The position numbers were made by a program, and so were the translations under genes. Shown in pieces: positions 1 to 64,000 of a DNA stretch of 64,000 bases. Positions within the stretch are counted from its first letter, which is position 1. Every line of letters starts with the position of its first letter. Source of the stretch: Terribacillus halophilus (GTDB lineage Bacteria > Bacillota > Bacilli > Bacillales > Amphibacillaceae); NCBI RefSeq assembly GCF_900162685.1, contig NZ_LT727828.1, forward strand, positions 62,001-126,000. The letters run 5' to 3'. The notes under the pieces are model-generated. The model did no database searches. It was not told where the DNA came from and worked only from the letters and a program-made list of their open reading frames with translations.

Positions 1-878
1 TCATTGATGAAGATGCTTTGTATGAAGCCATCGTTAGTGGCAAGGTGGCAGGAGCAGCATTGGATGTATTTGAAGAGGAGCCAGCAGTTCATCATAAATT
101 ATTGGAGCTCCCCCAAGTGATTGCGACCCCCCATTTAGGTGCCAGCACGGTGGAAGCGCAGGAGAATGTAGCAATTGATGTGAGCGAGGATGTTATGCAG
201 ATTCTTCGCGGCGGACAGGCCATACACCCTGTTAATTTCTCGTCAGTTTCACCAGAATTAATGCGGAAAATCCAGCCATACTTTGATTTGGCGGAAAAGC
301 TCGGTGCATTCCTTGCGCGGACAATGCCGGATGCTATTGAAGAAGTTACGGTCTATTATGCAGGGGAACTAGCTGACAAAGAGGTTGCGCCTTTAACGCG
401 AAATACGGTGAAGGGTCTGCTGCAGCGTTATTTAGGAAATGTAAATGATGTTAATGCGACACATTTAGCTAAAAAACGCGGCATTACGATCAATGAACAA
501 AAAACATCTACAACAAGAGGCTTCACCAGTCTGGTAACAGTAGAAGCAAAATCAGCTTCGGTAACCCATAAGGTGGCTGGGACACTTGTAAATGGACTGG
601 GAGCACGTATCGTAAAGGTCGATAACTATTATGTAGATGTTACACCAGCAGGCCATATGCTGCTCGTGCGGCATAAAGACCAGCCGGGAGCTATCGGGCG
701 TGTGGGAACATTGCTTGCCAAGTACGCGGTTAATATTGCAACCATGCAAGTAGGGCGGTCAAATGAAGGCGGCGATGCCATCATGATGCTCACTGTCGAT
801 AAAGAACCACAGGCAGAAGAAGTACAAGAATTGAAGCAGCTGGCGGATATTTTTGATGTAACAGCTATTACGATATAA
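1..878 (+). CDS. serA: D-3-phosphoglycerate dehydrogenase, C-terminal part (5' end outside window)
   Basis: Oxidises 3-phosphoglycerate in the first step of serine biosynthesis, in the cytosol. The window opens inside the NAD-binding/catalytic domain; the reading frame starts at base 3 with IDEDALYEA. The motif GAALDVFEEEP and the segment ATPHLGAST with the catalytic His are typical of the family. An intervening ASB domain follows, then a C-terminal ACT domain (roughly the last 75 residues, DQPGAIGRVGTLLAKY) that would bind serine for feedback control. The ACT domain makes this the long, SerA-type enzyme and not a short hydroxyacid dehydrogenase. A bidirectional terminator follows immediately. 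The missing start cannot be judged. Confidence 0.95.
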   Translation, partial: IDEDALYEAIVSGKVAGAALDVFEEEPAVHHKLLELPQVIATPHLGASTVEAQENVAIDVSEDVMQILRGGQAIHPVNFSSVSPELMRKIQPYFDLAEKLGAFLARTMPDAIEEVTVYYAGELADKEVAPLTRNTVKGLLQRYLGNVNDVNATHLAKKRGITINEQKTSTTRGFTSLVTVEAKSASVTHKVAGTLVNGLGARIVKVDNYYVDVTPAGHMLLVRHKDQPGAIGRVGTLLAKYAVNIATMQVGRSNEGGDAIMMLTVDKEPQAEEVQELKQLADIFDVTAITI

Positions 879-880
879 AA

Positions 881-915
881 AGAAGCGGGCAGATTACTCT
901 GCTCGCTTCTTCGCT
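881..915. terminator. Bidirectional intrinsic terminator between serA and the convergent permease
   Basis: The inverted repeat AGAAGCGGGCAG (881-892) / CTGCTCGCTTCT (899-910) has one G-T pair, is flanked by A-rich sequence on the left and T-rich sequence on the right, and lies between convergent genes. It overlaps the last codons of the minus-strand permease. Confidence 0.8.
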
Positions 916-2216
916 TTCAACGCATAAAATATTGGCAGTCCGATAACTGCTATTCCAATAGATAACAGACAGCTTAGGAAGTCAGTGAACAGTGTACTGA
1001 TTAAGACAAACAAAGAGCCGATGATTGCAGCTATTGGAATAAAGGGATAGAGCGGTACGCTATAAGCACGTTCTTTTCCTTTATTTCGTTTTCGTAGGAT
1101 GAAAACAGCATAAAAGCCCAAAACATAGAATAGATAGATGGTGAAGATGCTGATTTCTGATAGTTTATCTGGATTACTTACCAGCATAAAAATAATGGAC
1201 AACACAAGCTGCAACATAACTGCAACCCAAGGTGTTTGGAATGTAGGATGCACCTTTTTCAGCAGATTGGAGAATGGCAATTGTCCACGCTCTGCCATTG
1301 CAAACGGGATACGAGGAAAGGTAAGGATTTTACCATTCAAACAGCCGAAGATACTCACAATAATACCCAAGCTGACGATAACTTCACCAGTATCACCAAG
1401 CACAAGTTTCGCTGCAGTACTCGCGGCATTGGTGTTCAAGCTGACAATTTCAGCTGCTGGTAAAATATAAAGCATAGCAGCATTGATTAGCAGGTAACAT
1501 GCTGTAACAATCAAGATACCGCCCACCATTGCTTTAGGCAGTGTTTTCTCTGGGTTCTTCATTTCCCCGCCCATGGAAGCTAGCATAATCCAGCCGTCAT
1601 ACGCAAACAAAGTTGCCAGTATAGCAGCGCCAAAGTTTATTTCAGAGAGCGCTTCAGGGATAGCGCTAAAGAAATCTGCGTCACCTTTCCAAAAGCCGAA
1701 GATGACAATAAGAATGATAGGCAGCAGTTTACCAATCGTCGTGACCAATTGTACGATACCGCCAAATTTCGTTCCGATAATATTAATGATACAAAGAAAT
1801 ACGACACTCGCAATACCGACACCAGCTGTCCAAGCAGTACTCCAGCCGAACAAATTAACCATTAGCGTGCCAAAATAAAGGCCTAGAGCAGCGATGATCG
1901 CTGGTCCATACAAAATGGTCTGCACCCATCCGCAAAGAAAGCCCCACATCTCGCCGTATGTTTCCTCCAGATAAGCATATAACCCGCCAGTTTTTGGAAT
2001 TTGGACACCAACTTCAGCAATTGTCAAACCGCCTGCAAGCGTCAAAAGTCCGCCAATAAGCCAGGCAAGCATGGCAATTTCAGCGCTGCCAGCATAACTT
2101 AGGACGGGACCAGGTTTCATAAATACACCAGAACCAATAATCGTACCTACTACAATAGATAAACCTAGAAAAAGTCCGATGTCTTTCTTTAATGCTGCGT
2201 TTTCTGATTGATTCAT
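894..2216 (-). CDS. steT: APC-family amino acid exchanger, SteT-like
   Basis: A 440-residue polytopic membrane protein with about 12 hydrophobic segments. The N-terminus carries the APC-superfamily substrate loop (VVGTIIGSGVFMKPG). The segments LTLAGGLTIAEVG, PKTGGLYAYLEE and GFLCGWVQ closely follow the B. subtilis serine/threonine exchanger SteT as I recall it. Predicted role: exchange or uptake of serine, threonine or related neutral amino acids at the cytoplasmic membrane. It is convergent with serA, so two serine-related genes share a terminator; whether this is functional is inference. The start is ATG with AAGGAGTGA just upstream. Substrate specificity is not proven by sequence. Confidence 0.85.
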   Translation of the reverse strand: MNQSENAALKKDIGLFLGLSIVVGTIIGSGVFMKPGPVLSYAGSAEIAMLAWLIGGLLTLAGGLTIAEVGVQIPKTGGLYAYLEETYGEMWGFLCGWVQTILYGPAIIAALGLYFGTLMVNLFGWSTAWTAGVGIASVVFLCIINIIGTKFGGIVQLVTTIGKLLPIILIVIFGFWKGDADFFSAIPEALSEINFGAAILATLFAYDGWIMLASMGGEMKNPEKTLPKAMVGGILIVTACYLLINAAMLYILPAAEIVSLNTNAASTAAKLVLGDTGEVIVSLGIIVSIFGCLNGKILTFPRIPFAMAERGQLPFSNLLKKVHPTFQTPWVAVMLQLVLSIIFMLVSNPDKLSEISIFTIYLFYVLGFYAVFILRKRNKGKERAYSVPLYPFIPIAAIIGSLFVLISTLFTDFLSCLLSIGIAVIGLPIFYALKAKKRAE

Positions 2217-2334
2217 GTTGTCACTCCTTTTTCTGTCCTTACTGCATGCTTGAAGATATGTAGTTCATTATAGGAAATACAGCTATAAATAGAAACTAGA
2301 AAAAGTATTCTGACATGTAAGGGCTTCTAACATG

Positions 2335-2365
2335 AAAAAGGAGCTTGCAGTAGCTGCAGCTCCTT
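2335..2365 (-). terminator. Intrinsic terminator of the PHP phosphatase gene
   Basis: On the minus strand a stem AAGGAGCT...AGCTCCTT (2338-2345 / 2358-2365) is followed by a T run. It lies about 40 bases after the stop of the PHP-domain gene. Confidence 0.75.
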
Positions 2366-2405
2366 CAAATAAATTGCCCGTAATCAAGGGACTTATACAG
2401 TTTTT

Positions 2406-3221
2406 TCAGCCAAGTGGTACGGCTTTTCGCTGTCTTCTTTCGAATGTCTGAATCTCTGTATAGCCAACCTTTTTGGCAAGTTGTATTGCTTCCGAATAGG
2501 CATAACCAACATGTTTAGGGGCGTGTGCATCTGAATTGATCACAATACCGACACCTGCATCAAAGCATTTCTGCAGCAGAAGCGGATCTGGGTATATTTC
2601 TCCAACCGGCTTACGTAAACCGGCAGTACTAATTTCAATGCATGTATCGTTATCCGCAAGTGCTTTGACGACCCGATCGTACTCACCCTCTACAAATGCT
2701 TGGTCATCTGGTTTGTAGCCAAAAATCTTAATTAAGTCGATATGGCCGACAAAGCTGAAGAGTTTTGATTCAGCTAACGTAATGATTTGATCATAATAAG
2801 CACGGTATGCTTGCTTCAAATCTCTTTTTTCGTATTCCGCTTTGTAAATAGCAAGGTCAATTCCCCATTCCCGAATCCAATGAACAGAACCTATCACATA
2901 ATCGAATGGATGCTGATCTAGAAATTCTGCCATTTCTGCTTCTTTACCAGGCGTGTAGTCCATCTCAATGCCCATCTTCACCGGGAGCGCTTGTTTTTTT
3001 ATTTCTCCGAAGAAGGCAAGATAATCCTGAAAATGCAGCGTCCGCCGATTCTCTACCCAGGGATTGGATAAGATTTTATTTGTTTCTTGGAAGAAGTATG
3101 CATGCTCGGAAATTCCAAATTCCTCAATGTCTTTCCTGCGTGCCGCCTCAAGGTATTCGTGAATATAATCCATTGAGAAAGTGCCTGTTTCTGCCATATG
3201 TACATGGTAATCTGTCAGCAA
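2406..3221 (-). CDS. PHP-domain phosphoesterase, histidinol-phosphatase-like
   Basis: A 271-residue cytosolic enzyme of the PHP superfamily. Metal-binding motifs are visible: DYHVHM at residues 4-9, EHA near 40, the GSVHW and GHIDLIK segments, and a C-terminal NSDAHAPKHVG. This arrangement is typical of HisK/HisJ-type histidinol phosphatases, and such proteins are often annotated as that, but no other his gene is nearby, so the substrate is uncertain. The start is TTG at 3221, preceded by AGGAG at a 9-base distance; an in-frame stop lies 6 bases upstream of the TTG, so no longer form is possible. It is monocistronic with its own terminator. Confidence 0.75.
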   Translation of the reverse strand: MLTDYHVHMAETGTFSMDYIHEYLEAARRKDIEEFGISEHAYFFQETNKILSNPWVENRRTLHFQDYLAFFGEIKKQALPVKMGIEMDYTPGKEAEMAEFLDQHPFDYVIGSVHWIREWGIDLAIYKAEYEKRDLKQAYRAYYDQIITLAESKLFSFVGHIDLIKIFGYKPDDQAFVEGEYDRVVKALADNDTCIEISTAGLRKPVGEIYPDPLLLQKCFDAGVGIVINSDAHAPKHVGYAYSEAIQLAKKVGYTEIQTFERRQRKAVPLG

Positions 3222-3320
3222 TACATTTCACTCCTATCGACTAAGTTAAAAATATTTTGACATATAAAATGAAATGTTCCAAGTGGAGATTTGTTAGGTA
3301 AGCTTTTAAAAAGGGGAAAT

Positions 3321-3349
3321 GAAAAAGCTCTGCCTTTTCAGGAGAGCTT
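3321..3349 (-). terminator. Intrinsic terminator of the 27-codon peptide gene
   Basis: Stem AAGCTCT (3325-3331) / AGAGCTT (3343-3349); on the minus strand it is followed by TTTTTC. It lies 15 bases after the stop codon of the small minus-strand ORF. Confidence 0.7.
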
Positions 3350-3363
3350 CAAGAAGGAAAATA

Positions 3364-3447
3364 TTAAAGAATAGAGTTCAAGTAGCCACCGACACTGCTC
3401 AGTAGTAATGTTGCTGCAAGGATCACATTAAAGCGACTGTTTTTCAT
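3364..3447 (-). CDS. Small hydrophobic peptide, 27 residues, unknown
   Basis: The ORF reads MKNSRFNVILAATLLL and continues with SSVGGYLNSIL before a TAA stop. A short polar/basic N-terminus is followed by a hydrophobic stretch (residues 8-19), which looks like a membrane peptide or a secreted signal-type peptide. An AAAGGA-type ribosome site sits upstream, a promoter-like sequence with GGGTAT lies about 45 bases before the ATG, and a terminator follows directly. So all elements of an independent small gene are present. I do not recognise the family; possible roles include a stress-induced membrane peptide or a type I toxin. It is too short for statistical support from one genome. Confidence 0.5.
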   Translation of the reverse strand: MKNSRFNVILAATLLLSSVGGYLNSIL

Positions 3448-3492
3448 GGTATTCCTATCCTTTCTGTTGAATTATATTCGTTAGTTTTATCT

Positions 3493-3518
3493 ATACCCGT
3501 TTTGTTATTGTTGTAACC
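3493..3518 (-). promoter_or_regulatory. SigB-like promoter for the small peptide gene
   Basis: On the minus strand GGTTACA (3518-3512) lies 13 bases before GGGTAT (3498-3493). The -10 matches the general stress sigma factor SigB consensus GGGWAT exactly; the -35 is a partial match. A SigA-like TATAAT (in GAATATAATTC) also occurs further downstream, so SigA use cannot be excluded. Confidence 0.4.
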
Positions 3519-3603
3519 TCTGATCTTATTATTATCATAGCACGCAGCCGGCTGTATTTCTTCTCGATCGTGTATAAAAATTGTGGAAAAAATGTGGAAT
3601 GAA

Positions 3604-3641
3604 AAAATCGGCAGCATGCTTGTCGCGATGCTGCCGATTTT
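3604..3641. terminator. Strong bidirectional hairpin with no assigned gene
   Basis: A perfect 14-base inverted repeat AAAATCGGCAGCAT (3604-3617) / ATGCTGCCGATTTT (3628-3641) with A and T tracts on either side. No ORF of convincing quality ends here on either strand, so it may end an unannotated small RNA or insulate the flanking units. Confidence 0.6.
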
Positions 3642-3883
3642 AGAATCGTCTCATTAGTTACTAATGAGGTGTAAAGTATTTAGTGTAAATCTAATGTAAG
3701 GTTGTCTACCCATTATAAAGTCTTGTTTTAAAAAAATAAACAGTTATTTTTCATTTTACAAAGGCGGCCGGGGAAGTGTTTAAACTGATTAGCTGCTGAT
3801 ACACCGACGACAGGACACGACAACGCATATAAGAAGTCCTATTGACTGCTTTCGTTTGTCTCAGTCTATTTCCTGCGAATAAT
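3642..3883. other. Non-coding intergenic stretch with a short palindrome
   Basis: No convincing ORF on either strand. It contains the near-perfect palindrome TCATTAGT-T-ACTAATGA (3651-3667) next to the orphan hairpin, then AT-rich sequence and a C/G-rich patch near 3765. The palindrome could be an operator, but nothing identifies a regulator. Confidence 0.4.
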
Positions 3884-3912
3884 TTGTTTGCATACTTGCT
3901 TTCGGGTATAAT
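3884..3912 (+). promoter_or_regulatory. SigA-type promoter for yybS-gdpP-rplI
   Basis: TTGTTT (3884-3889), a 17-base spacer and a perfect TATAAT (3907-3912). Transcription would begin near 3919, giving a leader of about 130 bases before yybS. Confidence 0.7.
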
Positions 3913-3933
3913 TAAAGGGTAGCATTTTTTTAG

Positions 3934-3990
3934 ATGAGAGGGCTATTTGTGCACCTTCATCTCTTTCAAGCGAACGCAAGCACAGCCTAA
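3934..3990 (+). CDS. Possible 18-residue leader peptide upstream of yybS
   Basis: The ORF reads MRGLFVHLHLFQANASTA and stops with TAA at 3988-3990. The stop falls in the loop of the terminator hairpin at 3979-4002, the classical geometry of ribosome-mediated attenuation. The ribosome site is weak (AAAGGG about 15 bases upstream), and no codon is strongly over-represented. It could equally be a chance ORF; translation is unproven. Confidence 0.25.
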   Translation: MRGLFVHLHLFQANASTA

Positions 3991-4005
3991 GCAGCTGTGC
4001 TTTTT
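3979..4005 (+). terminator. Leader terminator (attenuator) between promoter and yybS
   Basis: Stem AAGCACAGC (3979-3987) / GCTGTGCTT (3994-4002) with a T tract (TTTTT ending at 4005). It lies downstream of the only good promoter and 45 bases upstream of the yybS start, so it should truncate part of the transcripts unless antitermination occurs. Confidence 0.65.
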
Positions 4006-4048
4006 CTACACTTGCTTCATTACATATTCAAATGGGGTGTCACGATTC

Positions 4049-4987
4049 ATGAAAAACGCTCGACAACTGACGGAAGGAGCTATGCTGGGGGGAATTTACC
4101 TTGTACTGCTGCTGATTGCTATATATGTTCCTTTCATTGGGATGGTTGCCTATTTTGTTTTGCCAGTACCGATTATTTTGTATTGGCTTCGCCATGGAAT
4201 CAAGCCAGGTTTCACTTTTTCTGCAGCAATTCTGCTGTTCTCTATTATAGCGAGTTCGGCGGGTGTATTGACTACTCTAGCAACAGCAATTGGAGCCTCA
4301 ATGACGGGGTATGCATTACATCATAAACAATCAACTTACGAAGCATTGCTAAAGGGAACAGTGGGTTATGCGCTTGGCGCGACAATCTTCTGGGTGTTAA
4401 CTCAAGCAATAACTGGCATTAATATTATTGATGCAGCACAGACCACAATGCAAGAATCAATGCAAGAGGTACGCACCCAAATGAATAATTTAGGTGTAAC
4501 GACTCCCGAAGATCGATGGACGCAAGTGACTGAAATGATTGATTATATTTTTGTTCTTGTACCGACCTTGATTGCAGTTTATTCCTTCTTGTATGCGTTT
4601 GTCACGCAATGGCTGGCGCAAAAGGTTCATAACCGGAAGAGTAAGGAAAAAATCTTGTATCCGCCATTTCGCCGTTTCAACTTGCCAGTTATTGTGTTGT
4701 TCATTTACTTTATTGGATCTTTTGCTCGCTGGTTCGATATAGATCCAAACGGCGGTCTATATCCATTTATTGTAAACATAACAGAGCTTGCAGGAATATT
4801 GCTTATCATTCAAGGATTTGCGTTTATGTTTTATTTTGCTTATGAGCGGAAATTAGCAAAGGTATTTCCGATTTTAACTGTTATATTCTCTATTCTTTTA
4901 GGGCCTATCCTGCTGTATCTCGTACGGATTTTGGGTATAATTGATATAGGATTCAGGCTTCGGGAACGGCTGAGCAGCAAGAAATAG
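4049..4987 (+). CDS. yybS: YybS-family (DUF2232) membrane protein
   Basis: A 312-residue polytopic membrane protein with about 8 hydrophobic segments, of unknown biochemical role. Length and position directly upstream of gdpP match B. subtilis YybS. The start chosen is ATG at 4049 (MKNARQLTEGAMLGGIY) with GGGGTG 9 bases upstream; the longer upstream reading would run through the leader hairpin and adds a non-conserved N-terminus. The C-terminal half keeps the FARWFDIDPNGG segment. It is transcribed with gdpP and rplI (37-base gap to gdpP). DUF2232 proteins resemble ECF-type substrate components by fold, but no substrate can be named. Confidence 0.85.
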   Translation: MKNARQLTEGAMLGGIYLVLLLIAIYVPFIGMVAYFVLPVPIILYWLRHGIKPGFTFSAAILLFSIIASSAGVLTTLATAIGASMTGYALHHKQSTYEALLKGTVGYALGATIFWVLTQAITGINIIDAAQTTMQESMQEVRTQMNNLGVTTPEDRWTQVTEMIDYIFVLVPTLIAVYSFLYAFVTQWLAQKVHNRKSKEKILYPPFRRFNLPVIVLFIYFIGSFARWFDIDPNGGLYPFIVNITELAGILLIIQGFAFMFYFAYERKLAKVFPILTVIFSILLGPILLYLVRILGIIDIGFRLRERLSSKK

Positions 4988-5023
4988 CATGGTCGCGGAA
5001 TTTAGGTTTAGGAGCTGACATAT

Positions 5024-6994
5024 ATGCCAGAGATATTTAAGAAACCAACATTGAGTAAGCATTTAATCGTGACATATGCACTTGCTGTCGTCCTGCTTGT
5101 TTGTGTGTGGTTTTATGAATGGAAGCTTGGACTGCCATTGACAGTACTCTTGGCTCTTTCTTTCTTTTACAGCATCGTGACGGAGCAGCGGATGCAAGAT
5201 CAAACGGAGGAATATATCTCGACGATGTCTCACCGTGTGAAAAAGGTCGGTGAGGAAGCGCTGTTGGAAATGCCAATCGGCATTGTGCTTTACAGTGAAA
5301 ACTATCAGATTGAGTGGACAACACCGTATATGAACAGATTTGCTGAGGATACACTTGTTGGTGAGCCGCTGGATGATTTGTCAGAAGCGCTTATCCCGGC
5401 AATCAAAGACGAGAAGAACGAGGTATGGATAACGCTTGACGATTATGATTTCTTGACCGTAATTAAGAAGGAAGAGCGGTTGTTATACCTGTTTGATCGA
5501 ACGAAGCAGCTGGAGATACAGAATTTATACAACGAAGAACAAACAGTCTTAGCTATTATCTTTTTAGATAACTACGAAGAGATGACACAGAATTTAGATG
5601 ATACGGCAAAGAGTCAAATAAATTCCCGTGTCACGGCACAATTGAATGAATGGTCGCGCCAAAAAGGATTGTATCTGAAACGTACCTCACAAGAGCGTTT
5701 TCTTGCTGTGCTGAATCATCGCATCTTGAGGGATTTAGAGAAAGCTAAATTTGAAATTCTAGATGAAATTCGCGGACTGATTACAGATCAGAATATTCCA
5801 ATTACACTGAGCATCGGCGTCGGAGCAGGTGGACAGTCATTGCCTGAGCTTGGAGAGCTTGCACAGTCCAGCTTAGACCTTGCACTCGGTCGAGGCGGTG
5901 ACCAGGTTGCCATTAAAGGAGAAGGCGGTAAAGTGCGCTTCTACGGCGGTAAAACAAATCCGATGGAGAAGCGGACGAGAGTAAGAGCTCGCGTCATTTC
6001 CCACGCATTAAAGGAATTGGTTAAACAGAGTGAACAAGTACTCATTATGGGACACAAGGCGCCTGATATGGATTCAATCGGAGCTGCAATCGGCATTTTG
6101 AAGATTGCCGAAGCAAATGATACGGTTGGACATATTGTTTTGGATAAGCAAGATATTCATAGCGGTGTTTCGAAGCTGACGACAGCTATCCAAGCGGATG
6201 AGGATCTTTGGGAACAATTCATTAGTCCGGAAGAAGCGTTAGATCGAGTGACAAAGAACACGCTTGTTGTTGTTGTAGATACTCATAAACCTGTACTGGT
6301 TGCAGAAGAAAGACTGCTTAGTAAGTCAGAGCATGTCGTAGTTATTGATCACCACCGACGGGCAGAAGAGTTTATAGAGAAGCCGACGCTTGTCTATATG
6401 GAACCGTATGCTTCTTCGACAGCGGAGCTTGTGACCGAACTATTGGACTACCAGCCTAAGAAGCTGCGACTTTCCACATTAGAAGCAAGTGCCTTGCTTG
6501 CAGGAATTATCGTCGATACAAAAAGCTTTACACTTCGCACGGGTTCACGTACATTTGATGCTGCTTCCAATCTTCGTTCGAAGGGTGCAGATACCGTCTT
6601 AGTGCAGCGCTTTATGAAAGAAGATTTAGATACGTATGTGAAGCGGGCACATTTAATAGAACATACAGAGATTTACCGGGAAGGCATTGCTATTTCGACA
6701 GCAGAAACAGGGCAAGTATTTGGACCGGTTGTGATTGCCCAAGCTGCGGACACACTGCTGACAATGGATGGCGTCAGCGCCAGCTTTGTCATTTCAGAAC
6801 GTGAAGACGGCCGAATTGGTATAAGTGCCAGGTCGCTTGGACAAGTGAATGTGCAAGTGATTATGGAAAAAATGAATGGCGGCGGTCACCTAACCAATGC
6901 TGCCACACAGATTGCTGACAAGACTGTGCAGGAAGCGAAAGAAGAACTGCAGCAGATTGTTGATGATTATGTTGAAGGGAGAACAGAAGAATGA
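5024..6994 (+). CDS. gdpP: Cyclic-di-AMP phosphodiesterase GdpP
   Basis: Hydrolyses the second messenger c-di-AMP to pApA, lowering the signal that controls potassium, osmolytes and cell-wall homeostasis. It has 656 residues: two membrane helices (about 12-30 and 35-52), a PAS-type haem-binding domain (about 75-150), a degenerate GGDEF domain (about 170-300, lacking the GGDEF signature), then DHH and DHHA1 domains. DHH signatures are [11 protein letters not shown] (about residue 345), D442-H443-H444 and a C-terminal [12 protein letters not shown]. The start is ATG at 5024 with AGGAG upstream. The 3' end overlaps rplI by 4 bases, so translation is coupled, as in other Bacillaceae. Confidence 0.96.
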
Positions 6995-7437
6995 AAGTAA
7001 TTTTCACTGAAGATGTAAAAGGCAAAGGTAAAAAAGGACAAGTAAAAGAAGTGCCAGACGGCTACGCACGCAATTACTTGCTTAAAAATAATTTGGCTGC
7101 ACCTGCAACAAAAGGAAATGTAAAAGTGCAGGAAGCAAAAGAAAATAAACAGCAGCAGCTGGAGCAGCAAGAAGTAGAAGATGCGAAAAAGTTAAGTGAG
7201 AAGTTGGCAAGCCTTACTGTGGAAGTGAAAGCAAAATCCGGTGAGGGCGGCCGTTTGTTTGGTTCAATTACGAGCAAGCAGATTGCGGATGAATTGAAAA
7301 AAACACACAAAATCAAGATCGATAAACGGAAAATCGAATTAGATGATCCGATTCGTGCGCTTGGTTACCGCGACTTGGATGTAAAACTACATCCAGAAGT
7401 AACCGGTAAAATTAAAGTTCATATTAGCGAGCAATAA
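6991..7437 (+). CDS. rplI: 50S ribosomal protein L9
   Basis: A large-subunit ribosomal protein that binds 23S rRNA near the L1 stalk base and helps keep the reading frame. At 148 residues it has the family length: N-terminal domain ([19 protein letters not shown], with KNNLAAPAT near residue 32-40), a long charged connecting helix rich in Gln/Glu/Lys (about 40-75), and a C-terminal domain beginning [14 protein letters not shown]. The ATG overlaps the gdpP stop (ATGA), an arrangement conserved in the yybS-gdpP-rplI unit. Confidence 0.98.
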
Positions 7438-7469
7438 TTTTTTCCAGCAAAATACCAATAGCTTTTCAT

Positions 7470-7507
7470 CCCCCTTTTGACACAAAAGGGGGATATTTCG
7501 GTACAAT
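7470..7507 (+). promoter_or_regulatory. Hairpin overlapping the dnaC promoter
   Basis: CCCCCTTTT (7470-7478) / AAAAGGGGG (7484-7492) forms a 9-bp stem that can terminate rplI transcription weakly. Its loop contains a perfect -35 TTGACA (7477-7482), with TACAAT (7502-7507) as -10 at a 19-base spacing. The same sequence therefore seems to serve as terminator and promoter element. Confidence 0.5.
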
Positions 7508-7536
7508 AAAAGCAGTATGCCAGAAATGGGGGAATC

Positions 7537-8904
7537 ATGATGGAAGAAGTCTGGAATGACCGGACCCCTCCACATAATATAGAAGCAGAGCAAGCAGTGA
7601 TTGGTGCTATTTTCCTGGAACCTGAAGCGCTATCCAGAGCTTCCGAACAGTTAATTGCAGATGATTTCTACCGAGCTAGCCACCAGCGCATTTTTGATGC
7701 GATGATGCGCTTGTCCGACAGAGGAGAACCAGTTGACTTGGTAACTGTCACCACTGCACTTGCAAATGCAAAACTGTTGGAGGAGGTCGGCGGAGTTTCG
7801 TATCTCAGTGATCTAGCAAATGCCGTTCCGACAGCAGCAAATATCGATTATTACAGTAAAATCGTTGCTGAGAAAGCCTTATTACGACGTTTAATCCGTT
7901 CTGCTACAGATATTGTGACATCAAGCTATGCGAAAGAAGACGAAGTAGAAGATGTCCTGAATGAAGCGGAGAAAACGATTATGGAAGTTTCCGGACGTAA
8001 AAACTCCGGTGCTTTCCAGAATATCAAAGATGTCTTGATCGATGTTTATGATAATATCGAGAAACTGCATCACCAAAGCGCATCTGTAACTGGTATTCCG
8101 ACAGGTTATCGGGATTTGGATAAGATGACATCTGGATTCCAGCGCAATGATTTAATCATCATTGCTGCTCGTCCTTCGGTAGGTAAGACAGCCTTTGCTT
8201 TGAATATTGCACAAAATGTTTCGATTCATGCAGGAGAGAATGTAGCAATCTTCAGCTTAGAGATGGGAGCGGAGCAGCTTGTATCTCGTATGCTTTGTGC
8301 GGAAGGGAATATTGACGCACAGCGATTGCGTACAGGAAGCTTGCAGGAAGAAGACTGGGCCAAGCTCACGATGGCGATGGGAAGCTTGTCCAATGCAGGT
8401 GTTTATATTGACGACACTCCAGGTATTCGAGTAAGTGATATTCGGTCAAAGTGCCGCCGTCTAAAACAGGAAGGCGGCATAGGGATGATTCTGATTGATT
8501 ACTTGCAGCTCATTATGGGTTCTAGCTCAGGGAAAGGCGAAAACCGTCAGCAGGAAGTATCGGAAATATCTCGTTCCTTGAAAGCTTTGGCACGTGAACT
8601 AGAAGTGCCGGTTATTGCTCTATCTCAGCTTTCTCGCGGAGTAGAGCAGCGTCAAGATAAGCGTCCAATGATGTCCGATTTACGGGAATCCGGAAGTATT
8701 GAGCAGGATGCCGATATTGTTGGTTTCCTATATCGAGATGATTATTATGACAAAGAATCCGAAAAACAAAATATCATTGAAATTATTCTTGCCAAGCAGC
8801 GTAACGGTCCAGTTGGAACAGTCGAGCTGGCATTCGTAAAAGAATATAATAAATTCGTAGATTTAGATCACCGATATTCGGAAAGTGATATACCGCCTGC
8901 ATAA
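7537..8904 (+). CDS. dnaC: Replicative DNA helicase (DnaB-type)
   Basis: Hexameric 5'-3' helicase that unwinds DNA at the replication fork. It is named dnaC in Bacillus and is the counterpart of E. coli DnaB. 455 residues: N-terminal domain that binds primase (NIEAEQAVIGAIFLEPEA), a linker, and a RecA-like ATPase. Walker A is ARPSVGKTAFA with Lys217, Walker B is MILIDYLQLI, and the conserved RESGSIEQDAD and IIEIILAKQRNG segments follow. Two ATGs lie in tandem (7537, 7540); GGGGGAAT precedes both, so the exact start is ambiguous by one codon. It ends in a strong terminator. Confidence 0.98.
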   Translation: MMEEVWNDRTPPHNIEAEQAVIGAIFLEPEALSRASEQLIADDFYRASHQRIFDAMMRLSDRGEPVDLVTVTTALANAKLLEEVGGVSYLSDLANAVPTAANIDYYSKIVAEKALLRRLIRSATDIVTSSYAKEDEVEDVLNEAEKTIMEVSGRKNSGAFQNIKDVLIDVYDNIEKLHHQSASVTGIPTGYRDLDKMTSGFQRNDLIIIAARPSVGKTAFALNIAQNVSIHAGENVAIFSLEMGAEQLVSRMLCAEGNIDAQRLRTGSLQEEDWAKLTMAMGSLSNAGVYIDDTPGIRVSDIRSKCRRLKQEGGIGMILIDYLQLIMGSSSGKGENRQQEVSEISRSLKALARELEVPVIALSQLSRGVEQRQDKRPMMSDLRESGSIEQDADIVGFLYRDDYYDKESEKQNIIEIILAKQRNGPVGTVELAFVKEYNKFVDLDHRYSESDIPPA

Positions 8905-8909
8905 TATCA

Positions 8910-8938
8910 ACACCCTATCATCTGATAGGGTGTTTTTT
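8910..8938 (+). terminator. Intrinsic terminator of dnaC
   Basis: Stem ACACCCTATCA (8910-8920) / TGATAGGGTGT (8923-8933) followed by TTTTTT. Confidence 0.9.
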
Positions 8939-8940
8939 AA

Positions 8941-8979
8941 CGAACGAATATGTTGAGTGGTGAATAATTGTTCGGATGT
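8941..8979. promoter_or_regulatory. Probable PurR operator (paired PurBoxes) of purA
   Basis: The minus-strand sequence at 8967-8979 reads ACATCCGAACAAT, matching the Bacillus PurBox consensus AWWWCCGAACWWT at 12 of 13 positions. A second, weaker GAAC-containing arm in opposite orientation (CGAACGAAT, 8941-8949) lies upstream. Paired inverted PurBoxes just before the -35 are the usual PurR arrangement, and purA belongs to the PurR regulon in B. subtilis. Confidence 0.65.
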
Positions 8980-8983
8980 ATCA

Positions 8984-10343
<1,360 letters not shown>

Positions 10344-10347
10344 ATCG

Positions 10348-10379
10348 AAAAATCGTCCTTCTGGGCGATTTTTCTTTTT
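10348..10379 (+). terminator. Intrinsic terminator of purA
   Basis: AAAAATCG plus TCC, a TTCT loop, then GGG plus CGATTTTT, followed by a C and a second T run. Confidence 0.85.
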
Positions 10380-10412
10380 ACTTCCAAATAGCCCCATGAC
10401 ACCCCCCTTACA

Positions 10413-10441
10413 AAGACATTTTTCGCGAATTGCTGTAAAAT
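10413..10441 (+). promoter_or_regulatory. Promoter of the walRKHIJ operon
   Basis: AAGACA (10413-10418), a 17-base spacer and TAAAAT (10436-10441), about 80 bases upstream of walR. No second promoter of similar quality is seen inside the operon. Confidence 0.6.
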
Positions 10442-10523
10442 AGAAGAAGTATGCACAAACTGAACTAATAAGAAAAAGTAATTTCATTCAGATAAAAATT
10501 ATACGAGAAAGCGTGGGAATACG

Positions 10524-11228
10524 ATGAACCATAAGATACTAGTGGTCGATGACGAGAAACCAATCGCTGACATATTGAAGTTTAACTTAGAAAAAGAAGG
10601 ATACGAGGTAGTCTGTGCCTATGACGGTGATGAGGCTGTTGAACTTGTGCAGCAGGAGAACCCGGACTTGATTCTTTTGGATATTATGCTGCCGAATAAA
10701 GACGGTAATGAAGTATGCAGGGAAGTACGCAAGACGCACAATATGCCAATCATCATGCTGACAGCAAAGGATGCAGAAATTGACAAGGTACTTGGTCTTG
10801 AACTTGGTGCAGATGATTATGTCACAAAGCCGTTCAGTAATAGAGAAGTTATCGCACGTGTGAAAGCGAACCTTCGCCGACAGGCACAAATTCCTGAAGA
10901 AGACAATAAAGAGAACAAAGACATTGAAATCGGGAAACTTATTATTCACCCCGAGGCCTACACAGTCACAAATGATGGTGTACAAGTGGAACTGACACAC
11001 CGAGAGTTTGAACTGCTTCATTATTTAGCACGTCACAGCGGACAAGTTATGACCCGCGAACACTTGTTAGAGACAGTTTGGGGATACGACTACTTTGGAG
11101 ATGTCCGTACAGTAGATGTAACCGTCCGCCGTCTTCGTGAGAAGATAGAGGACAATCCAAGCAGTCCGCTCTGGATTATAACAAGAAGGGGTGTAGGATA
11201 CTATCTGCGCAGCCCTGAACAGGAGTAA
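10524..11228 (+). CDS. walR: Essential cell-wall response regulator WalR (YycF)
   Basis: OmpR-family transcription factor that activates autolysin genes and controls wall metabolism, phosphorylated by WalK. 234 residues: receiver domain with acidic pocket D9-D10, phospho-acceptor D53 ([12 protein letters not shown]), T80 and K102, plus T101, the site known to be modified by PrkC in B. subtilis. The winged-helix domain begins near residue 130 and keeps the recognition region [16 protein letters not shown]. It opens a five-gene operon; walK follows after 5 bases. Confidence 0.98.
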
Positions 11229-11233
11229 TATCA

Positions 11234-13084
11234 ATGAATAAAATAGGCTTTTTTCGTTCCGTGAGCCTGAAACTGGTTCTTGTCTACATTTTGCTGCTAA
11301 TCATCGCACTTTTACTGATTGGCGTCTTTTTTACAAACAGCTTGGAGAACCAGCTTATCAATAATACCAGAGTCTCACTTGAGTCCAACATTGAGTGGCT
11401 GAATCAATCGTTAGTTCAGGAATTCGAAGAGGAAAGATCTCCTAATGACCCAACTTTAGAAGAAGATATTGCCGATCTGCTCGTCAATTACTCGGACGGG
11501 GAAAATACAAAGATTCAAGTAATCGACAACCAGAGACAGTTGGTAGGGACGAGTGAACCCGGCGGACAGGACTTAATAGGTGCTCGCGTGGTGGAGAATA
11601 ATATTATTCAAGCCATTACCAATAATGGAATTCTTCCTTCTGCAGAGCGGTCGAATATCGTTATTGATAAGGAATCAGGTAATCGTACGCTTCGATATTA
11701 CGATGAAATAATGAGGACAGGCAGTAATGGAGAAGAAGAATTACTCGGAATTATCTACGTGCGTAAGTCGATAGAAGATGTATATGACCAGCTGAAAAGT
11801 ACGAATATTATTTTCTTGCAAGCAACATTTATTGCGTTAATATTTGCTGCCATATTAGGAATTCTCATTGCCCGGGCAATAACGAAGCCAATTAAAGAGA
11901 TGCAGAAGCAAGCACGCGTCATGGCTACAGGAGACTTTTCCAAACGAGTGAATGTATATGGCGAAGATGAAATCGGACAGCTTGCCCGTACCTTTAATCA
12001 TATGAACGATGAGCTGCGTCAGGCACATATGCGTACAGAAGGCGAGCGCAGAAAGTTAAGCTCGGTTCTTTCGCACATGTCGGATGGCGTTATCGCAACA
12101 GACAGGAATGGAGCAATCACCTTAATGAATGCACCAGCAGAAAGTCTGATTGGGCGCAGTGCTGAAGAAGTTCGCGGACAATTCCTAATTGAGGTTTTAA
12201 ATCTAAATGAAAAGATAGTAGATATAACAGAAATACAAGAAACTGGCTCAATCATTATTGATATGAGTGATGATGACCAATATTTACTGCTGCGCTGCAA
12301 TTTTTCGATTGTGCAGGATGAATATGAGCAAATTAGCGGATTTATTACCGTAATCAGTGATGTGACAGAGCAAGAACAAATCGAACAGGAACGCCGGGAA
12401 TTTGTTTCAAATGTATCTCATGAGCTCCGAACACCACTGACTACGATGCGAAGTTATTTAGAAGCATTAACGGATGGTGCATGGAAAGACGAAGGTATCG
12501 CTCCTCATTTTCTTGATGTAACGCAACAGGAGACGGACCGAATGATACGTCTTGTTAATGACTTGCTGCAGCTCTCCCGTATGGATAGCAGTAATTACAC
12601 GATGGAGTGGCAGCGGATTGATTTTGTGGAATTCTTCCATCATGTGATTGATCGATTTGATATGAACAAACGTGAGGATATCCACTTTGAACGCTATTTG
12701 CCAAAGGGTGAGGCAATTGTCACAGTAGACCAAGATAAGATGATGCAAGTGCTGGATAATATCATCAGTAATGCGATTAAATATTCTCCAGATGGCGGGA
12801 CGATTCGTTTCCGTCTTCGTAAGGATAGCCAGAAGCTTCTCATCAGCATCTCCGACGAAGGAATGGGGATTGCGCATGAAAAACTTGATAAAATATTCGA
12901 GCGTTTCTACCGAACAGACAAAGCGCGTACCCGAAAACTAGGTGGTACTGGACTAGGTTTAGCAATCGCGAAAGATCTTGTCGATGCACATCATGGGGTA
13001 ATCTGGGCTGAAAGCAAGGAAGGAAGAGGTACAACTGTGCTCTTCACCATTCCGCTTAATCGGAAAAGGGGTGAGCTGCGATGA
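11234..13084 (+). CDS. walK: Sensor histidine kinase WalK (YycG)
   Basis: Membrane kinase that senses wall status at the division site and phosphorylates WalR. 616 residues: membrane helix about 12-33, an extracellular Cache-like sensor domain of about 145 residues, second helix about 187-208, HAMP (about 208-260), PAS (about 265-370), then the HisKA domain with His396 in VSHELRTPLT, and a HATPase domain with N box (DNIISNAIKYSP), DEGMGI and LGGTGLGLAIAKDL. Length and domain order match the Bacillus protein. The 3' end overlaps walH by 4 bases. Confidence 0.97.
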   Translation: MNKIGFFRSVSLKLVLVYILLLIIALLLIGVFFTNSLENQLINNTRVSLESNIEWLNQSLVQEFEEERSPNDPTLEEDIADLLVNYSDGENTKIQVIDNQRQLVGTSEPGGQDLIGARVVENNIIQAITNNGILPSAERSNIVIDKESGNRTLRYYDEIMRTGSNGEEELLGIIYVRKSIEDVYDQLKSTNIIFLQATFIALIFAAILGILIARAITKPIKEMQKQARVMATGDFSKRVNVYGEDEIGQLARTFNHMNDELRQAHMRTEGERRKLSSVLSHMSDGVIATDRNGAITLMNAPAESLIGRSAEEVRGQFLIEVLNLNEKIVDITEIQETGSIIIDMSDDDQYLLLRCNFSIVQDEYEQISGFITVISDVTEQEQIEQERREFVSNVSHELRTPLTTMRSYLEALTDGAWKDEGIAPHFLDVTQQETDRMIRLVNDLLQLSRMDSSNYTMEWQRIDFVEFFHHVIDRFDMNKREDIHFERYLPKGEAIVTVDQDKMMQVLDNIISNAIKYSPDGGTIRFRLRKDSQKLLISISDEGMGIAHEKLDKIFERFYRTDKARTRKLGGTGLGLAIAKDLVDAHHGVIWAESKEGRGTTVLFTIPLNRKRGELR

Positions 13085-14370
13085 AGCTGGAAACATTCAA
13101 TACAATTTTACTAGTCATTCTTGTGGCACTTAGCTTGGTGTTAACAGCTTTTGTGTGGACATTCCAACCGAATGGTTTTGAATCTGTAAAAAATGTTACC
13201 GAAGAGCCGCAGACCTTAGATGGGACAGAGAGGCAGCTGGCAGACTTGGTAAGACCGAACCACACCTATATTAATGAACAGCGTAACCATTTTGTCTTCT
13301 CTTCAAAAGATAAAGAACGGGCTTTTGTGAATGGGCTGGCCGAATGGACGCTGACTAATATGAAACAAGTTGATTTAGCTAGTTTACCGGATACTAATAT
13401 AGAGCTAGTGTATCCAGTAACCATCTCCTATTCGCAGCTGAATACGTTATTTCAGGTAGAAGGAGCAAATAGTGATACAAGCAGTCTGGGGAATAACGGC
13501 TTTACAAGAATATACCTATCAAGCAATGAGGATAACACTACACAGCTGATTTTTCTGAATGAAGACTCGGATAATCCATTAGAAAACGTTGTAACGGCAA
13601 CCGTCGTAACCAGCATAAGTGATGTGATAAATAATAAGGAAGATCTGGTGGCAGCTGTACCATTAGCTGAGAACGAACCCAGTGATTGGAATCAGATTTA
13701 CCTGCCGCAAAACCTTCAGATAGAAAACAGAGTTGTTCGAAGTGAGACGATTTCCCGAAATGTATTCTCAGATATCTATTTGGATGAACCTATTACATTA
13801 GGCGATCAATACATTGACTCCAATCATCTGGAATCTGTCAAGATTAGCAATAACGGAAACTATGGCATCTATTATACGAATCGGACTTCTTCCACGAGAG
13901 CAGCAAGCAGAGCAGAGCAGCTGCAAGCAGCAATTCGAGCAGTCAATTCTCATAAAGGATGGACAAATGATTTTCGCTTATATGGCGTATTAGGAAAAGG
14001 AAACTACACATTTGAGTTCCGGATGATGCAAAATGGCTTCCCGGTATTTCAGCAAAATAAATTATCACTTTTGTCTATCCAAATGCAATATGGTCACCCT
14101 GACCCTGGAAGATACGAAAGGACCCTGCTTAATATAAGCTCAACATCAGGTAGGCCAGATGGAAAAAAAGCGCTGACGGCCCAAGAAGTAAAGGATTGGG
14201 TGGCGGATAATAATTATATTACACGCGATATAGAAGACGTTGTAATTGGCTACCAGTTGGAAGAGTTTGATTCAGATATCTATAAATACAAGCTGATACC
14301 ATATTGGTATGTAGAATTCGAAGGAAGATGGATTGAAGTAGGAGACAATACGACAGGAGGCACAGACTGA
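13081..14370 (+). CDS. walH: WalK regulator WalH (YycH)
   Basis: Single-pass membrane protein that, with WalI, binds WalK and tunes its activity. 429 residues: short cytoplasmic N-terminus, one membrane helix (about 8-27, LLVILVALSLVLTAFVW), then a long extracytoplasmic part. The start overlaps the walK stop (ATGA) and the stop overlaps the walI start by one base (TGATG), so the three are translationally coupled. Identified mainly by position, length and topology, with YycH-like segments such as NTILLVILVALSLVLT. Confidence 0.9.
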   Translation: MKLETFNTILLVILVALSLVLTAFVWTFQPNGFESVKNVTEEPQTLDGTERQLADLVRPNHTYINEQRNHFVFSSKDKERAFVNGLAEWTLTNMKQVDLASLPDTNIELVYPVTISYSQLNTLFQVEGANSDTSSLGNNGFTRIYLSSNEDNTTQLIFLNEDSDNPLENVVTATVVTSISDVINNKEDLVAAVPLAENEPSDWNQIYLPQNLQIENRVVRSETISRNVFSDIYLDEPITLGDQYIDSNHLESVKISNNGNYGIYYTNRTSSTRAASRAEQLQAAIRAVNSHKGWTNDFRLYGVLGKGNYTFEFRMMQNGFPVFQQNKLSLLSIQMQYGHPDPGRYERTLLNISSTSGRPDGKKALTAQEVKDWVADNNYITRDIEDVVIGYQLEEFDSDIYKYKLIPYWYVEFEGRWIEVGDNTTGGTD

Positions 14371-15242
14371 TGCAATGGAATAAAATTAAGCTGACGTTTA
14401 TCCTTGCCTTCCTTGTTTTGAATGTCTATCTCGTTATTCAGCTGTTTCCACAGGAAGAGACAGAACAAATCGGATTGGAAACAGAATCCACGGCATCTGT
14501 TCTAACTAGCGTAAAGGGGTATCAGGAGCTGTCTGCTGAGGAAACGGAAACAAATCAGCAGTACGAAGCAACAAAGATGCAATTTAAAGAAAAAGACTTG
14601 GAGAAGATTCCGTACAAAGATAATATGGAATTTGATATTAAATCAGGTACGGAGCTAGATGTAACTTTTAAGGAACCTGAGGAATTGCCTGTCGAGTTTC
14701 CCTTTGATAAAGATACAAAACAGTCTCGTGACGACTTAAACAGTTTTATTGACGAACATGTCCTGCATGGGGAAGATTATACGTATTGGGGCAGGCAAGG
14801 AGATAAAATGCTGTTCTTTCAAGAGACCGATAAGGGGCAGACTTATTTTAGTGAAGATAGTCTGCTGTTGGTAACAATTAATGGGGACTATCATGTAACT
14901 GGCTACACACAAACATATATTGAAAACTTTAAGAAGAGTGAGAATGAGGAAGGCTGGGAACAGAATCATTATTCAGAGAAGCAGGCAGTGGAGATGCTCA
15001 CAGCAAAGCAGTATATTGAACGCGGGGACACAATTAAGGTGGAGAAAGGCTTCTATCCAATTATTGAACTTTCATCTAAGCCGAATTATGCTCCCGCTTA
15101 TAAAATAACTGTTAATGATACGGAACATTATTTCTATTTGATGCTTCCAGATAATAATCCCTATATACGCCAACAAACTGAATCAGCGTTTATTACCAAC
15201 ATAGAGCTGGAGAAAGAAACAGAGACAGAAGATATACAATAA
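14370..15242 (+). CDS. walI: WalK regulator WalI (YycI)
   Basis: Partner of WalH in controlling WalK. 290 residues with one N-terminal membrane helix (about 8-25, LTFILAFLVLNVYLVIQLF) and an extracytoplasmic YycI-type domain. The N-terminal pattern MQWNKIKLTFILAFLVLNVYL is the recognisable family feature. It begins on the last base of the walH stop codon and is followed 13 bases later by walJ with a good ribosome site (AGAGGTGAAA). Confidence 0.92.
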   Translation: MQWNKIKLTFILAFLVLNVYLVIQLFPQEETEQIGLETESTASVLTSVKGYQELSAEETETNQQYEATKMQFKEKDLEKIPYKDNMEFDIKSGTELDVTFKEPEELPVEFPFDKDTKQSRDDLNSFIDEHVLHGEDYTYWGRQGDKMLFFQETDKGQTYFSEDSLLLVTINGDYHVTGYTQTYIENFKKSENEEGWEQNHYSEKQAVEMLTAKQYIERGDTIKVEKGFYPIIELSSKPNYAPAYKITVNDTEHYFYLMLPDNNPYIRQQTESAFITNIELEKETETEDIQ

Positions 15243-15255
15243 GAGGTGAAACAGC

Positions 15256-16053
15256 ATGACGTTAAGCTTTAGCGTACTTGCATCAGGCAGTTCTGGTAAT
15301 GCATTTTTTATCGGAACGGAAAAAGAGCGCATCCTGGTAGATGCTGGTCTAACGGGCAAGGAGCTGCAGCGTTTATTAGAGGAAACGGGTATTGATCCGG
15401 CTTCGCTCACGAAGATCCTGGTCACGCATGAACATAGTGATCATATAAAAGGATTGGGAGTAGCAGCACGGAAATTTGATTTACCGATTTATGCAAATGA
15501 AAAAACGTGGAAAGCGATGGAGAATAGCATCGGAAAAATTCCATTAGATCATAAATTTGTTTTTCAAATGGAAGAAACAAAAACGTTTGGTGATTTGGAT
15601 GTGCAGTCCTTCGGTGTTTCACATGATGCTGCCGAACCCATGTTTTATACATTCCATCATGAAGGAAAGAAAGTCGCTTTAGTGACAGATACCGGGTATG
15701 TCTCGGAACGGGTTAAAGGAATTGTTGAGAAGGCAGATGCTTATATTTTTGAAGCGAATCATGATGTGAGCATGCTGCAGATGGGGAGTTATCCGTGGAA
15801 TGTGAAGCGGAGAATCTTAGGTGATTTAGGTCATGTGTCAAATGAAGATAGTGCTTTGGCGCTCACCGATTTAATCGATAACAACACGAAACGTATTTAT
15901 CTTGCGCATTTAAGCCGAGATAATAACATGAAGGATTTGGCACGTCTTGCTGTAGGTAACATCTTAGAGGAACGAGGCTTTGATCTTAAAAGACATATTG
16001 AACTGCATGATACAGATCCAAAAATGCCAACACCGCTCTTCCAAGTAGTTTAA
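15256..16053 (+). CDS. walJ: Metallo-beta-lactamase-fold hydrolase WalJ (YycJ)
   Basis: 265-residue MBL-fold protein, probably a 5'-3' DNA exonuclease linked to DNA repair and to coordination of division with replication; those functions come from work on homologues. The metal site is visible: [10 protein letters not shown] (about residues 56-65), SHDAAEP, TDTGY and a later LGHVSN and LAHLSRDNN with His ligands. Full length for the family. Last gene of the overlapping wal block; htrA follows after about 57 bases. Confidence 0.95.
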
Positions 16054-16110
16054 ATATCCAAAACGGTGGAAAGATAAACTATATCCAAAGATGTAGGAAC
16101 GGAGGCTCAT

Positions 16111-17322
16111 ATGGATTACTTTGATGATCAACACAAAGAACCGAAAAAGCCGAAGCGGATGAATTGGCTGCTGCCAGCTATTTTAGGCGGTATTATCGGT
16201 GCTGGTATTGTATTGCTTGTTGCTTATGGACTTGATCAGAACAGTATGACGAGGAACGATCAATCACAGTCTCAGCAAGAGGGAACTGTGCAGCAGGTTT
16301 CTGACACCAATCAAGATGCTGGTTTGCAGAATGTGAGTGTTGATGTTCAATCAGGTATTACAGACATTGTCGAGGAAACATCGCCAGCGGTTGTAGGTGT
16401 TGTCAATCTCCAGCAAGGAGATGCCTTGTTTTCTCAGGAAGAAAGTGCAGCAGGGAGCGGTTCTGGTGTTATATATAAAAAGCAAGGGGATAAAGCTTAT
16501 GTGGTGACAAATCATCATGTTGTTGAAGGGGCAACGGATGTGGATGTTGTTTTGCATAATGGTATAGAGATCTCTGCTAATTTGCTAGGCAGTGATGTTT
16601 TCACAGACTTAGCAGTGCTGGAGATTGACGCTTCCCGAGTGGAGAAGGTAATTGAAATTGGGACTTCCTCTTCTGTCAAAACAGGGGAGCCAGTCATTGC
16701 CATCGGTGATCCGCTTGGTTTCTCTGGTTCCGTTACACAAGGTATCATCAGCGGGATAAATCGTACTGTTCCGCAGGATTTCAATGGAGATGGCAGATCT
16801 GATTGGCAGGCAGACGTTATGCAAACAGATGCAGCCATTAATCCTGGTAACAGCGGCGGAGCACTTATTAATATGGCGGGTCAGTTAATTGGAATCAATT
16901 CCATGAAAATTGCGGAATCGTCTGTTGAAGGGATTGGATTTGCTATTCCTGTTGATTCTGCGGTACCTGTGATGGAACAACTTGAGCAGAATGGCCAGGT
17001 CAAACGGCCATATCTAGGCGTGGAAGCTTATTCATTGAATGAGATTCCAGCTACAGAACGAACAGGCCATCTAGGTTTACCGGAAGACATCGAGAATGGT
17101 GTATATATTTGGAGTCTGGTTCCGTCATCTCCTGCTCAACAAGGCGGGCTGCAAGAACTGGATGTTATCACCGAACTTGATGGTCAGGCAATCAAAGATA
17201 TGACAGCTTTACGAAAGCATCTTTATGAGGAAAAGCAAATTGGAGACAAAATGAACGTAACGTATTATCGTGATGGTCAGCGCGAGGAAACAACAGTGAC
17301 TTTAAGTGAACAACAGCAGTAA
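16111..17322 (+). CDS. htrC: Membrane-anchored HtrA-type serine protease
   Basis: Degrades misfolded proteins outside the membrane. 403 residues: basic cytoplasmic N-terminus, one membrane helix (about 18-40), a low-complexity Gln/Ser linker, then an S1C trypsin-like domain with catalytic His136 (TNHHVV), Asp166 (FTDLAVL) and Ser248 (NPGNSGGAL), followed by a C-terminal PDZ domain (from about residue 305). The position after walJ matches B. subtilis htrC (yycK); walR-walJ-htr linkage is conserved in Firmicutes. The ribosome site is GGAGGCTC before ATG 16111. Confidence 0.95.
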   Translation: MDYFDDQHKEPKKPKRMNWLLPAILGGIIGAGIVLLVAYGLDQNSMTRNDQSQSQQEGTVQQVSDTNQDAGLQNVSVDVQSGITDIVEETSPAVVGVVNLQQGDALFSQEESAAGSGSGVIYKKQGDKAYVVTNHHVVEGATDVDVVLHNGIEISANLLGSDVFTDLAVLEIDASRVEKVIEIGTSSSVKTGEPVIAIGDPLGFSGSVTQGIISGINRTVPQDFNGDGRSDWQADVMQTDAAINPGNSGGALINMAGQLIGINSMKIAESSVEGIGFAIPVDSAVPVMEQLEQNGQVKRPYLGVEAYSLNEIPATERTGHLGLPEDIENGVYIWSLVPSSPAQQGGLQELDVITELDGQAIKDMTALRKHLYEEKQIGDKMNVTYYRDGQREETTVTLSEQQQ

Positions 17323-17324
17323 AG

Positions 17325-17350
17325 GCAGCCATTCGTGGCTGCTCTTTTTT
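17325..17350 (+). terminator. Intrinsic terminator of the wal-htr operon
   Basis: GCAGCCA (17325-17331), TTCG loop, TGGCTGC (17336-17342), then TCTTTTTT. Confidence 0.92.
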
Positions 17351-17352
17351 AG

Positions 17353-17539
17353 TTATGCACAGCTTGTGGATTTAATGAGGATAAGATAGCCTATTTGGTA
17401 GCGAACAAGTATTCTTATTACTAAATAAAGAATTGCGATTGTGCATATGTGTATAAGTGTGTGGATAATTTGTTTATAGCGTGTGGAATGCTGTGCATAA
17501 GACGATTGTCCACAAGTTATACACAGTAAAGGTGGATAA
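17353..17539. other. DnaA-box cluster (non-oriC DnaA-binding region)
   Basis: Five exact TTATNCACA boxes on either strand: 17353-17361 (+), 17448-17456 (-), 17460-17468 (-, the perfect TTATCCACA), 17492-17500 (-), 17517-17525 (+). Three more differ at one base: 17440-17448, 17506-17514, 17531-17539; two weaker ones lie at 17365 and 17482. Eight near-consensus boxes in 187 bases cannot be chance. No dnaA/dnaN or AT-rich unwinding element is adjacent, so this is not oriC. From memory, B. subtilis has an oriC-proximal DnaA-box cluster beside yydA, close to the walJ-htrC genes; this looks like the counterpart, acting to titrate DnaA. Confidence 0.85.
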
Positions 17540-17570
17540 CAAAGTGAAAGCGGATACTTGATGAGAGATT

Positions 17571-17599
17571 AGCCTATCTATTGTGCAGATAGGCTTTTT
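17571..17599 (+). terminator. Orphan intrinsic terminator after the DnaA-box cluster
   Basis: AGCCTATCT (17571-17579) / AGATAGGCT (17587-17595) followed by TTTTTC. No gene ends just before it on the plus strand. It may be left from a lost gene (rlmH often follows htrC), may end a small RNA, or may block read-through into yhgE. Confidence 0.75.
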
Positions 17600-17620
17600 C
17601 TGCTATTATAAGCAAGTAAA

Positions 17621-17645
17621 ATGACCAAAAACCCATATCGGTCAA
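17621..17645. promoter_or_regulatory. Candidate TetR-type operator upstream of yhgE
   Basis: Inverted arms TGACC (17622-17626) and GGTCA (17640-17644) flank a 13-base AT-rich centre. It lies downstream of a TATTAT-like -10 and 46 bases before yhgE, as expected for autorepression by the TetR protein encoded after yhgE. Confidence 0.4.
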
Positions 17646-17690
17646 TCGGTATTTGTGGATAAGTATATACAGGAATACGGGAGGAAAGTT

Positions 17691-19985
17691 ATGAACATGT
17701 TGAAAAAAGAATGGCGGCAAATTTGGAAGGACCGTAAAATGCTGTTAGCTATTTGCGGTATTCTTGTTGTACCGTTGCTATACAGTGTTATTTTTCTAGC
17801 GGCAAACTGGGATCCTTATAACAATACGGATCAATTGCCTGTTGCTGTCGTCAATCTAGATAAAGGGTCAACTTTTGAAGGAAAAGAGCTCCATGTTGGG
17901 TCGGATTTTGTGGATAATTTGCAGGATAATGATAAATTCGATTGGCAGTTTGTAGAAGAAAAGCAAGCGATGGATGGATTAAAGACTGAAGATTATTATA
18001 TGGTTGTCAAAATTCCAGAAAATTTCTCTGCTAACGCAGCGACACTTCTTGATGATAATCCAAAACAGATGGATATTGATTACTACTCGAACCCTGGTAA
18101 AAACTATCCGGCTTCCAAAATAACGGACAGCGCTATCCAGCAATTAGAGAGAGAAGTTGCTGAACAAGTGACCGAAGAATATGCGCACGCTGTATTCGCT
18201 AGCTTAACGGATGTAGCAGATGGATTGAAACAGGCAAGTGATGGTTCGAAAGAGTTGGCGGATGGCTCAAGTGAGATAAATGAAGGTGCGAAAAACTTGA
18301 ACAAAAACTTAGCCAGCTTATCAGATAGCACTGCCACTTATACAGAGAAAGTCGGAGAAGCGGATCAAGGCATGCAGGAATTAAATGAAGGTGTAGGAAG
18401 CTTAGCTTCTCAGTATCCTGACATTGATAACGGCATCCTAGAATTAAATAAAGGCTTGCAAACACTGAATGGTAAAAGTGGTGATCTGACAAGTGGGTCG
18501 GATCAATTAGTCACTGGTACGAATGAGTTAACAAGCGGGCTTGATCAGCTGCAGCAAGCGACAGGTCAATTGGCTGGGAGCTTTCCAGAACTAAATAATG
18601 GGATAGCGGCTGCGAATGAAAAGGTGCAAAATGCCGGTAAAACTATAGAAACAAGACTGGACGAATTAGACAAATTCGCACAGCGGCTGCAGGAGAAGCA
18701 GGCGGCTCAAATTAGTCAGCTGCAAGCTACTCTGACAAACGAAAATTTATCAGTAGAGGAAAAGCAGGAGCAATTACAAAAACAGGTGCAAGAACTTGCT
18801 GATCGTGCATCTTCTCCAGAAATTCAACTGCCAAATATTGATCCAGAAGCTATCCAACAGGAACTTGAAGGAATCAATGAGCAGGTTAGTCAAATTCAAA
18901 AACTAGCAGATGGAGCCGAGCAAACACAGACCGCATTGACTGGTATCAATGAAGCTGCGGGCAAATTATATAACGGGGCAGCAGAAATTCAGTCTGGTCA
19001 GTCAGAACTTAATAGCGGCATTGGTGCTTATACGGATGGCGTTAGTCAAGCTGCAAATGGAGCGCCTGCCTTAGTGAACGGTTCCCAAGCAGTGCGTGAT
19101 GCTTTAGGAGAGCTTCAATCAGGCAGCTCCAAGATTACCAATGGACTTGATCAATTGAATGCCAATGGCCCACAGTTAGCTGAAGGTACGAGCAAGCTGA
19201 CAGATGGCTCTAAAACATTGTCTGATGGAACGCAAAGTGTGACGGATGGCAGCAGCGAACTGTATGATAAGCTGGCCAAGGGTGCAGCGGATGCAAACAT
19301 CAGTACCAATGATAAGACAGAGACGATGTTTGCCAGCCCGACGGGTGTACGCGATGAAAAATTAAGTACAGTGCATAGCTATGGGGAAGGGCTTGCTCCA
19401 TACATTCTTTCTATCGGGCTGTTCGTCGGAGCGCTGGTTTTCACAAATATCTTTCCGCTTCGGGATCCTGTAGGCAGACCAACATCTGGTTTTTCTTGGT
19501 TCTTAAGCAAATTTAGTATTGTCTTCTTTGTAAGTATCTTGCAATCGTTGTTTGCGGTTATTATGCTCGTTCATGTTGTTCATTTACAAGTGCATAGTGA
19601 ATGGCGCCTGCTCGTTTTTGCCATTCTTTTCAGCTTAACAAGCTTCCTGTTAATTCAGCTGCTTACAGTAGCTTTGGATAATGTCGGGCGTTTCCTAGGT
19701 ATTATTGTATTGCTATTCCAAATTGGAGCTGGCGCGGGAACTTATCCGGTTGCATTGCTTCCGGAATTCTTCCAAGTAATCCACAAGTTTGTCCCTATGA
19801 CGTATGCAATCAGCGGATTTCGGGAGATTATTTCTATTGGGGATGACTGGGGATTTCTATGGCAGCAAGCAGGTTACTTGAGTATCTTTTCTGTGCTATT
19901 CTTAGCATTGACGATCTTAGTTTACACACTGCAGGCGCGTAAATATAAAATAGAGACAGAGGAAGATACGGCGGTCTCCATGTAA
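17691..19985 (+). CDS. yhgE: YhgE/Pip-type membrane protein (ABC-2-like exporter)
   Basis: 764 residues: one membrane helix near the N-terminus (about 20-42), a long extracytoplasmic coiled-coil-rich domain (about 50-570) with many repeats of the type DGSKELADGSSEIN and SGLDQLQ, then five membrane helices at the C-terminus similar to ABC-2 permeases. The family includes the phage infection protein Pip and the ESX/T7SS-associated YueB-like proteins; the transported substrate is unknown. The start is ATG 17691 with GGGAGGAAA upstream; a GTG at 17655 gives a non-conserved extension. The tetR gene follows after 16 bases, as in B. subtilis yhgE-yhgD. Confidence 0.88.
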   Translation: MNMLKKEWRQIWKDRKMLLAICGILVVPLLYSVIFLAANWDPYNNTDQLPVAVVNLDKGSTFEGKELHVGSDFVDNLQDNDKFDWQFVEEKQAMDGLKTEDYYMVVKIPENFSANAATLLDDNPKQMDIDYYSNPGKNYPASKITDSAIQQLEREVAEQVTEEYAHAVFASLTDVADGLKQASDGSKELADGSSEINEGAKNLNKNLASLSDSTATYTEKVGEADQGMQELNEGVGSLASQYPDIDNGILELNKGLQTLNGKSGDLTSGSDQLVTGTNELTSGLDQLQQATGQLAGSFPELNNGIAAANEKVQNAGKTIETRLDELDKFAQRLQEKQAAQISQLQATLTNENLSVEEKQEQLQKQVQELADRASSPEIQLPNIDPEAIQQELEGINEQVSQIQKLADGAEQTQTALTGINEAAGKLYNGAAEIQSGQSELNSGIGAYTDGVSQAANGAPALVNGSQAVRDALGELQSGSSKITNGLDQLNANGPQLAEGTSKLTDGSKTLSDGTQSVTDGSSELYDKLAKGAADANISTNDKTETMFASPTGVRDEKLSTVHSYGEGLAPYILSIGLFVGALVFTNIFPLRDPVGRPTSGFSWFLSKFSIVFFVSILQSLFAVIMLVHVVHLQVHSEWRLLVFAILFSLTSFLLIQLLTVALDNVGRFLGIIVLLFQIGAGAGTYPVALLPEFFQVIHKFVPMTYAISGFREIISIGDDWGFLWQQAGYLSIFSVLFLALTILVYTLQARKYKIETEEDTAVSM

Positions 19986-20001
19986 AAAGGGGTAGAAAAC
20001 A

Positions 20002-20559
20002 ATGATAATAGATAAAAAAGAACGAATCATAGAGGCTGCTGCGACATCATTCAGCCAATTCGGATTTAAAGCAACGACCATGGCATCTGTCGCAAAGATT
20101 GCCAGGGTGGCTAAAGGTACGATCTATACGTTCTTTGACAGTAAAGAAACATTGTTTTCTACTATTCTTGATCGAACGATGAAGAATCTGCGTCAATCGG
20201 CAGAAGCAGCCTTACAAGAAGAGGCAGCTTTCCATGAGAATATCCAAGCGATGCTGGGTGCCATCCTAAATTTTCGGGAAAATCATCAGCTGTTGATTAA
20301 GCTGGGGCAGGAAGCGAAGGAGTTAGGTACAGCTGAAGTACTGGAGATTTTAACACAAGTAGAAAGGATGATTCTTGATTATATCAAGTCTGTCATCGAA
20401 ACGGAGCAAGCAAAAGGAATAAGCACAAAGCATGATTCTGAGCTGCTGGCATTTTTAATCTATCGAACCTATATTGCGCTTATCTCGGATTGGGAACGGC
20501 AGCATACACCGCTGCCGAAAGAGACAATTACAGAGATAATCAAATCGCAAATACATTGA
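20002..20559 (+). CDS. yhgD: TetR/AcrR-family regulator of the yhgE operon
   Basis: 185-residue dimeric repressor. N-terminal helix-turn-helix at about residues 10-56 (AATSFSQFGFKATTMASVAK ... GTIYTFFDSKETLF), typical of TetR proteins; the C-terminal all-helical ligand domain is not family-specific. It is co-transcribed with the YhgE exporter (16-base gap, RBS AAGGGGTAG) and ends with its own terminator, so it most likely represses the exporter in the absence of an unknown inducer via the 17622-17644 inverted repeat. Confidence 0.85.
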   Translation: MIIDKKERIIEAAATSFSQFGFKATTMASVAKIARVAKGTIYTFFDSKETLFSTILDRTMKNLRQSAEAALQEEAAFHENIQAMLGAILNFRENHQLLIKLGQEAKELGTAEVLEILTQVERMILDYIKSVIETEQAKGISTKHDSELLAFLIYRTYIALISDWERQHTPLPKETITEIIKSQIH

Positions 20560-20586
20560 AAAACCGCTGCACAGCAGCGGTTTTTC
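20557..20586 (+). terminator. Intrinsic terminator of yhgE-yhgD
   Basis: AAAAACCGCTGC, ACA loop, GCAGCGGTTTTT; overlaps the stop codon of the regulator. Being A/T-flanked on both sides, it may also serve the convergent ytvA. Confidence 0.88.
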
Positions 20587-20593
20587 TACTATA

Positions 20594-21394
20594 TTAAGTA
20601 TTTAGAGCACGGATACCTTCTAAAGCTTGCTGAACACTTGCATAGAAAGATATTTTATTTTTGCGGAAGTCTGCCAGGTTGACTCCTGCTTTGGCAGTGA
20701 CCGGTTCAACTCCTGTCACAATCAACTTCGCTCCCATAACTTGAAGCAGCTGCTGTAATTTCAAAATACCTTTATGCACATCATCATTTAAATCCTGGAT
20801 TCCTTGGAGATCCATAATGAAAATTTCTTCATCATGATCATACACATGAGCAGAGATGCGTTGATATATTTCTTCCCAACGTTGTACATCTATATTTCCG
20901 ACAAGCGGCAGAATGCAGATATTTTCTGTAATAGGGACAAATGGTGTGGATAGCAAGGATGCTTCCTGCTTATAACCTTCTTTTTTCACTTGTTCAGACT
21001 TTCGGTCGGAGATATCTTTTTGCACGCCAACAAAATATAGTTTATCTTCACTCGGCACATAGATTGGATACAAAGCAAGCTCGTTCCAAAACATTGTCCC
21101 GTCTTTTCGATAATTTTCTAATTCTACAACGACAGACTTTTCTTTCGCGATTGCCTCACGGACTTTTGCCACTTCTTCTCTAGAAGTCTTTTCTCCTTGC
21201 AAAAAGCGGCAATTCTGGCCAATGATATCTTTCGTCAGATAGCCAGAAATCTTCTCGAATGCTGAATTCGTATAAATAATCGGATTATCCGGCAAAGCGG
21301 GATCCGTAATGACTACCCCTGCGCCTACATAATCAATGACCTGACGGAAGAAAGCGTCGCTGATATTCGTAGAATAATGGATTTCTTTCTCCAT
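20594..21394 (-). CDS. ytvA: Blue-light photoreceptor YtvA (LOV-STAS)
   Basis: Senses blue light through FMN and feeds the signal into the general stress (SigB) stressosome. 266 residues: LOV domain (about 15-125) with the perfect photoadduct motif GQNCRFLQG, the reactive cysteine at residue 62, the same number as in B. subtilis YtvA. The flavin-binding NYRKDGTMFWNEL and YFVGVQKDISDRK segments are present. After a J-alpha linker, a STAS domain covers about 150-266. On the minus strand upstream, GTTTAG (21457-21452), 14 bases, GGAAGT (21437-21432) resembles a weak SigB promoter. Monocistronic; no rsb gene is nearby. Confidence 0.95.
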   Translation of the reverse strand: MEKEIHYSTNISDAFFRQVIDYVGAGVVITDPALPDNPIIYTNSAFEKISGYLTKDIIGQNCRFLQGEKTSREEVAKVREAIAKEKSVVVELENYRKDGTMFWNELALYPIYVPSEDKLYFVGVQKDISDRKSEQVKKEGYKQEASLLSTPFVPITENICILPLVGNIDVQRWEEIYQRISAHVYDHDEEIFIMDLQGIQDLNDDVHKGILKLQQLLQVMGAKLIVTGVEPVTAKAGVNLADFRKNKISFYASVQQALEGIRALNT

Positions 21395-21595
21395 ATTTTT
21401 CTTTCCTTCCTTTGTAAGAGTACACTCTATAACTTCCTCATCTGGTTGTTTCTAAACGTTTTTGCATGTTGATAGATTATTATATTTATTTTATATAAAT
21501 CGGAAGAATCAGACAACAATTAAGTATAGTCAGCAGTATAAGTCTATTGGTAAAATAAAGGAGGTTAAAAGAATCGGAAGGTGATGATTTAGATA

Positions 21596-22549
21596 ATGTA
21601 TACACAAGAACCCATTTTTCTGGATCCTGTTTTACAGGAGCGAATCTGGGGAGGTACGAAATTGGCGGAAGTCTTCGGGTATAATCTGTCATCGGAGCAT
21701 ACTGGAGAAGCTTGGGTAATTTCGGCACACCCAAACGGACCAAGCAAAATAAAGAATGGTGCTTTAGCTGGCAAGACACTGTTAGATGCCTGGCAGCATA
21801 ATCGAGAGTTATTTGGCGAACATGACAATGAAGATTATCCTTTGCTTGTGAAGATTCTTGATGCAAAAACGGATTTATCCGTGCAAGTGCATCCAGATGA
21901 TACATATGCTCAGAAAGTTGAGGATGAACCGTATGGGAAGACTGAATGCTGGTATGTCGTAGATGCGGAACCAGGTGCTGAAATTGTATTTGGACATCAT
22001 GCGCAAACAAAAGAGCAGCTTGAGCAAATGATCGACCAAGGTGAATGGAATCAGCTGCTGCGTCGTATTCCAGCAAAAAAAGGGGATTTTGTTTATGTTC
22101 CAAGTGGCGCTATCCATGCTATTGGTGCGGGTATTGTTATCTTAGAAACACAGCAGAGTTCTGATATCACATATCGTGTTTATGATTATGACCGGAAAGA
22201 CGATCAAGGAAACACGCGTGATTTGCATCTAGAGTCGGCTAAGGCTGTTTCAACTGTTCCACATGAAACAACCGATACTAGAAAGCCTGCTGTTACCATA
22301 GGTGCCCGTACAGAGCAGCTGCTTGTACAAAATGAGTATTTCTCTGTTTATCACTGGGATATAACTGGCGAGGCAGAAGTTGAAACACCTGACAGCTTTG
22401 TACAAGTAAGCATCATAGGTGGAGCGGGGGAAGTCATTCTAGGCGAACAGTCCTTTGCATTGAAAAAAGGCGATCACTTTGTCATGCCGGTTCACATCGA
22501 TCGTTATGTCATGAAAGGCAACATGGAAGCTATTGTTTCACATGTATAA
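21596..22549 (+). CDS. manA: Mannose-6-phosphate isomerase, class I
   Basis: Zinc enzyme interconverting mannose-6-phosphate and fructose-6-phosphate. 317 residues, the length of Bacillus ManA/Pmi/GmuF. Cupin zinc ligands are visible: SVQVHPDD (about residue 95-102, first His and Gln), Glu of YGKTECWYV, and His of VPSGAIHAIGAGIVILE. The N-terminus begins with LDPVLQERIWGGTKL, characteristic of type I PMIs. The start is ATG 21596 after GGAAGGTGATG. It stands alone, with no mannose PTS or mannanase genes nearby, so its role may be in surface-polysaccharide precursors or mannose use. Confidence 0.93.
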   Translation: MYTQEPIFLDPVLQERIWGGTKLAEVFGYNLSSEHTGEAWVISAHPNGPSKIKNGALAGKTLLDAWQHNRELFGEHDNEDYPLLVKILDAKTDLSVQVHPDDTYAQKVEDEPYGKTECWYVVDAEPGAEIVFGHHAQTKEQLEQMIDQGEWNQLLRRIPAKKGDFVYVPSGAIHAIGAGIVILETQQSSDITYRVYDYDRKDDQGNTRDLHLESAKAVSTVPHETTDTRKPAVTIGARTEQLLVQNEYFSVYHWDITGEAEVETPDSFVQVSIIGGAGEVILGEQSFALKKGDHFVMPVHIDRYVMKGNMEAIVSHV

Positions 22550-22576
22550 GGCTTAAAATTAAAGATTATAACGCAC

Positions 22577-22632
22577 AAAAAACTGAACCTCTGACAATTC
22601 TATTTTAGAATTGTCAGAGGTTCGGTTTTTTA
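22577..22632. terminator. Very long bidirectional hairpin after manA
   Basis: A stem of about 25 base pairs (AAAAAACTGAACCTCTGACA... paired with its complement ending GGTTCGGTTTTTT) around a 3-4 base loop. A and T tracts on both flanks make it a terminator on either strand. It is much longer than the other terminators here. Confidence 0.85.
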
Positions 22633-22757
22633 ATTACTATACCTGCATTATCGACACTTTTAGGATATTTCCAGGGAAATACTTGGCTTAATTCTGCAAA
22701 GTTTTTCCTTTGCTATGCTATAATTGGGGACAGCATATTGCAGAGGAAAGGTGAACT

Positions 22758-24776
22758 ATGAAACGTTTAGCAGCAGTGTTGTTTATCGTTAGTGCGATAT
22801 TCTTGCTTTCTGCTTGTTCGGATGATCAATCAGCGAAAGATGGTTTGAATCAGTTCGTCGACAATTGGAATGCACAGGATTTTGATAAAATGTACGGTCA
22901 GTTAACGGAAGAGTCGCAACAGAATATTACCAAGGAAGCGTTTATAAAGCGTTATACAGATATATATGAACAGACAGGCGTCACGGATTTAAAAGTGGAA
23001 GTTGGCGATGTCTCTGAGGAAGAAGCGAACTCTGATGCAGAGTCCAAGCAGCTTCCTTTATCTGTCTCTATGCAAACTGTTGCTGGAGAAGTAGCTTTTG
23101 ATAAGGATGCAGAGCTTGTCAAAGTGGAGGGAGAAGATGGGGCTGTTTGGAAAGTAAACTGGGATCCATCTTATATTTTTGCACAGTTGAACGGAGAAGA
23201 AAGTGTGCGGATTTCATCTGTAGAACCGGAACGTGGTCGCATTCTTGATGTAAATGGAGAAGAACTGGCATTTAACGCAACTGTACCATCCATCGGACTT
23301 ATCCCAGGTCAGATCGAAGGTGATGGCAAGACAAGGGACGAGGCATTGAATCAAATAGCCGAGATTCTGGAGATGGATCGTGAAGAAATTGATTCACTTT
23401 TAGAGCAGAGCTGGGTGACAGATGAGGTGAATGTACCAATCAAGACATTGCGCCCAGATCAGCGTGATCTCGTGAAAGAAGTAACCGCATTACCTGGTGT
23501 GCAAAGTACAGAGACAACTTCGAGATTCTACCCGCTTGGGGAGGCTGCAGCACATTTGACTGGTTATGTGAAGAAAGTAGATGCAGAATTCTTGGAGAAA
23601 GACGACAATGCTTCCAATTATAGCTCGACTTCCTATGTTGGCTCAACAGGATTAGAATCTGTCTTTGAGGATAAACTTCGTGGGAATATCGGATGGAAGA
23701 TTTATACGGACTCCAGTGAAGAACAAGAAATCATTGCGGAAACGGACGTTCAAAACGGAGAAGACGTAGAGACAACAATTGATAGTAATACCCAAAAAGA
23801 AATCTATAACCAGCTGAAAGGTGATAGTGGTGCCTCTGCAGCTTTAGATCCAAAGACAGGAGCAACATTGGCATTAGTAAGCACACCATCTTATGATCCG
23901 AATAATTTCATCTTCGGATGGGATGCGGAAGAATATGAAAAGCTGTCTAATGATGAGAATAGCCCATTTTCAGCGAAGTTCAATAAAACATACGCACCTG
24001 GTTCAACAATCAAGCCGCTAACGGCGGCTGTTGGGTTAGAGAATGGCGTTATTTCACCAGATGAGGCGAAACATATCGAAGGAAAAACGTGGGACAACGA
24101 TGGCAAATTCGGTGACTACAGTGTTACGCGTGTATCGAGTAGTTTGTCTGATGTTGACTTGGAGAATGCTCTGATTACTTCCGATAATATTTATTTCGCT
24201 ATGACAGCGGTGGATACAGGAGCAGAGAACTTCAAAAAAGGTTTGGAGTCGTTTGGCTTTGATGAGGAATTGGACTACGCATTTCCGACTAAAGCATCGT
24301 CTATTTCAAATGATGGTCTTAACAGTGAAACATTGCTAGCAGATTCAGGCTATGGTCAAGGCCAAGTGCTCATGTCTCCGCTGCATTTAGCGGCTGCTTA
24401 TACACCATTCTTGAATGAAGGGAACTTGATTAAACCTACATTGCTGAAGTCAAAAGCGGCTGAACCTACAGTGTGGCATGAGGATGTCTTGCCGGCTGAG
24501 GGAGCAAACGCTATAACAGAAGGACTTCGAGGTGTAGTAGAAGATGAACGCGGATCAGCACATCGGCCAGCAGTAGACGGTTTAACAATTGCTGGTAAGA
24601 CTGGTACAGCTGAGCTGAAGCAAAGCAAAGATGATGAAAACGGTAAAGAGAATGGCTGGTTTGTGGCATATGATTATGACAATCAAGATATGTTGATTAG
24701 TATGATGATAGAAGATGTTAAAAATAAGGGCGGCAGCCATTATACAGTTGAAAAAGTAAAGAATGTATTCAAGTAA
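22758..24776 (+). CDS. pbpC: Class B penicillin-binding protein 3 (MecA-like, lipoprotein-type signal)
   Basis: D,D-transpeptidase that cross-links peptidoglycan. 672 residues: N-terminal signal with lipobox LLSAC (Cys20), NTF2-like MecA N-terminal domain (about 25-140), PBP dimerisation domain (EPERGRILDVNGEELAFN onward), then the transpeptidase domain with S416-T-I-K419, S475-D-N and K614-T-G-T. This domain order is that of the B3 subclass (B. subtilis PBP3, enterococcal PBP5, staphylococcal PBP2a), known for low beta-lactam affinity. It has an extended -10 promoter (TATGCTATAAT) and its own terminator. Confidence 0.93.
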   Translation: MKRLAAVLFIVSAIFLLSACSDDQSAKDGLNQFVDNWNAQDFDKMYGQLTEESQQNITKEAFIKRYTDIYEQTGVTDLKVEVGDVSEEEANSDAESKQLPLSVSMQTVAGEVAFDKDAELVKVEGEDGAVWKVNWDPSYIFAQLNGEESVRISSVEPERGRILDVNGEELAFNATVPSIGLIPGQIEGDGKTRDEALNQIAEILEMDREEIDSLLEQSWVTDEVNVPIKTLRPDQRDLVKEVTALPGVQSTETTSRFYPLGEAAAHLTGYVKKVDAEFLEKDDNASNYSSTSYVGSTGLESVFEDKLRGNIGWKIYTDSSEEQEIIAETDVQNGEDVETTIDSNTQKEIYNQLKGDSGASAALDPKTGATLALVSTPSYDPNNFIFGWDAEEYEKLSNDENSPFSAKFNKTYAPGSTIKPLTAAVGLENGVISPDEAKHIEGKTWDNDGKFGDYSVTRVSSSLSDVDLENALITSDNIYFAMTAVDTGAENFKKGLESFGFDEELDYAFPTKASSISNDGLNSETLLADSGYGQGQVLMSPLHLAAAYTPFLNEGNLIKPTLLKSKAAEPTVWHEDVLPAEGANAITEGLRGVVEDERGSAHRPAVDGLTIAGKTGTAELKQSKDDENGKENGWFVAYDYDNQDMLISMMIEDVKNKGGSHYTVEKVKNVFK

Positions 24777-24780
24777 ATGA

Positions 24781-24809
24781 AGAGCGTGCGGTCCAGCCGC
24801 ATGCTTTTT
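24781..24809 (+). terminator. Intrinsic terminator of pbpC
   Basis: GCGTGCGG / CCGCATGC stem with a TCCAG loop and a T run. Confidence 0.85.
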
Positions 24810-24885
24810 CTATGTTTTGGAAAATAAGCTATAATAATAGTTCACACGGGAATAGAATTAGACAGAAAAAGGGAGAGATTTAGTC

Positions 24886-25149
24886 GTGGAAGAAAAACGT
24901 TATTCACCATCAGGTACATTAACATTAGGTATTTTAGCGATCTTCATACCTATTATTGGTCTTATCACAGGCATCATAGCGATTATATTCGCTAACAAGA
25001 GTCTCCAAACTACAGAGGATACAGAGGCAATTAAAGCGTTGTATTTAGGCGGAAGAGTATGCGCAATTATTGGTTTGTGCTATCAAGGGCTTTTCGTTCT
25101 TTATTTCATCTTTATCATAGCACTCGCCATTTCGATGCCTTCTTGGTAA
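24886..25149 (+). CDS. Small two- to three-helix membrane protein, DUF4190-like
   Basis: 87 residues. A polar N-terminus of about 10 residues precedes two close hydrophobic helices (LTLGILAIFIPIIGLITGIIAIIFA, about 12-36) and one C-terminal helix (about 62-84). The pattern LGILAI...GLITGIIAIIFANKS resembles DUF4190/DUF4064-type proteins, whose function is unknown. The start is GTG 24886 with GGGAGAG 8 bases upstream. It has a TATAAT promoter (about 24830) and a shared terminator with the convergent lysP. Confidence 0.7.
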   Translation: MEEKRYSPSGTLTLGILAIFIPIIGLITGIIAIIFANKSLQTTEDTEAIKALYLGGRVCAIIGLCYQGLFVLYFIFIIALAISMPSW

Positions 25150-25152
25150 TAA

Positions 25153-25188
25153 AAAAACAGCCTCGGACATTAGTCCGGGGCTGTTTCA
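25153..25188. terminator. Bidirectional terminator between the DUF4190-like gene and lysP
   Basis: AAAAACAGCC-TC-GGAC, ATTA loop, GTCC-GG-GGCTGTTT. It includes the last codons of lysP on the minus strand. Confidence 0.85.
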
Positions 25189-26636
25189 TGATCAGGAGTT
25201 GTTAAATCAACATCCTCTAATTTATGCACTTTTGTTTTGTATTTCACTTTATAGATAATCCAGCACAATAAGAAGATTGGGATACCGATGTATGAAGCAA
25301 TAAAACCTCCCCAATCGAATCCATTCTCTGTGAAGGATGAGACACTCTGCCCGATAATAACAAAGATACTTAAGGCGAGTGCAAACAGCGGCGCATATGG
25401 ATAGAACTTCGCTGTGTAAGGTAAATCTTTGATGTCATAACCTTGCGCTACATAAGCTTTACGGAAGCGATAATGACTGAGAGCAATCCCAATCCAAATA
25501 ATAAATCCGGTCATTCCTGACACACTCAAAAGCCATGTGTAGACAATACCATTTCCGAAGAACGAGGTTAGGAAGGCTGCACATCCGACTGCTGCTGTTG
25601 CAAGCAAAGCGTTTACAGGTACACCGTTTTTGTTAAGTTTGCCAAGGAAACGCGGAGCTTTGCCTTCTTTTGCAAGGTTCCATAACATACGGGTGCTAGC
25701 ATACATGCCCGAGTTACCAGCTGAGAGCACAGCAGTCAAAATAACAGCGTTCATGACAGAGGCAGCAAAAGCAATCCCAGCTTTCTCAAACACTAAAGTG
25801 AAAGGACTAAGTCGAACATCTTCGCTTGCCAAACTTTCAGTTGTATAGGGAATGAGCATACCAATAACAAAAATTGCGAGAATATAGAACAAAAGAATTC
25901 GCCAGAAAACAGATCGAATCGCTTTTGGTATGGATACTCTTGGATTATCTGCTTCACCAGCCGCAGCTCCTAACAGTTCAGTCCCCATGAATGAGAAACC
26001 TGCTGCCATGAATACTCCAAGCAGTGCAAGAAAGCCGCCATTAAATGGCGCATCTTTTATTGTGAAATTCGAGAAACCAGGAGATTCTCCGCCAAATATA
26101 CCAATGATCATTAATATACCGACGATAATAAATACAATGACAGTAATCACTTTTATGAGAGAGAACCAGTATTCAGATTCTCCAAAACCTTTGACAGAAA
26201 TGTAATTTAATAAAAACATGATGATTAAGCTGATTCCGCTCCAAATCCAGGATGGTACATCTGGAAACCAGAAATCCATAATCAGTGTAACAGCAACGAG
26301 TTCAGCTGCAATGGTTGTTGCCCAGCTGAACCAATAATTCCATCCGAGCGCAAAGCCAAGTGATTCATCGATGAATTTGGTGGCATATGTGCTAAAGCTC
26401 CCAGATACAGGCATGAAGGCTGCCATCTCTGCCAAACTGGTCATTAGAAAGAACACCATGCTGCCAATTAGAGCGTATGCAAGCAGCGCGCCCCCAGGAC
26501 CTGCTTGACTGATTGCTCCGCCGCTCGCTAAGAACAATCCTGTTCCGATTGTGCCACCAAGGGAGATCATTCCCAAATGACGGGCTTTGAGCTTTCTTTG
26601 CAGTCCGGGTTCCGTCTTGTTATGTTGTTTGCTCAC
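25170..26636 (-). CDS. lysP: Lysine-type amino acid permease (LysP-like)
   Basis: 488-residue, 12-helix APC/AAT transporter, probably proton-coupled lysine uptake. Similarity to E. coli LysP is extensive by memory: LKARHLGMISLGGTIGTGLF, PVSGSFSTYATKF, FALGWNYWFSWA, GFGESEYWFSLIKV, and the NAVILTAVLSAGNSGMYAST segment. Two GTG starts are possible; I prefer the one at 26636, since GAGGTG lies 6 bases before it, over 26645. A structured leader with two terminator-type hairpins precedes the gene. It is downstream of the amidase on the same strand, but separated by these hairpins. Confidence 0.88.
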   Translation of the reverse strand: MSKQHNKTEPGLQRKLKARHLGMISLGGTIGTGLFLASGGAISQAGPGGALLAYALIGSMVFFLMTSLAEMAAFMPVSGSFSTYATKFIDESLGFALGWNYWFSWATTIAAELVAVTLIMDFWFPDVPSWIWSGISLIIMFLLNYISVKGFGESEYWFSLIKVITVIVFIIVGILMIIGIFGGESPGFSNFTIKDAPFNGGFLALLGVFMAAGFSFMGTELLGAAAGEADNPRVSIPKAIRSVFWRILLFYILAIFVIGMLIPYTTESLASEDVRLSPFTLVFEKAGIAFAASVMNAVILTAVLSAGNSGMYASTRMLWNLAKEGKAPRFLGKLNKNGVPVNALLATAAVGCAAFLTSFFGNGIVYTWLLSVSGMTGFIIWIGIALSHYRFRKAYVAQGYDIKDLPYTAKFYPYAPLFALALSIFVIIGQSVSSFTENGFDWGGFIASYIGIPIFLLCWIIYKVKYKTKVHKLEDVDLTTPDHETAPD

Positions 26637-26682
26637 TTCTTTCACCTCGTCTATAGTATGGGCTTTGTTTTATCTGTTTACT

Positions 26683-26892
26683 AAAAAAAGCCGCTGCGGA
26701 TACACTTGCTCTATCCGAACGGCTTATTATATACAACAGCATCATTCTAAATAAAAAGATAGTGTCAGCTCGAAATATACCGAGCTTTGACAGCTTTTTG
26801 CTTGAGAGATACACTCAAATAAGCTGCAAATTCTCATCAATTAATGATTGGCTATGCAATTTGATGAGTTCTTATGCAATTGAAAACCTCTA
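26683..26892 (-). promoter_or_regulatory. Structured leader/terminators between the amidase gene and lysP
   Basis: On the minus strand, in order: stem CTCATCAA...TTGATGAG (26870-26833), short stem TTGAG/CTCAA (26818-26802), stem TGTCA-AGCTCG/CGAGCT-GACA followed by CTTTTTA (26792-26750), and stem AAGCCG-GGATA/TATCC-CGGCTT with seven T (26725-26683). The last is a clear terminator. They may simply end the amidase transcript, or form a lysP leader. Conserved parts of the lysine riboswitch or a T-box were looked for and not found. Confidence 0.45.
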
Positions 26893-26941
26893 TAACCTTA
26901 CTATACAAGGCGGGAGATTTCAACTGTAATTTAGAATGGGA

Positions 26942-28363
26942 CTAATTTGGAGCTCTCCGGTGCTTTGTGGCACCTTCATAGCTGTAGCCGATTTCTATTA
27001 AGGTAGATTCCTCAAAAGCACCAGCAGTAAACGTAATTCCAAACGGCTCACCAGTTTTTGTGTAGCCTGCTGGAACAGTTAAGGATGGATATCCCGCTTT
27101 TGCTGCAATATCGCATCCATGATAGCTTGGGAAGACGATCGCATCCAAAGCAAATTCTGTCATTATTTTGTCAATGCCTTCGGTCCGGGATTCATGAAGA
27201 TCTGCGAAACGGTCCGTTAGATAGTCACTTTGTTTTAATGTACCGTCTGTTTTCTCAGCTGCTTCCAAAAGATCCTGGCCATATGGCAAAGCGTTATCGG
27301 TATGCAGGCGGTTCCATTTAATAACCTCTTTTAGCGTATGAGCAGGCAAGTACGGCTCCACAGACTGCAAGTAGCGGTTTGCCCCATGTTTAAACTCATG
27401 GAATAAGACGCTGGAATCCCGCTTGATTTCTGGCACATGTACATCAATAAGCTCCGCACCTTCCGCGCGTAAGGCAGCAAATGCTCTTTCCATAAGCTCC
27501 CGTCTGTCAGGATCTAAGTTCTCTAATGTGTTTCCATCTATACCGAGTCGTTTGTCTTTCAGTCCTTTGTCCTTCAGAAAGTCTGTATAATTCGGTAACT
27601 GTGGTGCAGAGAGTGTTGCCGGATCATGCGCATCTGAACCTGCAATTACTTGCAACAGTATTGCTGCATCTCGGACATTTTTTGTCATCGGTCCAGCTGT
27701 ATCTTGGCTGTGCGCGATTGGGATAATGCCAGTTCGGGAGACGAGTCCGACAGTTGGCTTCATACCTACTAATGAATTACTGCTTGCTGGACTGAGAATG
27801 GAACCACTTGTCTCTGTACCAATACCTGCAGCAGCGAGGTTGTTAGCAATGGCAGCTCCTGTTCCTGAACTTGAACCGCCAACGTCAAAACTGCCATACG
27901 GATTACGTACTTGACCGCCGCGGCTGCTAAAGCCATTCGGCATAGCATCGGACATAAAATTAGCCCATTCCGTCATGTTCACTTTACCTAAAATAATGGC
28001 ACCGGCTTCTCGTAACTTTTTTACAATAAAGGCATCTGACTTAGCATAGTGATGGGCCAACACTAGTGCACCAGCGCTTGTATGCATACCATCTGCTGTA
28101 TTTATATTATCTTTTAGGAGGACCGGAATGCCGTGAAGCTCCCCGCGCAAACTTTGGTCTGTTCTTTCTTTGTCCATTTGTTCGGCAAGGAACAAGGCAT
28201 CCGGATTGATCTCCAAAACACTGTTTGTGCCGTCTTCAATGGAATCTTTCTTAGCAATACGCTCTAAATACATCTGCACTAAGGTCACGGAGGATACTTT
28301 ACTTGATGCAAGATCTGCTTGTAAGGATGAAATGCTGGCTTCTTCGATTACAAATTTACTCAT
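26942..28363 (-). CDS. Amidase-signature family hydrolase
   Basis: 473-residue amidase of the AS family. The Ser-cisSer-Lys catalytic triad is visible: Lys84 in GIPVLLKDNI, the serine cluster GGSSSGTGAA (residues 162-170) and nucleophile Ser188 in GIGTETSGSI. The C-terminal half (GYPSLTVPAGYTKTGEPFGITF) is typical. It resembles stand-alone amidases and not GatA: no gatB or gatC adjoins it. The substrate, perhaps a short-chain or peptide amide, cannot be read from sequence. The ATG start is preceded by a GGGGAGA site. Confidence 0.85.
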   Translation of the reverse strand: MSKFVIEEASISSLQADLASSKVSSVTLVQMYLERIAKKDSIEDGTNSVLEINPDALFLAEQMDKERTDQSLRGELHGIPVLLKDNINTADGMHTSAGALVLAHHYAKSDAFIVKKLREAGAIILGKVNMTEWANFMSDAMPNGFSSRGGQVRNPYGSFDVGGSSSGTGAAIANNLAAAGIGTETSGSILSPASSNSLVGMKPTVGLVSRTGIIPIAHSQDTAGPMTKNVRDAAILLQVIAGSDAHDPATLSAPQLPNYTDFLKDKGLKDKRLGIDGNTLENLDPDRRELMERAFAALRAEGAELIDVHVPEIKRDSSVLFHEFKHGANRYLQSVEPYLPAHTLKEVIKWNRLHTDNALPYGQDLLEAAEKTDGTLKQSDYLTDRFADLHESRTEGIDKIMTEFALDAIVFPSYHGCDIAAKAGYPSLTVPAGYTKTGEPFGITFTAGAFEESTLIEIGYSYEGATKHRRAPN

Positions 28364-28514
28364 AGACTAGATTCTCCCCTGTAAAATGTGTATGATTAGA
28401 AAATCTGCTGTATTTGGACAAGACGGGCATTCATATAATTATACTAAATTTTCTTGCAATAGGTCTCCCGTATTTTTCCGATTTACAAAGGTAATTAAGA
28501 AAGGGGTATTAAAT

Positions 28515-29135
28515 TTGGAAACATCAAAAACATCTGTGAAGATTGTTACAGCTGACCCGAGCGCAATAGGATTATTCGGTCTTGCAATGGTAACGCTTGT
28601 TGCATCTTCTCAGAAGCTAGGTTTAACGGATGGACTTTCTATGATCCTTCCATGGGCATTTTTCTTAGGAGGAATTGCGCAGCTAATCGCTTCTATTCAG
28701 GATTTCAAACATAATAATATTTTTGGAGCAACAGCTTTTGGTGCTTTTGGACTTTTCTGGTTTGGCGTGGGTATGAGCTGGCTTATGCAGCTTGGAGCAC
28801 TTGGAGAAAGCTTGCAGACAGGAGCAGACGGTCATCAGCTAGGCGTAGCTTTCATTGGGTATCTTATCTTTAGTCTCTTCATGACAGTGGGGGCTATGGG
28901 TACACATAAAGTATTGTTCTTTATTTTCGTAGCAATTGATTTCCTATTTATCGGTTTATCTTTAAGTTCATTTGATATAGCATATGAAGTAACACATACA
29001 ATCGCAGGGATTGCAGAGTTAATCATATCTCTATTATCTTTCTATGGTTCTGCCGCTGCAGTACTAAATGGACATTATGGTCACACAGTGCTGCCAATCG
29101 GCAAAGCATTTGGCCGTTTCATCAAGAAAGACTAA
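28515..29135 (+). CDS. satP: SatP/YaaH-family acetate-succinate transporter
   Basis: 206-residue six-helix membrane protein of the GPR1/FUN34/YaaH family, which carries acetate and succinate. The N-terminal signature is DPSAIGLFGLAMVT (canonical NPAPLGL), and ILPWAFFLGGIAQLIASIQDF and GATAFGAFGLFWFGVGMSW match the conserved second and third helices. The start chosen is TTG 28515 (METSKTSVK) with AAGGGG upstream; the longer reading adds a Cys/Arg-rich stretch unlike the family. The next permease follows after 35 bases and may be co-transcribed. Confidence 0.87.
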   Translation: METSKTSVKIVTADPSAIGLFGLAMVTLVASSQKLGLTDGLSMILPWAFFLGGIAQLIASIQDFKHNNIFGATAFGAFGLFWFGVGMSWLMQLGALGESLQTGADGHQLGVAFIGYLIFSLFMTVGAMGTHKVLFFIFVAIDFLFIGLSLSSFDIAYEVTHTIAGIAELIISLLSFYGSAAAVLNGHYGHTVLPIGKAFGRFIKKD

Positions 29136-29170
29136 AACAATTTATAAGATAGTTGGCAAGGAGCATAGAC

Positions 29171-30532
29171 ATGGCAAGAAAAGATCAAACATCGAATACA
29201 TTACACAAAGGGTTGAAGAACCGCCACGTGCAGATGATAGCACTTGGCGGGGCGATTGGAACAGGCTTGTTCTACGGTTCTGCTTCTTCCATCGGATTAG
29301 CTGGACCGGCAATCTCACTTGCGTATCTAGTCGGTGGATTGATGATCTTCCTTATTATGCGCGCATTGGGCGAACTGTCTGTTGACTCACCGAATTCTGG
29401 TTCAATTAGTTATTACGCCCAGCAAAATATGGGCGATTATTTTGGATTCATATCTGGCTGGAATTATTGGTTTAACTATATTGCCATAAGTATGGCAGAA
29501 CTGACTGTTGTCGGCATCTATGTGCAATATTGGTTCCCAGACATTCCAACTTGGATAACAGCATTTGGTTTTTTAGTGTTCATTACGTGTATCAATTTAT
29601 TGAGTGTTAAATTGTATGGAGAATTTGAATTCTATTTTGCGATTATAAAAGTTGTGGCAATCATTGGGATGATTATTCTCGGTTTGCTCATCATTTTCAC
29701 CGGAATCGGAAATGGTGGAGTTCCAACTGGACTTTCTAACTTGTTTGATGAAGGTGGCTTCATGCCGAATGGCTTGACTGGTGTTGTTTTGGCACTCGTT
29801 CTTGTTATGTTCAGTTTCGGCGGAGTGGAGCTTATCGGTATTACAGCAGGTGAAGTAGAAACACCGAAAAAGACGATACCAAAAGCAATCAATCAGGTTG
29901 TGTACCGTATTCTGATTTTCTATGTTGGCGCATTACTCGTCATTATGGCGATATTCCCGTGGAATGAAGTGGATGGCAATAGCAGTCCGTTCGTTCAAAT
30001 TTTCGATAGCGTAGGGATACCCGCTGCTGCGGGTATATTGAATGTCGTGGTCCTTACTGCCGCAGTTTCTGCTTACAACAGCAGTCTGTATAGTAACGGC
30101 CGTATGCTGCATTCACTAGCCCGGCAAGGAAGTGCACCTAAGTTTCTTCAAAAGGTGGACAAGCGGACAGGTGCACCAGTTCCTGCTATCTTAGTTTCTT
30201 CAGGTGCAGCTGCTATCACAGTCGTTCTCAACTTCTTATTTCCTGAGAAAGTCTTCAGTTATTTGATGTCAATTGCAACAGCATCTATCGTGATCAATTG
30301 GACAATGATTATGATTAGTCAAATAAGATTTCGGAAACGAATAGGAAAAGCAGCAGAGCAGAAGCTGTCGTTCAAGCTACCGTTCTATCCGATATCCAAT
30401 TATCTTGTCATGCTATTTCTAGCTGCAATCGTTGTAATCATGGCATATATCCCAGATTACCGTCTGGCACTTGTCATTTTGCCAATCTGGATTGTTATCT
30501 TGTCTATTGGTTATATAGTAAAAAGGAAATAA
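29171..30532 (+). CDS. Aromatic-type amino acid permease (AroP/PheP-like)
   Basis: 453-residue APC/AAT transporter with 12 hydrophobic segments. LKNRHVQMIALGGAIGTGLF, GFISGWNYWFNY, AELTVVGIYVQYWFP and MFSFGGVELIGITAGE follow E. coli AroP/PheP closely by memory, suggesting uptake of aromatic amino acids; the family also includes proline and GABA carriers, so the substrate is inferred. The start is ATG 29171 with AAGGAG 8 bases upstream; an upstream in-frame TTG (29153) is less likely. It ends in a strong terminator. Confidence 0.82.
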   Translation: MARKDQTSNTLHKGLKNRHVQMIALGGAIGTGLFYGSASSIGLAGPAISLAYLVGGLMIFLIMRALGELSVDSPNSGSISYYAQQNMGDYFGFISGWNYWFNYIAISMAELTVVGIYVQYWFPDIPTWITAFGFLVFITCINLLSVKLYGEFEFYFAIIKVVAIIGMIILGLLIIFTGIGNGGVPTGLSNLFDEGGFMPNGLTGVVLALVLVMFSFGGVELIGITAGEVETPKKTIPKAINQVVYRILIFYVGALLVIMAIFPWNEVDGNSSPFVQIFDSVGIPAAAGILNVVVLTAAVSAYNSSLYSNGRMLHSLARQGSAPKFLQKVDKRTGAPVPAILVSSGAAAITVVLNFLFPEKVFSYLMSIATASIVINWTMIMISQIRFRKRIGKAAEQKLSFKLPFYPISNYLVMLFLAAIVVIMAYIPDYRLALVILPIWIVILSIGYIVKRK

Positions 30533-30536
30533 GAAA

Positions 30537-30566
30537 ATGCGTATCCGTTAGCGGATACGCATTTTT
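30537..30566. terminator. Terminator between the AroP-like permease and the ABC operon
   Basis: ATGCGTATCCG, TTAG loop, CGGATACGCAT, then TTTTT. A perfect 11-bp stem between convergent genes. Confidence 0.92.
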
Positions 30567-30575
30567 CATTAGCTT

Positions 30576-31253
30576 TTATACATGCTGCAGCATACGGAAA
30601 CTGCCGTTGGACAGCTGGATATTAACATCAGATTGTGCTGCAATTTGAGGGTCATGGGTAACCATAATGACACATTTATTCTCCTGGTGAGCAAGATCGA
30701 TAAACAGCTTTAAGATGTCCTTTGACGTTTCATCATCAAGATTCCCTGTCGGTTCATCTGCTACGATCAATTCAGTATCACAGCAGAATGCACGTGTGAT
30801 TGCAACTCGCTGCTGCTGTCCGCCGCTAAGGGTGAGAACACGCTGTTTTGCTTGTTCTTCAGAAATACCAACTTTTGCGAGCATCTTTAAGATAAAATCC
30901 TCTTGGTTTTCCACTTTTGTCCCAGTAATAGCCATCGCAGATGCTATATTTTGATAGGCTGTCATATAAGGAATCAAATTGTAGGATTGAAAGACAATCG
31001 AGACGTAGTCGTGACGAAATTTGCCAAGTCCCATTTTGCGAATTGATTTTCCGTCGTATTCAATATCTCCTTCTCGCGGTTTATCCAACCCTCCTGCTAG
31101 AGATAGGAAGGTGGTTTTACCGGACCCGGAAGTTCCAGTAATGGTGTAGAATGTATTTTTATAGAAATCTATATTCACTGATTGAAAGAGTGGATTTTCC
31201 TTATCTGTATACCAATAGCTAACATTTTTAAATGACAGTAGAGCTGTTTTCAT
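30576..31253 (-). CDS. ABC transporter ATP-binding protein (MacB/LolD type)
   Basis: 225-residue ATPase. Walker A GTSGSGKTTFL (about residues 39-49), Q loop FQSYNLIPYMTAYQNI, signature LSGGQQQRVAITRA, Walker B LIVADEPTGNLD and H-loop VTHD are all present. This is the MacB/FtsE/LolD class that pairs with FtsX-type permeases. It lies 15 bases after the permease gene in one operon; the pair is divergent from a two-component system, the classic arrangement of peptide- or envelope-stress-responsive exporters. Confidence 0.92.
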   Translation of the reverse strand: MKTALLSFKNVSYWYTDKENPLFQSVNIDFYKNTFYTITGTSGSGKTTFLSLAGGLDKPREGDIEYDGKSIRKMGLGKFRHDYVSIVFQSYNLIPYMTAYQNIASAMAITGTKVENQEDFILKMLAKVGISEEQAKQRVLTLSGGQQQRVAITRAFCCDTELIVADEPTGNLDDETSKDILKLFIDLAHQENKCVIMVTHDPQIAAQSDVNIQLSNGSFRMLQHV

Positions 31254-31268
31254 CGTTATACCTGCTTT

Positions 31269-32747
31269 CTATTCTTGTTTAGTTAAAATGTTTTTCGGCT
31301 GTAATCGAAGGATGGAAATGGACGGAATCAGTGCTGAGATAATCGCAACTGCCAACCCAATACCGCCAAGCAATAGGATATTTTCCCACGTCACATTAAT
31401 ATTTAAGCTTCTGACTGCGTCACTAGACTGGCTGAATACATCAGACACAGTTTGTCCTGGACCGCCGCCCATCGGACCACCGCCGCCAGGTCCTTGCTGC
31501 ATAGAAGTTGATGCAGCCTCCGCTGATGCAGTTGTTTGCTGATCTAATAGTTGATTGCCTAACACGTTTGCAATCGGGTTTCCGAATAAAGAAGACAATC
31601 CAATTGCTACGATGGCAGTTACCACAATTTCTGTTACAAATTGTCCTGCGAGCTTCCATTTGCTCTCACCAATGGCCATCAAAACACCCATCTCGTACTT
31701 ACGCTCTCGAATAGAAAGCATAACAATTAGTGCAAGGATAATCGCACCGGCAACTGTGACAAGGTAGACGATATTTTTAGCAAATGATGCCACGTTTTCG
31801 ATTGGTCCTACCATCTGCTGGTAAAGATCATCGTTTGCATCTAATTCATATACATCAAAATCGACATCTGTCTTCTCAGCTGTACGAAGGAATGCATCAA
31901 TGTTCTCTGCATCATCCATTTGATATGTTACCGATTCTACGGTATCCGTATATTCTTCGCCTTTTAGCGTATTTGCTGCAGTATAAGGTACATAAACCGT
32001 GTTGTACGGGTTTAAGAACGAAAAATTCATTGCTTGGTCACTGCCTGCAGAACTAGTCTCATAAATACCGACAATTTCTAATTCTTGTGTTGTATCTTCA
32101 TCATTGGAAGAACTGATTGTGATGGTATCACCAACTGCTAAATCATTTTCCTCAGCAAGTGTTTGCTCAATTACAGCAACATTGCTGCCAGCATCAGATG
32201 CTTCAATACCGCGGCCATCAACAATTTCTGCTTCTCCATCGCTAAAGCTGTCTGCTTCATCACTCGTTAGTGTACCGTTGACAGTCAGGTCAGCTTGGAC
32301 CATACCGCCTCGGCCTTGATCTCCGCCAGGGGCCTGTTCACTATTAGTTTCACTGCTGTCACTTACTGATGAGGTGCTGCTTTCTATAATATCGAAGTCT
32401 TCTGCATTCGCTGATGCTGATACAGAATAGTTGTAGCTATTCACATGATCCAAAGCTGCAATAGACGCTGCATCATCCAAGCTTATTGGTGTACTTGTAA
32501 ATTGCGGCGGTCCTTCTGTCTCACTTTGCTCACTTCTTTGCTGCTCCATTGCTGCTTCTCGGTCAACCTGCAGTGTGACAGAGCCTCCAAGTTCTTGTCT
32601 AGCCAACTCACTAGATGCTTTGGCAGCAGATTGAATGGTTAATCCTGATAATACAAACACACATATGACTGTGAAAATAACCAATTGAAGCAATGTCTTG
32701 CCTTTTTTTGCTTTCATACTCCAAAATGCACGTTTTATGAAATTCAT
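31269..32747 (-). CDS. FtsX-like ABC permease with low-complexity Gly/Met loop
   Basis: 492 residues: one N-terminal membrane helix (about 18-40), a large extracytoplasmic MacB-type core domain (about 45-320), then three C-terminal helices of the FtsX domain. Two low-complexity parts stand out: an acidic Ser-rich stretch around APGGDQGRGG, and a Gly/Pro/Met segment GPGGGGPMGGGPGQ between the last helices. The start is ATG 32747 (MNFIKRAFWSMKAKKGK) with AGGAGA upstream; the longer reading starts with an unrelated sequence. Probably exports or displaces a hydrophobic compound or peptide. Confidence 0.85.
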   Translation of the reverse strand: MNFIKRAFWSMKAKKGKTLLQLVIFTVICVFVLSGLTIQSAAKASSELARQELGGSVTLQVDREAAMEQQRSEQSETEGPPQFTSTPISLDDAASIAALDHVNSYNYSVSASANAEDFDIIESSTSSVSDSSETNSEQAPGGDQGRGGMVQADLTVNGTLTSDEADSFSDGEAEIVDGRGIEASDAGSNVAVIEQTLAEENDLAVGDTITISSSNDEDTTQELEIVGIYETSSAGSDQAMNFSFLNPYNTVYVPYTAANTLKGEEYTDTVESVTYQMDDAENIDAFLRTAEKTDVDFDVYELDANDDLYQQMVGPIENVASFAKNIVYLVTVAGAIILALIVMLSIRERKYEMGVLMAIGESKWKLAGQFVTEIVVTAIVAIGLSSLFGNPIANVLGNQLLDQQTTASAEAASTSMQQGPGGGGPMGGGPGQTVSDVFSQSSDAVRSLNINVTWENILLLGGIGLAVAIISALIPSISILRLQPKNILTKQE

Positions 32748-32771
32748 TACACCGTCTCCTTTATGTTTTTC

Positions 32772-32801
32772 AGGCATGCTATAATGCGTCTGTGCATGCC
32801 T
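32772..32801. promoter_or_regulatory. Inverted repeat near the ABC operon promoter
   Basis: AGGCATGC (32772-32779) and GCATGCCT (32794-32801), perfect 8-base arms with a 14-base spacer containing TATAAT, 25 bases upstream of the permease start. Candidate operator. Confidence 0.35.
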
Positions 32802-32851
32802 GCTCTGACTAATAGCTAGTATGAAATCTCGTGCTGAAGTGCACATGAAAG

Positions 32852-32910
32852 CTAGCTGAAGATTTGCTGAAAGTGAAAAAATCGGGATTCTTCAGCTATT
32901 TTTCAGCTAG
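32852..32910. promoter_or_regulatory. Symmetric four-half-site response-regulator operator
   Basis: GCTGAA at 32855-32860 and 32866-32871; the inverted TTCAGC at 32891-32896 and 32902-32907. Each pair is spaced 11 bases start to start (one helical turn, as expected for OmpR-family dimers), and the two pairs are exactly symmetric about 32881. The outer arms extend to CTAGCTGAA / TTCAGCTAG. It lies between the ABC operon and the two-component genes. Confidence 0.6.
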
Positions 32911-32938
32911 TTGTTCCATAATAAAGAAAAAAGAAAGA

Positions 32939-33628
32939 ATGGATGACAGGATGGAGAAAATTAAAGTTCTAATCGTTGATGATGAAGAAACAATCACACA
33001 GTTTCTGATACTCGGTTTGCAGAATGAAGGATATATAGTAGAGAGTGCTGCTGATGGTATGCAAGGAATTGCTAAAGCAGAACAATTTGAACCGCATCTT
33101 GTTATATTGGATGTGATGATGCCGGGAATGGATGGTTTTGAGGTATGTCGTATGCTGAAGAAGAAAGGCAGAAAACTATCTATTATTATGCTGACTGCGA
33201 GAGATCAAGTAGATGACCGAATTAAAGGGCTGAATGACGGAGCCGATGATTACTTAGTCAAACCATTCAGTTTTGAGGAGCTGCTCGCTAGAATGCAAGC
33301 GCGTTTGCGTAATCAATTTCCCGAATTAGGTGATTCATTGCTAGCAGGTCCTTTGCGAATCGATGACCGGCGGAGGGAAGCATACTTGGAAGCAGAGGTA
33401 TTAAAGCTATCACCGACAGAGTATGAACTGCTTAAATATCTAACAATGAATCAAGGTATTGTTCTGAGCAAGGCGCTTATTCTAGATAAAGTATGGGGAT
33501 ACAGTTTCAATGGCGAAGAAAATATAGTGGAAGTGTATATTCGGTCTTTGCGAGAAAAGCTGCATGACAAAGATCGGCAGATGATTCGAACGATTCGGGG
33601 AGCAGGCTATCGCCTGGACGTGAAATGA
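32939..33628 (+). CDS. OmpR-family response regulator
   Basis: 229-residue DNA-binding regulator. The receiver domain has DDEE, the phospho-acceptor Asp in VILDVMMPGMDGF, T in MLTARD and K in LVKPFS; the winged-helix C-terminal domain ends GAGYRLDVK. The start is taken as ATG 32939 (MDDRMEKIKVL), but ATG 32951 is also possible. It overlaps the kinase gene by 4 bases. Because it diverges from the ABC exporter and the operator between them has OmpR-like direct repeats, it probably controls both its own operon and the exporter. Confidence 0.9.
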   Translation: MDDRMEKIKVLIVDDEETITQFLILGLQNEGYIVESAADGMQGIAKAEQFEPHLVILDVMMPGMDGFEVCRMLKKKGRKLSIIMLTARDQVDDRIKGLNDGADDYLVKPFSFEELLARMQARLRNQFPELGDSLLAGPLRIDDRRREAYLEAEVLKLSPTEYELLKYLTMNQGIVLSKALILDKVWGYSFNGEENIVEVYIRSLREKLHDKDRQMIRTIRGAGYRLDVK

Positions 33629-35058
33629 AAAAACGATTACAGCACGTAAAACCCAAAACGCTGAATAAACAGATTGTCGCCTTATCTTGTCTGATTTTAG
33701 CCATCATTCTAATCGTAGTCGGTATTCTGCAGTATATTCTAATGAAAGATTTTCTTTATCAAAATGAGGCAGATGCCATGCAGTCGCAACTGCATTCAAT
33801 TCCACCGGCATTCTTAAATGAAGATGCATCAGATATGCCCAAGCCATTTTTGTTTGATCGCTCATTGGCGAAAATAGATACATCCGGAAATTACACAGAT
33901 TTTTCAGATGAAACGAGTCTTTCCAGTCCTCACCTCGAACCGAAGGAGTTTCAGGGAGCTGTGAATAACAGAGATGATAAGGATGCGCAATATAGTGTCA
34001 CAGAAGATGAAGAGGGAAATGAGCAGCTTGTTGTTGTTATTGCAGAGGGTCGTTTCGGTGAAGTAACAGGCTATTTGCAGGCAGGGACAAAAACAGCACC
34101 ACTAAACGACGTCATCAATGGACAACTGCAAGTGTTCATCCTAATAGCTATCTTGGCATTAGGAGCAGGTATCTTACTATATACGCAAGTAATCAGAAAA
34201 GCACTAGATCCGCTGCATCGGATTATTCGCAAGGTGGAGCGAACAAGTGCTGAGAACTTGTCCGAACGGTTGGAAGAAGAAACAGAACAAGTTGAAATTA
34301 AACGGCTCACACTTGCATTTAACCAAATGGTAGAACGGATTGACCGTTCGTTTCAATCGGAAAGGGAAGCAAAGGAGCAGATGCAGCGTTTTATTGCAGA
34401 TGCTTCTCATGAATTGCGCACACCGCTTACTTCTATTCACGGATTTCTTGAAGTGCTGCTGCGTGGAGCTGCGAATAATCCAGACCAGCTGTATCCTGCC
34501 TTGGAGAGTATGCTAAAGGAATCACAGCGTATCAAAAAGTTAGTCGAGGATCTGCTGCTGCTTACTAAGCTTGATCAATCGGAAGGGCTGCAGGTACAGC
34601 AATTGAACTTGAACCGCTTATTAGAGGAAATGCAGCCGCATTTTGAAATGCTTGCTGGAAATCGGAAGTTGCTGTTTTTGATGAAGGAGCAGATTACAGT
34701 TGAGGCTGATAGCGATAAGTTAAAACAAGTACTGTTAAACTTGTTTTATAATGCTGTCCAACACACCAATCCAGAGCAAGGTGTCATTGAGATGCAATTG
34801 CAAACAGACAGTGATGCAGCTGAAATTCGTGTTCTTGATAATGGCTCAGGTATACCTGCTGCGCATTTGGCGCATATATTTGATCGTTTTTATCGCAGTG
34901 ACAGTTCGCGTACACGCCAGCAAGGCGGTGCAGGACTAGGTCTATCCATTAGTCATTCCATTATAAAAGCACATCAAGGGACACTTGAAGTAGAGAGCAA
35001 AGAAGGGAAAGGCACGACCTTCACCGTCCTGCTGCCGAAAAAAAGCAGGAACCCATAA
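33625..35058 (+). CDS. Sensor histidine kinase, partner of the preceding regulator
   Basis: 477 residues: membrane helix (about 18-40), an extracellular sensor of about 125 residues without recognised fold, second helix (about 168-190), HAMP, HisKA with His in ASHELRTPLTSIHGFLE, and HATPase with N box (NLFYNAVQHT), DNGSGIP and GAGLGLSIS. Together with the response regulator it forms a complete two-component system. It ends with a terminator shared with the convergent protease gene. The signal is unknown. Confidence 0.92.
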   Translation: MKKRLQHVKPKTLNKQIVALSCLILAIILIVVGILQYILMKDFLYQNEADAMQSQLHSIPPAFLNEDASDMPKPFLFDRSLAKIDTSGNYTDFSDETSLSSPHLEPKEFQGAVNNRDDKDAQYSVTEDEEGNEQLVVVIAEGRFGEVTGYLQAGTKTAPLNDVINGQLQVFILIAILALGAGILLYTQVIRKALDPLHRIIRKVERTSAENLSERLEEETEQVEIKRLTLAFNQMVERIDRSFQSEREAKEQMQRFIADASHELRTPLTSIHGFLEVLLRGAANNPDQLYPALESMLKESQRIKKLVEDLLLLTKLDQSEGLQVQQLNLNRLLEEMQPHFEMLAGNRKLLFLMKEQITVEADSDKLKQVLLNLFYNAVQHTNPEQGVIEMQLQTDSDAAEIRVLDNGSGIPAAHLAHIFDRFYRSDSSRTRQQGGAGLGLSISHSIIKAHQGTLEVESKEGKGTTFTVLLPKKSRNP

Positions 35059-35072
35059 CAGGTTCCTGCTTT
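35042..35072. terminator. Bidirectional terminator between the kinase and inhA
   Basis: AAAGCAGGAACC, CATAACA loop, GGTTCCTGCTTT, between convergent genes; it overlaps the kinase stop region. Confidence 0.9.
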
Positions 35073-35077
35073 ATCAT

Positions 35078-37507
35078 TTAGTCTTCACGCGAGATTTCAA
35101 TTTTACCAACTGAACCGTCTTTGCTGTCTGCTTTAACTTCGAACTCTAATCCGTATTCCGGTAACTTACGTCCGGCATCTGGAAGTGCTTTGTTCAAGTA
35201 GTTGTTATCATCCTCGAACTCATCGTAGCGTTTTGTATGGTTATCTTTAAGTGTCAGACCGGTTGTAGCGCGATAATCAAGGAACATTTTCTCTGATTTG
35301 TCTTTGCTAAATGCAGCATCATGAATTTGATAGCGGCTGGAAGCAACAGATTTATCGCTCCAGTAAAGCGCTTTTTGATCCGCATCGACTACACCTAGGA
35401 ATCCTTCGCCTGGATGCGTGCCTGTCCAGTTATTGTCATAAGAATTATCAACATACCATACAAGAAGCCCAGTGTTGTAGCTCATTAGGCTGTCGCCTCG
35501 GCGGATATGATTAAGACCTGCATCTACGCCGTTATGCGTACGCCACTCGAGCAAGTAATAATGCTCGGACAGAGAAACACCTTTATCCTGTGTGAATCCG
35601 TTTAGTTTAAAGCTGCTGTCAGCTTCCGCATCGTCTGTTAAAACAGGGCTGCCATCTGCGTTCACTTGAATGTCATCGACATAGAATCCAGCATTGGTTG
35701 CCGCTACATCTGTCCAGTAGTTTAGTGACAGTTCTACTTCCTGACCTGCATAGGCACTTAAATCAAATGTTGCATCTACCCAGCCATCAGAAGTACCAGT
35801 GATACCATCGCCTGGGTTTTGTTCATTTGGATTATCTGTAGTTGTAATGGAGCCTGGAACTGTTTCCCCATTGACCTGAACGGAAGCGTAATCCCAATCC
35901 TGCTCAATGTCATACCACGTCTTAAAAGTAAGCTCGGCGGAAGAAGCATTTTTTAAATCAACCGTAGTTGTCATGTTGTTATCAAGGTCATTTCCTTTTC
36001 CGCTAAAGTACGCATAAGTACCGCTGGCAGGTTTGGTAATCTCTTTTTCCTTATCTGGCAAGTTCACACGAATTACATCATTATTGGTTCCTTTTGTCAC
36101 AGCTTCATCCAACAGCAGCTCAAGGCCATCGTCATTCAGATCTTCAACATCAATGGTTGTACCGCTAAGCCAGTTACCACCATGCGCATTTTGCAAGTAT
36201 TCCTTTGCATAAGCACTGAATCCAGACGGTTCTGTTCCGGGAACATCACCAGCCCAGCTTCCGCTTGCCATAATGGACCAATAAGCTACAGCTTCACCTT
36301 GACCTGTATAATTTGTGTCATACTCATCCGGCAAACCTAAGTCATGGCCATATTCGTGTGCAAACACGCCCATTGCACCATCTTCAGGCTCTATTGTGTA
36401 ATCATATGCCGCCAGCTGTCCGTCAAAGCGATCACTTGCAGAGCTTCCGCCTGGAACAGCTACAAGTCCGCCAAGATTCCAACGGTGAGACCAGATCGCA
36501 TCTGCGCCAAGGCTTCCGCCGCCAGCTTCCTCACCAACACCTGCATGAATAACCATCAAATGGTCAATGATGCCATCGGGCTCATTGTAGACGCCGTCGC
36601 CATCATAGTCATCACGATCCCACTGATCATATTCGCTAAGGTCGACATTCGGATCTTCACCCGCTTTTGTTAAAGCTTCATAAACCAATTCCCGCGCTGC
36701 CGCATCACTTCCGTCTGGAGCAGGGTCATTTCCGCCGTAATAAGCAGCAGGATGGTCTGCTGTATACCAGCCGGCAATCTCACCATCAACTGTATAGCTT
36801 CCGCCGGACTGATTTTCATAATACTGTTTCATGGAAGTGAACTTCTGGCCATCAGGACCAGTGTAGCCATTGTCACCGAAGACCATGTCTTGGAAGTGGT
36901 CATGTGTATAATCTTCATACCACATATCTGTTTCTTCTGGTGTAATGGAGCTATTCTCGTAGTCTGGGAAGTCAATTGCCAGCACAAGTACTTTATCCTC
37001 CCGTACTTCTCCGTTATATGTTTCTTTCTTTACATTATCGACTTTCTTGTTTTTCTTCTTATCTTTGCCTTTTTTCCATGAATCTTCTCGCTTCGACTGG
37101 CTCGCAGCATTATCTGCGTTCCCATTCTCTTTATCCGTGTCGCTTACAACAGTTTCATCAATTTTCGCTTGTTCCAGTGCTTCTGGCAGCGGTTCTTTCG
37201 CAGCTTCTGCACTTTTCTCTTCCCGCTCTTTCAAGTAAGCATTTACTGCTTCTTGTGCTTCTGTTTCTGTAGCATCCTTACTGATCTTTCCTTCTTCTTT
37301 TAGTAATTCAATCAGCTTATCTGTGTTGGCAATTGCACTGTCAAAAGGACCGCCTTGTGTAGTTTTCGGTGAATAGGTTACAGCAGGTGCTTTCTCGCTA
37401 GATGCGGCTTCTGCATGTACGGGCGTAAATGATAATGTAAAAGTGCTAAATCCAATAACAGCTGCCATTGCAGAAGCCATCCATTTATTCTTCTTCAAAT
37501 AGGTCAC
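35078..37507 (-). CDS. inhA: Secreted M6-family metalloprotease (immune inhibitor A-type)
   Basis: 809 residues. Signal peptide with cleavage after a VHAEA-type motif (about residue 35), a charged pro-region with Lys/Asp/Glu-rich sequence (about 40-160), then the M6 peptidase domain with zinc motif H384-E-Y-G-H388 followed by DLGLPDEYD. Downstream is a MAM/VEG-like beta domain with GYY/YVDDIQVNADG and a C-terminal region. In B. cereus-group bacteria InhA degrades host antimicrobial peptides; in environmental Bacillaceae it more likely serves protein degradation. Abundant Asp fits a secreted calcium-binding enzyme. It starts at ATG 37507 with AAGGGAGTG upstream. Confidence 0.92.
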   Translation of the reverse strand: MTYLKKNKWMASAMAAVIGFSTFTLSFTPVHAEAASSEKAPAVTYSPKTTQGGPFDSAIANTDKLIELLKEEGKISKDATETEAQEAVNAYLKEREEKSAEAAKEPLPEALEQAKIDETVVSDTDKENGNADNAASQSKREDSWKKGKDKKKNKKVDNVKKETYNGEVREDKVLVLAIDFPDYENSSITPEETDMWYEDYTHDHFQDMVFGDNGYTGPDGQKFTSMKQYYENQSGGSYTVDGEIAGWYTADHPAAYYGGNDPAPDGSDAAARELVYEALTKAGEDPNVDLSEYDQWDRDDYDGDGVYNEPDGIIDHLMVIHAGVGEEAGGGSLGADAIWSHRWNLGGLVAVPGGSSASDRFDGQLAAYDYTIEPEDGAMGVFAHEYGHDLGLPDEYDTNYTGQGEAVAYWSIMASGSWAGDVPGTEPSGFSAYAKEYLQNAHGGNWLSGTTIDVEDLNDDGLELLLDEAVTKGTNNDVIRVNLPDKEKEITKPASGTYAYFSGKGNDLDNNMTTTVDLKNASSAELTFKTWYDIEQDWDYASVQVNGETVPGSITTTDNPNEQNPGDGITGTSDGWVDATFDLSAYAGQEVELSLNYWTDVAATNAGFYVDDIQVNADGSPVLTDDAEADSSFKLNGFTQDKGVSLSEHYYLLEWRTHNGVDAGLNHIRRGDSLMSYNTGLLVWYVDNSYDNNWTGTHPGEGFLGVVDADQKALYWSDKSVASSRYQIHDAAFSKDKSEKMFLDYRATTGLTLKDNHTKRYDEFEDDNNYLNKALPDAGRKLPEYGLEFEVKADSKDGSVGKIEISRED

Positions 37508-37907
37508 ACTCCCTTGTGCTAATAGTTTAAATAGTCGGAAAACAGATGTTGTATGTAGGTAAAGTTTTCCTTGAAAGATAGTATAGCTTCAAGTTTGCTA
37601 GATTTACAATGGTCCTTTAGAAGGGGTGAGGCAGCATCTCCCTTGATTTCATGCGGTTTTCGTTAGCTATTCTCACACAATCCGACAGAATAAGAAGGGG
37701 AGTTGGGAAAGCTGATGAGAAAAATAATTACAGAATTCCTATAAACGTGTAGAAGCATGCAGGAAGTTGGGAAAGTGTGAAACTGCTGAAAATTATGCTT
37801 CACATATAAAAATAAGTACAAATACCTATATATAAATCTGCCATTTCAAATCTGTTAGTTACAATAACTGGCATTAACATATAATAGACCGTAAGGGAGG
37901 GATTAAC
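37508..37907. other. 400-base intergenic region between inhA and a small membrane gene
   Basis: It holds the divergent promoters. On the plus strand GTTACA or TTACAA near 37857 with TATAAT at 37880-37885 serves the small membrane gene. An 11-base direct repeat AGTTGGGAAAG occurs at 37701 and 37765. No convincing ORF longer than 10 codons; no known RNA motif recognised. Long regulatory regions are common for secreted-protease genes. Confidence 0.4.
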
Positions 37908-38093
37908 TTGTGGAGTAGAGTAGGTATTACAATGTTGATTATTGCGTTTCTGCAGTTATTCACGCTGCAAGTGGTAGAACAATTTACAGTAATCTCTAGA
38001 ACACTATTTTTTTATCCGGTGGGAAGTGCCATCTTTGGTGGTTTTTGTTTTACGTTGATGTACATCTTAAAAGGGGGAGAGGAAGCTAACTAG
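37908..38093 (+). CDS. Small membrane protein, 61 residues, unknown
   Basis: Two hydrophobic helices (about 6-24 and 30-53) separated by a short QFTVISRTLF loop, ending in a charged GGEEAN. The start is TTG 37908 preceded by GGAGGG at 6 bases, and a TATAAT box lies about 22 bases further up; a stem-loop with T run follows the stop directly. These signals argue for a real gene. Composition resembles YgaP/YrhC-type small integral proteins, but I recognise no family. Confidence 0.65.
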   Translation: MWSRVGITMLIIAFLQLFTLQVVEQFTVISRTLFFYPVGSAIFGGFCFTLMYILKGGEEAN

Positions 38094-38105
38094 CTCCCTC
38101 TTTTT
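38079..38105 (+). terminator. Terminator of the 61-residue membrane protein gene
   Basis: GAGG-A-AGCTA, AC loop, TAGCT-C-CCTC, then TTTTT. It contains the stop codon of the gene. Confidence 0.8.
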
Positions 38106-38565
38106 ATGTATACAAAATCTCTTCCTTGTAAACCGATTCCTCAGCGCCCGCTTGAAGATATAGCTCGAAGGTGCCTTCTTGAAAGAATAATGGGAAGGCA
38201 GTACGAACAACATCCTGCATGGGCAGCTCCATCACTTCTGACTTTTTAAACCAAGATGGATTACCTTCACGTGATTCTGTCAGTAAATCACCGGAAAAGG
38301 AGCTAGTGACATAGTAAAAAATCAGGTAACGAACATTTTGTTTCTCGTTCACATAATGCTGTATACCTTTATATTCCAAGTCCCACACATCCAGCCCAGT
38401 CTCTTCTTTTACTTCACGGATGGCGCTGGATGTGAGACTCTCTGGAAAGTCCACCTTCCCGCCGGGTGGAATAAAACCGCTGAAATTATCGTGCTGCCGA
38501 TCTAATAAAAGTACGTGATCTTCTGTGTGCACCAGGACCATATTATAAAGTTTGTGGGCAATCAT
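38104..38565 (-). CDS. Nudix hydrolase, MutT-like
   Basis: 153 residues. The Nudix box is intact: GGKVDFPESLTSSAIREVKEETGLDV (G-x5-E-x7-REVxEE-x-G). The N-terminal part YNMVLVHTEDHVLLLDRQ and the aromatic FSGFIPPGGK resemble 8-oxo-dGTP/NTP diphosphatases of the MutT/MutX type. The start chosen is ATG 38565, which directly follows the stop of the upstream gene with one base between, so translation is probably coupled; the longer ORF to 38592 would overlap that gene by 26 bases. The substrate is not determinable. Confidence 0.8.
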   Translation of the reverse strand: MIAHKLYNMVLVHTEDHVLLLDRQHDNFSGFIPPGGKVDFPESLTSSAIREVKEETGLDVWDLEYKGIQHYVNEKQNVRYLIFYYVTSSFSGDLLTESREGNPSWFKKSEVMELPMQDVVRTAFPLFFQEGTFELYLQAGAEESVYKEEILYT

Positions 38566-38566
38566 T

Positions 38567-38926
38567 TTAGTAGCCTGTTTCGACGGAAGCATTGACGATA
38601 TACATCATATCGTTTTTATCCTGTTTTTCCTCTAAGAAGATAGCGCTGGAAGTCAGCATCCCGCCATCGATTACTTCTACTGTAACAGTGCCGTATGGAA
38701 TACGAGCTCTTACTTGTTCGATGTCCAGCTTATCCTTGTCAGCAGGAACTGCTAGTCGTACATTCACTTTCATATTATGTAAATCATTCTCGGGAAGCAC
38801 ACTCGTAATACCCGGCATTGAGTTCGTGTGAATCGCATTAACAACTGCGCGCACTGCAGCCTTGGTCACATCCTGACCATGAACATCAACACCGAATCCA
38901 GTTTGGATGAACATGATTTTATCCAT
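38567..38926 (-). CDS. Lin0512-family conserved protein
   Basis: 119 residues, cytosolic. The sequence MDKIMFIQTGFGVDVHGQDVTKAAVRAVVNAIHTNSMPGI and GTVTVEVIDGGMLTSSA is characteristic of the Lin0512 family (TIGR02058), a small Firmicute family of unknown biochemical function in which members form ring-like oligomers with a ligand site. The start is ATG 38926 with AAGGAG 8 bases upstream; the longer reading (to 38947) includes the ribosome site. Forms a two-gene operon with the MutT-like gene. Confidence 0.8.
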   Translation of the reverse strand: MDKIMFIQTGFGVDVHGQDVTKAAVRAVVNAIHTNSMPGITSVLPENDLHNMKVNVRLAVPADKDKLDIEQVRARIPYGTVTVEVIDGGMLTSSAIFLEEKQDKNDMMYIVNASVETGY

Positions 38927-39032
38927 ATAATCACTCCTTGTTCTCATTATCTTAACTGTATCACATCGAGGACAAAGAATTCTATTAGCTGGGTGTACAT
39001 TTGGTAAACTGATAAAGAGAGGTGGAATGCTT

Positions 39033-39485
39033 GTGGGTTATGTAGAAAATCTCCGTAAATATGTCGGGCATCAGCCGGTCATATTAGTGGGAGCGTTATG
39101 TTTACTTTTTGATCGTGAAAACCGTGTTCTATTGCAGCAGCGGGTTCATCCTCATGAAACATGGGGTTTGCCAGGAGGATTGATGGAGCTCGGTGAATCA
39201 GCAGAACAAACAGCTGCTAGGGAAGTATTAGAAGAGACCGGGCTGACTGTTGAGGGCCTAAAGCTGGTCGATGTGTACTCCGGAAAAAATAACTTTGCAG
39301 TAGCTGCAAATGGTGATGAATTTTACAATGTAACGATTGTTTATCATGCAAATCGTTACCATGGAGAACTCATGCATGACGAAACGGAGTCAATCCAGCT
39401 GGCATTTTTCCCGCTGGACGAATTACCGGAAAAGATGATTGGCAGTCACCGGCGTATTTTGAAAGAGTTTAGTGAGAAGGAGTAG
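39033..39485 (+). CDS. Nudix hydrolase, YjhB/ADP-ribose pyrophosphatase-like
   Basis: 150 residues. Nudix box GGLMELGESAEQTAAREVLEETGLTV is intact, and the N-terminus GYVENLRKYVGHQPVILVGALCLLF is typical of the Bacillus YjhB-type Nudix proteins with WGLPGG before the box. Likely hydrolyses a nucleoside diphosphate derivative. The start is GTG 39033, chosen because GAGAGGTGG is 7 bases upstream; ATG 39027 would be only 2 bases from it. Divergent from the Lin0512-nudix operon. Confidence 0.82.
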   Translation: MGYVENLRKYVGHQPVILVGALCLLFDRENRVLLQQRVHPHETWGLPGGLMELGESAEQTAAREVLEETGLTVEGLKLVDVYSGKNNFAVAANGDEFYNVTIVYHANRYHGELMHDETESIQLAFFPLDELPEKMIGSHRRILKEFSEKE

Positions 39486-39566
39486 CTGTTTAGGATAGGT
39501 CGCACAGAAGAACAGCTCCTTTACTGTTGTTATGGAACTGTTCCCTGCTATCCTAATCAAGTAACT

Positions 39567-39839
39567 TCACGGCATTGAGGAAACGGAGATCTCAATGAGC
39601 ACAGATAGAAATGCCAGCAGAATAAGCAAAGAGGTGGATAGCGCTAATAACCGGTCGCTATTGTCTATTCTTTCTCTGCGTTTCCATAGAAAGAATAGAC
39701 CGGCACCTAGTAACGCGGCAGCCCCCCAGATGACAAGGCCGGACGTGGTAAAAAGCTTCTCCCATGCTACCAGCCAAAACACAAGTATACCTAGATGGAT
39801 TGTACAAACTGTAAAATTAGTAAGTTGTCTTATTACCAT
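39567..39839 (-). CDS. Small three-helix membrane protein, unknown
   Basis: 90 residues with three hydrophobic segments (about 8-27, 33-51, 63-85) and a central WKRRERID basic loop, giving positive-inside orientation. The start at ATG 39839 has AGGAGG 9 bases upstream. No family recognised. It stands alone between the Nudix gene and the LacI gene. Confidence 0.65.
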   Translation of the reverse strand: MVIRQLTNFTVCTIHLGILVFWLVAWEKLFTTSGLVIWGAAALLGAGLFFLWKRRERIDNSDRLLALSTSLLILLAFLSVLIEISVSSMP

Positions 39840-39911
39840 ATTATGTATTCCTCCTATGTGACTATCCTAGCATAGAAAAAAATCTATTTATATAGAAAAT
39901 TCTCTGTAATC

Positions 39912-40910
39912 TTATGTCTCTTGTGTCACAGCTCTGGCAGTTGATTGTCGCTCGGTAATCGAGAAGGAAAGTGGTCTAGCAGTATAAGCAGAGTCTGTTA
40001 ACACGGCATACAAGCGGCGGAATGCTTCTGCTCCCATTTCCTTAAGCGGATTACGTACATGTGTCAGCTCCATGAGGCCGGCTATGTCACTCTGATCAGA
40101 CTCAAACCCGACTAGCCCTAGCTCGTCTGGAATGGAAATGCCTTTTTTGTGTGCTTCTGCCGCCATGCCGGCAGCCACGTAATCACTGGCATGAATAACT
40201 GCATCTGGCATCTTTCTGCTGGTTAGCAGCTCCTGAAGGGCTTTACGTCCGTCATCAACAGTGAATGTTTCGTTTAAAATCCACTCTTTATGAACAGGAA
40301 GACAATTTTTTTTCAACACATCCTCAAATGCTTTCTTTCGCTCCAGGCTATTTCTGCTGTCTGTTCTGCCGATTGTGCAAGCGACGCGTGTATAGCCCTT
40401 CTCAATCAAATGCTCCAGCCCGAGCTGAAAGCCATCATAATGATTCATATAAATAGATGGTATTTTTGAGTGCTGCAAAGGCTCACATGTCATAATCGGT
40501 CCGTATTTTGTATAGGTGCTGACTTTTTCCCAACTTGTTTCGCAGCGCAAAATGATCAGTCCATCTAGGCGTTTCTGGCGTAGCATTTCCAACGCCTGCA
40601 GTTCCTGTTCAGGCTTTCCATTCGTTTGATAAAGTAATGTTTGATAATGGCAGGAAGCGCCTGCCTCAGCTATGCCTTGAACAATTTGCATAAAATAGTG
40701 ACTGATAGAAGGAGATACAATGCCGATTGTATTTGTTCTGCCTTTTTTCAGCTGAACAGCATTGCTGTTTTGTATATAATCCAACTCATCAATAATTTTC
40801 TGTACTTTGTTTCTTGTCTCTTCGTGGACGTGCGGGTGGTGATTGAGGACACGGGAAACAGTGCTGCGGGAAACGCCAGCTAGCTTGGCAATCTGCTTAA
40901 TATTACTCAA
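39912..40910 (-). CDS. LacI-family transcriptional regulator
   Basis: 332 residues. N-terminal helix-turn-helix (IKQIAKLAGVSRSTVSRVLNHHPHVHEETR) with hinge helix, then a periplasmic-binding-protein-like sugar domain with HASDYVAAGMAAEAHKKG and DELGLVGFESD. The start is taken as TTG 40910 with GAGGTG 6 bases upstream; ATG 40916 lies too close to that site. It is divergent from licH, so it probably represses licH in response to a phosphorylated beta-glucoside. A quasi-palindrome TGGAAATCGCTTTCT (40925-40939) near its own start may be an operator or cre site. Confidence 0.88.
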   Translation of the reverse strand: MSNIKQIAKLAGVSRSTVSRVLNHHPHVHEETRNKVQKIIDELDYIQNSNAVQLKKGRTNTIGIVSPSISHYFMQIVQGIAEAGASCHYQTLLYQTNGKPEQELQALEMLRQKRLDGLIILRCETSWEKVSTYTKYGPIMTCEPLQHSKIPSIYMNHYDGFQLGLEHLIEKGYTRVACTIGRTDSRNSLERKKAFEDVLKKNCLPVHKEWILNETFTVDDGRKALQELLTSRKMPDAVIHASDYVAAGMAAEAHKKGISIPDELGLVGFESDQSDIAGLMELTHVRNPLKEMGAEAFRRLYAVLTDSAYTARPLSFSITERQSTARAVTQET

Positions 40911-41015
40911 GTGCATCACCTCTTTGGAAATCGCTTTCTTTACTTTATTGTAGCGGAAAAGGATGGTTTTGTATGCTTTCGGATACTCCTTTACAATTTC
41001 CTTACGAATTTGTAC

Positions 41016-41044
41016 TTGACCTGGGATGCATTCCAGCATATAAG
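41016..41044 (+). promoter_or_regulatory. licH promoter
   Basis: TTGACC (41016-41021), a 17-base spacer and TATAAG (41039-41044). Just downstream TGTTT (41048-41052) and AAACA (41062-41066) form an inverted repeat with a 9-base spacer, a possible LacI-family operator. Confidence 0.6.
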
Positions 41045-41089
41045 CTTTGTTTGCAGAGATAAAACATAACCAAACAGGAGGCCGAAATC

Positions 41090-42415
41090 ATGGAAAAATT
41101 GAAGATCGTTACAATTGGCGGAGGTTCCAGCTATACACCGGAAATCGTAGAAGGATTCATTAAGCGTTATGAGGAGCTGCCGATTACAGAACTTTGGCTT
41201 GTTGATGTGGAAGCAGGAAAAGAGAAGCTAGAGATTGTAGGAAACATGGCAAAGCGCATGGTCAAAGAAGCAGGACTTCCAATTGATGTACATTTAACAT
41301 TGGATCGTCGTGAAGCATTGAAGGATGCCGACTTTGTAACGACGCAATTCCGTGTCGGTCTATTAGATGCCCGTGCAAAAGATGAGCGTATTCCATTAAA
41401 ATATAATGTTATCGGTCAGGAAACAAACGGACCAGGCGGCTTGTTCAAAGGCTTGCGGACAATTCCAGTTATTCTAGGTATCTGCAAGGATATGGAGGAG
41501 CTGTGTCCGGACGCTTGGCTTGTAAACTTCACCAATCCAGCTGGTATGGTTACAGAAGCAGTGCTTCGCTATTCTAATATTAATCGTGTCGTTGGCTTAT
41601 GTAATGTGCCGATTATGATGAAAATGCAAGTAGCAGAGCTGCTTGGGGCAGACGGAGATCGTGTGCATATTGACTTTGCTGGGCTGAATCATATGGTATT
41701 TGGTTTGAATGTCTACTTGGACGGCGAAAATGTAACAGAAACAGTACTTGATAAAATGACGAGCGACGACAATAAGATGACGATGCAAAACATCAAAGCG
41801 ATGGACTGGGAGCCTGGCTTTATCAAAGGCTTGAAGGCGATTCCTTGTCCATACCACCGTTATTATTATAAAACAGCCAGCATGCTGGAAGCTGAGCTGG
41901 AGTCAGCGGCTAATGAAGGTACTCGTGCCGAGATTGTTCAAGGCGTGGAGCGTGACTTGTTCGAGCTTTACAAAGACCCGAATTTGGCACATAAACCAGA
42001 ACAGCTTTCTAAGCGTGGCGGTGCGTACTACAGCGATGCAGCCTGCAGCTTAATTAACTCAATCTACAATGATAAACGTGATATCCAAACAGTAAACACA
42101 ATAAACAACGGTGCTATTCAAAGCATTCCGAACGATTCTGCCATTGAAATCAACAGTGTCATTACAAAAGATGGTCCAAAACCAATCGGAATTGGTGACC
42201 TGCCAGTTGCCGTACGCGGACTTGTTCAGCAAATCAAATCATTTGAGCGTGTGGGAGCAGAAGCAGCTGTAACAGGTGACTACAATACGGCGCTGCTGGC
42301 AATGACAATCAACCCGCTAGTTCCTTCTGATGAGACAGCGAAGAAAATCATGGATGAGATGCTGGAAGCACATAAAGAGCATTTGCCCCAGTTCTTTAAA
42401 AAGATAGAAGCATAA
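41090..42415 (+). CDS. licH: 6-phospho-beta-glucosidase (GH4)
   Basis: NAD- and Mn-dependent glycosidase that splits phosphorylated beta-glucosides after PTS uptake. 441 residues, similar throughout to B. subtilis LicH as I recall it. Visible are the Rossmann motif IGGGSSYTPE (residues 8-17), QETNGPGGLFKGLRTIPV, VNFTNPAGMVTEA, the metal-ligand Cys in GLCNVP, and His in FAGLNHMVFG. It starts at ATG 41090 with AGGAGG upstream and ends at a strong terminator. No PTS genes are next to it, unlike the B. subtilis licBCAH operon, so the sugar must enter through a transporter encoded elsewhere. Confidence 0.95.
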   Translation: MEKLKIVTIGGGSSYTPEIVEGFIKRYEELPITELWLVDVEAGKEKLEIVGNMAKRMVKEAGLPIDVHLTLDRREALKDADFVTTQFRVGLLDARAKDERIPLKYNVIGQETNGPGGLFKGLRTIPVILGICKDMEELCPDAWLVNFTNPAGMVTEAVLRYSNINRVVGLCNVPIMMKMQVAELLGADGDRVHIDFAGLNHMVFGLNVYLDGENVTETVLDKMTSDDNKMTMQNIKAMDWEPGFIKGLKAIPCPYHRYYYKTASMLEAELESAANEGTRAEIVQGVERDLFELYKDPNLAHKPEQLSKRGGAYYSDAACSLINSIYNDKRDIQTVNTINNGAIQSIPNDSAIEINSVITKDGPKPIGIGDLPVAVRGLVQQIKSFERVGAEAAVTGDYNTALLAMTINPLVPSDETAKKIMDEMLEAHKEHLPQFFKKIEA

Positions 42416-42425
42416 AAGGAATAAT

Positions 42426-42455
42426 AATAACCCGCGCTAAACTGCGCGGGTTATT
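42426..42455. terminator. Terminator of licH
   Basis: AATAACCCGCGC, TAAACT loop, GCGCGGGTTATT; symmetric, so it also ends the convergent small gene. Confidence 0.88.
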
Positions 42456-42465
42456 TACATATGTA

Positions 42466-42639
42466 TTATTCGACAACTTGCTCTTTCTTTTCTTTTCTCT
42501 CCGCATATATAGCACCTATTTGGCTGATTAGTATAACGAGGTAAAACCAGTTGATGCTGCCTTCTTGAACGAATTGATAGATAAGCTCAGCACTTGCTAA
42601 AAATGCCGCTATATAGCTTAGAATTAACCATTTTTTCAT
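42466..42639 (-). CDS. Small membrane protein, 57 residues, unknown
   Basis: Reads MKKWLILSYIAAFLASAELI, then YQFVQEGSINWFYLVILISQ and a charged tail ERKEKKEQVVE. Two hydrophobic helices (about 4-22 and 30-47) with a short acidic loop. The ATG at 42639 has AAAGGTGG 6 bases upstream, and the gene ends against the licH terminator. Typical signals for a genuine small gene; no family recognised. Confidence 0.65.
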   Translation of the reverse strand: MKKWLILSYIAAFLASAELIYQFVQEGSINWFYLVILISQIGAIYAERKEKKEQVVE

Positions 42640-42799
42640 CTGAATCCACCTTTAACAATACGTATAATTCTTGTTGCATCACCATGATACCAAAATTTAG
42701 GTTGCCATTCAGCTGTTAGAGCAGTTTTATCCCCATTTTCCTCCCTATCCATAAATTACAGCTACTACAACAGCCAGAAATCGGGTAAGCTATTCACAA

Positions 42800-42811
42800 G
42801 AACATATGTTC
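42800..42811. promoter_or_regulatory. LexA (DinR) SOS box of uvrX
   Basis: GAACATATGTTC is a perfect palindrome and matches the core of the Bacillus LexA consensus CGAACATATGTTCG. It lies 20 bases upstream of the polymerase start, between promoter and ribosome site. Confidence 0.88.
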
Positions 42812-42830
42812 CTTTTCGGAGGTGGAGAGA

Positions 42831-44087
42831 ATGGATTACAGCGGATTTCAGCAGCATGAGTTGCTGTGTGTGGATATGCGGAGTTTTTATGCCAGTGTAG
42901 AATGTGTGAAACGCGGCTTGGATCCGATGACGACATTGCTTGCGGTAGTCGGAGATACGAAGCGGCCCGGCAGTATTGTGCTGGCAGCAAGTCCTGCATT
43001 GAAGAAAAAGCATGGTGTCAGTAATGTGAGTCGTTATTTTGAGCTGCCGGAGGATCCTGATATTGTAATTGCAGAAGCACATATGAAGGATTATTTAGAA
43101 GTGTCCGTAGCGATTACAGAGCTGGTTCACGAGTATGTGCCGATGGAGGCCATCCACGTCTACTCGGTCGATGAATTTTGGGTAACACTTGATGGGACGG
43201 AACAGCTGCACGGATCAGCAGAAGAAACAGCAGCTAAGCTGCAGGCGGATATTTTGGAGCAATTTGGTGTCACGGCAGCAATCGGAATTGGAGATAATAA
43301 GTTTCTCGCAAAAGTTGTCATGGATATTCACGCAAAAAAGCAGGCTTCCGGCATAGCTGTTTGTCGTTATCAAGATGTTCCGCGCTTATTATGGCCTGTT
43401 CCGATACAAGATATTTGGGGAATAGGGCGCCGGATGCAGCGAAACTTGAACAGAATGGGTATAGTGACACTCGGTCACTTGGCAAATGCTTCTCTTGAGC
43501 AGCTCAAGAAACGGTATGGTGTCATGGGAGAGCAGTTGTATTGGCATGCATGGGGAATTGATGAAAGTGAAGTGCTCGGTGATTTCGTTAAACAAGAGCA
43601 AAAGAGCTATGGACATGGCATTACCTTGCTTCGCAATTATCAGGGAGAAGAAATACCGACAATCATTTTGGAGCTGTGCGAAGAGGCTTGCAGGAGGGCA
43701 AGACGGGATAAGAAGGAAGGTAATACTGTGCACTTGTCTGTCGGATATGCGAGTCAGTATGGCGGGGGATTCAGCCGCTCGCGTTCCTTCACCAGTCCAT
43801 CCAATTTAACAACCGATATGTATAAGTTATGCTTGGAGTTATTTTATGAAAATTACCAAAAAGGCCACGAAGTCAGACGTGTGTCTGTCTCCCTGACCAA
43901 TTTATATGACGAAGAAGCAACACAGCTCAGCTTGTTCGAGGACAAAAGTAAGCAAAAGGATTTGAGCAAAGCGATGGATCAAATCCGAGCTCGCTTCGGA
44001 ACGACTGCCATACTGCGAGCCAGCAGTTATAAAGCTGCCGGAATGACGATTGAGCGCAGTACAAAAATTGGCGGTCACCAAGCTTGA
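42831..44087 (+). CDS. uvrX: Y-family DNA polymerase, UvrX/YqjW type
   Basis: Error-prone translesion polymerase, expected to be SOS-induced. 418 residues: catalytic Asp in LCVDMRSFYASVE (about residues 13-25), second catalytic site YSVDEFW, helix-hairpin-helix region (IWGIGRRMQRNLNRMGI), little finger domain, and a beta-clamp-binding motif QLSLF close to the C-terminus. The start is ATG 42831 with GGAGGTG six bases upstream. The UvrX/YqjW branch keeps GDTKRPGSIVLAASPALKK. LexA control is supported by the box at 42800. Confidence 0.93.
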   Translation: MDYSGFQQHELLCVDMRSFYASVECVKRGLDPMTTLLAVVGDTKRPGSIVLAASPALKKKHGVSNVSRYFELPEDPDIVIAEAHMKDYLEVSVAITELVHEYVPMEAIHVYSVDEFWVTLDGTEQLHGSAEETAAKLQADILEQFGVTAAIGIGDNKFLAKVVMDIHAKKQASGIAVCRYQDVPRLLWPVPIQDIWGIGRRMQRNLNRMGIVTLGHLANASLEQLKKRYGVMGEQLYWHAWGIDESEVLGDFVKQEQKSYGHGITLLRNYQGEEIPTIILELCEEACRRARRDKKEGNTVHLSVGYASQYGGGFSRSRSFTSPSNLTTDMYKLCLELFYENYQKGHEVRRVSVSLTNLYDEEATQLSLFEDKSKQKDLSKAMDQIRARFGTTAILRASSYKAAGMTIERSTKIGGHQA

Positions 44088-44089
44088 GA

Positions 44090-45409
44090 TTATGCTGCTG
44101 CCGTCTGTTTAAACAGACGGCGCAGCTTTGGTACATAAAGGATAAGAAAAACAGAGCGCCCGAGACTGAACAGCAGAAACGCGAGCCAAAGTCCATGGTT
44201 GCCAAGTGGCTGGAGCGAGAAAAGCGCAGCCAGATAAAGCAGCACCGCTAAAATCATTGAATTACGCACGAACCTTACTTCTGTCATGCCGGTGAATACA
44301 CCGTAATAAACAAGGCCGAGACTAGCGACAATCGGAAACAGGACAAGCCAATTTGCGTAAGTGCTGGTTAGATCAATAATATGCTGCTGATCCGAAAAGA
44401 ACGGGTACATCCACTGCTTTCCAGCCAGGAAAACAAGCGCAAGTGTGATTCCTATACCCAGTCCCCACTGTAAAGACAGCCGAAGTGACTGCGAGAAGAG
44501 TTTTTCATTGCGTTCGCCAAGTGCCCGGCCAGCTGCAATACTGGAGGCATTGGCGAAACCGTCAAAGAAGTACGCCATCATATAGTGGACCTGAATAAGA
44601 ATAGCATTAGCTGCTAATACATCCTCTCCAAATGCAGCGCCATTTGCAGTAAACAGATTAAACACAACAAGCAGACAAATGGTTCGGATAAACAAATCAC
44701 GATTAACTTTCATCATCTGCCACATCGGTTTAGGATCCAGTGCCCGTTTGAGCAGCTGTACCAACGGATGCTGCCAGATGCTTCTGGCATATTTTCGCAG
44801 CAGCAAGAACCCGAATACACAAGAAAAGATCTCCGCAATGAGGGTGGAAGCACCTACCCCGGTTACCCCCCAATCCCACACATGAACTGCCAAGATACAC
44901 AGAAGAATATTCAGCACATTTGTACTGATCTGCAGGATAAGTGTTGCTTTAATATAAGACATGCCAATGAGCCAGCCGAGGATAACATAGTTTGCAAGTG
45001 CAAAGGGTGCTCCCCAAATTCGGATGGAAAAGTAAGCTGAAGCACTAGCATTTACTGCCTCACTCGCTCCCAAGAAGGAAAGGGAATAGTGCAGGATGGG
45101 CTGCTGAATCAAAACAAATAGCAAACCGACCAGAAAAGCGACCGCAAAAGGCCGCAATAGTGCCATAACATGTTCTTCGGTATCAAGACTAGTGGAAGCT
45201 TGCGCTGCAAAACCAGAGGTGCTGACCCGCAAGAAACCAAAAAGCCAGTACATGGTATTAAATATAATCGTGCCAATCGCAACTCCGCCAATATAGGAAG
45301 AATTGGAAAGCTGACCGACAACGGCAGTGTCAACAACACCGAGAAGCGGGGTTGTGATTGTCGAGAGGGTCAGTGGCAAAGCTAAGGCTAGATATTGTTT
45401 ATGTTGCAT
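44090..45409 (-). CDS. dinF: MATE-family efflux pump, DinF type
   Basis: 439-residue, 12-helix multidrug/toxin extrusion protein. The N-terminus LALALPLTLSTITTPLLGVVDTAVVGQLSNSSYIGGVA closely resembles the E. coli DinF subfamily, which is damage-inducible and protects against oxidative stress. It is convergent with uvrX with 2 bases between stops. No LexA box was seen before its start, so joint SOS control cannot be claimed. The 3' end contains a 22-bp perfect palindrome. Confidence 0.87.
   Translation of the reverse strand: MQHKQYLALALPLTLSTITTPLLGVVDTAVVGQLSNSSYIGGVAIGTIIFNTMYWLFGFLRVSTSGFAAQASTSLDTEEHVMALLRPFAVAFLVGLLFVLIQQPILHYSLSFLGASEAVNASASAYFSIRIWGAPFALANYVILGWLIGMSYIKATLILQISTNVLNILLCILAVHVWDWGVTGVGASTLIAEIFSCVFGFLLLRKYARSIWQHPLVQLLKRALDPKPMWQMMKVNRDLFIRTICLLVVFNLFTANGAAFGEDVLAANAILIQVHYMMAYFFDGFANASSIAAGRALGERNEKLFSQSLRLSLQWGLGIGITLALVFLAGKQWMYPFFSDQQHIIDLTSTYANWLVLFPIVASLGLVYYGVFTGMTEVRFVRNSMILAVLLYLAALFSLQPLGNHGLWLAFLLFSLGRSVFLILYVPKLRRLFKQTAAA
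44100..44121. repeat. 22-bp perfect palindrome at the uvrX/dinF junction
   Basis: GCCGTCTGTTTAAACAGACGGC, inside the last codons of dinF. There is no T tract, so it is not a classical terminator, but it could form a hairpin in both convergent transcripts. Confidence 0.6.
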
Positions 45410-45470
45410 ACGTTCTCCTTAATAGTAGTAATTACGAATAATATAACGCAACTGTTTGCAGAAGTAAACG

Positions 45471-46622
45471 TTATTTGCTCCCAAACATAAACGTCATCGT
45501 ATTCACGCGCATATTAAGGATTAGTCCAAGTGAAGCAAGTGTAATGACGAGCGCACTGCCGCCATAGCTGATCAGCGGTAATCCAAGTCCGGTAACAGGC
45601 ATTAATCCAATACTCATGCCGACGTTCTGGAATATTTGAAACGTTAAAAAGCCAGCAATTCCAGCGCCGATTAAGGAACCGAAGGAGTCATGATAACGCT
45701 GAGAGATCATAATGATTTTGTAAATCAGGGTGAAGTAAAGCAGCAAGACAATGCTCGTGCCGAGAAAGCCGAACACACCGCCAATAACAGCAAAAATCAA
45801 ATCAGAGTATGCGTATGGCACATGGGGTAATTGTTCATAACCGCTCATATTCCCAGCTCCAATTGCCATAATGGATTGGTTAAGCTGATAGCCTGAAATA
45901 GCATATTTCTCCGGCTGCAGCCAGCCGTAGAAACGACTTGCCTGGTAACTCGGCAGCATGCCAAGAATTCGGTCAAGGAAAAAGTCGGGCGCGGCGAAAT
46001 AAGTAATAGCCAATGCTAGTACAACCGTGATAGGAATCGAGAAAATCAAAAGGATTGTCTTCATACGCACGCGGGAGACAATCAGCATCACACCGTAGAT
46101 AGCAAGATAAACCATTGCATTTCCAAAGTCGGGAAACTTCATTACAACAGCAACAGGAATTAAGGTGATAAGTGTCAGTTTTCCAACAAGCAACATCTCT
46201 TCTTTCAGTGTAGGAGAAGTGTCTGTTCCTTTACTGATAACCTGAGCAAGGTACAAAATCAAACCGATTTTCATCGACTCAGCTGGCTGGAATGAAAAAC
46301 CGCCAATAGAATACCAGCCATACGCCTCATTGATTTCTTTAGAAATACTGGCTGGCGCAACAAGAATACCGATTAACAGCAGCAGGAAAAACAAATATAT
46401 ATAAAGTGACAGACGCTTTATAATATCTAAATCAAGAAAGAACGAGACAACAAAACAGCCCCCTAAACCAACGACATACCAGACAACTTGCTGCATAACA
46501 AAATATTCACCCTGTAGAATTTGAACTTGATATAAGCTGACAAGGCTCGCCAGACCAAGCAATATGATAAGTGAAAAATATATATAATCGAATTTCTCAA
46601 AGTATGATAGTAGTTTTTGCAT
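45471..46622 (-). CDS. rodA: SEDS-family peptidoglycan polymerase, RodA-like
   Basis: 383 residues, about 10 membrane helices. SEDS features: GWYSIGGFSFQPAESMKIGLILYLA, QLNQSIMAIGAGNMSG, and the extracellular segment LPHVPYAYSDLIFAV with the Asp that corresponds to the catalytic residue of RodA. The C-terminal GLMPVTGLGLPLISYGGSALVI is canonical. Unusually, the segment after DLIFAV is IGGVFGFLG where most RodA/FtsW/SpoVE proteins have an acidic residue pair (as in GEE). It may be the elongation polymerase or a paralogue. The start is ATG 46622; a promoter must lie in the preceding 60 bases. Confidence 0.85.
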   Translation of the reverse strand: MQKLLSYFEKFDYIYFSLIILLGLASLVSLYQVQILQGEYFVMQQVVWYVVGLGGCFVVSFFLDLDIIKRLSLYIYLFFLLLLIGILVAPASISKEINEAYGWYSIGGFSFQPAESMKIGLILYLAQVISKGTDTSPTLKEEMLLVGKLTLITLIPVAVVMKFPDFGNAMVYLAIYGVMLIVSRVRMKTILLIFSIPITVVLALAITYFAAPDFFLDRILGMLPSYQASRFYGWLQPEKYAISGYQLNQSIMAIGAGNMSGYEQLPHVPYAYSDLIFAVIGGVFGFLGTSIVLLLYFTLIYKIIMISQRYHDSFGSLIGAGIAGFLTFQIFQNVGMSIGLMPVTGLGLPLISYGGSALVITLASLGLILNMRVNTMTFMFGSK

Positions 46623-46681
46623 CGTTTCACCATTTCATAACGTAATAAGATATGACTCTATCGTAACAGAAATTTCCAATG

Positions 46682-46716
46682 AAAAAAGTCGTATTTCTCG
46701 AAAATACGACTTTTTT
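46682..46716. terminator. Terminator after the YtkA-like gene
   Basis: AAAAAAGTCGTATTT, CTCGA loop, AAATACGACTTTTTT; a perfect 15-base stem. Confidence 0.92.
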
Positions 46717-46723
46717 CTATCGA

Positions 46724-47200
46724 TTAATGGTGATGATGACCGCCACTATCCTTCTGTTTTCTTTGTTCTTGTTCTTGCAGAATCTTTTGTTTCTCTTCCT
46801 CTGTCAATTCCCCAACTCGGAGCTGTTTTGTCGGCATCAGATGGATATTATCTACTTTAACGTCTGCTTTTACGTAATAAACGCCTTCTGATGGAAAGTT
46901 ATATTCCAGATGATAGCTTCCGTCTTCGTTACGTGATGCCGGAATTGTATCTGCATCAGCTTTGTTGTTATCTTTCCAGACAAGGAAGGTAACGTCTGCT
47001 TCCTGACCGAGGTTTTTCCCATCACTTGTCAGCTGTGCATCAATGCGAGGAACAGAATTAGCTTCAATTGATTCAGGTACTTCAATGTTCACGTTCACTT
47101 CTTTCCGTTGGGCATAGTGATCAGCTGCATCCGGATCCGCGGAGCAGGCAGCGAGCAGAAATAACATCAGTAACAAACTTGTAATAACAAGCCTTCGCAT
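46724..47200 (-). CDS. YtkA-like lipoprotein with C-terminal His cluster
   Basis: 158 residues. Signal with lipobox LLAAC (Cys19), so a membrane-anchored exported protein. The middle part is a YtkA/FixH-type beta-sandwich (VNVNIEVPESIEAN ... SYHLEYNFPSEGVYYVKADV), followed by a Glu/Gln/Lys-rich helix (about 130-150) and the end GGHHHH, a natural metal-binding tail. The start is ATG 47200 with GGGGGG upstream. In one operon with the preceding PepSY protein (16-base gap). YtkA-like proteins are often linked to copper, so a metal-handling role is plausible but not proven. Confidence 0.8.
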   Translation of the reverse strand: MRRLVITSLLLMLFLLAACSADPDAADHYAQRKEVNVNIEVPESIEANSVPRIDAQLTSDGKNLGQEADVTFLVWKDNNKADADTIPASRNEDGSYHLEYNFPSEGVYYVKADVKVDNIHLMPTKQLRVGELTEEEKQKILQEQEQRKQKDSGGHHHH

Positions 47201-47216
47201 CTGCTTCCCCCCTTTC

Positions 47217-48587
47217 TTAAGCATTGAAGAACCGTTTCAGTGCAGGTACACGCGGAATGACGAATCGATCAAACAGCCAGACAACGATAATAGAAATTCC
47301 TACAAGCGGGAAAACAATGCCCAGAATGATTATGATGGCAATGACACCTTTCATAACCTTATTGGACGGTGCTTTTGGTGAACCAAGCTTTCCTTCCGGC
47401 TTACGAGAAAGCCAGAGAATAAACCCACTCACTGCAATACCGACAATTCCCAGACAAACAAGTACACCGATAATTTGGTTCCAAATGCCAAACTCGGTTC
47501 CTTTATGAATGGTAATACCATATGCAATAATCTTGCCTAGGAGGTGGTAATTATCATATCGATAGTCTGCGAGAACAGCTCCTGTATACTGATCAATATG
47601 CATCGTTACTTCATCACGAGCATTCGGCGGAAAAGCAGACAGCGTAAACACGCCATCTTGTGTTTGCGGAATCATGATATTATAGCCAGGTTTTACGCCT
47701 TCCTCATCGGCTATCTGCACGACATCATCTACAGACAGCTGTGCATATTGCTGGTTAGTAGAAACAGGCACGGGCAGATTCTCAGCTGACCATGGTACAT
47801 CGGCTATTTCTTTTGTTTTTACATCAGATGCTGGTGCATCGCCGATCCAAATGGATGGCGGGTATCCAATGCCAGCATTTGTCGTTAGTGCCTGAAAATT
47901 GTTACCCCATAATCCTGACCAAGGAAGACCGGTGAGAATCAGGAAAAGCAGTCCTAAGGAAATCCAAAAAGCTGGTACAACGTGCAGATCGCGTGCAAGC
48001 AATTTCTTTCCTTTATTCAGTCGCGGAACGAGTACACCGCGGATTCGCTTCTTTGATTTTGGCCAGCCTAAGTAAATGCCGGTAATAAGCAATATGAGTG
48101 CCCAGCAAGCAGCCCACTCTACGATACGATCCCCGACAGTTCCCATTAAGAGTTCGCCGTGAATCTTTTCAATAACATTAACAAGTCGATAGGAATCCTC
48201 CAATTTGCCGAGTACCACGTTTGTATAAGGGTCGATAAAAACGGTAAATGCAGTACCATCCTGCTGTATGCCTATTTCAGCCGATCGATCCGGACTGTCA
48301 CTTGGTCGATACGATGTTACGGCTGCATCCGGATAGATAGTTTCTACCGTATCAATCTGTTCCGATGGAGTTGCGGCAGTCGTCTGCGGTGTCACTTCAT
48401 AGTAGTCTTCATAAAGGGCGGCTTCAATTTGGGGCTTAAAGAGATAGATACCGCCAGTGACAGCCAAAATAATAAGAAATGGCATGATAATGAGACCAGC
48501 GTAAAAATGCCAGCGCCAAACGGACTGATAAAGAGAATGGCTTCGCAGTTTCTTCTTATGTGCCGGTGGCTTTTGTTGTGCCTCCAT
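47217..48587 (-). CDS. PepSY-associated membrane protein
   Basis: 456 residues with four membrane helices: about 30-50, 155-178, 198-220 and 375-400, plus a C-terminal helix around 420. The N-terminal segment SLYQSVWRWHFYAGLIIMPFLIILAVTGGIYLFKPQIE is the hallmark of PepSY-TM proteins (reductase-like, often siderophore- or metal-related). Two PepSY-type domains lie outside the membrane (about 60-140 and 255-340). Histidines in the helices (HFYAG, HGEL, HVVPA, HKG) could bind haem. The start is ATG 48587 with AGGAG upstream. The substrate is unknown. Confidence 0.82.
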   Translation of the reverse strand: MEAQQKPPAHKKKLRSHSLYQSVWRWHFYAGLIIMPFLIILAVTGGIYLFKPQIEAALYEDYYEVTPQTTAATPSEQIDTVETIYPDAAVTSYRPSDSPDRSAEIGIQQDGTAFTVFIDPYTNVVLGKLEDSYRLVNVIEKIHGELLMGTVGDRIVEWAACWALILLITGIYLGWPKSKKRIRGVLVPRLNKGKKLLARDLHVVPAFWISLGLLFLILTGLPWSGLWGNNFQALTTNAGIGYPPSIWIGDAPASDVKTKEIADVPWSAENLPVPVSTNQQYAQLSVDDVVQIADEEGVKPGYNIMIPQTQDGVFTLSAFPPNARDEVTMHIDQYTGAVLADYRYDNYHLLGKIIAYGITIHKGTEFGIWNQIIGVLVCLGIVGIAVSGFILWLSRKPEGKLGSPKAPSNKVMKGVIAIIIILGIVFPLVGISIIVVWLFDRFVIPRVPALKRFFNA

Positions 48588-48729
48588 TAGTTGGACAACT
48601 CCTTTTTCTATATAAAAATGAATAATGGACGTAGTCGTACAAGCATAAGCTTAGGTCAATTTTCCCTCCAGTACAAGTGGGAAAGAGCATGATATTATGA
48701 CCATTTCTTGAACTTCTTCAATATAATTT

Positions 48730-48743
48730 GTAAAGCGCTTTCA
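48730..48743. promoter_or_regulatory. cre-like site between the PepSY operon and proC
   Basis: GTAAAGCGCTTTCA keeps the catabolite-repression core AAAGCGCTTT and matches TGAAAGCGCTTTCA at 12 of 14 positions. It is about 145 bases from both divergent genes, so the target is unclear. Confidence 0.4.
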
Positions 48744-48801
48744 TTGTGTTGTCTTTAAGGCTGAAACGCTGATGGGACAGGCTTTTTCGTTGTGACATTC
48801 C

Positions 48802-48829
48802 TTGACATAGTATCCTATAGTGTTAGCAT
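48802..48829 (+). promoter_or_regulatory. Promoter of proCBA
   Basis: A perfect TTGACA (48802-48807), with TAGCAT (48824-48829) at 16 bases as the best -10 seen. No T-box or proline leader could be recognised between here and proC. Confidence 0.45.
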
Positions 48830-48877
48830 AGATAACTGTTAACAGAGATCGAAATATTCTAAAAGGAGCGATTAGGT

Positions 48878-49720
48878 ATCTTAACTAACAAACGGATTAT
48901 GTATGTAGGAGCAGGATCAATGGCAGAGGGAATGATTGCGGGGATGTGCGGATCAGACAGCTTGCAAAGTGAGCAGATTTTCGTGACAAACCGAAGTAAT
49001 GCTGTACGCCTTCGTGAGCTGCAGGAGCGTTACGGTCTAACCGCAATATCGCAAAGTGAGGTGGATTGGAACAGTATGGATGTAATCATACTGGCAATGA
49101 AACCGAAGGATCTTACTGCTGCATTGATCGATTTGCAAGACAAGGTTCAGGGAGAACAGCTGCTTATATCAGTAGCGGCAGGCATCCAGAACGAACAGAT
49201 CGAGCATTATCTTCCCAAAAATCAACCCGTTGTTCGTATTATGCCTAACACCTCCAGCACCATTGGGGAATCAGCTACAGCCATTGCACCAGGAAAACAT
49301 GTTTCAGCTGAGCAGCTTAACATGGTGACAGAACTTGTGGCGACCTTTGGTGAGGCGTTTGTTATTAAAGAAGAACAAATGGATGTATTCACCGGTATGG
49401 CTGGCAGCGGACCTGCTTACTTTTATAAGCTTATGGAACATTTCACGGAAACAGGTGTAGCTGCAGGATTTGACCAGGACACAGCCCGACAAATCGGAAT
49501 TCAGACGATGCTGGGAGCAGCCAGAATGTTAGTTGAAACAAAAGAAGACCCGGCTAGTTTGCGTAAGAAAGTTACTTCTCCAAATGGAACTACAGCAGCG
49601 GGTCTGGAAGCATTGAACGATGCTGGAGCAGGAGAGGCGATGACGAAAGCCATTCTTTCCGCAGCAGAACGATCAAATGAAATCAGTGATGAGTTAAAAA
49701 AACAATTACTGACACGCTAA
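48878..49720 (+). CDS. proC: Pyrroline-5-carboxylate reductase (ATC start)
   Basis: Final step of proline synthesis (P5C plus NAD(P)H to proline). 280 residues when started at ATC 48878, matching the 278 of B. subtilis ProI. The Rossmann motif is KRIMYVGAGSMAEGMI; the C-terminal GMAGSGPAYFYKLMEHF and VTSPNGTTAAGLE are conserved. The only canonical start, ATG 48899, would cut off the first strand (leaving three residues before GAG) and lies about 30 bases after the ribosome site AAAAGGAG (48861-48868). ATC lies 9 bases after it. No ATG, GTG or TTG occurs in frame between the upstream stop at 48860 and 48899. Confidence 0.85.
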   Translation: MLTNKRIMYVGAGSMAEGMIAGMCGSDSLQSEQIFVTNRSNAVRLRELQERYGLTAISQSEVDWNSMDVIILAMKPKDLTAALIDLQDKVQGEQLLISVAAGIQNEQIEHYLPKNQPVVRIMPNTSSTIGESATAIAPGKHVSAEQLNMVTELVATFGEAFVIKEEQMDVFTGMAGSGPAYFYKLMEHFTETGVAAGFDQDTARQIGIQTMLGAARMLVETKEDPASLRKKVTSPNGTTAAGLEALNDAGAGEAMTKAILSAAERSNEISDELKKQLLTR

Positions 49721-49768
49721 CGCCATTGCAGACACTCGGTCAAAAATCGAAAACTGGAGGAACTTATC

Positions 49769-50878
49769 ATTTCTAAACCAGCAACAGAATTAAAGCGTAT
49801 TGTCGTCAAGATAGGAAGCAGTTCGTTAACGAGTTTACACGGAGAGATTAGCCGCAAGAAGCTTGAAAAGCTAGTAGAGCAGCTTGTGAAGCTGAAGGAC
49901 AATGGTTATGAAGTACTGCTTGTTTCTTCAGGTGCAGTAGCAGCCGGCTACCGCAAACTAGGCTTTCTGGAGCGTCCGAAATCACTTCCGGAAAAACAAG
50001 CTGCAGCATCAATCGGGCAAGGGCTGCTGATGGAGGCTTATTCGGACCTCTTCCTGTCGCATGGCTATGTTGCGTCACAAATTTTGATTACCCGCGGCGA
50101 CTTCTCGGATGAAACTCGCTATAATAATGTTAGAAATACAATCAATGTATTAGTAGATCGAGGCATTATCCCGATCATTAATGAAAACGACACAGTAACA
50201 GTTGACAGGCTTCGTTTTGGCGATAATGATACACTTTCAGCAAAGGTAGCTGGCTTGGTTGGAGCAGATTTCCTTGCAGTCCTTTCTGATATCGATGGAT
50301 TGTACACGGATAACCCAGCCAAGAACCCGGAAGCGACACGCATTGAGCTTGTAGAAGCGATCACACCGGAAATAGAAGCTGCAGCAGGCGATGCTGGCAG
50401 TACGATTGGAACTGGCGGTATGAAATCCAAGCTGGATGCCTTCAAGATAGCGATGGCTTCTGGTATTAAGGGCTTTCTTGGTGAAGCAACAGCAGAAGAC
50501 ATCATCTATCGCTCTGTGCTCGGAGATGCGGAAGGTACTTATTTTGAGGCCAGTGAGGATATAGATTCCCTGAACCGTAAAAAACAATGGATTGCTTTTA
50601 ATTCCGGTCCCGTTGGTGAAATTATCATTAAGCATATTAATCAATCACCAATATTAATCAATTTGAGTGACATCCAAACAGTTAAAGGTAATTTCAAAAA
50701 AGGCGATGTTGTTCGAATTCAGAATGAAGCTGGAGAAAGAATTGGACTTGGCATCGTGAACCATGATGCATCCGAGCTTTGGCAGGCATTGGCAAGCCCA
50801 GTGAAGAATATGGAAGAGACGATTGTCGATCAAGAAGCATTTGTTTGTGAACTAAATCATACTGTACCGATTCAATAA
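49769..50878 (+). CDS. proB: Glutamate 5-kinase with PUA domain (ATT start)
   Basis: Phosphorylates glutamate, the first step of proline synthesis. 369 residues from ATT 49769: kinase domain with RIVVKIGSSSLT near the N-terminus (essential nucleotide loop), LVSSGAVAAGYR, INENDTV, LSDIDGLY and GTGGMKSKLDA, then a C-terminal PUA domain (about 280-365). Between the proC stop and GTG 49886 there is no ATG, GTG or TTG in frame, and starting at 49886 would delete the essential KIGSSS loop. GGAGG (49756-49760) lies 8 bases before ATT. CTG 49754 is upstream of that site. Confidence 0.88.
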   Translation: MSKPATELKRIVVKIGSSSLTSLHGEISRKKLEKLVEQLVKLKDNGYEVLLVSSGAVAAGYRKLGFLERPKSLPEKQAAASIGQGLLMEAYSDLFLSHGYVASQILITRGDFSDETRYNNVRNTINVLVDRGIIPIINENDTVTVDRLRFGDNDTLSAKVAGLVGADFLAVLSDIDGLYTDNPAKNPEATRIELVEAITPEIEAAAGDAGSTIGTGGMKSKLDAFKIAMASGIKGFLGEATAEDIIYRSVLGDAEGTYFEASEDIDSLNRKKQWIAFNSGPVGEIIIKHINQSPILINLSDIQTVKGNFKKGDVVRIQNEAGERIGLGIVNHDASELWQALASPVKNMEETIVDQEAFVCELNHTVPIQ

Positions 50879-50896
50879 TATACAAGGAGGAAAACC

Positions 50897-52159
50897 GTGG
50901 AGAACACATTAAAAGGACTAACAGTTGAAGAACAGGCAATCTCTGCCAAAGCAGCTGGCAAGCAGCTTGCACTTTTAACAACAGACGAGAAGAATGAAGC
51001 ACTGTTGGCGGTTGCCGATCAGTTGGCAAAGGACTACGAAATGATTTTAGCCTCAAATGATAAAGATATGCAGGCGGGGGAAGCAAAAGGCTTTGATGCG
51101 GCATTTCTGGATCGTTTGAAGCTCACAAGAAATCGTATCGAGGATTTTGCCAACGGATTGAAGGAAGTAGTTGACCTTGACGACCCGACTGGCAAAGTTA
51201 CGAGTGATTGGACGTTGGAAAATGGCTTACAGGTCAGCCGCATCACTGTACCATTGGGCGTTATCGGCATGATTTATGAAGCGCGTCCGAACGTGACTGC
51301 GGATGCAACTGGTTTAGCGCTTAAATCCGGTAACAGTATTGTTTTAAAAGGCGGTTCCTCTGCCATTCATACAAATACGGCTATCGTTGAAGTAATCAAG
51401 CGAGCGCTGGAACAGACGAAAGTGCCTGCGGAGGCAGTGCAGCTCATTCAATCAACAGATCGCAAAGAGACAGCGAAACTATTTACGATGAAGGAGCATA
51501 TTGATGTGCTTATCCCTCGCGGAGGTGCTTCGTTAATTCAAGCAGTTGTTGATTCAGCAACCGTACCGGTACTGGAAACAGGCGTGGGTAACTGTCATAT
51601 GTATATTGATAAAAGTGCAGAAGTGACAATGGCGCTGGCAACATTTTTGAATGCGAAAACAGATCGACCTGCTGTATGCAACGCGCTGGAAACGTTAATT
51701 GTTCACCGGGAGTGGCTAGAAGCGCATAAAGCAGACTTAGTGAAGGCATTACAGGATAATGGCATTCAAACACATGGTGATGAATCGGCGGTTCAGCTGC
51801 TTCCTGACTGCAAACCAGCGACAGAAAGCGACTGGTCCAATGAATATTTGAGCCTTGATGTTGCTGTGAAGGTTGTAGATTCAGTCGAAGAAGCGATTAA
51901 GCATATTGATCAATATGGAACAAAGCATTCCGAGGCCATTATCGCTGAAGATGACGAAGCAGTTAACTTATTTATGAAAACAGTTGATGCGGCGGCACTT
52001 TACCATAATGCTTCCACTCGGTTCACAGATGGGCATGCATTAGGTTTTGGGGCGGAAATCGGAATTTCAACCCAAAAACTGCATGCTCGCGGACCAATGG
52101 GATTGCCGGCTTTAACGACATATAAATATGTCATGAAAGGCAATGGCCAAACAAGATAA
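50897..52159 (+). CDS. proA: Gamma-glutamyl phosphate reductase
   Basis: Reduces glutamyl phosphate to glutamate semialdehyde, the second step of proline synthesis. 420 residues, the family length. Aldehyde-dehydrogenase fold with VPLGVIGMIYEARPNVTADATGLALKSGN, PRGGASLI and the catalytic Cys in RPAVCNALETLIVH; the C-terminal GFGAEIGISTQKLHARGPMGLPALTTYKYV is typical. The start is GTG 50897 preceded by AAGGAGG, 18 bases after proB. Thus proC-proB-proA form a complete glutamate-to-proline operon, likely important for osmoprotection. Confidence 0.97.
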   Translation: MENTLKGLTVEEQAISAKAAGKQLALLTTDEKNEALLAVADQLAKDYEMILASNDKDMQAGEAKGFDAAFLDRLKLTRNRIEDFANGLKEVVDLDDPTGKVTSDWTLENGLQVSRITVPLGVIGMIYEARPNVTADATGLALKSGNSIVLKGGSSAIHTNTAIVEVIKRALEQTKVPAEAVQLIQSTDRKETAKLFTMKEHIDVLIPRGGASLIQAVVDSATVPVLETGVGNCHMYIDKSAEVTMALATFLNAKTDRPAVCNALETLIVHREWLEAHKADLVKALQDNGIQTHGDESAVQLLPDCKPATESDWSNEYLSLDVAVKVVDSVEEAIKHIDQYGTKHSEAIIAEDDEAVNLFMKTVDAAALYHNASTRFTDGHALGFGAEIGISTQKLHARGPMGLPALTTYKYVMKGNGQTR

Positions 52160-52164
52160 AGTGA

Positions 52165-52200
52165 TAGCTCATCCAATTTTGGATGGGCTATTTATTTATT
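52165..52200 (+). terminator. Terminator of proCBA
   Basis: TAGCTCATCC, AATTTT loop, GGATGGGCTA followed by TTTATTTATT. Confidence 0.8.
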
Positions 52201-52266
52201 CAAAATTTATTGACAATTATGAATTAAATATCTATAATCAATCGCTATATGAGAGGAGAGAAATAG

Positions 52267-53304
52267 ATGAGAGAATTCTTCAGCAAGCTGCTGAATGGTA
52301 TGAGTATTGGCATTGTCGTTGCCTTGATTCCCAATGCGCTGTTAGGTGAACTGCTCAAGCTTGCAATTCCCCACGCCCCCGTCTTGCAAGCCGTTTACGA
52401 CTCAACTGTTTTCATTATGAGCTTATTGCCTATTTTAATCGGTGTGATGGTCGGAATCTCATTCAAGCTCACACCCATTCAGACAGCTAGCATCGGTATT
52501 GCTGCAATGGTAGGCGGCGGATCAGTCCAGAAGACTGCAGATGGCCTTTTCGCATTACAAGGTATTGGTATTGTTATTAATACTGGTATAACTGCAGCCT
52601 TAGCAGTCTTATTCGTTACTTTTATCGGGAATAGATTGAAAGCATACAGTATTCTGCTGCTGCCGACCTTAAGTATTTTATTTCCTGGCATGATAGGTTT
52701 GATTTTGCTGCCTTACATAAGAAGCGGCACAGGTATTATTGGAGAAGGAATTGCCTTGATGACAAATTGGCAGCCGATTTTAATGGGAGCACTGCTAGCA
52801 GTTATTTTTTGTTTTATTATTTTATCTCCTATCTCTACAGTTGGCGTGGCAACTGTCATCTCCTTAGCGGGAATTGGATCAGGTGCTGCTAATCTTGGTA
52901 TTGTTGCAGCCGGTATCGGTTTGGCCATTGCCAGCTATAAAGCCAATTCGTTAGGAACGGCCTTAGCGCATGTTCTTGGTTCACCGAAGATTCAGATGCG
53001 CAACTTTTTTATGAAACCGCAAATAGCTTTTCCGATGTTCCTGACAGCTGCTGTATTAGGAGGTTTGGCGGGGGTATTAAATATTCAAGGAACACCATAC
53101 AGTGCAGGTTTTGGACTATCCGGATTCGTTGGTCCATTGAATTATATGCGTTTAGCTGAAGGAGGCTGGTCTGCGGCTAACATCTTCATTATGGCAGGAA
53201 CTTTCTTTATCCTGCCGTTTATTTTAAACGTCATCTTGCTGTATGTATTCTCGAAAAAGTGGAGCTGGATAAAATCAGGTGACTATAAATTACATTTCGA
53301 TTAA
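52267..53304 (+). CDS. PTS EIIC-type (PF13303-like) membrane protein, orphan
   Basis: 345 residues with about 9-10 hydrophobic segments. SIGIVVALIPNALLGELLK, MVGGGSVQ, SGTGIIGEGI, LAGIGSGAANLGI and PYSAGFGLSGFVGPLNYM are the glycine-rich patterns of the PTS_EIIC_2 family. No EIIA, EIIB or sugar enzyme lies nearby, and members of this family are often lone genes, so the transported compound and even PTS dependence are uncertain. The start is ATG 52267, preceded by GAGAGGAGAGAA, with a strong hairpin after the stop. Confidence 0.72.
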   Translation: MREFFSKLLNGMSIGIVVALIPNALLGELLKLAIPHAPVLQAVYDSTVFIMSLLPILIGVMVGISFKLTPIQTASIGIAAMVGGGSVQKTADGLFALQGIGIVINTGITAALAVLFVTFIGNRLKAYSILLLPTLSILFPGMIGLILLPYIRSGTGIIGEGIALMTNWQPILMGALLAVIFCFIILSPISTVGVATVISLAGIGSGAANLGIVAAGIGLAIASYKANSLGTALAHVLGSPKIQMRNFFMKPQIAFPMFLTAAVLGGLAGVLNIQGTPYSAGFGLSGFVGPLNYMRLAEGGWSAANIFIMAGTFFILPFILNVILLYVFSKKWSWIKSGDYKLHFD

Positions 53305-53343
53305 ATAATAGGCTGCAGATTTCTGCAGCCTATTATTTATTTT
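53303..53343. terminator. Terminator of the EIIC-like gene
   Basis: AAATAATAGGCTGCAG, ATTT loop, CTGCAGCCTATTATTT. Confidence 0.9.
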
Positions 53344-53385
53344 TATACACTTCCGTTCTAAATAGTGTTGCATCTTCCTTTCTAA

Positions 53386-53408
53386 TTGATTATGATAATC
53401 ATTATCAA
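53386..53408. promoter_or_regulatory. Fur box of the feu operon
   Basis: TTGATTATGATAATCATTATCAA contains TGATAATCATTATCA (53393-53407), a perfect 7-1-7 Bacillus Fur/PerR-type inverted repeat. It lies 56 bases before the feuA start, over the promoter region. Confidence 0.93.
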
Positions 53409-53463
53409 TTATATTTGTACGTTAGTCCTGATCAAACTAAAGTACAAAAAGGAGAAGAGCAAA

Positions 53464-54414
53464 ATGAATTGGAAAAAAGTATCGGGTATTGGTCTTGCTG
53501 CATTCTTGAGCTTTTCATTGGCAGCCTGTGGAAATGGAGAAGACACAACTGCTGGAAGCGAAGCATCAAATAAGCATGAACAGCAGCTTACATATTTGGA
53601 TAAAGCGTATACGCTGCCAACGGAAACAGACACAATCGTAGCAGCCAGTCTTGAATCAATGGAGGACGCCGCTGTATTAGGAGTAGAACCTGCGGGGGCA
53701 CTATCCGTGGGCGGGGAAACACCTGCCTACCTAGAAGGAAATTTGGCAGGTGTTGAACTGATTGGGGAAAAGATGCAGCCGAATTATGAAACAATCCTCA
53801 CTTTGGAACCAGATGTCATTCTTGGGTCCTCGAAATTCCCAGAAGATGTGAGAAAATCACTGAACGATATTGCTATGACTATTCCGTATTCGCATATTGC
53901 AGAAAACTGGGAAGAAAATTTGGAGCTCCTCGGGTCACTGACAGGCAAGGAGGAAGAGGCTGCGGAACTTATCGCTGATTATCATGCAGATACGGAGTCA
54001 GCAAAAGCTGAAATAGGAGAGAAGCTTCAAGATAAAAAAATCTTAGTCGTAAGAATCCGATCAGGAAGTCTGTATATCTATCCAGAGAATGTCTATTTGA
54101 ATTCTGTCTTGTACGGAGACTTAGGCTTGCCAGTGCCGGAAGTAGTTACAGCAGCAAAAGCACAAGAAGAAATCTCCATGGAAAAGCTGGCAGATGTGAA
54201 TCCGGACTATCTGTTCCTGCAGTTTGAAACAACTGAGAATGCAGAGAATGCTAGTGCGTTAGAAGACTTGCAGGCTAATGATATCTTTAAAACAACAAAT
54301 GCAGCGAAAAATGATCACGTATTCATCAATGCAATTGACCCACTGGCACAGGGTGGCACAGCTTGGAGCAAGACCAAGTTCCTGAAGGCAGCAACTGAGA
54401 AACTGGCAGAGTAA
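53464..54414 (+). CDS. feuA: Catecholate siderophore-binding lipoprotein FeuA
   Basis: Binds ferric bacillibactin/enterobactin-type siderophores outside the membrane for import. 316 residues: signal with lipobox LAAC (Cys22), then a class III binding-protein fold. Strong similarity to B. subtilis FeuA, e.g. SLESMEDAAVLGVEPAGALS, LEPDVILGSSKFP, LYIYPENVYLNSVLYGDLGL and the C-terminal DPLAQGGTAWSKTKFLKAA. The start is ATG 53464 with AAAGGAGAAG upstream; the longer reading runs into the Fur box. First gene of a four-gene operon. Confidence 0.95.
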   Translation: MNWKKVSGIGLAAFLSFSLAACGNGEDTTAGSEASNKHEQQLTYLDKAYTLPTETDTIVAASLESMEDAAVLGVEPAGALSVGGETPAYLEGNLAGVELIGEKMQPNYETILTLEPDVILGSSKFPEDVRKSLNDIAMTIPYSHIAENWEENLELLGSLTGKEEEAAELIADYHADTESAKAEIGEKLQDKKILVVRIRSGSLYIYPENVYLNSVLYGDLGLPVPEVVTAAKAQEEISMEKLADVNPDYLFLQFETTENAENASALEDLQANDIFKTTNAAKNDHVFINAIDPLAQGGTAWSKTKFLKAATEKLAE

Positions 54415-54417
54415 GCA

Positions 54418-55434
54418 ATGCAGCATCAAAAGAAGAATAGACTTGCATGGCTAGTACTGTTTACCGCTCCTTTGACAGGAGCGCTCGTTGTACTGATTTC
54501 CGTCTTATATGGGGTAAAAGAGATGCCTCTCCATACGATTTGGGATGTGATTTTTCATTACAATGCAACCAATGTTAACCATACAATCTTGTTATCTGCA
54601 AGGTTGCCAAGGGCACTGGCAGCCCTGCTTGTTGGAGCTTTTCTAGCAATAGCAGGAGCTATCATGCAGGGAATTACGAGGAATTACCTTGCCTCTCCTT
54701 CTATTATGGGTGTCAATGACGGTTCAGCACTCGTTATCACGTTATGTATGGTGTTGGCTCCAGGTTTATCGGGTCATATGATGATTATTTGTTCTATGGC
54801 AGGCTCTGCAGTTGGGGCAGGTATCGTGTTTGGCTTCGCTTCACTGCTGAGAAACGGGCTAGCACCTGTACAGCTAGCCATTATCGGAACTGTCATCGGA
54901 ACCTTCTTAAGCGGGTTTGCTGCAGCATTCGCATCCTATTACCAGGTATCTCAGAATGTGAGCATCTGGTATAACGCTCGGATGGATGGTGTGGATGTTC
55001 ATATGCTGAAATTGGCTGTGCCGCTCGGCATCATCGGCTTAGTGCTGGCTATGGCAGTTTCTAAATCTGTTACAGTCATGGCTCTTGGGGAAGAGATGGC
55101 CGCTGGATTGGGGCAAAAGACTTTCTACATCAAGCTTATCAGTATGCTAAGTGTTGTCTGTCTGACTGGTACAGCAGTTGCACTTGTTGGGAAAATTGCT
55201 TTTGTTGGTCTTGTGGTGCCGCATATTACACGATTTTTGATTGGTGTGGATTATCGGCTGTTAATACCTTGTTCAGCAGTTATCGGAGGTGTTTTTCTCT
55301 GTTTATCTGATGTTGTCAGCCGCTTTATTAATGCACCTTTCGAAACACCGATAGGCGTCGTAACAGCATTCATCGGTGTGCCGTTCTTCCTTTACCTCAT
55401 TTGGCAAAAGGGGGGTAAGAAGTATGCAGCATAA
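54418..55434 (+). CDS. feuB: Siderophore ABC permease FeuB
   Basis: 338-residue FecCD-type permease with about 9-10 membrane helices. Motifs: SARLPRALAALLVGAFLAIAGAIMQGITRN near residue 60-90, the cytoplasmic EAA-like region ALGEEMAAGLG, and KIAFVGLVVPHITRFLIGVDYRLLIP. Forms a heterodimer with FeuC. It starts 3 bases after the feuA stop with only a weak ribosome site (GAGTAAG), so translation is coupled. Its 3' end overlaps feuC by 11 bases. Confidence 0.95.
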   Translation: MQHQKKNRLAWLVLFTAPLTGALVVLISVLYGVKEMPLHTIWDVIFHYNATNVNHTILLSARLPRALAALLVGAFLAIAGAIMQGITRNYLASPSIMGVNDGSALVITLCMVLAPGLSGHMMIICSMAGSAVGAGIVFGFASLLRNGLAPVQLAIIGTVIGTFLSGFAAAFASYYQVSQNVSIWYNARMDGVDVHMLKLAVPLGIIGLVLAMAVSKSVTVMALGEEMAAGLGQKTFYIKLISMLSVVCLTGTAVALVGKIAFVGLVVPHITRFLIGVDYRLLIPCSAVIGGVFLCLSDVVSRFINAPFETPIGVVTAFIGVPFFLYLIWQKGGKKYAA

Positions 55435-56464
55435 GCTCGGTTTGAAGCTTGTACGAAGTGGGTTAATCATACTGGCATTTCTTTTGCTGGCTATTTATCT
55501 GCATATTACAAGCGGGAGTTATACGATGACCCTCCGTGAAATTTTCCGGACATTATTCGGGTTAAACGATGATCGCAAGCTCGAACTAGTTATCTTCCAA
55601 TTTCGTCTGCCACGTATTGTGATTGGCGCACTTGTCGGAGCAGGACTTGGAATAGCTGGGGCAGTAATGCAAGGTGTCACGCGTAACGGATTGGCAGACC
55701 CCGGAATACTCGGTATTAATGCTGGTGCCGGTACGGCGATTGTGGTGTATATTTTCTTTTTCCAAGAAATGATACAGTCGGAGTCAATTGGCGGCTGGTT
55801 AGCTGTTCTGATGATGCCGATCTTTGGGTTTATTGGCGGACTGCTGGTAGCGTTATTAATCTTTGTTTTTTCCTGGCGGCAAGATACCTTGGATATGCAG
55901 CGGCTTATCCTGACTGGTATTGCGCTTGGTACAGGATTTGGCGCATTATCACTCTACATCTCGCTAAAAATGAATGCCAATGATTTTGAAATGGCTGCAG
56001 TCTGGACATCTGGCAGCATCTACAATGCCAATTGGATCTATATCTATGCCATGCTTCCTTGGATCATTTGCCTTGGTGCGCTACTCTATCGGAAATCGTA
56101 TTTACTCAATTATTTTCAGCTGCATGACAATTCAGTTCGGAGCTTAGGCATTCGTAATGAAAAGGAAAAGGCAATCTTACTGCTGGCAAGCATTGGGCTT
56201 GTCAGTGCTTGTGTATCTGTTTCGGGTGGAATTGCATTTGTTGGTCTGATTGCACCGCATATCAGTAGGCGGCTAGTCGGAAATGATTACCGATATAGCA
56301 TGCCAATCAGTGCTTTGACAGGTATGGTACTGCTCGTCTTTTGTGATTATATTGCCAAGACTGTTTTCGCTCCGGCTGAATTGGCTGTTGGTATCGCTGT
56401 TTCTATTATTGGTGTACCTTATTTCTTATATTTATTGGCAAGAGCAAATAGAGGAGGCGGATAA
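55424..56464 (+). CDS. feuC: Siderophore ABC permease FeuC
   Basis: 346-residue FecCD-type permease. RLPRIVIGALVGAGLGIAGAVMQGVTRNGLADP, NEKEKAILLLASIGLVSACVSVSGGIAFVGLIAPHISRRLVGNDYRY are characteristic. The start is ATG 55424 with AGGGGGGTAAG upstream, inside the end of feuB. No ATPase gene is in this operon; in B. subtilis FeuABC uses the unlinked ATPase YusV, and the same is expected here. The esterase gene starts 1 base after the stop. Confidence 0.95.
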   Translation: MQHKLGLKLVRSGLIILAFLLLAIYLHITSGSYTMTLREIFRTLFGLNDDRKLELVIFQFRLPRIVIGALVGAGLGIAGAVMQGVTRNGLADPGILGINAGAGTAIVVYIFFFQEMIQSESIGGWLAVLMMPIFGFIGGLLVALLIFVFSWRQDTLDMQRLILTGIALGTGFGALSLYISLKMNANDFEMAAVWTSGSIYNANWIYIYAMLPWIICLGALLYRKSYLLNYFQLHDNSVRSLGIRNEKEKAILLLASIGLVSACVSVSGGIAFVGLIAPHISRRLVGNDYRYSMPISALTGMVLLVFCDYIAKTVFAPAELAVGIAVSIIGVPYFLYLLARANRGGG

Positions 56465-56465
56465 A

Positions 56466-57209
56466 ATGATAGAAGAATGGGTTATGGAAGGTGATGAACC
56501 AGGCGTAAGCTACCGTATCCAAATAAGCATTCCGCAATTACCGCCGCAGCAGGAGGCTCTCCCGGTCATTTATGTACTGGATGGCCATAATTACTTTGGA
56601 ATGGCTTCCGATGTTATCCGTCTCCAGTCTGGAAACGCGCAGAAAACAGGAGTGAAGCCGGCAATGGTGGTGGGGATATCGTTGGATGCTGAGGATTCTG
56701 CGATTCGGGAGCGACGTTTCTATGATTTCACGCCGCATGCATCTGACTATACCTATCCGGAAAGGTTCAAAGGAAAAACAATGGGTAAGCATGGAGGAGC
56801 AGAACACTTTTTGGACTGGCTACTCCAAAAACTGCAGCCCAGGATCCTGGACACCTATCACGTACAGGTTGATAAGCAATGCCTGTATGGTCATTCGTTG
56901 AGTGGATTATTTTCTCTATATACCATGCTCAAACGTCCGGACGCTTTCCAGTGTTATCTGGCAATCAGCCCCTCTATATGGTGGAACGAAAAACAGGTTC
57001 ATGACTTCCTGAACCAGACGACGAATTCTAAGCTGTTCCTTGCTGTAGGAGAAAAGGAAGGTTTTATGGTCGAAGATTCTATGTTCTTCGTTGATTGTTT
57101 GCCTAGTATGATGAAGGAAACAACAGAATTCTACGTTGCAAGGGATGAAAATCACGCTTCTATTGTCCCAGCAACAATGAGCCGCGCATTTCGCTATTTC
57201 TTCCGTTAA
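56466..57209 (+). CDS. besA: Siderophore trilactone esterase, BesA-like
   Basis: 247-residue cytosolic alpha/beta hydrolase of the Fes/BesA (esterase D) family that opens the trilactone of ferric bacillibactin or enterobactin so that iron can be released. The nucleophile Ser144 lies in GHSLSG, preceded by VIYVLDGHNYF (oxyanion region) and followed by SPSIWW and DENHAS with the catalytic His. It is shorter than the 289 residues I remember for B. subtilis BesA, mainly at the N-terminus. The start ATG 56466 has AGAGGAGGCGG upstream and is directly linked to feuC. Confidence 0.88.
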   Translation: MIEEWVMEGDEPGVSYRIQISIPQLPPQQEALPVIYVLDGHNYFGMASDVIRLQSGNAQKTGVKPAMVVGISLDAEDSAIRERRFYDFTPHASDYTYPERFKGKTMGKHGGAEHFLDWLLQKLQPRILDTYHVQVDKQCLYGHSLSGLFSLYTMLKRPDAFQCYLAISPSIWWNEKQVHDFLNQTTNSKLFLAVGEKEGFMVEDSMFFVDCLPSMMKETTEFYVARDENHASIVPATMSRAFRYFFR

Positions 57210-57281
57210 CACCCGTTTTTTTGTATCCTGCTCATTATCTGCTAAAATAGGAGGAAGCGATCAAAACGGAGGGATGTCCAC

Positions 57282-57923
57282 ATGCAAGCCTTTATCCGAA
57301 ACGACCAATATAACAATATTAAAGAGCAGGCGCAGCAGCTAGTGAACAGTTCAACTGCAGTAAAAGACATAGATATGATTTACGGACTTCGCTCGTTGGC
57401 GGAAGAGAAAATCAAAGACCGTTTCGAGGAGTTATCAGAAGAACAAGCAGAAATGCTAGAGCGCATTTCAACGGTGCGCGATGAAATTGATGCAGAGCTT
57501 TACTTGGCACAGCTTCGTCCGTCTATTAAACCTTTCCCTGCATATACAGAGCAGCAGCTGCGAGATTTGTTCCCAAAAGTAAAGCAGCTGTACTTGCCGA
57601 AATTAAGTGAAGTAGACTTAGAAAAAACCTCCTATCTCGGCTGGAATGATAATGGCCAGCAGGCAAAGTACTTGGTTGCCCCGTATAAGGGAGGAACACT
57701 GGCAGCTCGCGGTACATTTACACCTTCCTCACAGCCAGGAATTTGTACGATTTGCAATAAATTAGAAAGTGTTGGTCTTTTTATGGCTGATCCAGTCAGC
57801 CGCAGCCACGGAACGTACGTGAAACGCGGAAATTATGTATGCAGAGATAGTGCCAAATGCAACAGAAACCTTACAGACATTCATCGGTTTTATAGCTTTC
57901 TGTCTCATTTGCATGCCTCTTAA
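57282..57923 (+). CDS. FusB/FusC-family EF-G-binding protein
   Basis: 213 residues: N-terminal helical bundle (about 1-120) and a C-terminal treble-clef zinc finger with Cys pairs CTICNK (about 158-163) and CRDSAKC (about 190-196). This two-domain layout is that of FusB/FusC (PF07299, PF16571), which bind EF-G and free it from the ribosome when fusidic acid is present. Chromosomal homologues in Bacillaceae may give low-level fusidic acid tolerance or have another role in translation. The start is ATG 57282 with GGAGG upstream and a TAAAAT -10. Confidence 0.87.
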   Translation: MQAFIRNDQYNNIKEQAQQLVNSSTAVKDIDMIYGLRSLAEEKIKDRFEELSEEQAEMLERISTVRDEIDAELYLAQLRPSIKPFPAYTEQQLRDLFPKVKQLYLPKLSEVDLEKTSYLGWNDNGQQAKYLVAPYKGGTLAARGTFTPSSQPGICTICNKLESVGLFMADPVSRSHGTYVKRGNYVCRDSAKCNRNLTDIHRFYSFLSHLHAS

Positions 57924-57926
57924 TAC

Positions 57927-57968
57927 AAGAAGAGCACATGCGCCATCATAGCCATGTGCTCTTCTTTT
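57927..57968. terminator. Bidirectional terminator after the FusB-like gene
   Basis: AAGAAGAGCACATG paired with CATGTGCTCTTCTT around a 12-base loop; A and T tracts on both sides, between convergent genes. Confidence 0.9.
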
Positions 57969-58617
57969 AATTTGCTGGCAAGTCGAACGTTAAGTCTGCT
58001 GCCAGCAGATCTTCTTCCTCTTCACCTAAAACGCTGGAGATCCGCAGAGAGAACGTGTCCTCTTTTTTGAAATCCTTCTGATCCATTAGAAAAACAACAT
58101 ATTTAGTAGAAGTTTTACCAGGATCGATTTCGCCCGTATCTGCTTCGAGTATATTGTGATTTAGAATACGGTAGGTGGATGTTTCCAGAAAGGCACCAAG
58201 CTCGCTTAATGGTATCTCCTGATCAGTATCATTCTTTACTTTCAGCTTAGCCGTAGCCGCTACAATTTTATTCGGGTCCTGAAAGCCAGTAAATGATGAC
58301 GCATAAGATGAAGCGGGTGTTAACTTCGTATATTGAATCCCTTCTAGGGTTACTTCCAAATTATCAGCAGTTTGAGACTGATCAAGGCTCTGTTCAGCCA
58401 GTATTTCCTTTTCCGCGACTGCATCTCTAGTCAGGCGATCAGGAAAGAAGGGATTATCCGCTGCTACAGCTTTCGACAAATCTGCAGGCAATGTCTCTGT
58501 TTTATTTGTACCAGCAGCTTCTGCCGTATCCGCAGATTTTTCTTCGTTACTGCAAGCTGATAAAACAAGGGTGAGTGCGAATAAAAATACTGCAACCGGT
58601 GTACGGAACAGTTTCAT
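57967..58617 (-). CDS. Uncharacterised lipoprotein with DUF4352/DUF5068-like domain
   Basis: 216 residues. Signal with lipobox VLSAC (Cys22), a Glu/Ala/Thr-rich linker to about residue 55, then a beta-sandwich-like domain (about 85-215) with NLEVTLEGIQYTKLTP, IVAATAKLKVKNDTDQEI and GEIDPGKTSTKYVVFLMD, which resembles the Ig-like DUF4352/DUF5068 proteins found on Firmicute cell surfaces. Function unknown. The ATG at 58617 has AGAGGATG upstream. Monocistronic. Confidence 0.75.
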   Translation of the reverse strand: MKLFRTPVAVFLFALTLVLSACSNEEKSADTAEAAGTNKTETLPADLSKAVAADNPFFPDRLTRDAVAEKEILAEQSLDQSQTADNLEVTLEGIQYTKLTPASSYASSFTGFQDPNKIVAATAKLKVKNDTDQEIPLSELGAFLETSTYRILNHNILEADTGEIDPGKTSTKYVVFLMDQKDFKKEDTFSLRISSVLGEEEEDLLAADLTFDLPAN

Positions 58618-58946
58618 ATTTCTTTCATCCTCTCTGTTAACAGGTCTTGTCTTCTAATAATAAACAAATAAAGACATAAACATCATACCGTAACACTATA
58701 TGGATTGAAATGATAAGAGCCTAAATTCCTAGAAGAAAGTCTAGGAAGGACTGGAAAATACGAATCAAGGTGGTATCATTCTGAATAAGGTGCTGGTAAA
58801 ATGTAGGTTGATCAGTAAACATTTAACTGCTTGTGAAGTACAATAGCTGTTACTTATCATTGCATAATTTCCAGAATGCTATATATATTTAGAAGGTATG
58901 GAACAAAGTCGTGAAGTGAGTATATTAAGTGAGGAGAACGCGGAGA
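58618..58946. other. Divergent promoter region, lipoprotein / PH-domain gene
   Basis: 329 bases, AT-rich. On the plus strand TTGCAT (58860-58865), an 18-base spacer and TATATT (58884-58889) probably serve the PH-domain gene. No ORF and no recognised RNA motif in the rest. Confidence 0.4.
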
Positions 58947-59333
58947 ATGGGACAAAAAAGAGATCTGAAGGTGTTGTCCACGTATTTAGATGAAGATGAA
59001 CGAATTTTTCTCTATGCACCTTGTAAGCTAGAGGAGAAGAACGGCATAGTTGGTGTCACACAAAATCGAATTCTGTTTACGCATAAGCCGTTAATGAAGC
59101 CTGCTTACCTGGATATGACGCTTTATGAGAACATCGATTATGTCCTTTATACCGAAGGCACAGGTGAAGGAGAGTTATCGATTCATTTAAATAGCGGCGA
59201 TATTAAGTATGTGACAAGTCACCAGCTGATTCATCTTAAAGGTGTAAGTGATATTGTTCGTATGTTTGTGAACAATCACCAGCGGGATCTCTTGTTTCGG
59301 AATACATTCAACCGCAAGCAATTTTTGGAATAG
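58947..59333 (+). CDS. Bacterial PH-domain protein (YokE-like)
   Basis: 128 residues, cytosolic. A single domain with the sequence DEDERIFLYAPCKLEEKNGIVGVTQNRILFTHK ... YENIDYVLYTEGTGEGELSIHL ... YVTSHQLIHLKGVSDIVRMFV, the pattern of YokE-like bacterial pleckstrin-homology domains. Function unknown; such proteins are common and often single-domain in Bacillaceae. The start is ATG 58947 with GAGGAG 11 bases upstream (GGAG also closer). A T-box leader starts a few bases after its stop. Confidence 0.72.
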   Translation: MGQKRDLKVLSTYLDEDERIFLYAPCKLEEKNGIVGVTQNRILFTHKPLMKPAYLDMTLYENIDYVLYTEGTGEGELSIHLNSGDIKYVTSHQLIHLKGVSDIVRMFVNNHQRDLLFRNTFNRKQFLE

Positions 59334-59339
59334 ATAAAC

Positions 59340-59555
59340 ACAGTGAACAGGCACAGTAAGGTGGGAATCTGTTTTAGAGAGCTGCCGGATGGTGCAAGGC
59401 AGTCAGAGGATCATCTGAACTCAGCTGGGAGTGTTCGGAAGGAAATGTCCGACCGGCAAGCTGCCGTTATCAGCATAGGAGGGCGAGCTTGCTCGCTGAA
59501 AAAGAGTGGTACCACAATGTCCATTGTCTCTTTAGGAGATGATGGACATTTTTTT
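59340..59555 (+). ncRNA. T-box riboswitch leader, apparent leucine (CUC) specifier
   Basis: Elements in order: GAACAGG with AGTA (S-turn, 59354-59357), AGAGAGC and the distal loop GGATGGTGCAAG (stem GCTGCC/GGCAG), GAA followed by CTC (59420-59422) and A, then CTGGGAG; helix AGGTGG/TCATCT closes the specifier loop. Stem III follows with CCGTTATC, GGAGGGCGAG-CTTG-CTCGC, then the T-box core GAGTGGTACCAC (59504-59515; consensus AGGGTGGNACCGCG, 11 of 14) and a terminator AATGTCCAT... ATGGACATTTTTTT (59517-59555). Uncharged leucine tRNA would prevent termination and allow expression of the HIT gene. A weak TAGATA box lies near 59331. Confidence 0.9.
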
Positions 59556-59575
59556 ATCATAAAGGAGGAAAAGAG

Positions 59576-60025
59576 ATGGGTTGTTTTATTTGTGATAAGC
59601 ATGTAGGGCGTATCGAAGCTAATGGTGATTGTATTTTTGAAGATGACTATATTTATATCAGCCATATCGACAAGCAGAACCAGCCAACCTATATTGGTCA
59701 TATTATGCTGGATCTAAAAAGGCATGTTCCGCAGATAGGAGATATGTCAGAGAAGGAAGCCGAGGCTTTTGGTGTCGCGATGAAACGAGCAGCACAAGCA
59801 TTGCAGGAAGTTTTGGAAGCTGAGCATGTATATACCCTTGTGTCTGGCAATGCAGTACCCCATGTACACATGCATATTGTCCCGCGATATCCAGGAACAC
59901 CGGTAGAATACTGGGGACCAATGGATGTCTATGATTGGCCAGATGTGCCCTTCGGCAATGAGGAAGACATTCGGCTTGTCTCCAGGAAATTGCAGCAATA
60001 CATGAGCAGGTATCACCATGCATAA
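59576..60025 (+). CDS. HIT-family hydrolase (Hint/Ap4A hydrolase-like) under T-box control
   Basis: 149-residue cytosolic protein. The histidine-triad active site H96-V-H-M-H100-I-V is intact, preceded by the N-terminal CFIC zinc-type motif (residues 3-6) and GHIMLDLKRHV. HIT proteins cleave nucleotide-phosphate bonds: Ap4A, AMP phosphoramidates or aminoacyl-adenylates, all products of aminoacyl-tRNA synthetases. The start is ATG 59576 with AAAGGAGGAA upstream. The gene is the first after a T-box terminator, and its end overlaps the next ORF by 8 bases, so the two were translationally coupled. No synthetase gene is adjacent. Confidence 0.9.
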   Translation: MGCFICDKHVGRIEANGDCIFEDDYIYISHIDKQNQPTYIGHIMLDLKRHVPQIGDMSEKEAEAFGVAMKRAAQALQEVLEAEHVYTLVSGNAVPHVHMHIVPRYPGTPVEYWGPMDVYDWPDVPFGNEEDIRLVSRKLQQYMSRYHHA

Positions 60026-60800
60026 ATTCTGTTGGACAGGTAATCAGGAAGCATGGCTGAATCAATCAGACACAAAAGAAATTGGCCGTGTAGTATTAGG
60101 CAGATTAGGCGGCATGACACAAGCAGGACAAACAAAAAACGAAGATGGATTTTTACTTTTTAGTGGTCGGGATTGGGAATTCATACTGCTAATGGATGCA
60201 CATAACTCCGCCGCAAGTGCAGAATTGGTTGCTTCTGCTTTTCTTGCTGCAGAGGTATTTGAGAGCAGCAAGTGATGCGGAGAATGCCTTTTATCAAATA
60301 CCTAATCTAGTAACAGAGCAATTATCAAATCCTAATTTTCTGGAAGCTTGCAAACAGGTTCAGGGAGAAACTGCTTGCTTGTTCATTTTTCGAAAGGGTT
60401 CCTATTTGTGGTGGCTGTCAGTCGGTGATTGCCAGCTCTATATATTCCACGAGCAATTAGCGCAATGGGGGAATTTGAACAAAATACACGGCATTTTTAT
60501 GAATGGATCGGGGAGAGGAATTCGTGGGCATTACCAGTTCCCTCTTACACGACAGGAACGCGTCAGCTGCGGAGGGGTATGAATAGAATTTTTCTGACAA
60601 CAGATGGTTTGTTGGAGTGTCGAGAGTTATCTATAAATGGACAAGTGCTGTGGGAAAAGAGTTTGGATAAAAGTGACATGAAACTTGCGGAGGAATTGCT
60701 TCTTAATTTGGAGAAGCATGAAGTACGGGATAGCTGTACTTTCGCATGTTGGACAGTAGAAATGAGTAAAGAAGGATTGATGCCAAGTGACCAAGAATAA
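60018..60800 (+). pseudogene. PP2C-like serine/threonine phosphatase, two frameshifts
   Basis: The reading starts at ATG 60018 and passes through three frames. Part 1 (to about 60275): GRLGGMTQAGQTKNEDGFLLF and LLMDAHNS, resembling the PP2C metal motifs. Part 2 (about 60255-60470): DAENAFYQIPNLVTEQLSN, LWWLSVGDCQLYIF. Part 3 (about 60470-60800): FLTTDGLLECREL and a complete C-terminus. The second shift falls at a run of five G (caatgggggaattt); one more G restores the frame. Read together, the protein would be about 260 residues. Either a recent pseudogene or sequence errors; the motifs remain well preserved. Confidence 0.75.
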
Positions 60801-60954
60801 CCAGTCCCTTTCTTGCTAAGGAAAGAGTTTAGACGCGTTCTTTCTCACCAGAAAAGCAAGTTTTTGTGCGAAGGAATTTGCATTCGATCCCTTTCTCATA
60901 AATAACCCGTTACCTGTGCACACTGTAAAAGAGAAAAACAGTGGAGGGAAACGG

Positions 60955-61608
60955 ATGAAAAAAACGCTAACTTTATTTATAATGCTGCTTGCTCTTTTTG
61001 CATTGGCTCAACCTGTACAAGCAAAGCCGATAAAAAATGTCATTGTAGAAACAGAGTATTACGATGACATCGAGGAATTAAAATTCCCGCAAGTTAAGCA
61101 TGCAGGAACGCCAAAGCTTACGAGAAAGATAAACAAAGATTTTAAGGATTATATAGAAAAAGCAGCAGCAATGCGGAAGCAAAATGAAGAAGCTGGCCGA
61201 AAATATGGGTACAAACCAGATTTCCAGACGGAGTTTGAAGTCAAATACAATACAGACGGTAAGCTGAGCGTATTAATGAGCAGTTACATATTTACCGGAG
61301 GCGCTCACGGGTCTACAGTTGTTGAATCCTATAACTATGACTTGAAGGAAAAACAACGCGTCTATCTGACGGATATTCTGCAAACACCAGGACAGCAAGA
61401 AAAGGTGAAGCAATATGTTTATACTTACGCAAAAGCAAGACCAGAGATCTTTTATCCAGATCTGAAAAAAGAGGATATCCCTCTGGACGAGAAAACAGCC
61501 TTCTTTTATACAGACAATGGGATTGCACTCGTCTTCCAGCAGTATGAGATTGCACCGTATGTCTCAGGCAACCAAGTAATCAAGATACCAATGAAAGTAT
61601 ATAGTTAA
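60955..61608 (+). CDS. Secreted DUF3298/DUF4163 protein (RsiV-like extracellular domain)
   Basis: 217 residues with an N-terminal signal peptide (cleavage after about residue 24, VQAKP). The remainder resembles the DUF4163-DUF3298 pair found outside the membrane in the anti-sigma factor RsiV and the deacetylase PdaC: YYDDIEELKFPQVKHAG, ANKDFKDY-like region, FTGGAHGSTVVESYNYDLKEKQRVYLTDIL and NGIALVFQQYEIAPYVSGNQVIKIP. No membrane anchor or catalytic domain is attached, so it is a free secreted domain of unknown role. The start is ATG 60955 with GGAGGG upstream. Confidence 0.85.
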   Translation: MKKTLTLFIMLLALFALAQPVQAKPIKNVIVETEYYDDIEELKFPQVKHAGTPKLTRKINKDFKDYIEKAAAMRKQNEEAGRKYGYKPDFQTEFEVKYNTDGKLSVLMSSYIFTGGAHGSTVVESYNYDLKEKQRVYLTDILQTPGQQEKVKQYVYTYAKARPEIFYPDLKKEDIPLDEKTAFFYTDNGIALVFQQYEIAPYVSGNQVIKIPMKVYS

Positions 61609-61646
61609 AAAAGAAGCCATGGATAAAGCTAATTCCATGGCTTTTT
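61609..61646 (+). terminator. Terminator of the DUF3298 gene
   Basis: AAAAGAAGCCATGG paired with CCATGGCTTTTT around a 12-base loop. Confidence 0.85.
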
Positions 61647-61690
61647 AGGGTATACGTATATTACGACAATTAGGAAATGGGGAGAGGAAG

Positions 61691-62656
61691 ATGATTAATT
61701 GGGCAATTTTAGGACCGGGTTCGATTGCACACCATTTTGCAGAAGCACTGAAGAAAGAGGGAGAATCAATTCACGCAGTAGGAGCGCGTAACAAAGAAAA
61801 GGCAGAAGTATTCGCAGAGCAATTTGATATCCCTCATGTATACGAAGGGTTTCAAGGCGTGTTCGATGATCCAGATGTTCACGTCGTATACATAGCAACT
61901 CCGCACGCCTTCCATTATGAAACAATAAAAGAAGCCTTATTGCATGGAAAGCATGTATTAGCTGAAAAAGCGATTACAGTGAATTATCAGCAGCTTGAGG
62001 AACTCGCAGCTTTAGCGGAAGAAAAACAGCTAATCCTAGCAGAAGCAATGACTATCTATCATATGCCGATTTATAAAGAGCTGCAGCAGCTAATTGCTGC
62101 GGGTAAAATTGGTGAAGTGCAATCTCTAAGTGTCAATTTTAACAGTATTAAGGAAAACTCACCGACAAATCGATTCTTTAACCCTGACTTAGCTGGTGGA
62201 GCCTTGCTGGACATTGGTGTTTATGCCTTATCCTTTGTCCGACTCTTTATAGAAGAGCAGCCTAGCGAAATTATCAGCACCGTAACAAAGCATGAAACAG
62301 GTGTTGATCAGCAAGCAGGAATAATTCTTAGAAACGAGCAAGGTCAAATGGCAACCATCACATTATCGTTTATGGTTGAGTCGCCTGAACGTGCGACTAT
62401 TATGGGCACAAAAGGTTTTATTGATATTGAGAAATTCTCGCGTGCACAGAAAGCAACTGTTTGTTATGTACAAGAAGAGAAAACGGAGACAATAGAGAAC
62501 GGAGTAACAGAGAACGCATTACGTTATGAAGTAAGAGCCATGAAAGAATTAATTGAAGATGATGTTCCACATGTAACATTACCGTACACGAAGGACGTCA
62601 TGAGGATTATGGATCAGCTGAGGCGGCAGTGGGAGATAGAATTCGATTTTGAATGA
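61691..62656 (+). CDS. Gfo/Idh/MocA-family oxidoreductase
   Basis: 321-residue NAD(P)-dependent dehydrogenase. Rossmann motif WAILGPGSIAHHF at the N-terminus, the NAD-binding region VVYIATPHAFHYE, the conserved catalytic lysine region GKHVLAEKAITVN, then a C-terminal alpha/beta domain with AGGALLDIGVYALSFVR. It resembles the dihydrodiol/glucose-fructose-oxidoreductase type enzymes; the substrate (a sugar or inositol derivative) cannot be assigned. The start is ATG 61691 with GGGAGAGG upstream; monocistronic with a terminator shared with the convergent DUF975 gene. Confidence 0.88.
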   Translation: MINWAILGPGSIAHHFAEALKKEGESIHAVGARNKEKAEVFAEQFDIPHVYEGFQGVFDDPDVHVVYIATPHAFHYETIKEALLHGKHVLAEKAITVNYQQLEELAALAEEKQLILAEAMTIYHMPIYKELQQLIAAGKIGEVQSLSVNFNSIKENSPTNRFFNPDLAGGALLDIGVYALSFVRLFIEEQPSEIISTVTKHETGVDQQAGIILRNEQGQMATITLSFMVESPERATIMGTKGFIDIEKFSRAQKATVCYVQEEKTETIENGVTENALRYEVRAMKELIEDDVPHVTLPYTKDVMRIMDQLRRQWEIEFDFE

Positions 62657-62657
62657 A

Positions 62658-62686
62658 AAAGCAGGAATCATCACGATTCCTGCTTT
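62658..62686. terminator. Bidirectional terminator
   Basis: AAAGCAGGAATC, ATCAC loop, GATTCCTGCTTT; overlaps the 3' end of the DUF975 gene. Confidence 0.88.
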
Positions 62687-63318
62687 ATTTTGCGCTCATA
62701 AAAACTGGCCATTGTTGTGCGGAAGTAGGGCTCGAGCCAAAACAGGCCAATACCTAGCGTTAAAATAACTAAGAGTGCCCAGCCAATGAAGCTAAGCTGT
62801 AAAAAAAACAACTCACTTCTATTACCGTGCATTTTCGCTTTGCTTTCCCTAATAGCCTGTAAGGGTGTGTAATCAGGATTCTCGCGCAGAATGAACAATG
62901 TCTGAGAGTAGCTGTAGTATTTAATAATGCCAGGAACAATCAGGAGCAGCGTCCAGAAGGTGAGTAAGACGGTAAGGATTAGCCCAGTCAGCATATACCG
63001 CCAAAATCGTTTAAATGGGCTAAAAATAGAGCCGAATGAAGGGCGGTCCCCTTGTACAAAGCTTTGAAACAGCCAGGTGGTACCTATAAATAAAGGCATT
63101 AATATTACGTAATTTATGATAGTGTCTCGGATATCACTAATAATGTCATCGCGCAAAGTTGTTTCCTCAAAGAACCCCGGTATGTGAAGCAAAGGATCTG
63201 TCAGCAGAACTAGCGCAAAAGAGACAACAGAGAAAAGAAAAACAGCTAGTACACTTTTTCCCCATTTGCCGCTCAAACTATCCAATGCCTGTCGTTTAAG
63301 AGTTTGGTTAGTATCCAT
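62671..63318 (-). CDS. DUF975 family membrane protein
   Basis: 215 residues with about five hydrophobic segments (about 22-42, 70-90, 108-135, 150-165 weak, 178-200). The N-terminal RQALDSLSGKWGKSVLAVFLF and the motifs IVPGIIKYYSYSQTLFILRENPDYTPLQAIRESKAKMHGNR are the signature of DUF975 proteins, of unknown function. The start is ATG 63318; GGGGGAAT is upstream. It diverges from the padR gene with an 18-bp palindrome between them, so it could belong to that regulon. Confidence 0.87.
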   Translation of the reverse strand: MDTNQTLKRQALDSLSGKWGKSVLAVFLFSVVSFALVLLTDPLLHIPGFFEETTLRDDIISDIRDTIINYVILMPLFIGTTWLFQSFVQGDRPSFGSIFSPFKRFWRYMLTGLILTVLLTFWTLLLIVPGIIKYYSYSQTLFILRENPDYTPLQAIRESKAKMHGNRSELFFLQLSFIGWALLVILTLGIGLFWLEPYFRTTMASFYERKIKQES

Positions 63319-63373
63319 TAAAAATTCCCCCGGTCTTTCTCTATGCTGTATAAGTATATTGCAATATCGATAA

Positions 63374-63494
63374 TACCATAAAATTATGGTAAGTATGGTT
63401 GCTAAGTGGTAATTAATGTGTTAATTTTGTTACTAACTTGTAAAACAATGTAGTGGCTTTCTTTTTACCCAATTACCTTGTAAAGCAATATAGT
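63374..63494. promoter_or_regulatory. Palindrome and direct repeats between DUF975 gene and padR
   Basis: Perfect inverted repeat TACCATAA-AA-TTATGGTA (63374-63391), then an 18-base direct repeat CTTGTAAARCAATRTAGT at 63437-63454 and 63477-63494 (16 of 18 identical, 40 bases apart, four helical turns). The second copy ends just before the padR ribosome site. These are candidate operators for autoregulation by PadR. Confidence 0.5.
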
Positions 63495-63511
63495 TGAGGA
63501 GGAAGTCGATT

Positions 63512-63841
63512 TTGTCATCTAGCCAATTATTAAAAGGGATTCTGGAAGGGTGCTTGCTCGCTATCATTGCAGAACGCGAGACGTATGGATATGAAATGGT
63601 GGAGAAACTTGCTTCTTATGGATTTACGATGGTCAGTGAGGGCAGTATCTACCCTTTACTGCTGCGAATGAAAAAGGAAGGGCTCGTAACGACAACAAGC
63701 AAAGCCTTGCCGTCTGGCGGACCGAAACGGAAATATTATCAGCTGACACCAGCGGGAGAGAAAGAATTGAAGGACTTTGAAGTAAGGTGGTCAGCAATTT
63801 CGTCCAGTGTTGATAACATTCTAAGGAGGAATCAATCATGA
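63512..63841 (+). CDS. PadR-family transcriptional regulator
   Basis: 109-residue winged-helix regulator: LLKGILEGCLLAIIAERETYGYEMVEKLASYGF, VSEGSIYPLLLRMKKEGLV and SGGPKRKYYQLTPAGEKEL are hallmark PadR segments. The start is TTG 63512 with GAGGAGG 9 bases upstream; the alternative TTG 63494 would lie before that site. It overlaps the next gene by 4 bases (ATGA), the usual padR-HAAS arrangement in which the partner membrane protein and sometimes an ABC transporter follow. Confidence 0.9.
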   Translation: MSSSQLLKGILEGCLLAIIAERETYGYEMVEKLASYGFTMVSEGSIYPLLLRMKKEGLVTTTSKALPSGGPKRKYYQLTPAGEKELKDFEVRWSAISSSVDNILRRNQS

Positions 63842-64000
63842 CACTATCCAAAGAAAGTCAAACATTTCTCGATAACTTGCGTGTTTACCTTTTTGCCAGC
63901 AATAAAAAAGAAGAAGAAGTGAATGAACTGCTTGAGGAACTTGAGGATCATCTGTATGAGGCGGAACAGAATGGGAAAAGTATCGAGCACATCATCGGGA
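63838..64000 (+). CDS. HAAS/DUF1129-type protein, N-terminal part (runs off window)
   Basis: 54 codons are seen, beginning MTLSKESQTFLDNLRVYLF, followed by an acidic helix KKEEEVNELLEELEDHLYEAEQNGKS. The pattern of a short N-terminal helix followed by a Glu/Leu-rich HAAS-type segment and the overlap with padR suggest a DUF1129/DUF1700-like membrane protein; the membrane part must lie beyond the window. The start ATG 63838 has AAGGAGG upstream. Confidence 0.7.
   Translation, partial: MTLSKESQTFLDNLRVYLFASNKKEEEVNELLEELEDHLYEAEQNGKSIEHIIG

Follow-up and report, generated by a model that had tools for sequence, protein, structure and literature searches.

Putative ATC and ATT start codons in an osmostress-type proline operon of Terribacillus and in proH of Bacillus sensu stricto

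How are the first two genes of a proline operon translated if neither has a canonical start codon where its conserved N-terminus needs one? The question was raised by the window, i.e. the whole stretch of 64 000 nt of Terribacillus halophilus DNA that was analysed, in which proC, proB and proA form an operon at 48878–52159 on the forward strand, with profile matches that were all above the cut-offs. The proC gene (proH-like, 48878–49720) was identified as a pyrroline-5-carboxylate (P5C) reductase (TIGR00112, 258.8 bits against a cut-off of 196.75), proB (proJ-like, 49769–50878) as a glutamate 5-kinase (TIGR01027, 379.6 bits against 186) and proA (50897–52159) as a glutamate-5-semialdehyde dehydrogenase (NF001221, 586.8 bits against 289). 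The last of these starts with GTG behind the Shine–Dalgarno (SD) sequence AAGGAGG (50884–50890, forward strand; pairing energy at the GTG −11.2 kcal/mol).

Start sites of proC and proB

The SD sequence of proC, AAAGGAG (48862–48868, forward strand), ends 9 nt 5′ of ATC 48878; the upstream stretch reads TAAAAGGAGCGATTAGGT and then ATC. The last upstream stop in this frame, TAA 48860–48862, lies at the SD itself, where the frame opens, and ATG, GTG and TTG are absent between the SD and ATG 48899, which leaves ATC (48878–48880) as the sole in-frame candidate near the SD. Pairing energy with the SD was −8.2 kcal/mol at ATC 48878 versus −1.1 kcal/mol at ATG 48899. The solved P5C reductases among those listed align from query residues 4–7 of ProC, so that a start at 48899 would cost ProC the initial residues of its cofactor fold. 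In proB, the in-frame stop at 49718–49720 is followed by no ATG, GTG or TTG before GTG 49886, which lies 39 codons past ATT 49769 and downstream of the KIGSSS motif. With a start at this GTG, ProB would lose a conserved part, since the solved glutamate kinases (or kinase domains) among those listed align from residues 5–9, and its SD pairing energy was −2.1 kcal/mol, compared with −9.3 kcal/mol at the ATC ATT stretch (49766–49771) behind the SD core GGAGG (49756–49760, forward strand).

An earlier note on this DNA had claimed that both genes lack ATG, GTG and TTG where the conserved N-terminus requires a start; this was confirmed for proC, with the SD 9 nt before ATC 48878, and equally for proB, with the SD 8 nt before ATT 49769. 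Beyond that note, a second in-frame candidate, ATC 49766, was found to adjoin ATT 49769 in proB. It stands 5 nt after GGAGG and is possible, but ATT 49769 is preferred because it shares the SD distance of proC, ATC 48878 and ATT 49769 each being 8 nt away when counted from the final G of the GGAGG register. Judged from sequence, translation of proC/proH from ATC and of proB/proJ from ATT is highly probable.

A changed anticodon of the initiator tRNA was considered and ruled out: a pattern search that left the first anticodon letter free gave three copies of initiator-type anticodon stems, all with CAU, so that a third-base mismatch must be tolerated at ATC and ATT. Folding of the leaders, 100 nt over each of the two starts, was ordinary (z 0.53 and 0.06). 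The infC gene, known elsewhere for non-AUG initiation, reads GGAGGTGG ATG ATT ATT AGC in all ten Terribacillus genomes; an ATG lies 3 nt downstream of the SD, and infC is therefore no clean positive control for non-AUG starts, whilst automatic annotation would choose the ATG.

The frequency of odd starts was assessed for the window, using the 57 ORFs for which two congeners gave a match of ≥100 bits. In three of them, no canonical codon among the first 70 had an SD pairing energy of ≤ −5 kcal/mol; these were proB, 32849–33628 and 33568–35058, of which the latter two have an ATG at the conserved N-terminus. This rule did not flag proC because its internal ATG has SD-like pairing. Thirteen window ORFs, mostly with doubtful starts and including 32849–33628 and 33568–35058, were also inspected by eye, non-exhaustively, and none was as clear a case as the pro genes.

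Conservation in Terribacillus and survey of the Bacillales

Relatives of the window proC at 84–94 % identity were found in T. aidingensis, T. saccharophilus and T. halophilus records. All ten Terribacillus operons have ATC in proC and ATT in proB, both 8 nt after the aligned SD, and the odd codons are thus conserved across the genus; ATG at these positions in related strains, which the earlier note had named as a sign of sequence errors, was sought and was absent from all ten. The codon preceding the ATT of proB is ATC in nine genomes and ATT in one. Position 48899 of proC is ATG in five genomes and TTG in the other five, and the distance to the alternative start of proB is 39 codons in three genomes (the window genome included), 19 in six and five in one. 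The GTG start given for proA in the earlier note was seen in 9/10 Terribacillus genomes, that of the window included, the tenth having ATG.

The genus also possesses a second proB copy and a second ProC-type gene, each in 10/10 genomes. In the housekeeping proB paralogue, the conserved N-terminus begins with ATG in all ten, and the ProI-type paralogue has ATG in the seven loci found by motif, a count that leaves out L019–L021 and with them the window genome's own copy. The proC and proB frames are intact and full length in the Terribacillus genomes, and proC keeps a single codon at only 47 of 172 invariant residues, i.e. it has undergone silent change. As a test of whether the start codons are held as codons, the comparison within Terribacillus has little power: one codon is also kept in 3 of the 13 invariant Ile columns of proC and in 8 of the 26 of proB (start column included).

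The wider survey comprised a family search of 159 genomes and an order search of 397 genomes drawn evenly, of which 169 matched, four of them Terribacillus. A further 92 loci were read, 76 from the order search (26 returned and 50 hand-picked across genera) and 16 from the family search; these are part of all matches, L048–L051 of the family search lying outside the reading. Nine of the 92 belong to Bacillus sensu stricto (genus g88), leaving 83. A canonical, properly SD-spaced start was present just before the conserved motif in 82 of these 83 proH-type loci (ATG in 57, TTG only in 17, GTG only in seven and GTG/TTG in one). The tally counts as canonical L036, L088, L092, L132 and L140, for which the automatic pick gave ATT, ATC or ATA with TTG, GTG or ATG present; L067–L069, whose proC starts are canonical, stand outside it. 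The sole exception was the proC of L157 (genus g63), with an ATT start after GGAGGAG and no canonical start; this locus lies outside both Terribacillus and Bacillus sensu stricto, and its family is represented by one genome in the collection. In L088 and L092, proC has ATC directly before GTG behind the SD (GAG CGT GCA TAC ATC GTG); this ATC is better SD-spaced than the adjoining GTG, which may thus not be the start.

The proH start in Bacillus sensu stricto

Genus g88 was recognized as Bacillus sensu stricto by the published B. subtilis proH primer (PMC5539093), which matches L116 exactly, and by the B. licheniformis primer stretch (PMC3858371), which occurs in L183. ProH was found above threshold in 43 of its 44 genomes, and all 43 were read. 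Other rows of the genus are presumably pumilus-type Bacillus. At the position of the Terribacillus start, proH has ATC in 42/43 genomes and ATT in one (L177), always exactly nine bases after GAG, and a canonical well-spaced start was found in 0/43. Loci with this conserved start candidate include L116, L126, L136, L137 and the series L160–L197. The nine bases between GAG and the start vary (in Bacillus ATGTTACCG, ATGTTAAAG and AGGATCAAT; in Terribacillus CGATTAGGT). None of the nine invariant Ile columns in Bacillus ProH keeps a single codon (44 rows, one genome twice), and with these columns drifting the ATC is held as a codon. Codon and SD spacing are both conserved across species, in 10/10 Terribacillus and in proH of 43/43 Bacillus sensu stricto. 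The proJ (proB) gene of Bacillus starts with GTG or ATG, so that only Terribacillus has the second odd start. The earlier note's picture of two odd starts in this operon therefore stands for both Terribacillus genes, but the ATC of proC is not specific to Terribacillus, being common to the B. subtilis group.

The published cloning primer for B. subtilis proH is reported to begin the gene at ATGCGAACAAAAAAGCGAACAAAGGAGAT, upstream of the SD (PMC5539093). This in-frame ATG is present in 8/43 genomes; elsewhere, as far as the site can be aligned, it carries ATA or does not lie in frame, and in L171 the frame is interrupted by TGA. A second ATG, overlapping the SD, occurs in 27/43 genomes and is AGG or TGG in the remaining 16. 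Both ATGs are absent from 16/43, and in 21/43 the frame upstream of the SD, followed for about 40 codons or as far as a stop, contains no canonical codon. The only start candidate common to all 43 is the ATC/ATT.

In ProH trees that excluded the start codon, Terribacillus and Bacillus sensu stricto fell on one side of a branch. Its SH-aLRT was 86 in a quick tree with 102 rows; in a careful tree with 54 rows, which omitted long-branch rows (L157 and ten others), support was 91/94, and the branch was present in 92 % of 200 bootstrap trees. The remaining loci from Terribacillus' own family fell on the opposite side. The grouping of Terribacillus ProH (L002–L011) with Bacillus sensu stricto and not with its own family hints at operon transfer. 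The simplest reading, with moderate support from an unrooted tree, is one origin of the odd proH start, by transfer or by deep shared descent.

Osmostress operon type and explanations for the start codons

A SigA-type promoter is predicted at 48802–48829 (forward strand), with TTGACA (48802–48807), a 16 nt spacer, TG (48821–48822) and TAGCAT (48824–48829). The layout TTGACA-N16-TAACAT or TAATAT also precedes proH in L161 and L183 (both Bacillus sensu stricto), and −35, −16 and −10 elements were present, by sequence layout, in L002, L161 and L183; the promoter pattern search gave no match in L011 and L098. The reductase–kinase–dehydrogenase gene order together with separate housekeeping copies is that of osmostress proHJ(A) operons, and gene order, second copies and promoter layout together match the osmotically induced proHJ/proHJAA operons, for which induction at high osmolarity is reported in B. 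licheniformis (PMC3858371). On these sequence features, the Terribacillus proC–proB–proA operon looks like an osmostress proline operon of the proHJA type. An Rfam search at gathering level matched no family in L002, L070 or L011, and hence no T-box was called in the stretch around the housekeeping proB (L070). The proBA operon of B. subtilis has a proline T-box.

The proHJ and proHJAA operons of Bacillus (PMC3858371, PMC5539093) share with Terribacillus the gene order, promoter layout, housekeeping copies and position of the proH ATC. They differ in that the published proH start is an upstream ATG and in that proJ starts with GTG or ATG, not ATT. A literature search, with subscription papers mostly outside it, found no non-AUG start for proH or proJ.

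Conserved non-canonical starts are already known as a kind (infC, sigR, ccpN). The earlier note had cited infC as the known example; it does have the same kind of start, but it is not the sole case, given sigR (GTC), ccpN (AUA) and cvfC1 (AUU). In infC, which starts with AUU, AUC or AUA and is autoregulated, IF3 is likewise expected to discriminate, but infC feeds back on IF3 itself, whereas the proline enzymes have no such loop. The ccpN and cvfC1 genes are reported to combine an AUH start with a strong SD at fitting spacing and conservation over species, the AUA of ccpN being conserved between Staphylococcus aureus and B. subtilis (PMC13009471). They encode a repressor and a small protein, whereas in Terribacillus the case concerns two enzyme genes that follow one another in an operon; for ccpN and cvfC1 initiation has been measured, whilst the pro starts are predicted from sequence. 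In Streptomyces, sigR is described as a stress gene likewise held down by a genus-conserved non-canonical start (PMC5472188), but it differs in its GTC codon, in encoding a sigma factor for oxidative stress and in an IF3 effect that was shown experimentally: IF3 is reported to repress sigR, and the Streptomyces infC itself to start with ATC (PMC5472188).

Going by published work in E. coli, Streptomyces and S. aureus, translation of proH and proJ is expected to be IF3-sensitive. In S. aureus, AUU and AUA starts are reported to give approximately 10 % of AUG output in poor medium, and in rich medium up to 30 % for the AUA of ccpN with the AUU of cvfC1 unchanged (PMC13009471); these analogue data concern AUU and AUA, not AUC. 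In vitro, more IF3 is reported to lower fMet initiation at AUU with CAU, AUC with CAU being left out there (PMC10158994).

Selection for weak start codons in this operon is judged probable from the sequence comparisons. The strong SD, 8 nt off in the aligned register, would set the ordinary fMet-tRNA(CAU) on a third-base-mismatched codon; the weak codons would be kept by selection, and enzyme yield per mRNA would lie below the AUG level. The strong inducible promoter would thereby be kept from draining glutamate into proline when it is unneeded, and expression would be left sensitive to IF3 and to the state of the initiation machinery. We infer that initiation is low, depends on the SD, is sensitive to IF3 and so damps the operon, and the whole reading, selected weak starts lowering the yield of an inducible osmostress proline operon, is favoured with fair confidence. 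A pathway that has to produce much proline would hardly be expected to use a low-yield start, except with a highly active enzyme; a high Vmax is reported for B. subtilis ProH (PMC5539093), so that a low enzyme yield could be affordable.

The non-AUG codons might instead be used but be neutral relics, the start having been weakened once and compensated by a strong SD at no gain. This is unlikely: whilst both proC and proB have a strong SD, and the single origin that is simplest on the tree implies few independent events, the ATG that is one base away is absent in 53/53 genomes, the third base is conserved, in contrast to the drift at invariant Ile columns of Bacillus, and proA switched from GTG to ATG once within Terribacillus. 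Quite doubtful is a translational osmotic gate, in which the initiation machinery would itself be the stress sensor. Hyperosmotic stress would raise cytoplasmic K+ and crowding, or lower the IF3-to-ribosome ratio, discrimination against the third-base mismatch would relax, and proH (in Terribacillus also proJ) would be better translated just when the cell requires proline, in addition to the control by the osmotic promoter.

Starts elsewhere, i.e. at ATG/TTG 48899 in proC and, in Bacillus, at the SD-overlapping or the published upstream ATG, are very unlikely. The 48899 codon is canonical in all ten Terribacillus genomes and would cut only seven residues, and 27 and 8, respectively, of the 43 Bacillus genomes have the two upstream ATGs; but 48899 has no SD (−1.1 kcal/mol) and its use would cut into the first cofactor-fold strand, neither ATG is present in 16 of the 43, and proB offers no alternative for 39 codons in three Terribacillus genomes, including that of the window. 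Sequencing errors or decaying genes can be dismissed, the same codons being present in ten Terribacillus assemblies (five matching named records) with the same kind in 43/43 Bacillus sensu stricto, and the frames being intact and full length with silent change in proC.

Selected weak starts in an inducible proline operon would add to the few bacterial conserved non-canonical starts that are known, since the osmostress proline operon appears to use one such start in Bacillus and two in succession in Terribacillus. If this is true, the published start of B. subtilis proH, which lies before the gene's own ribosome-binding site, and the constructs derived from it need revision.
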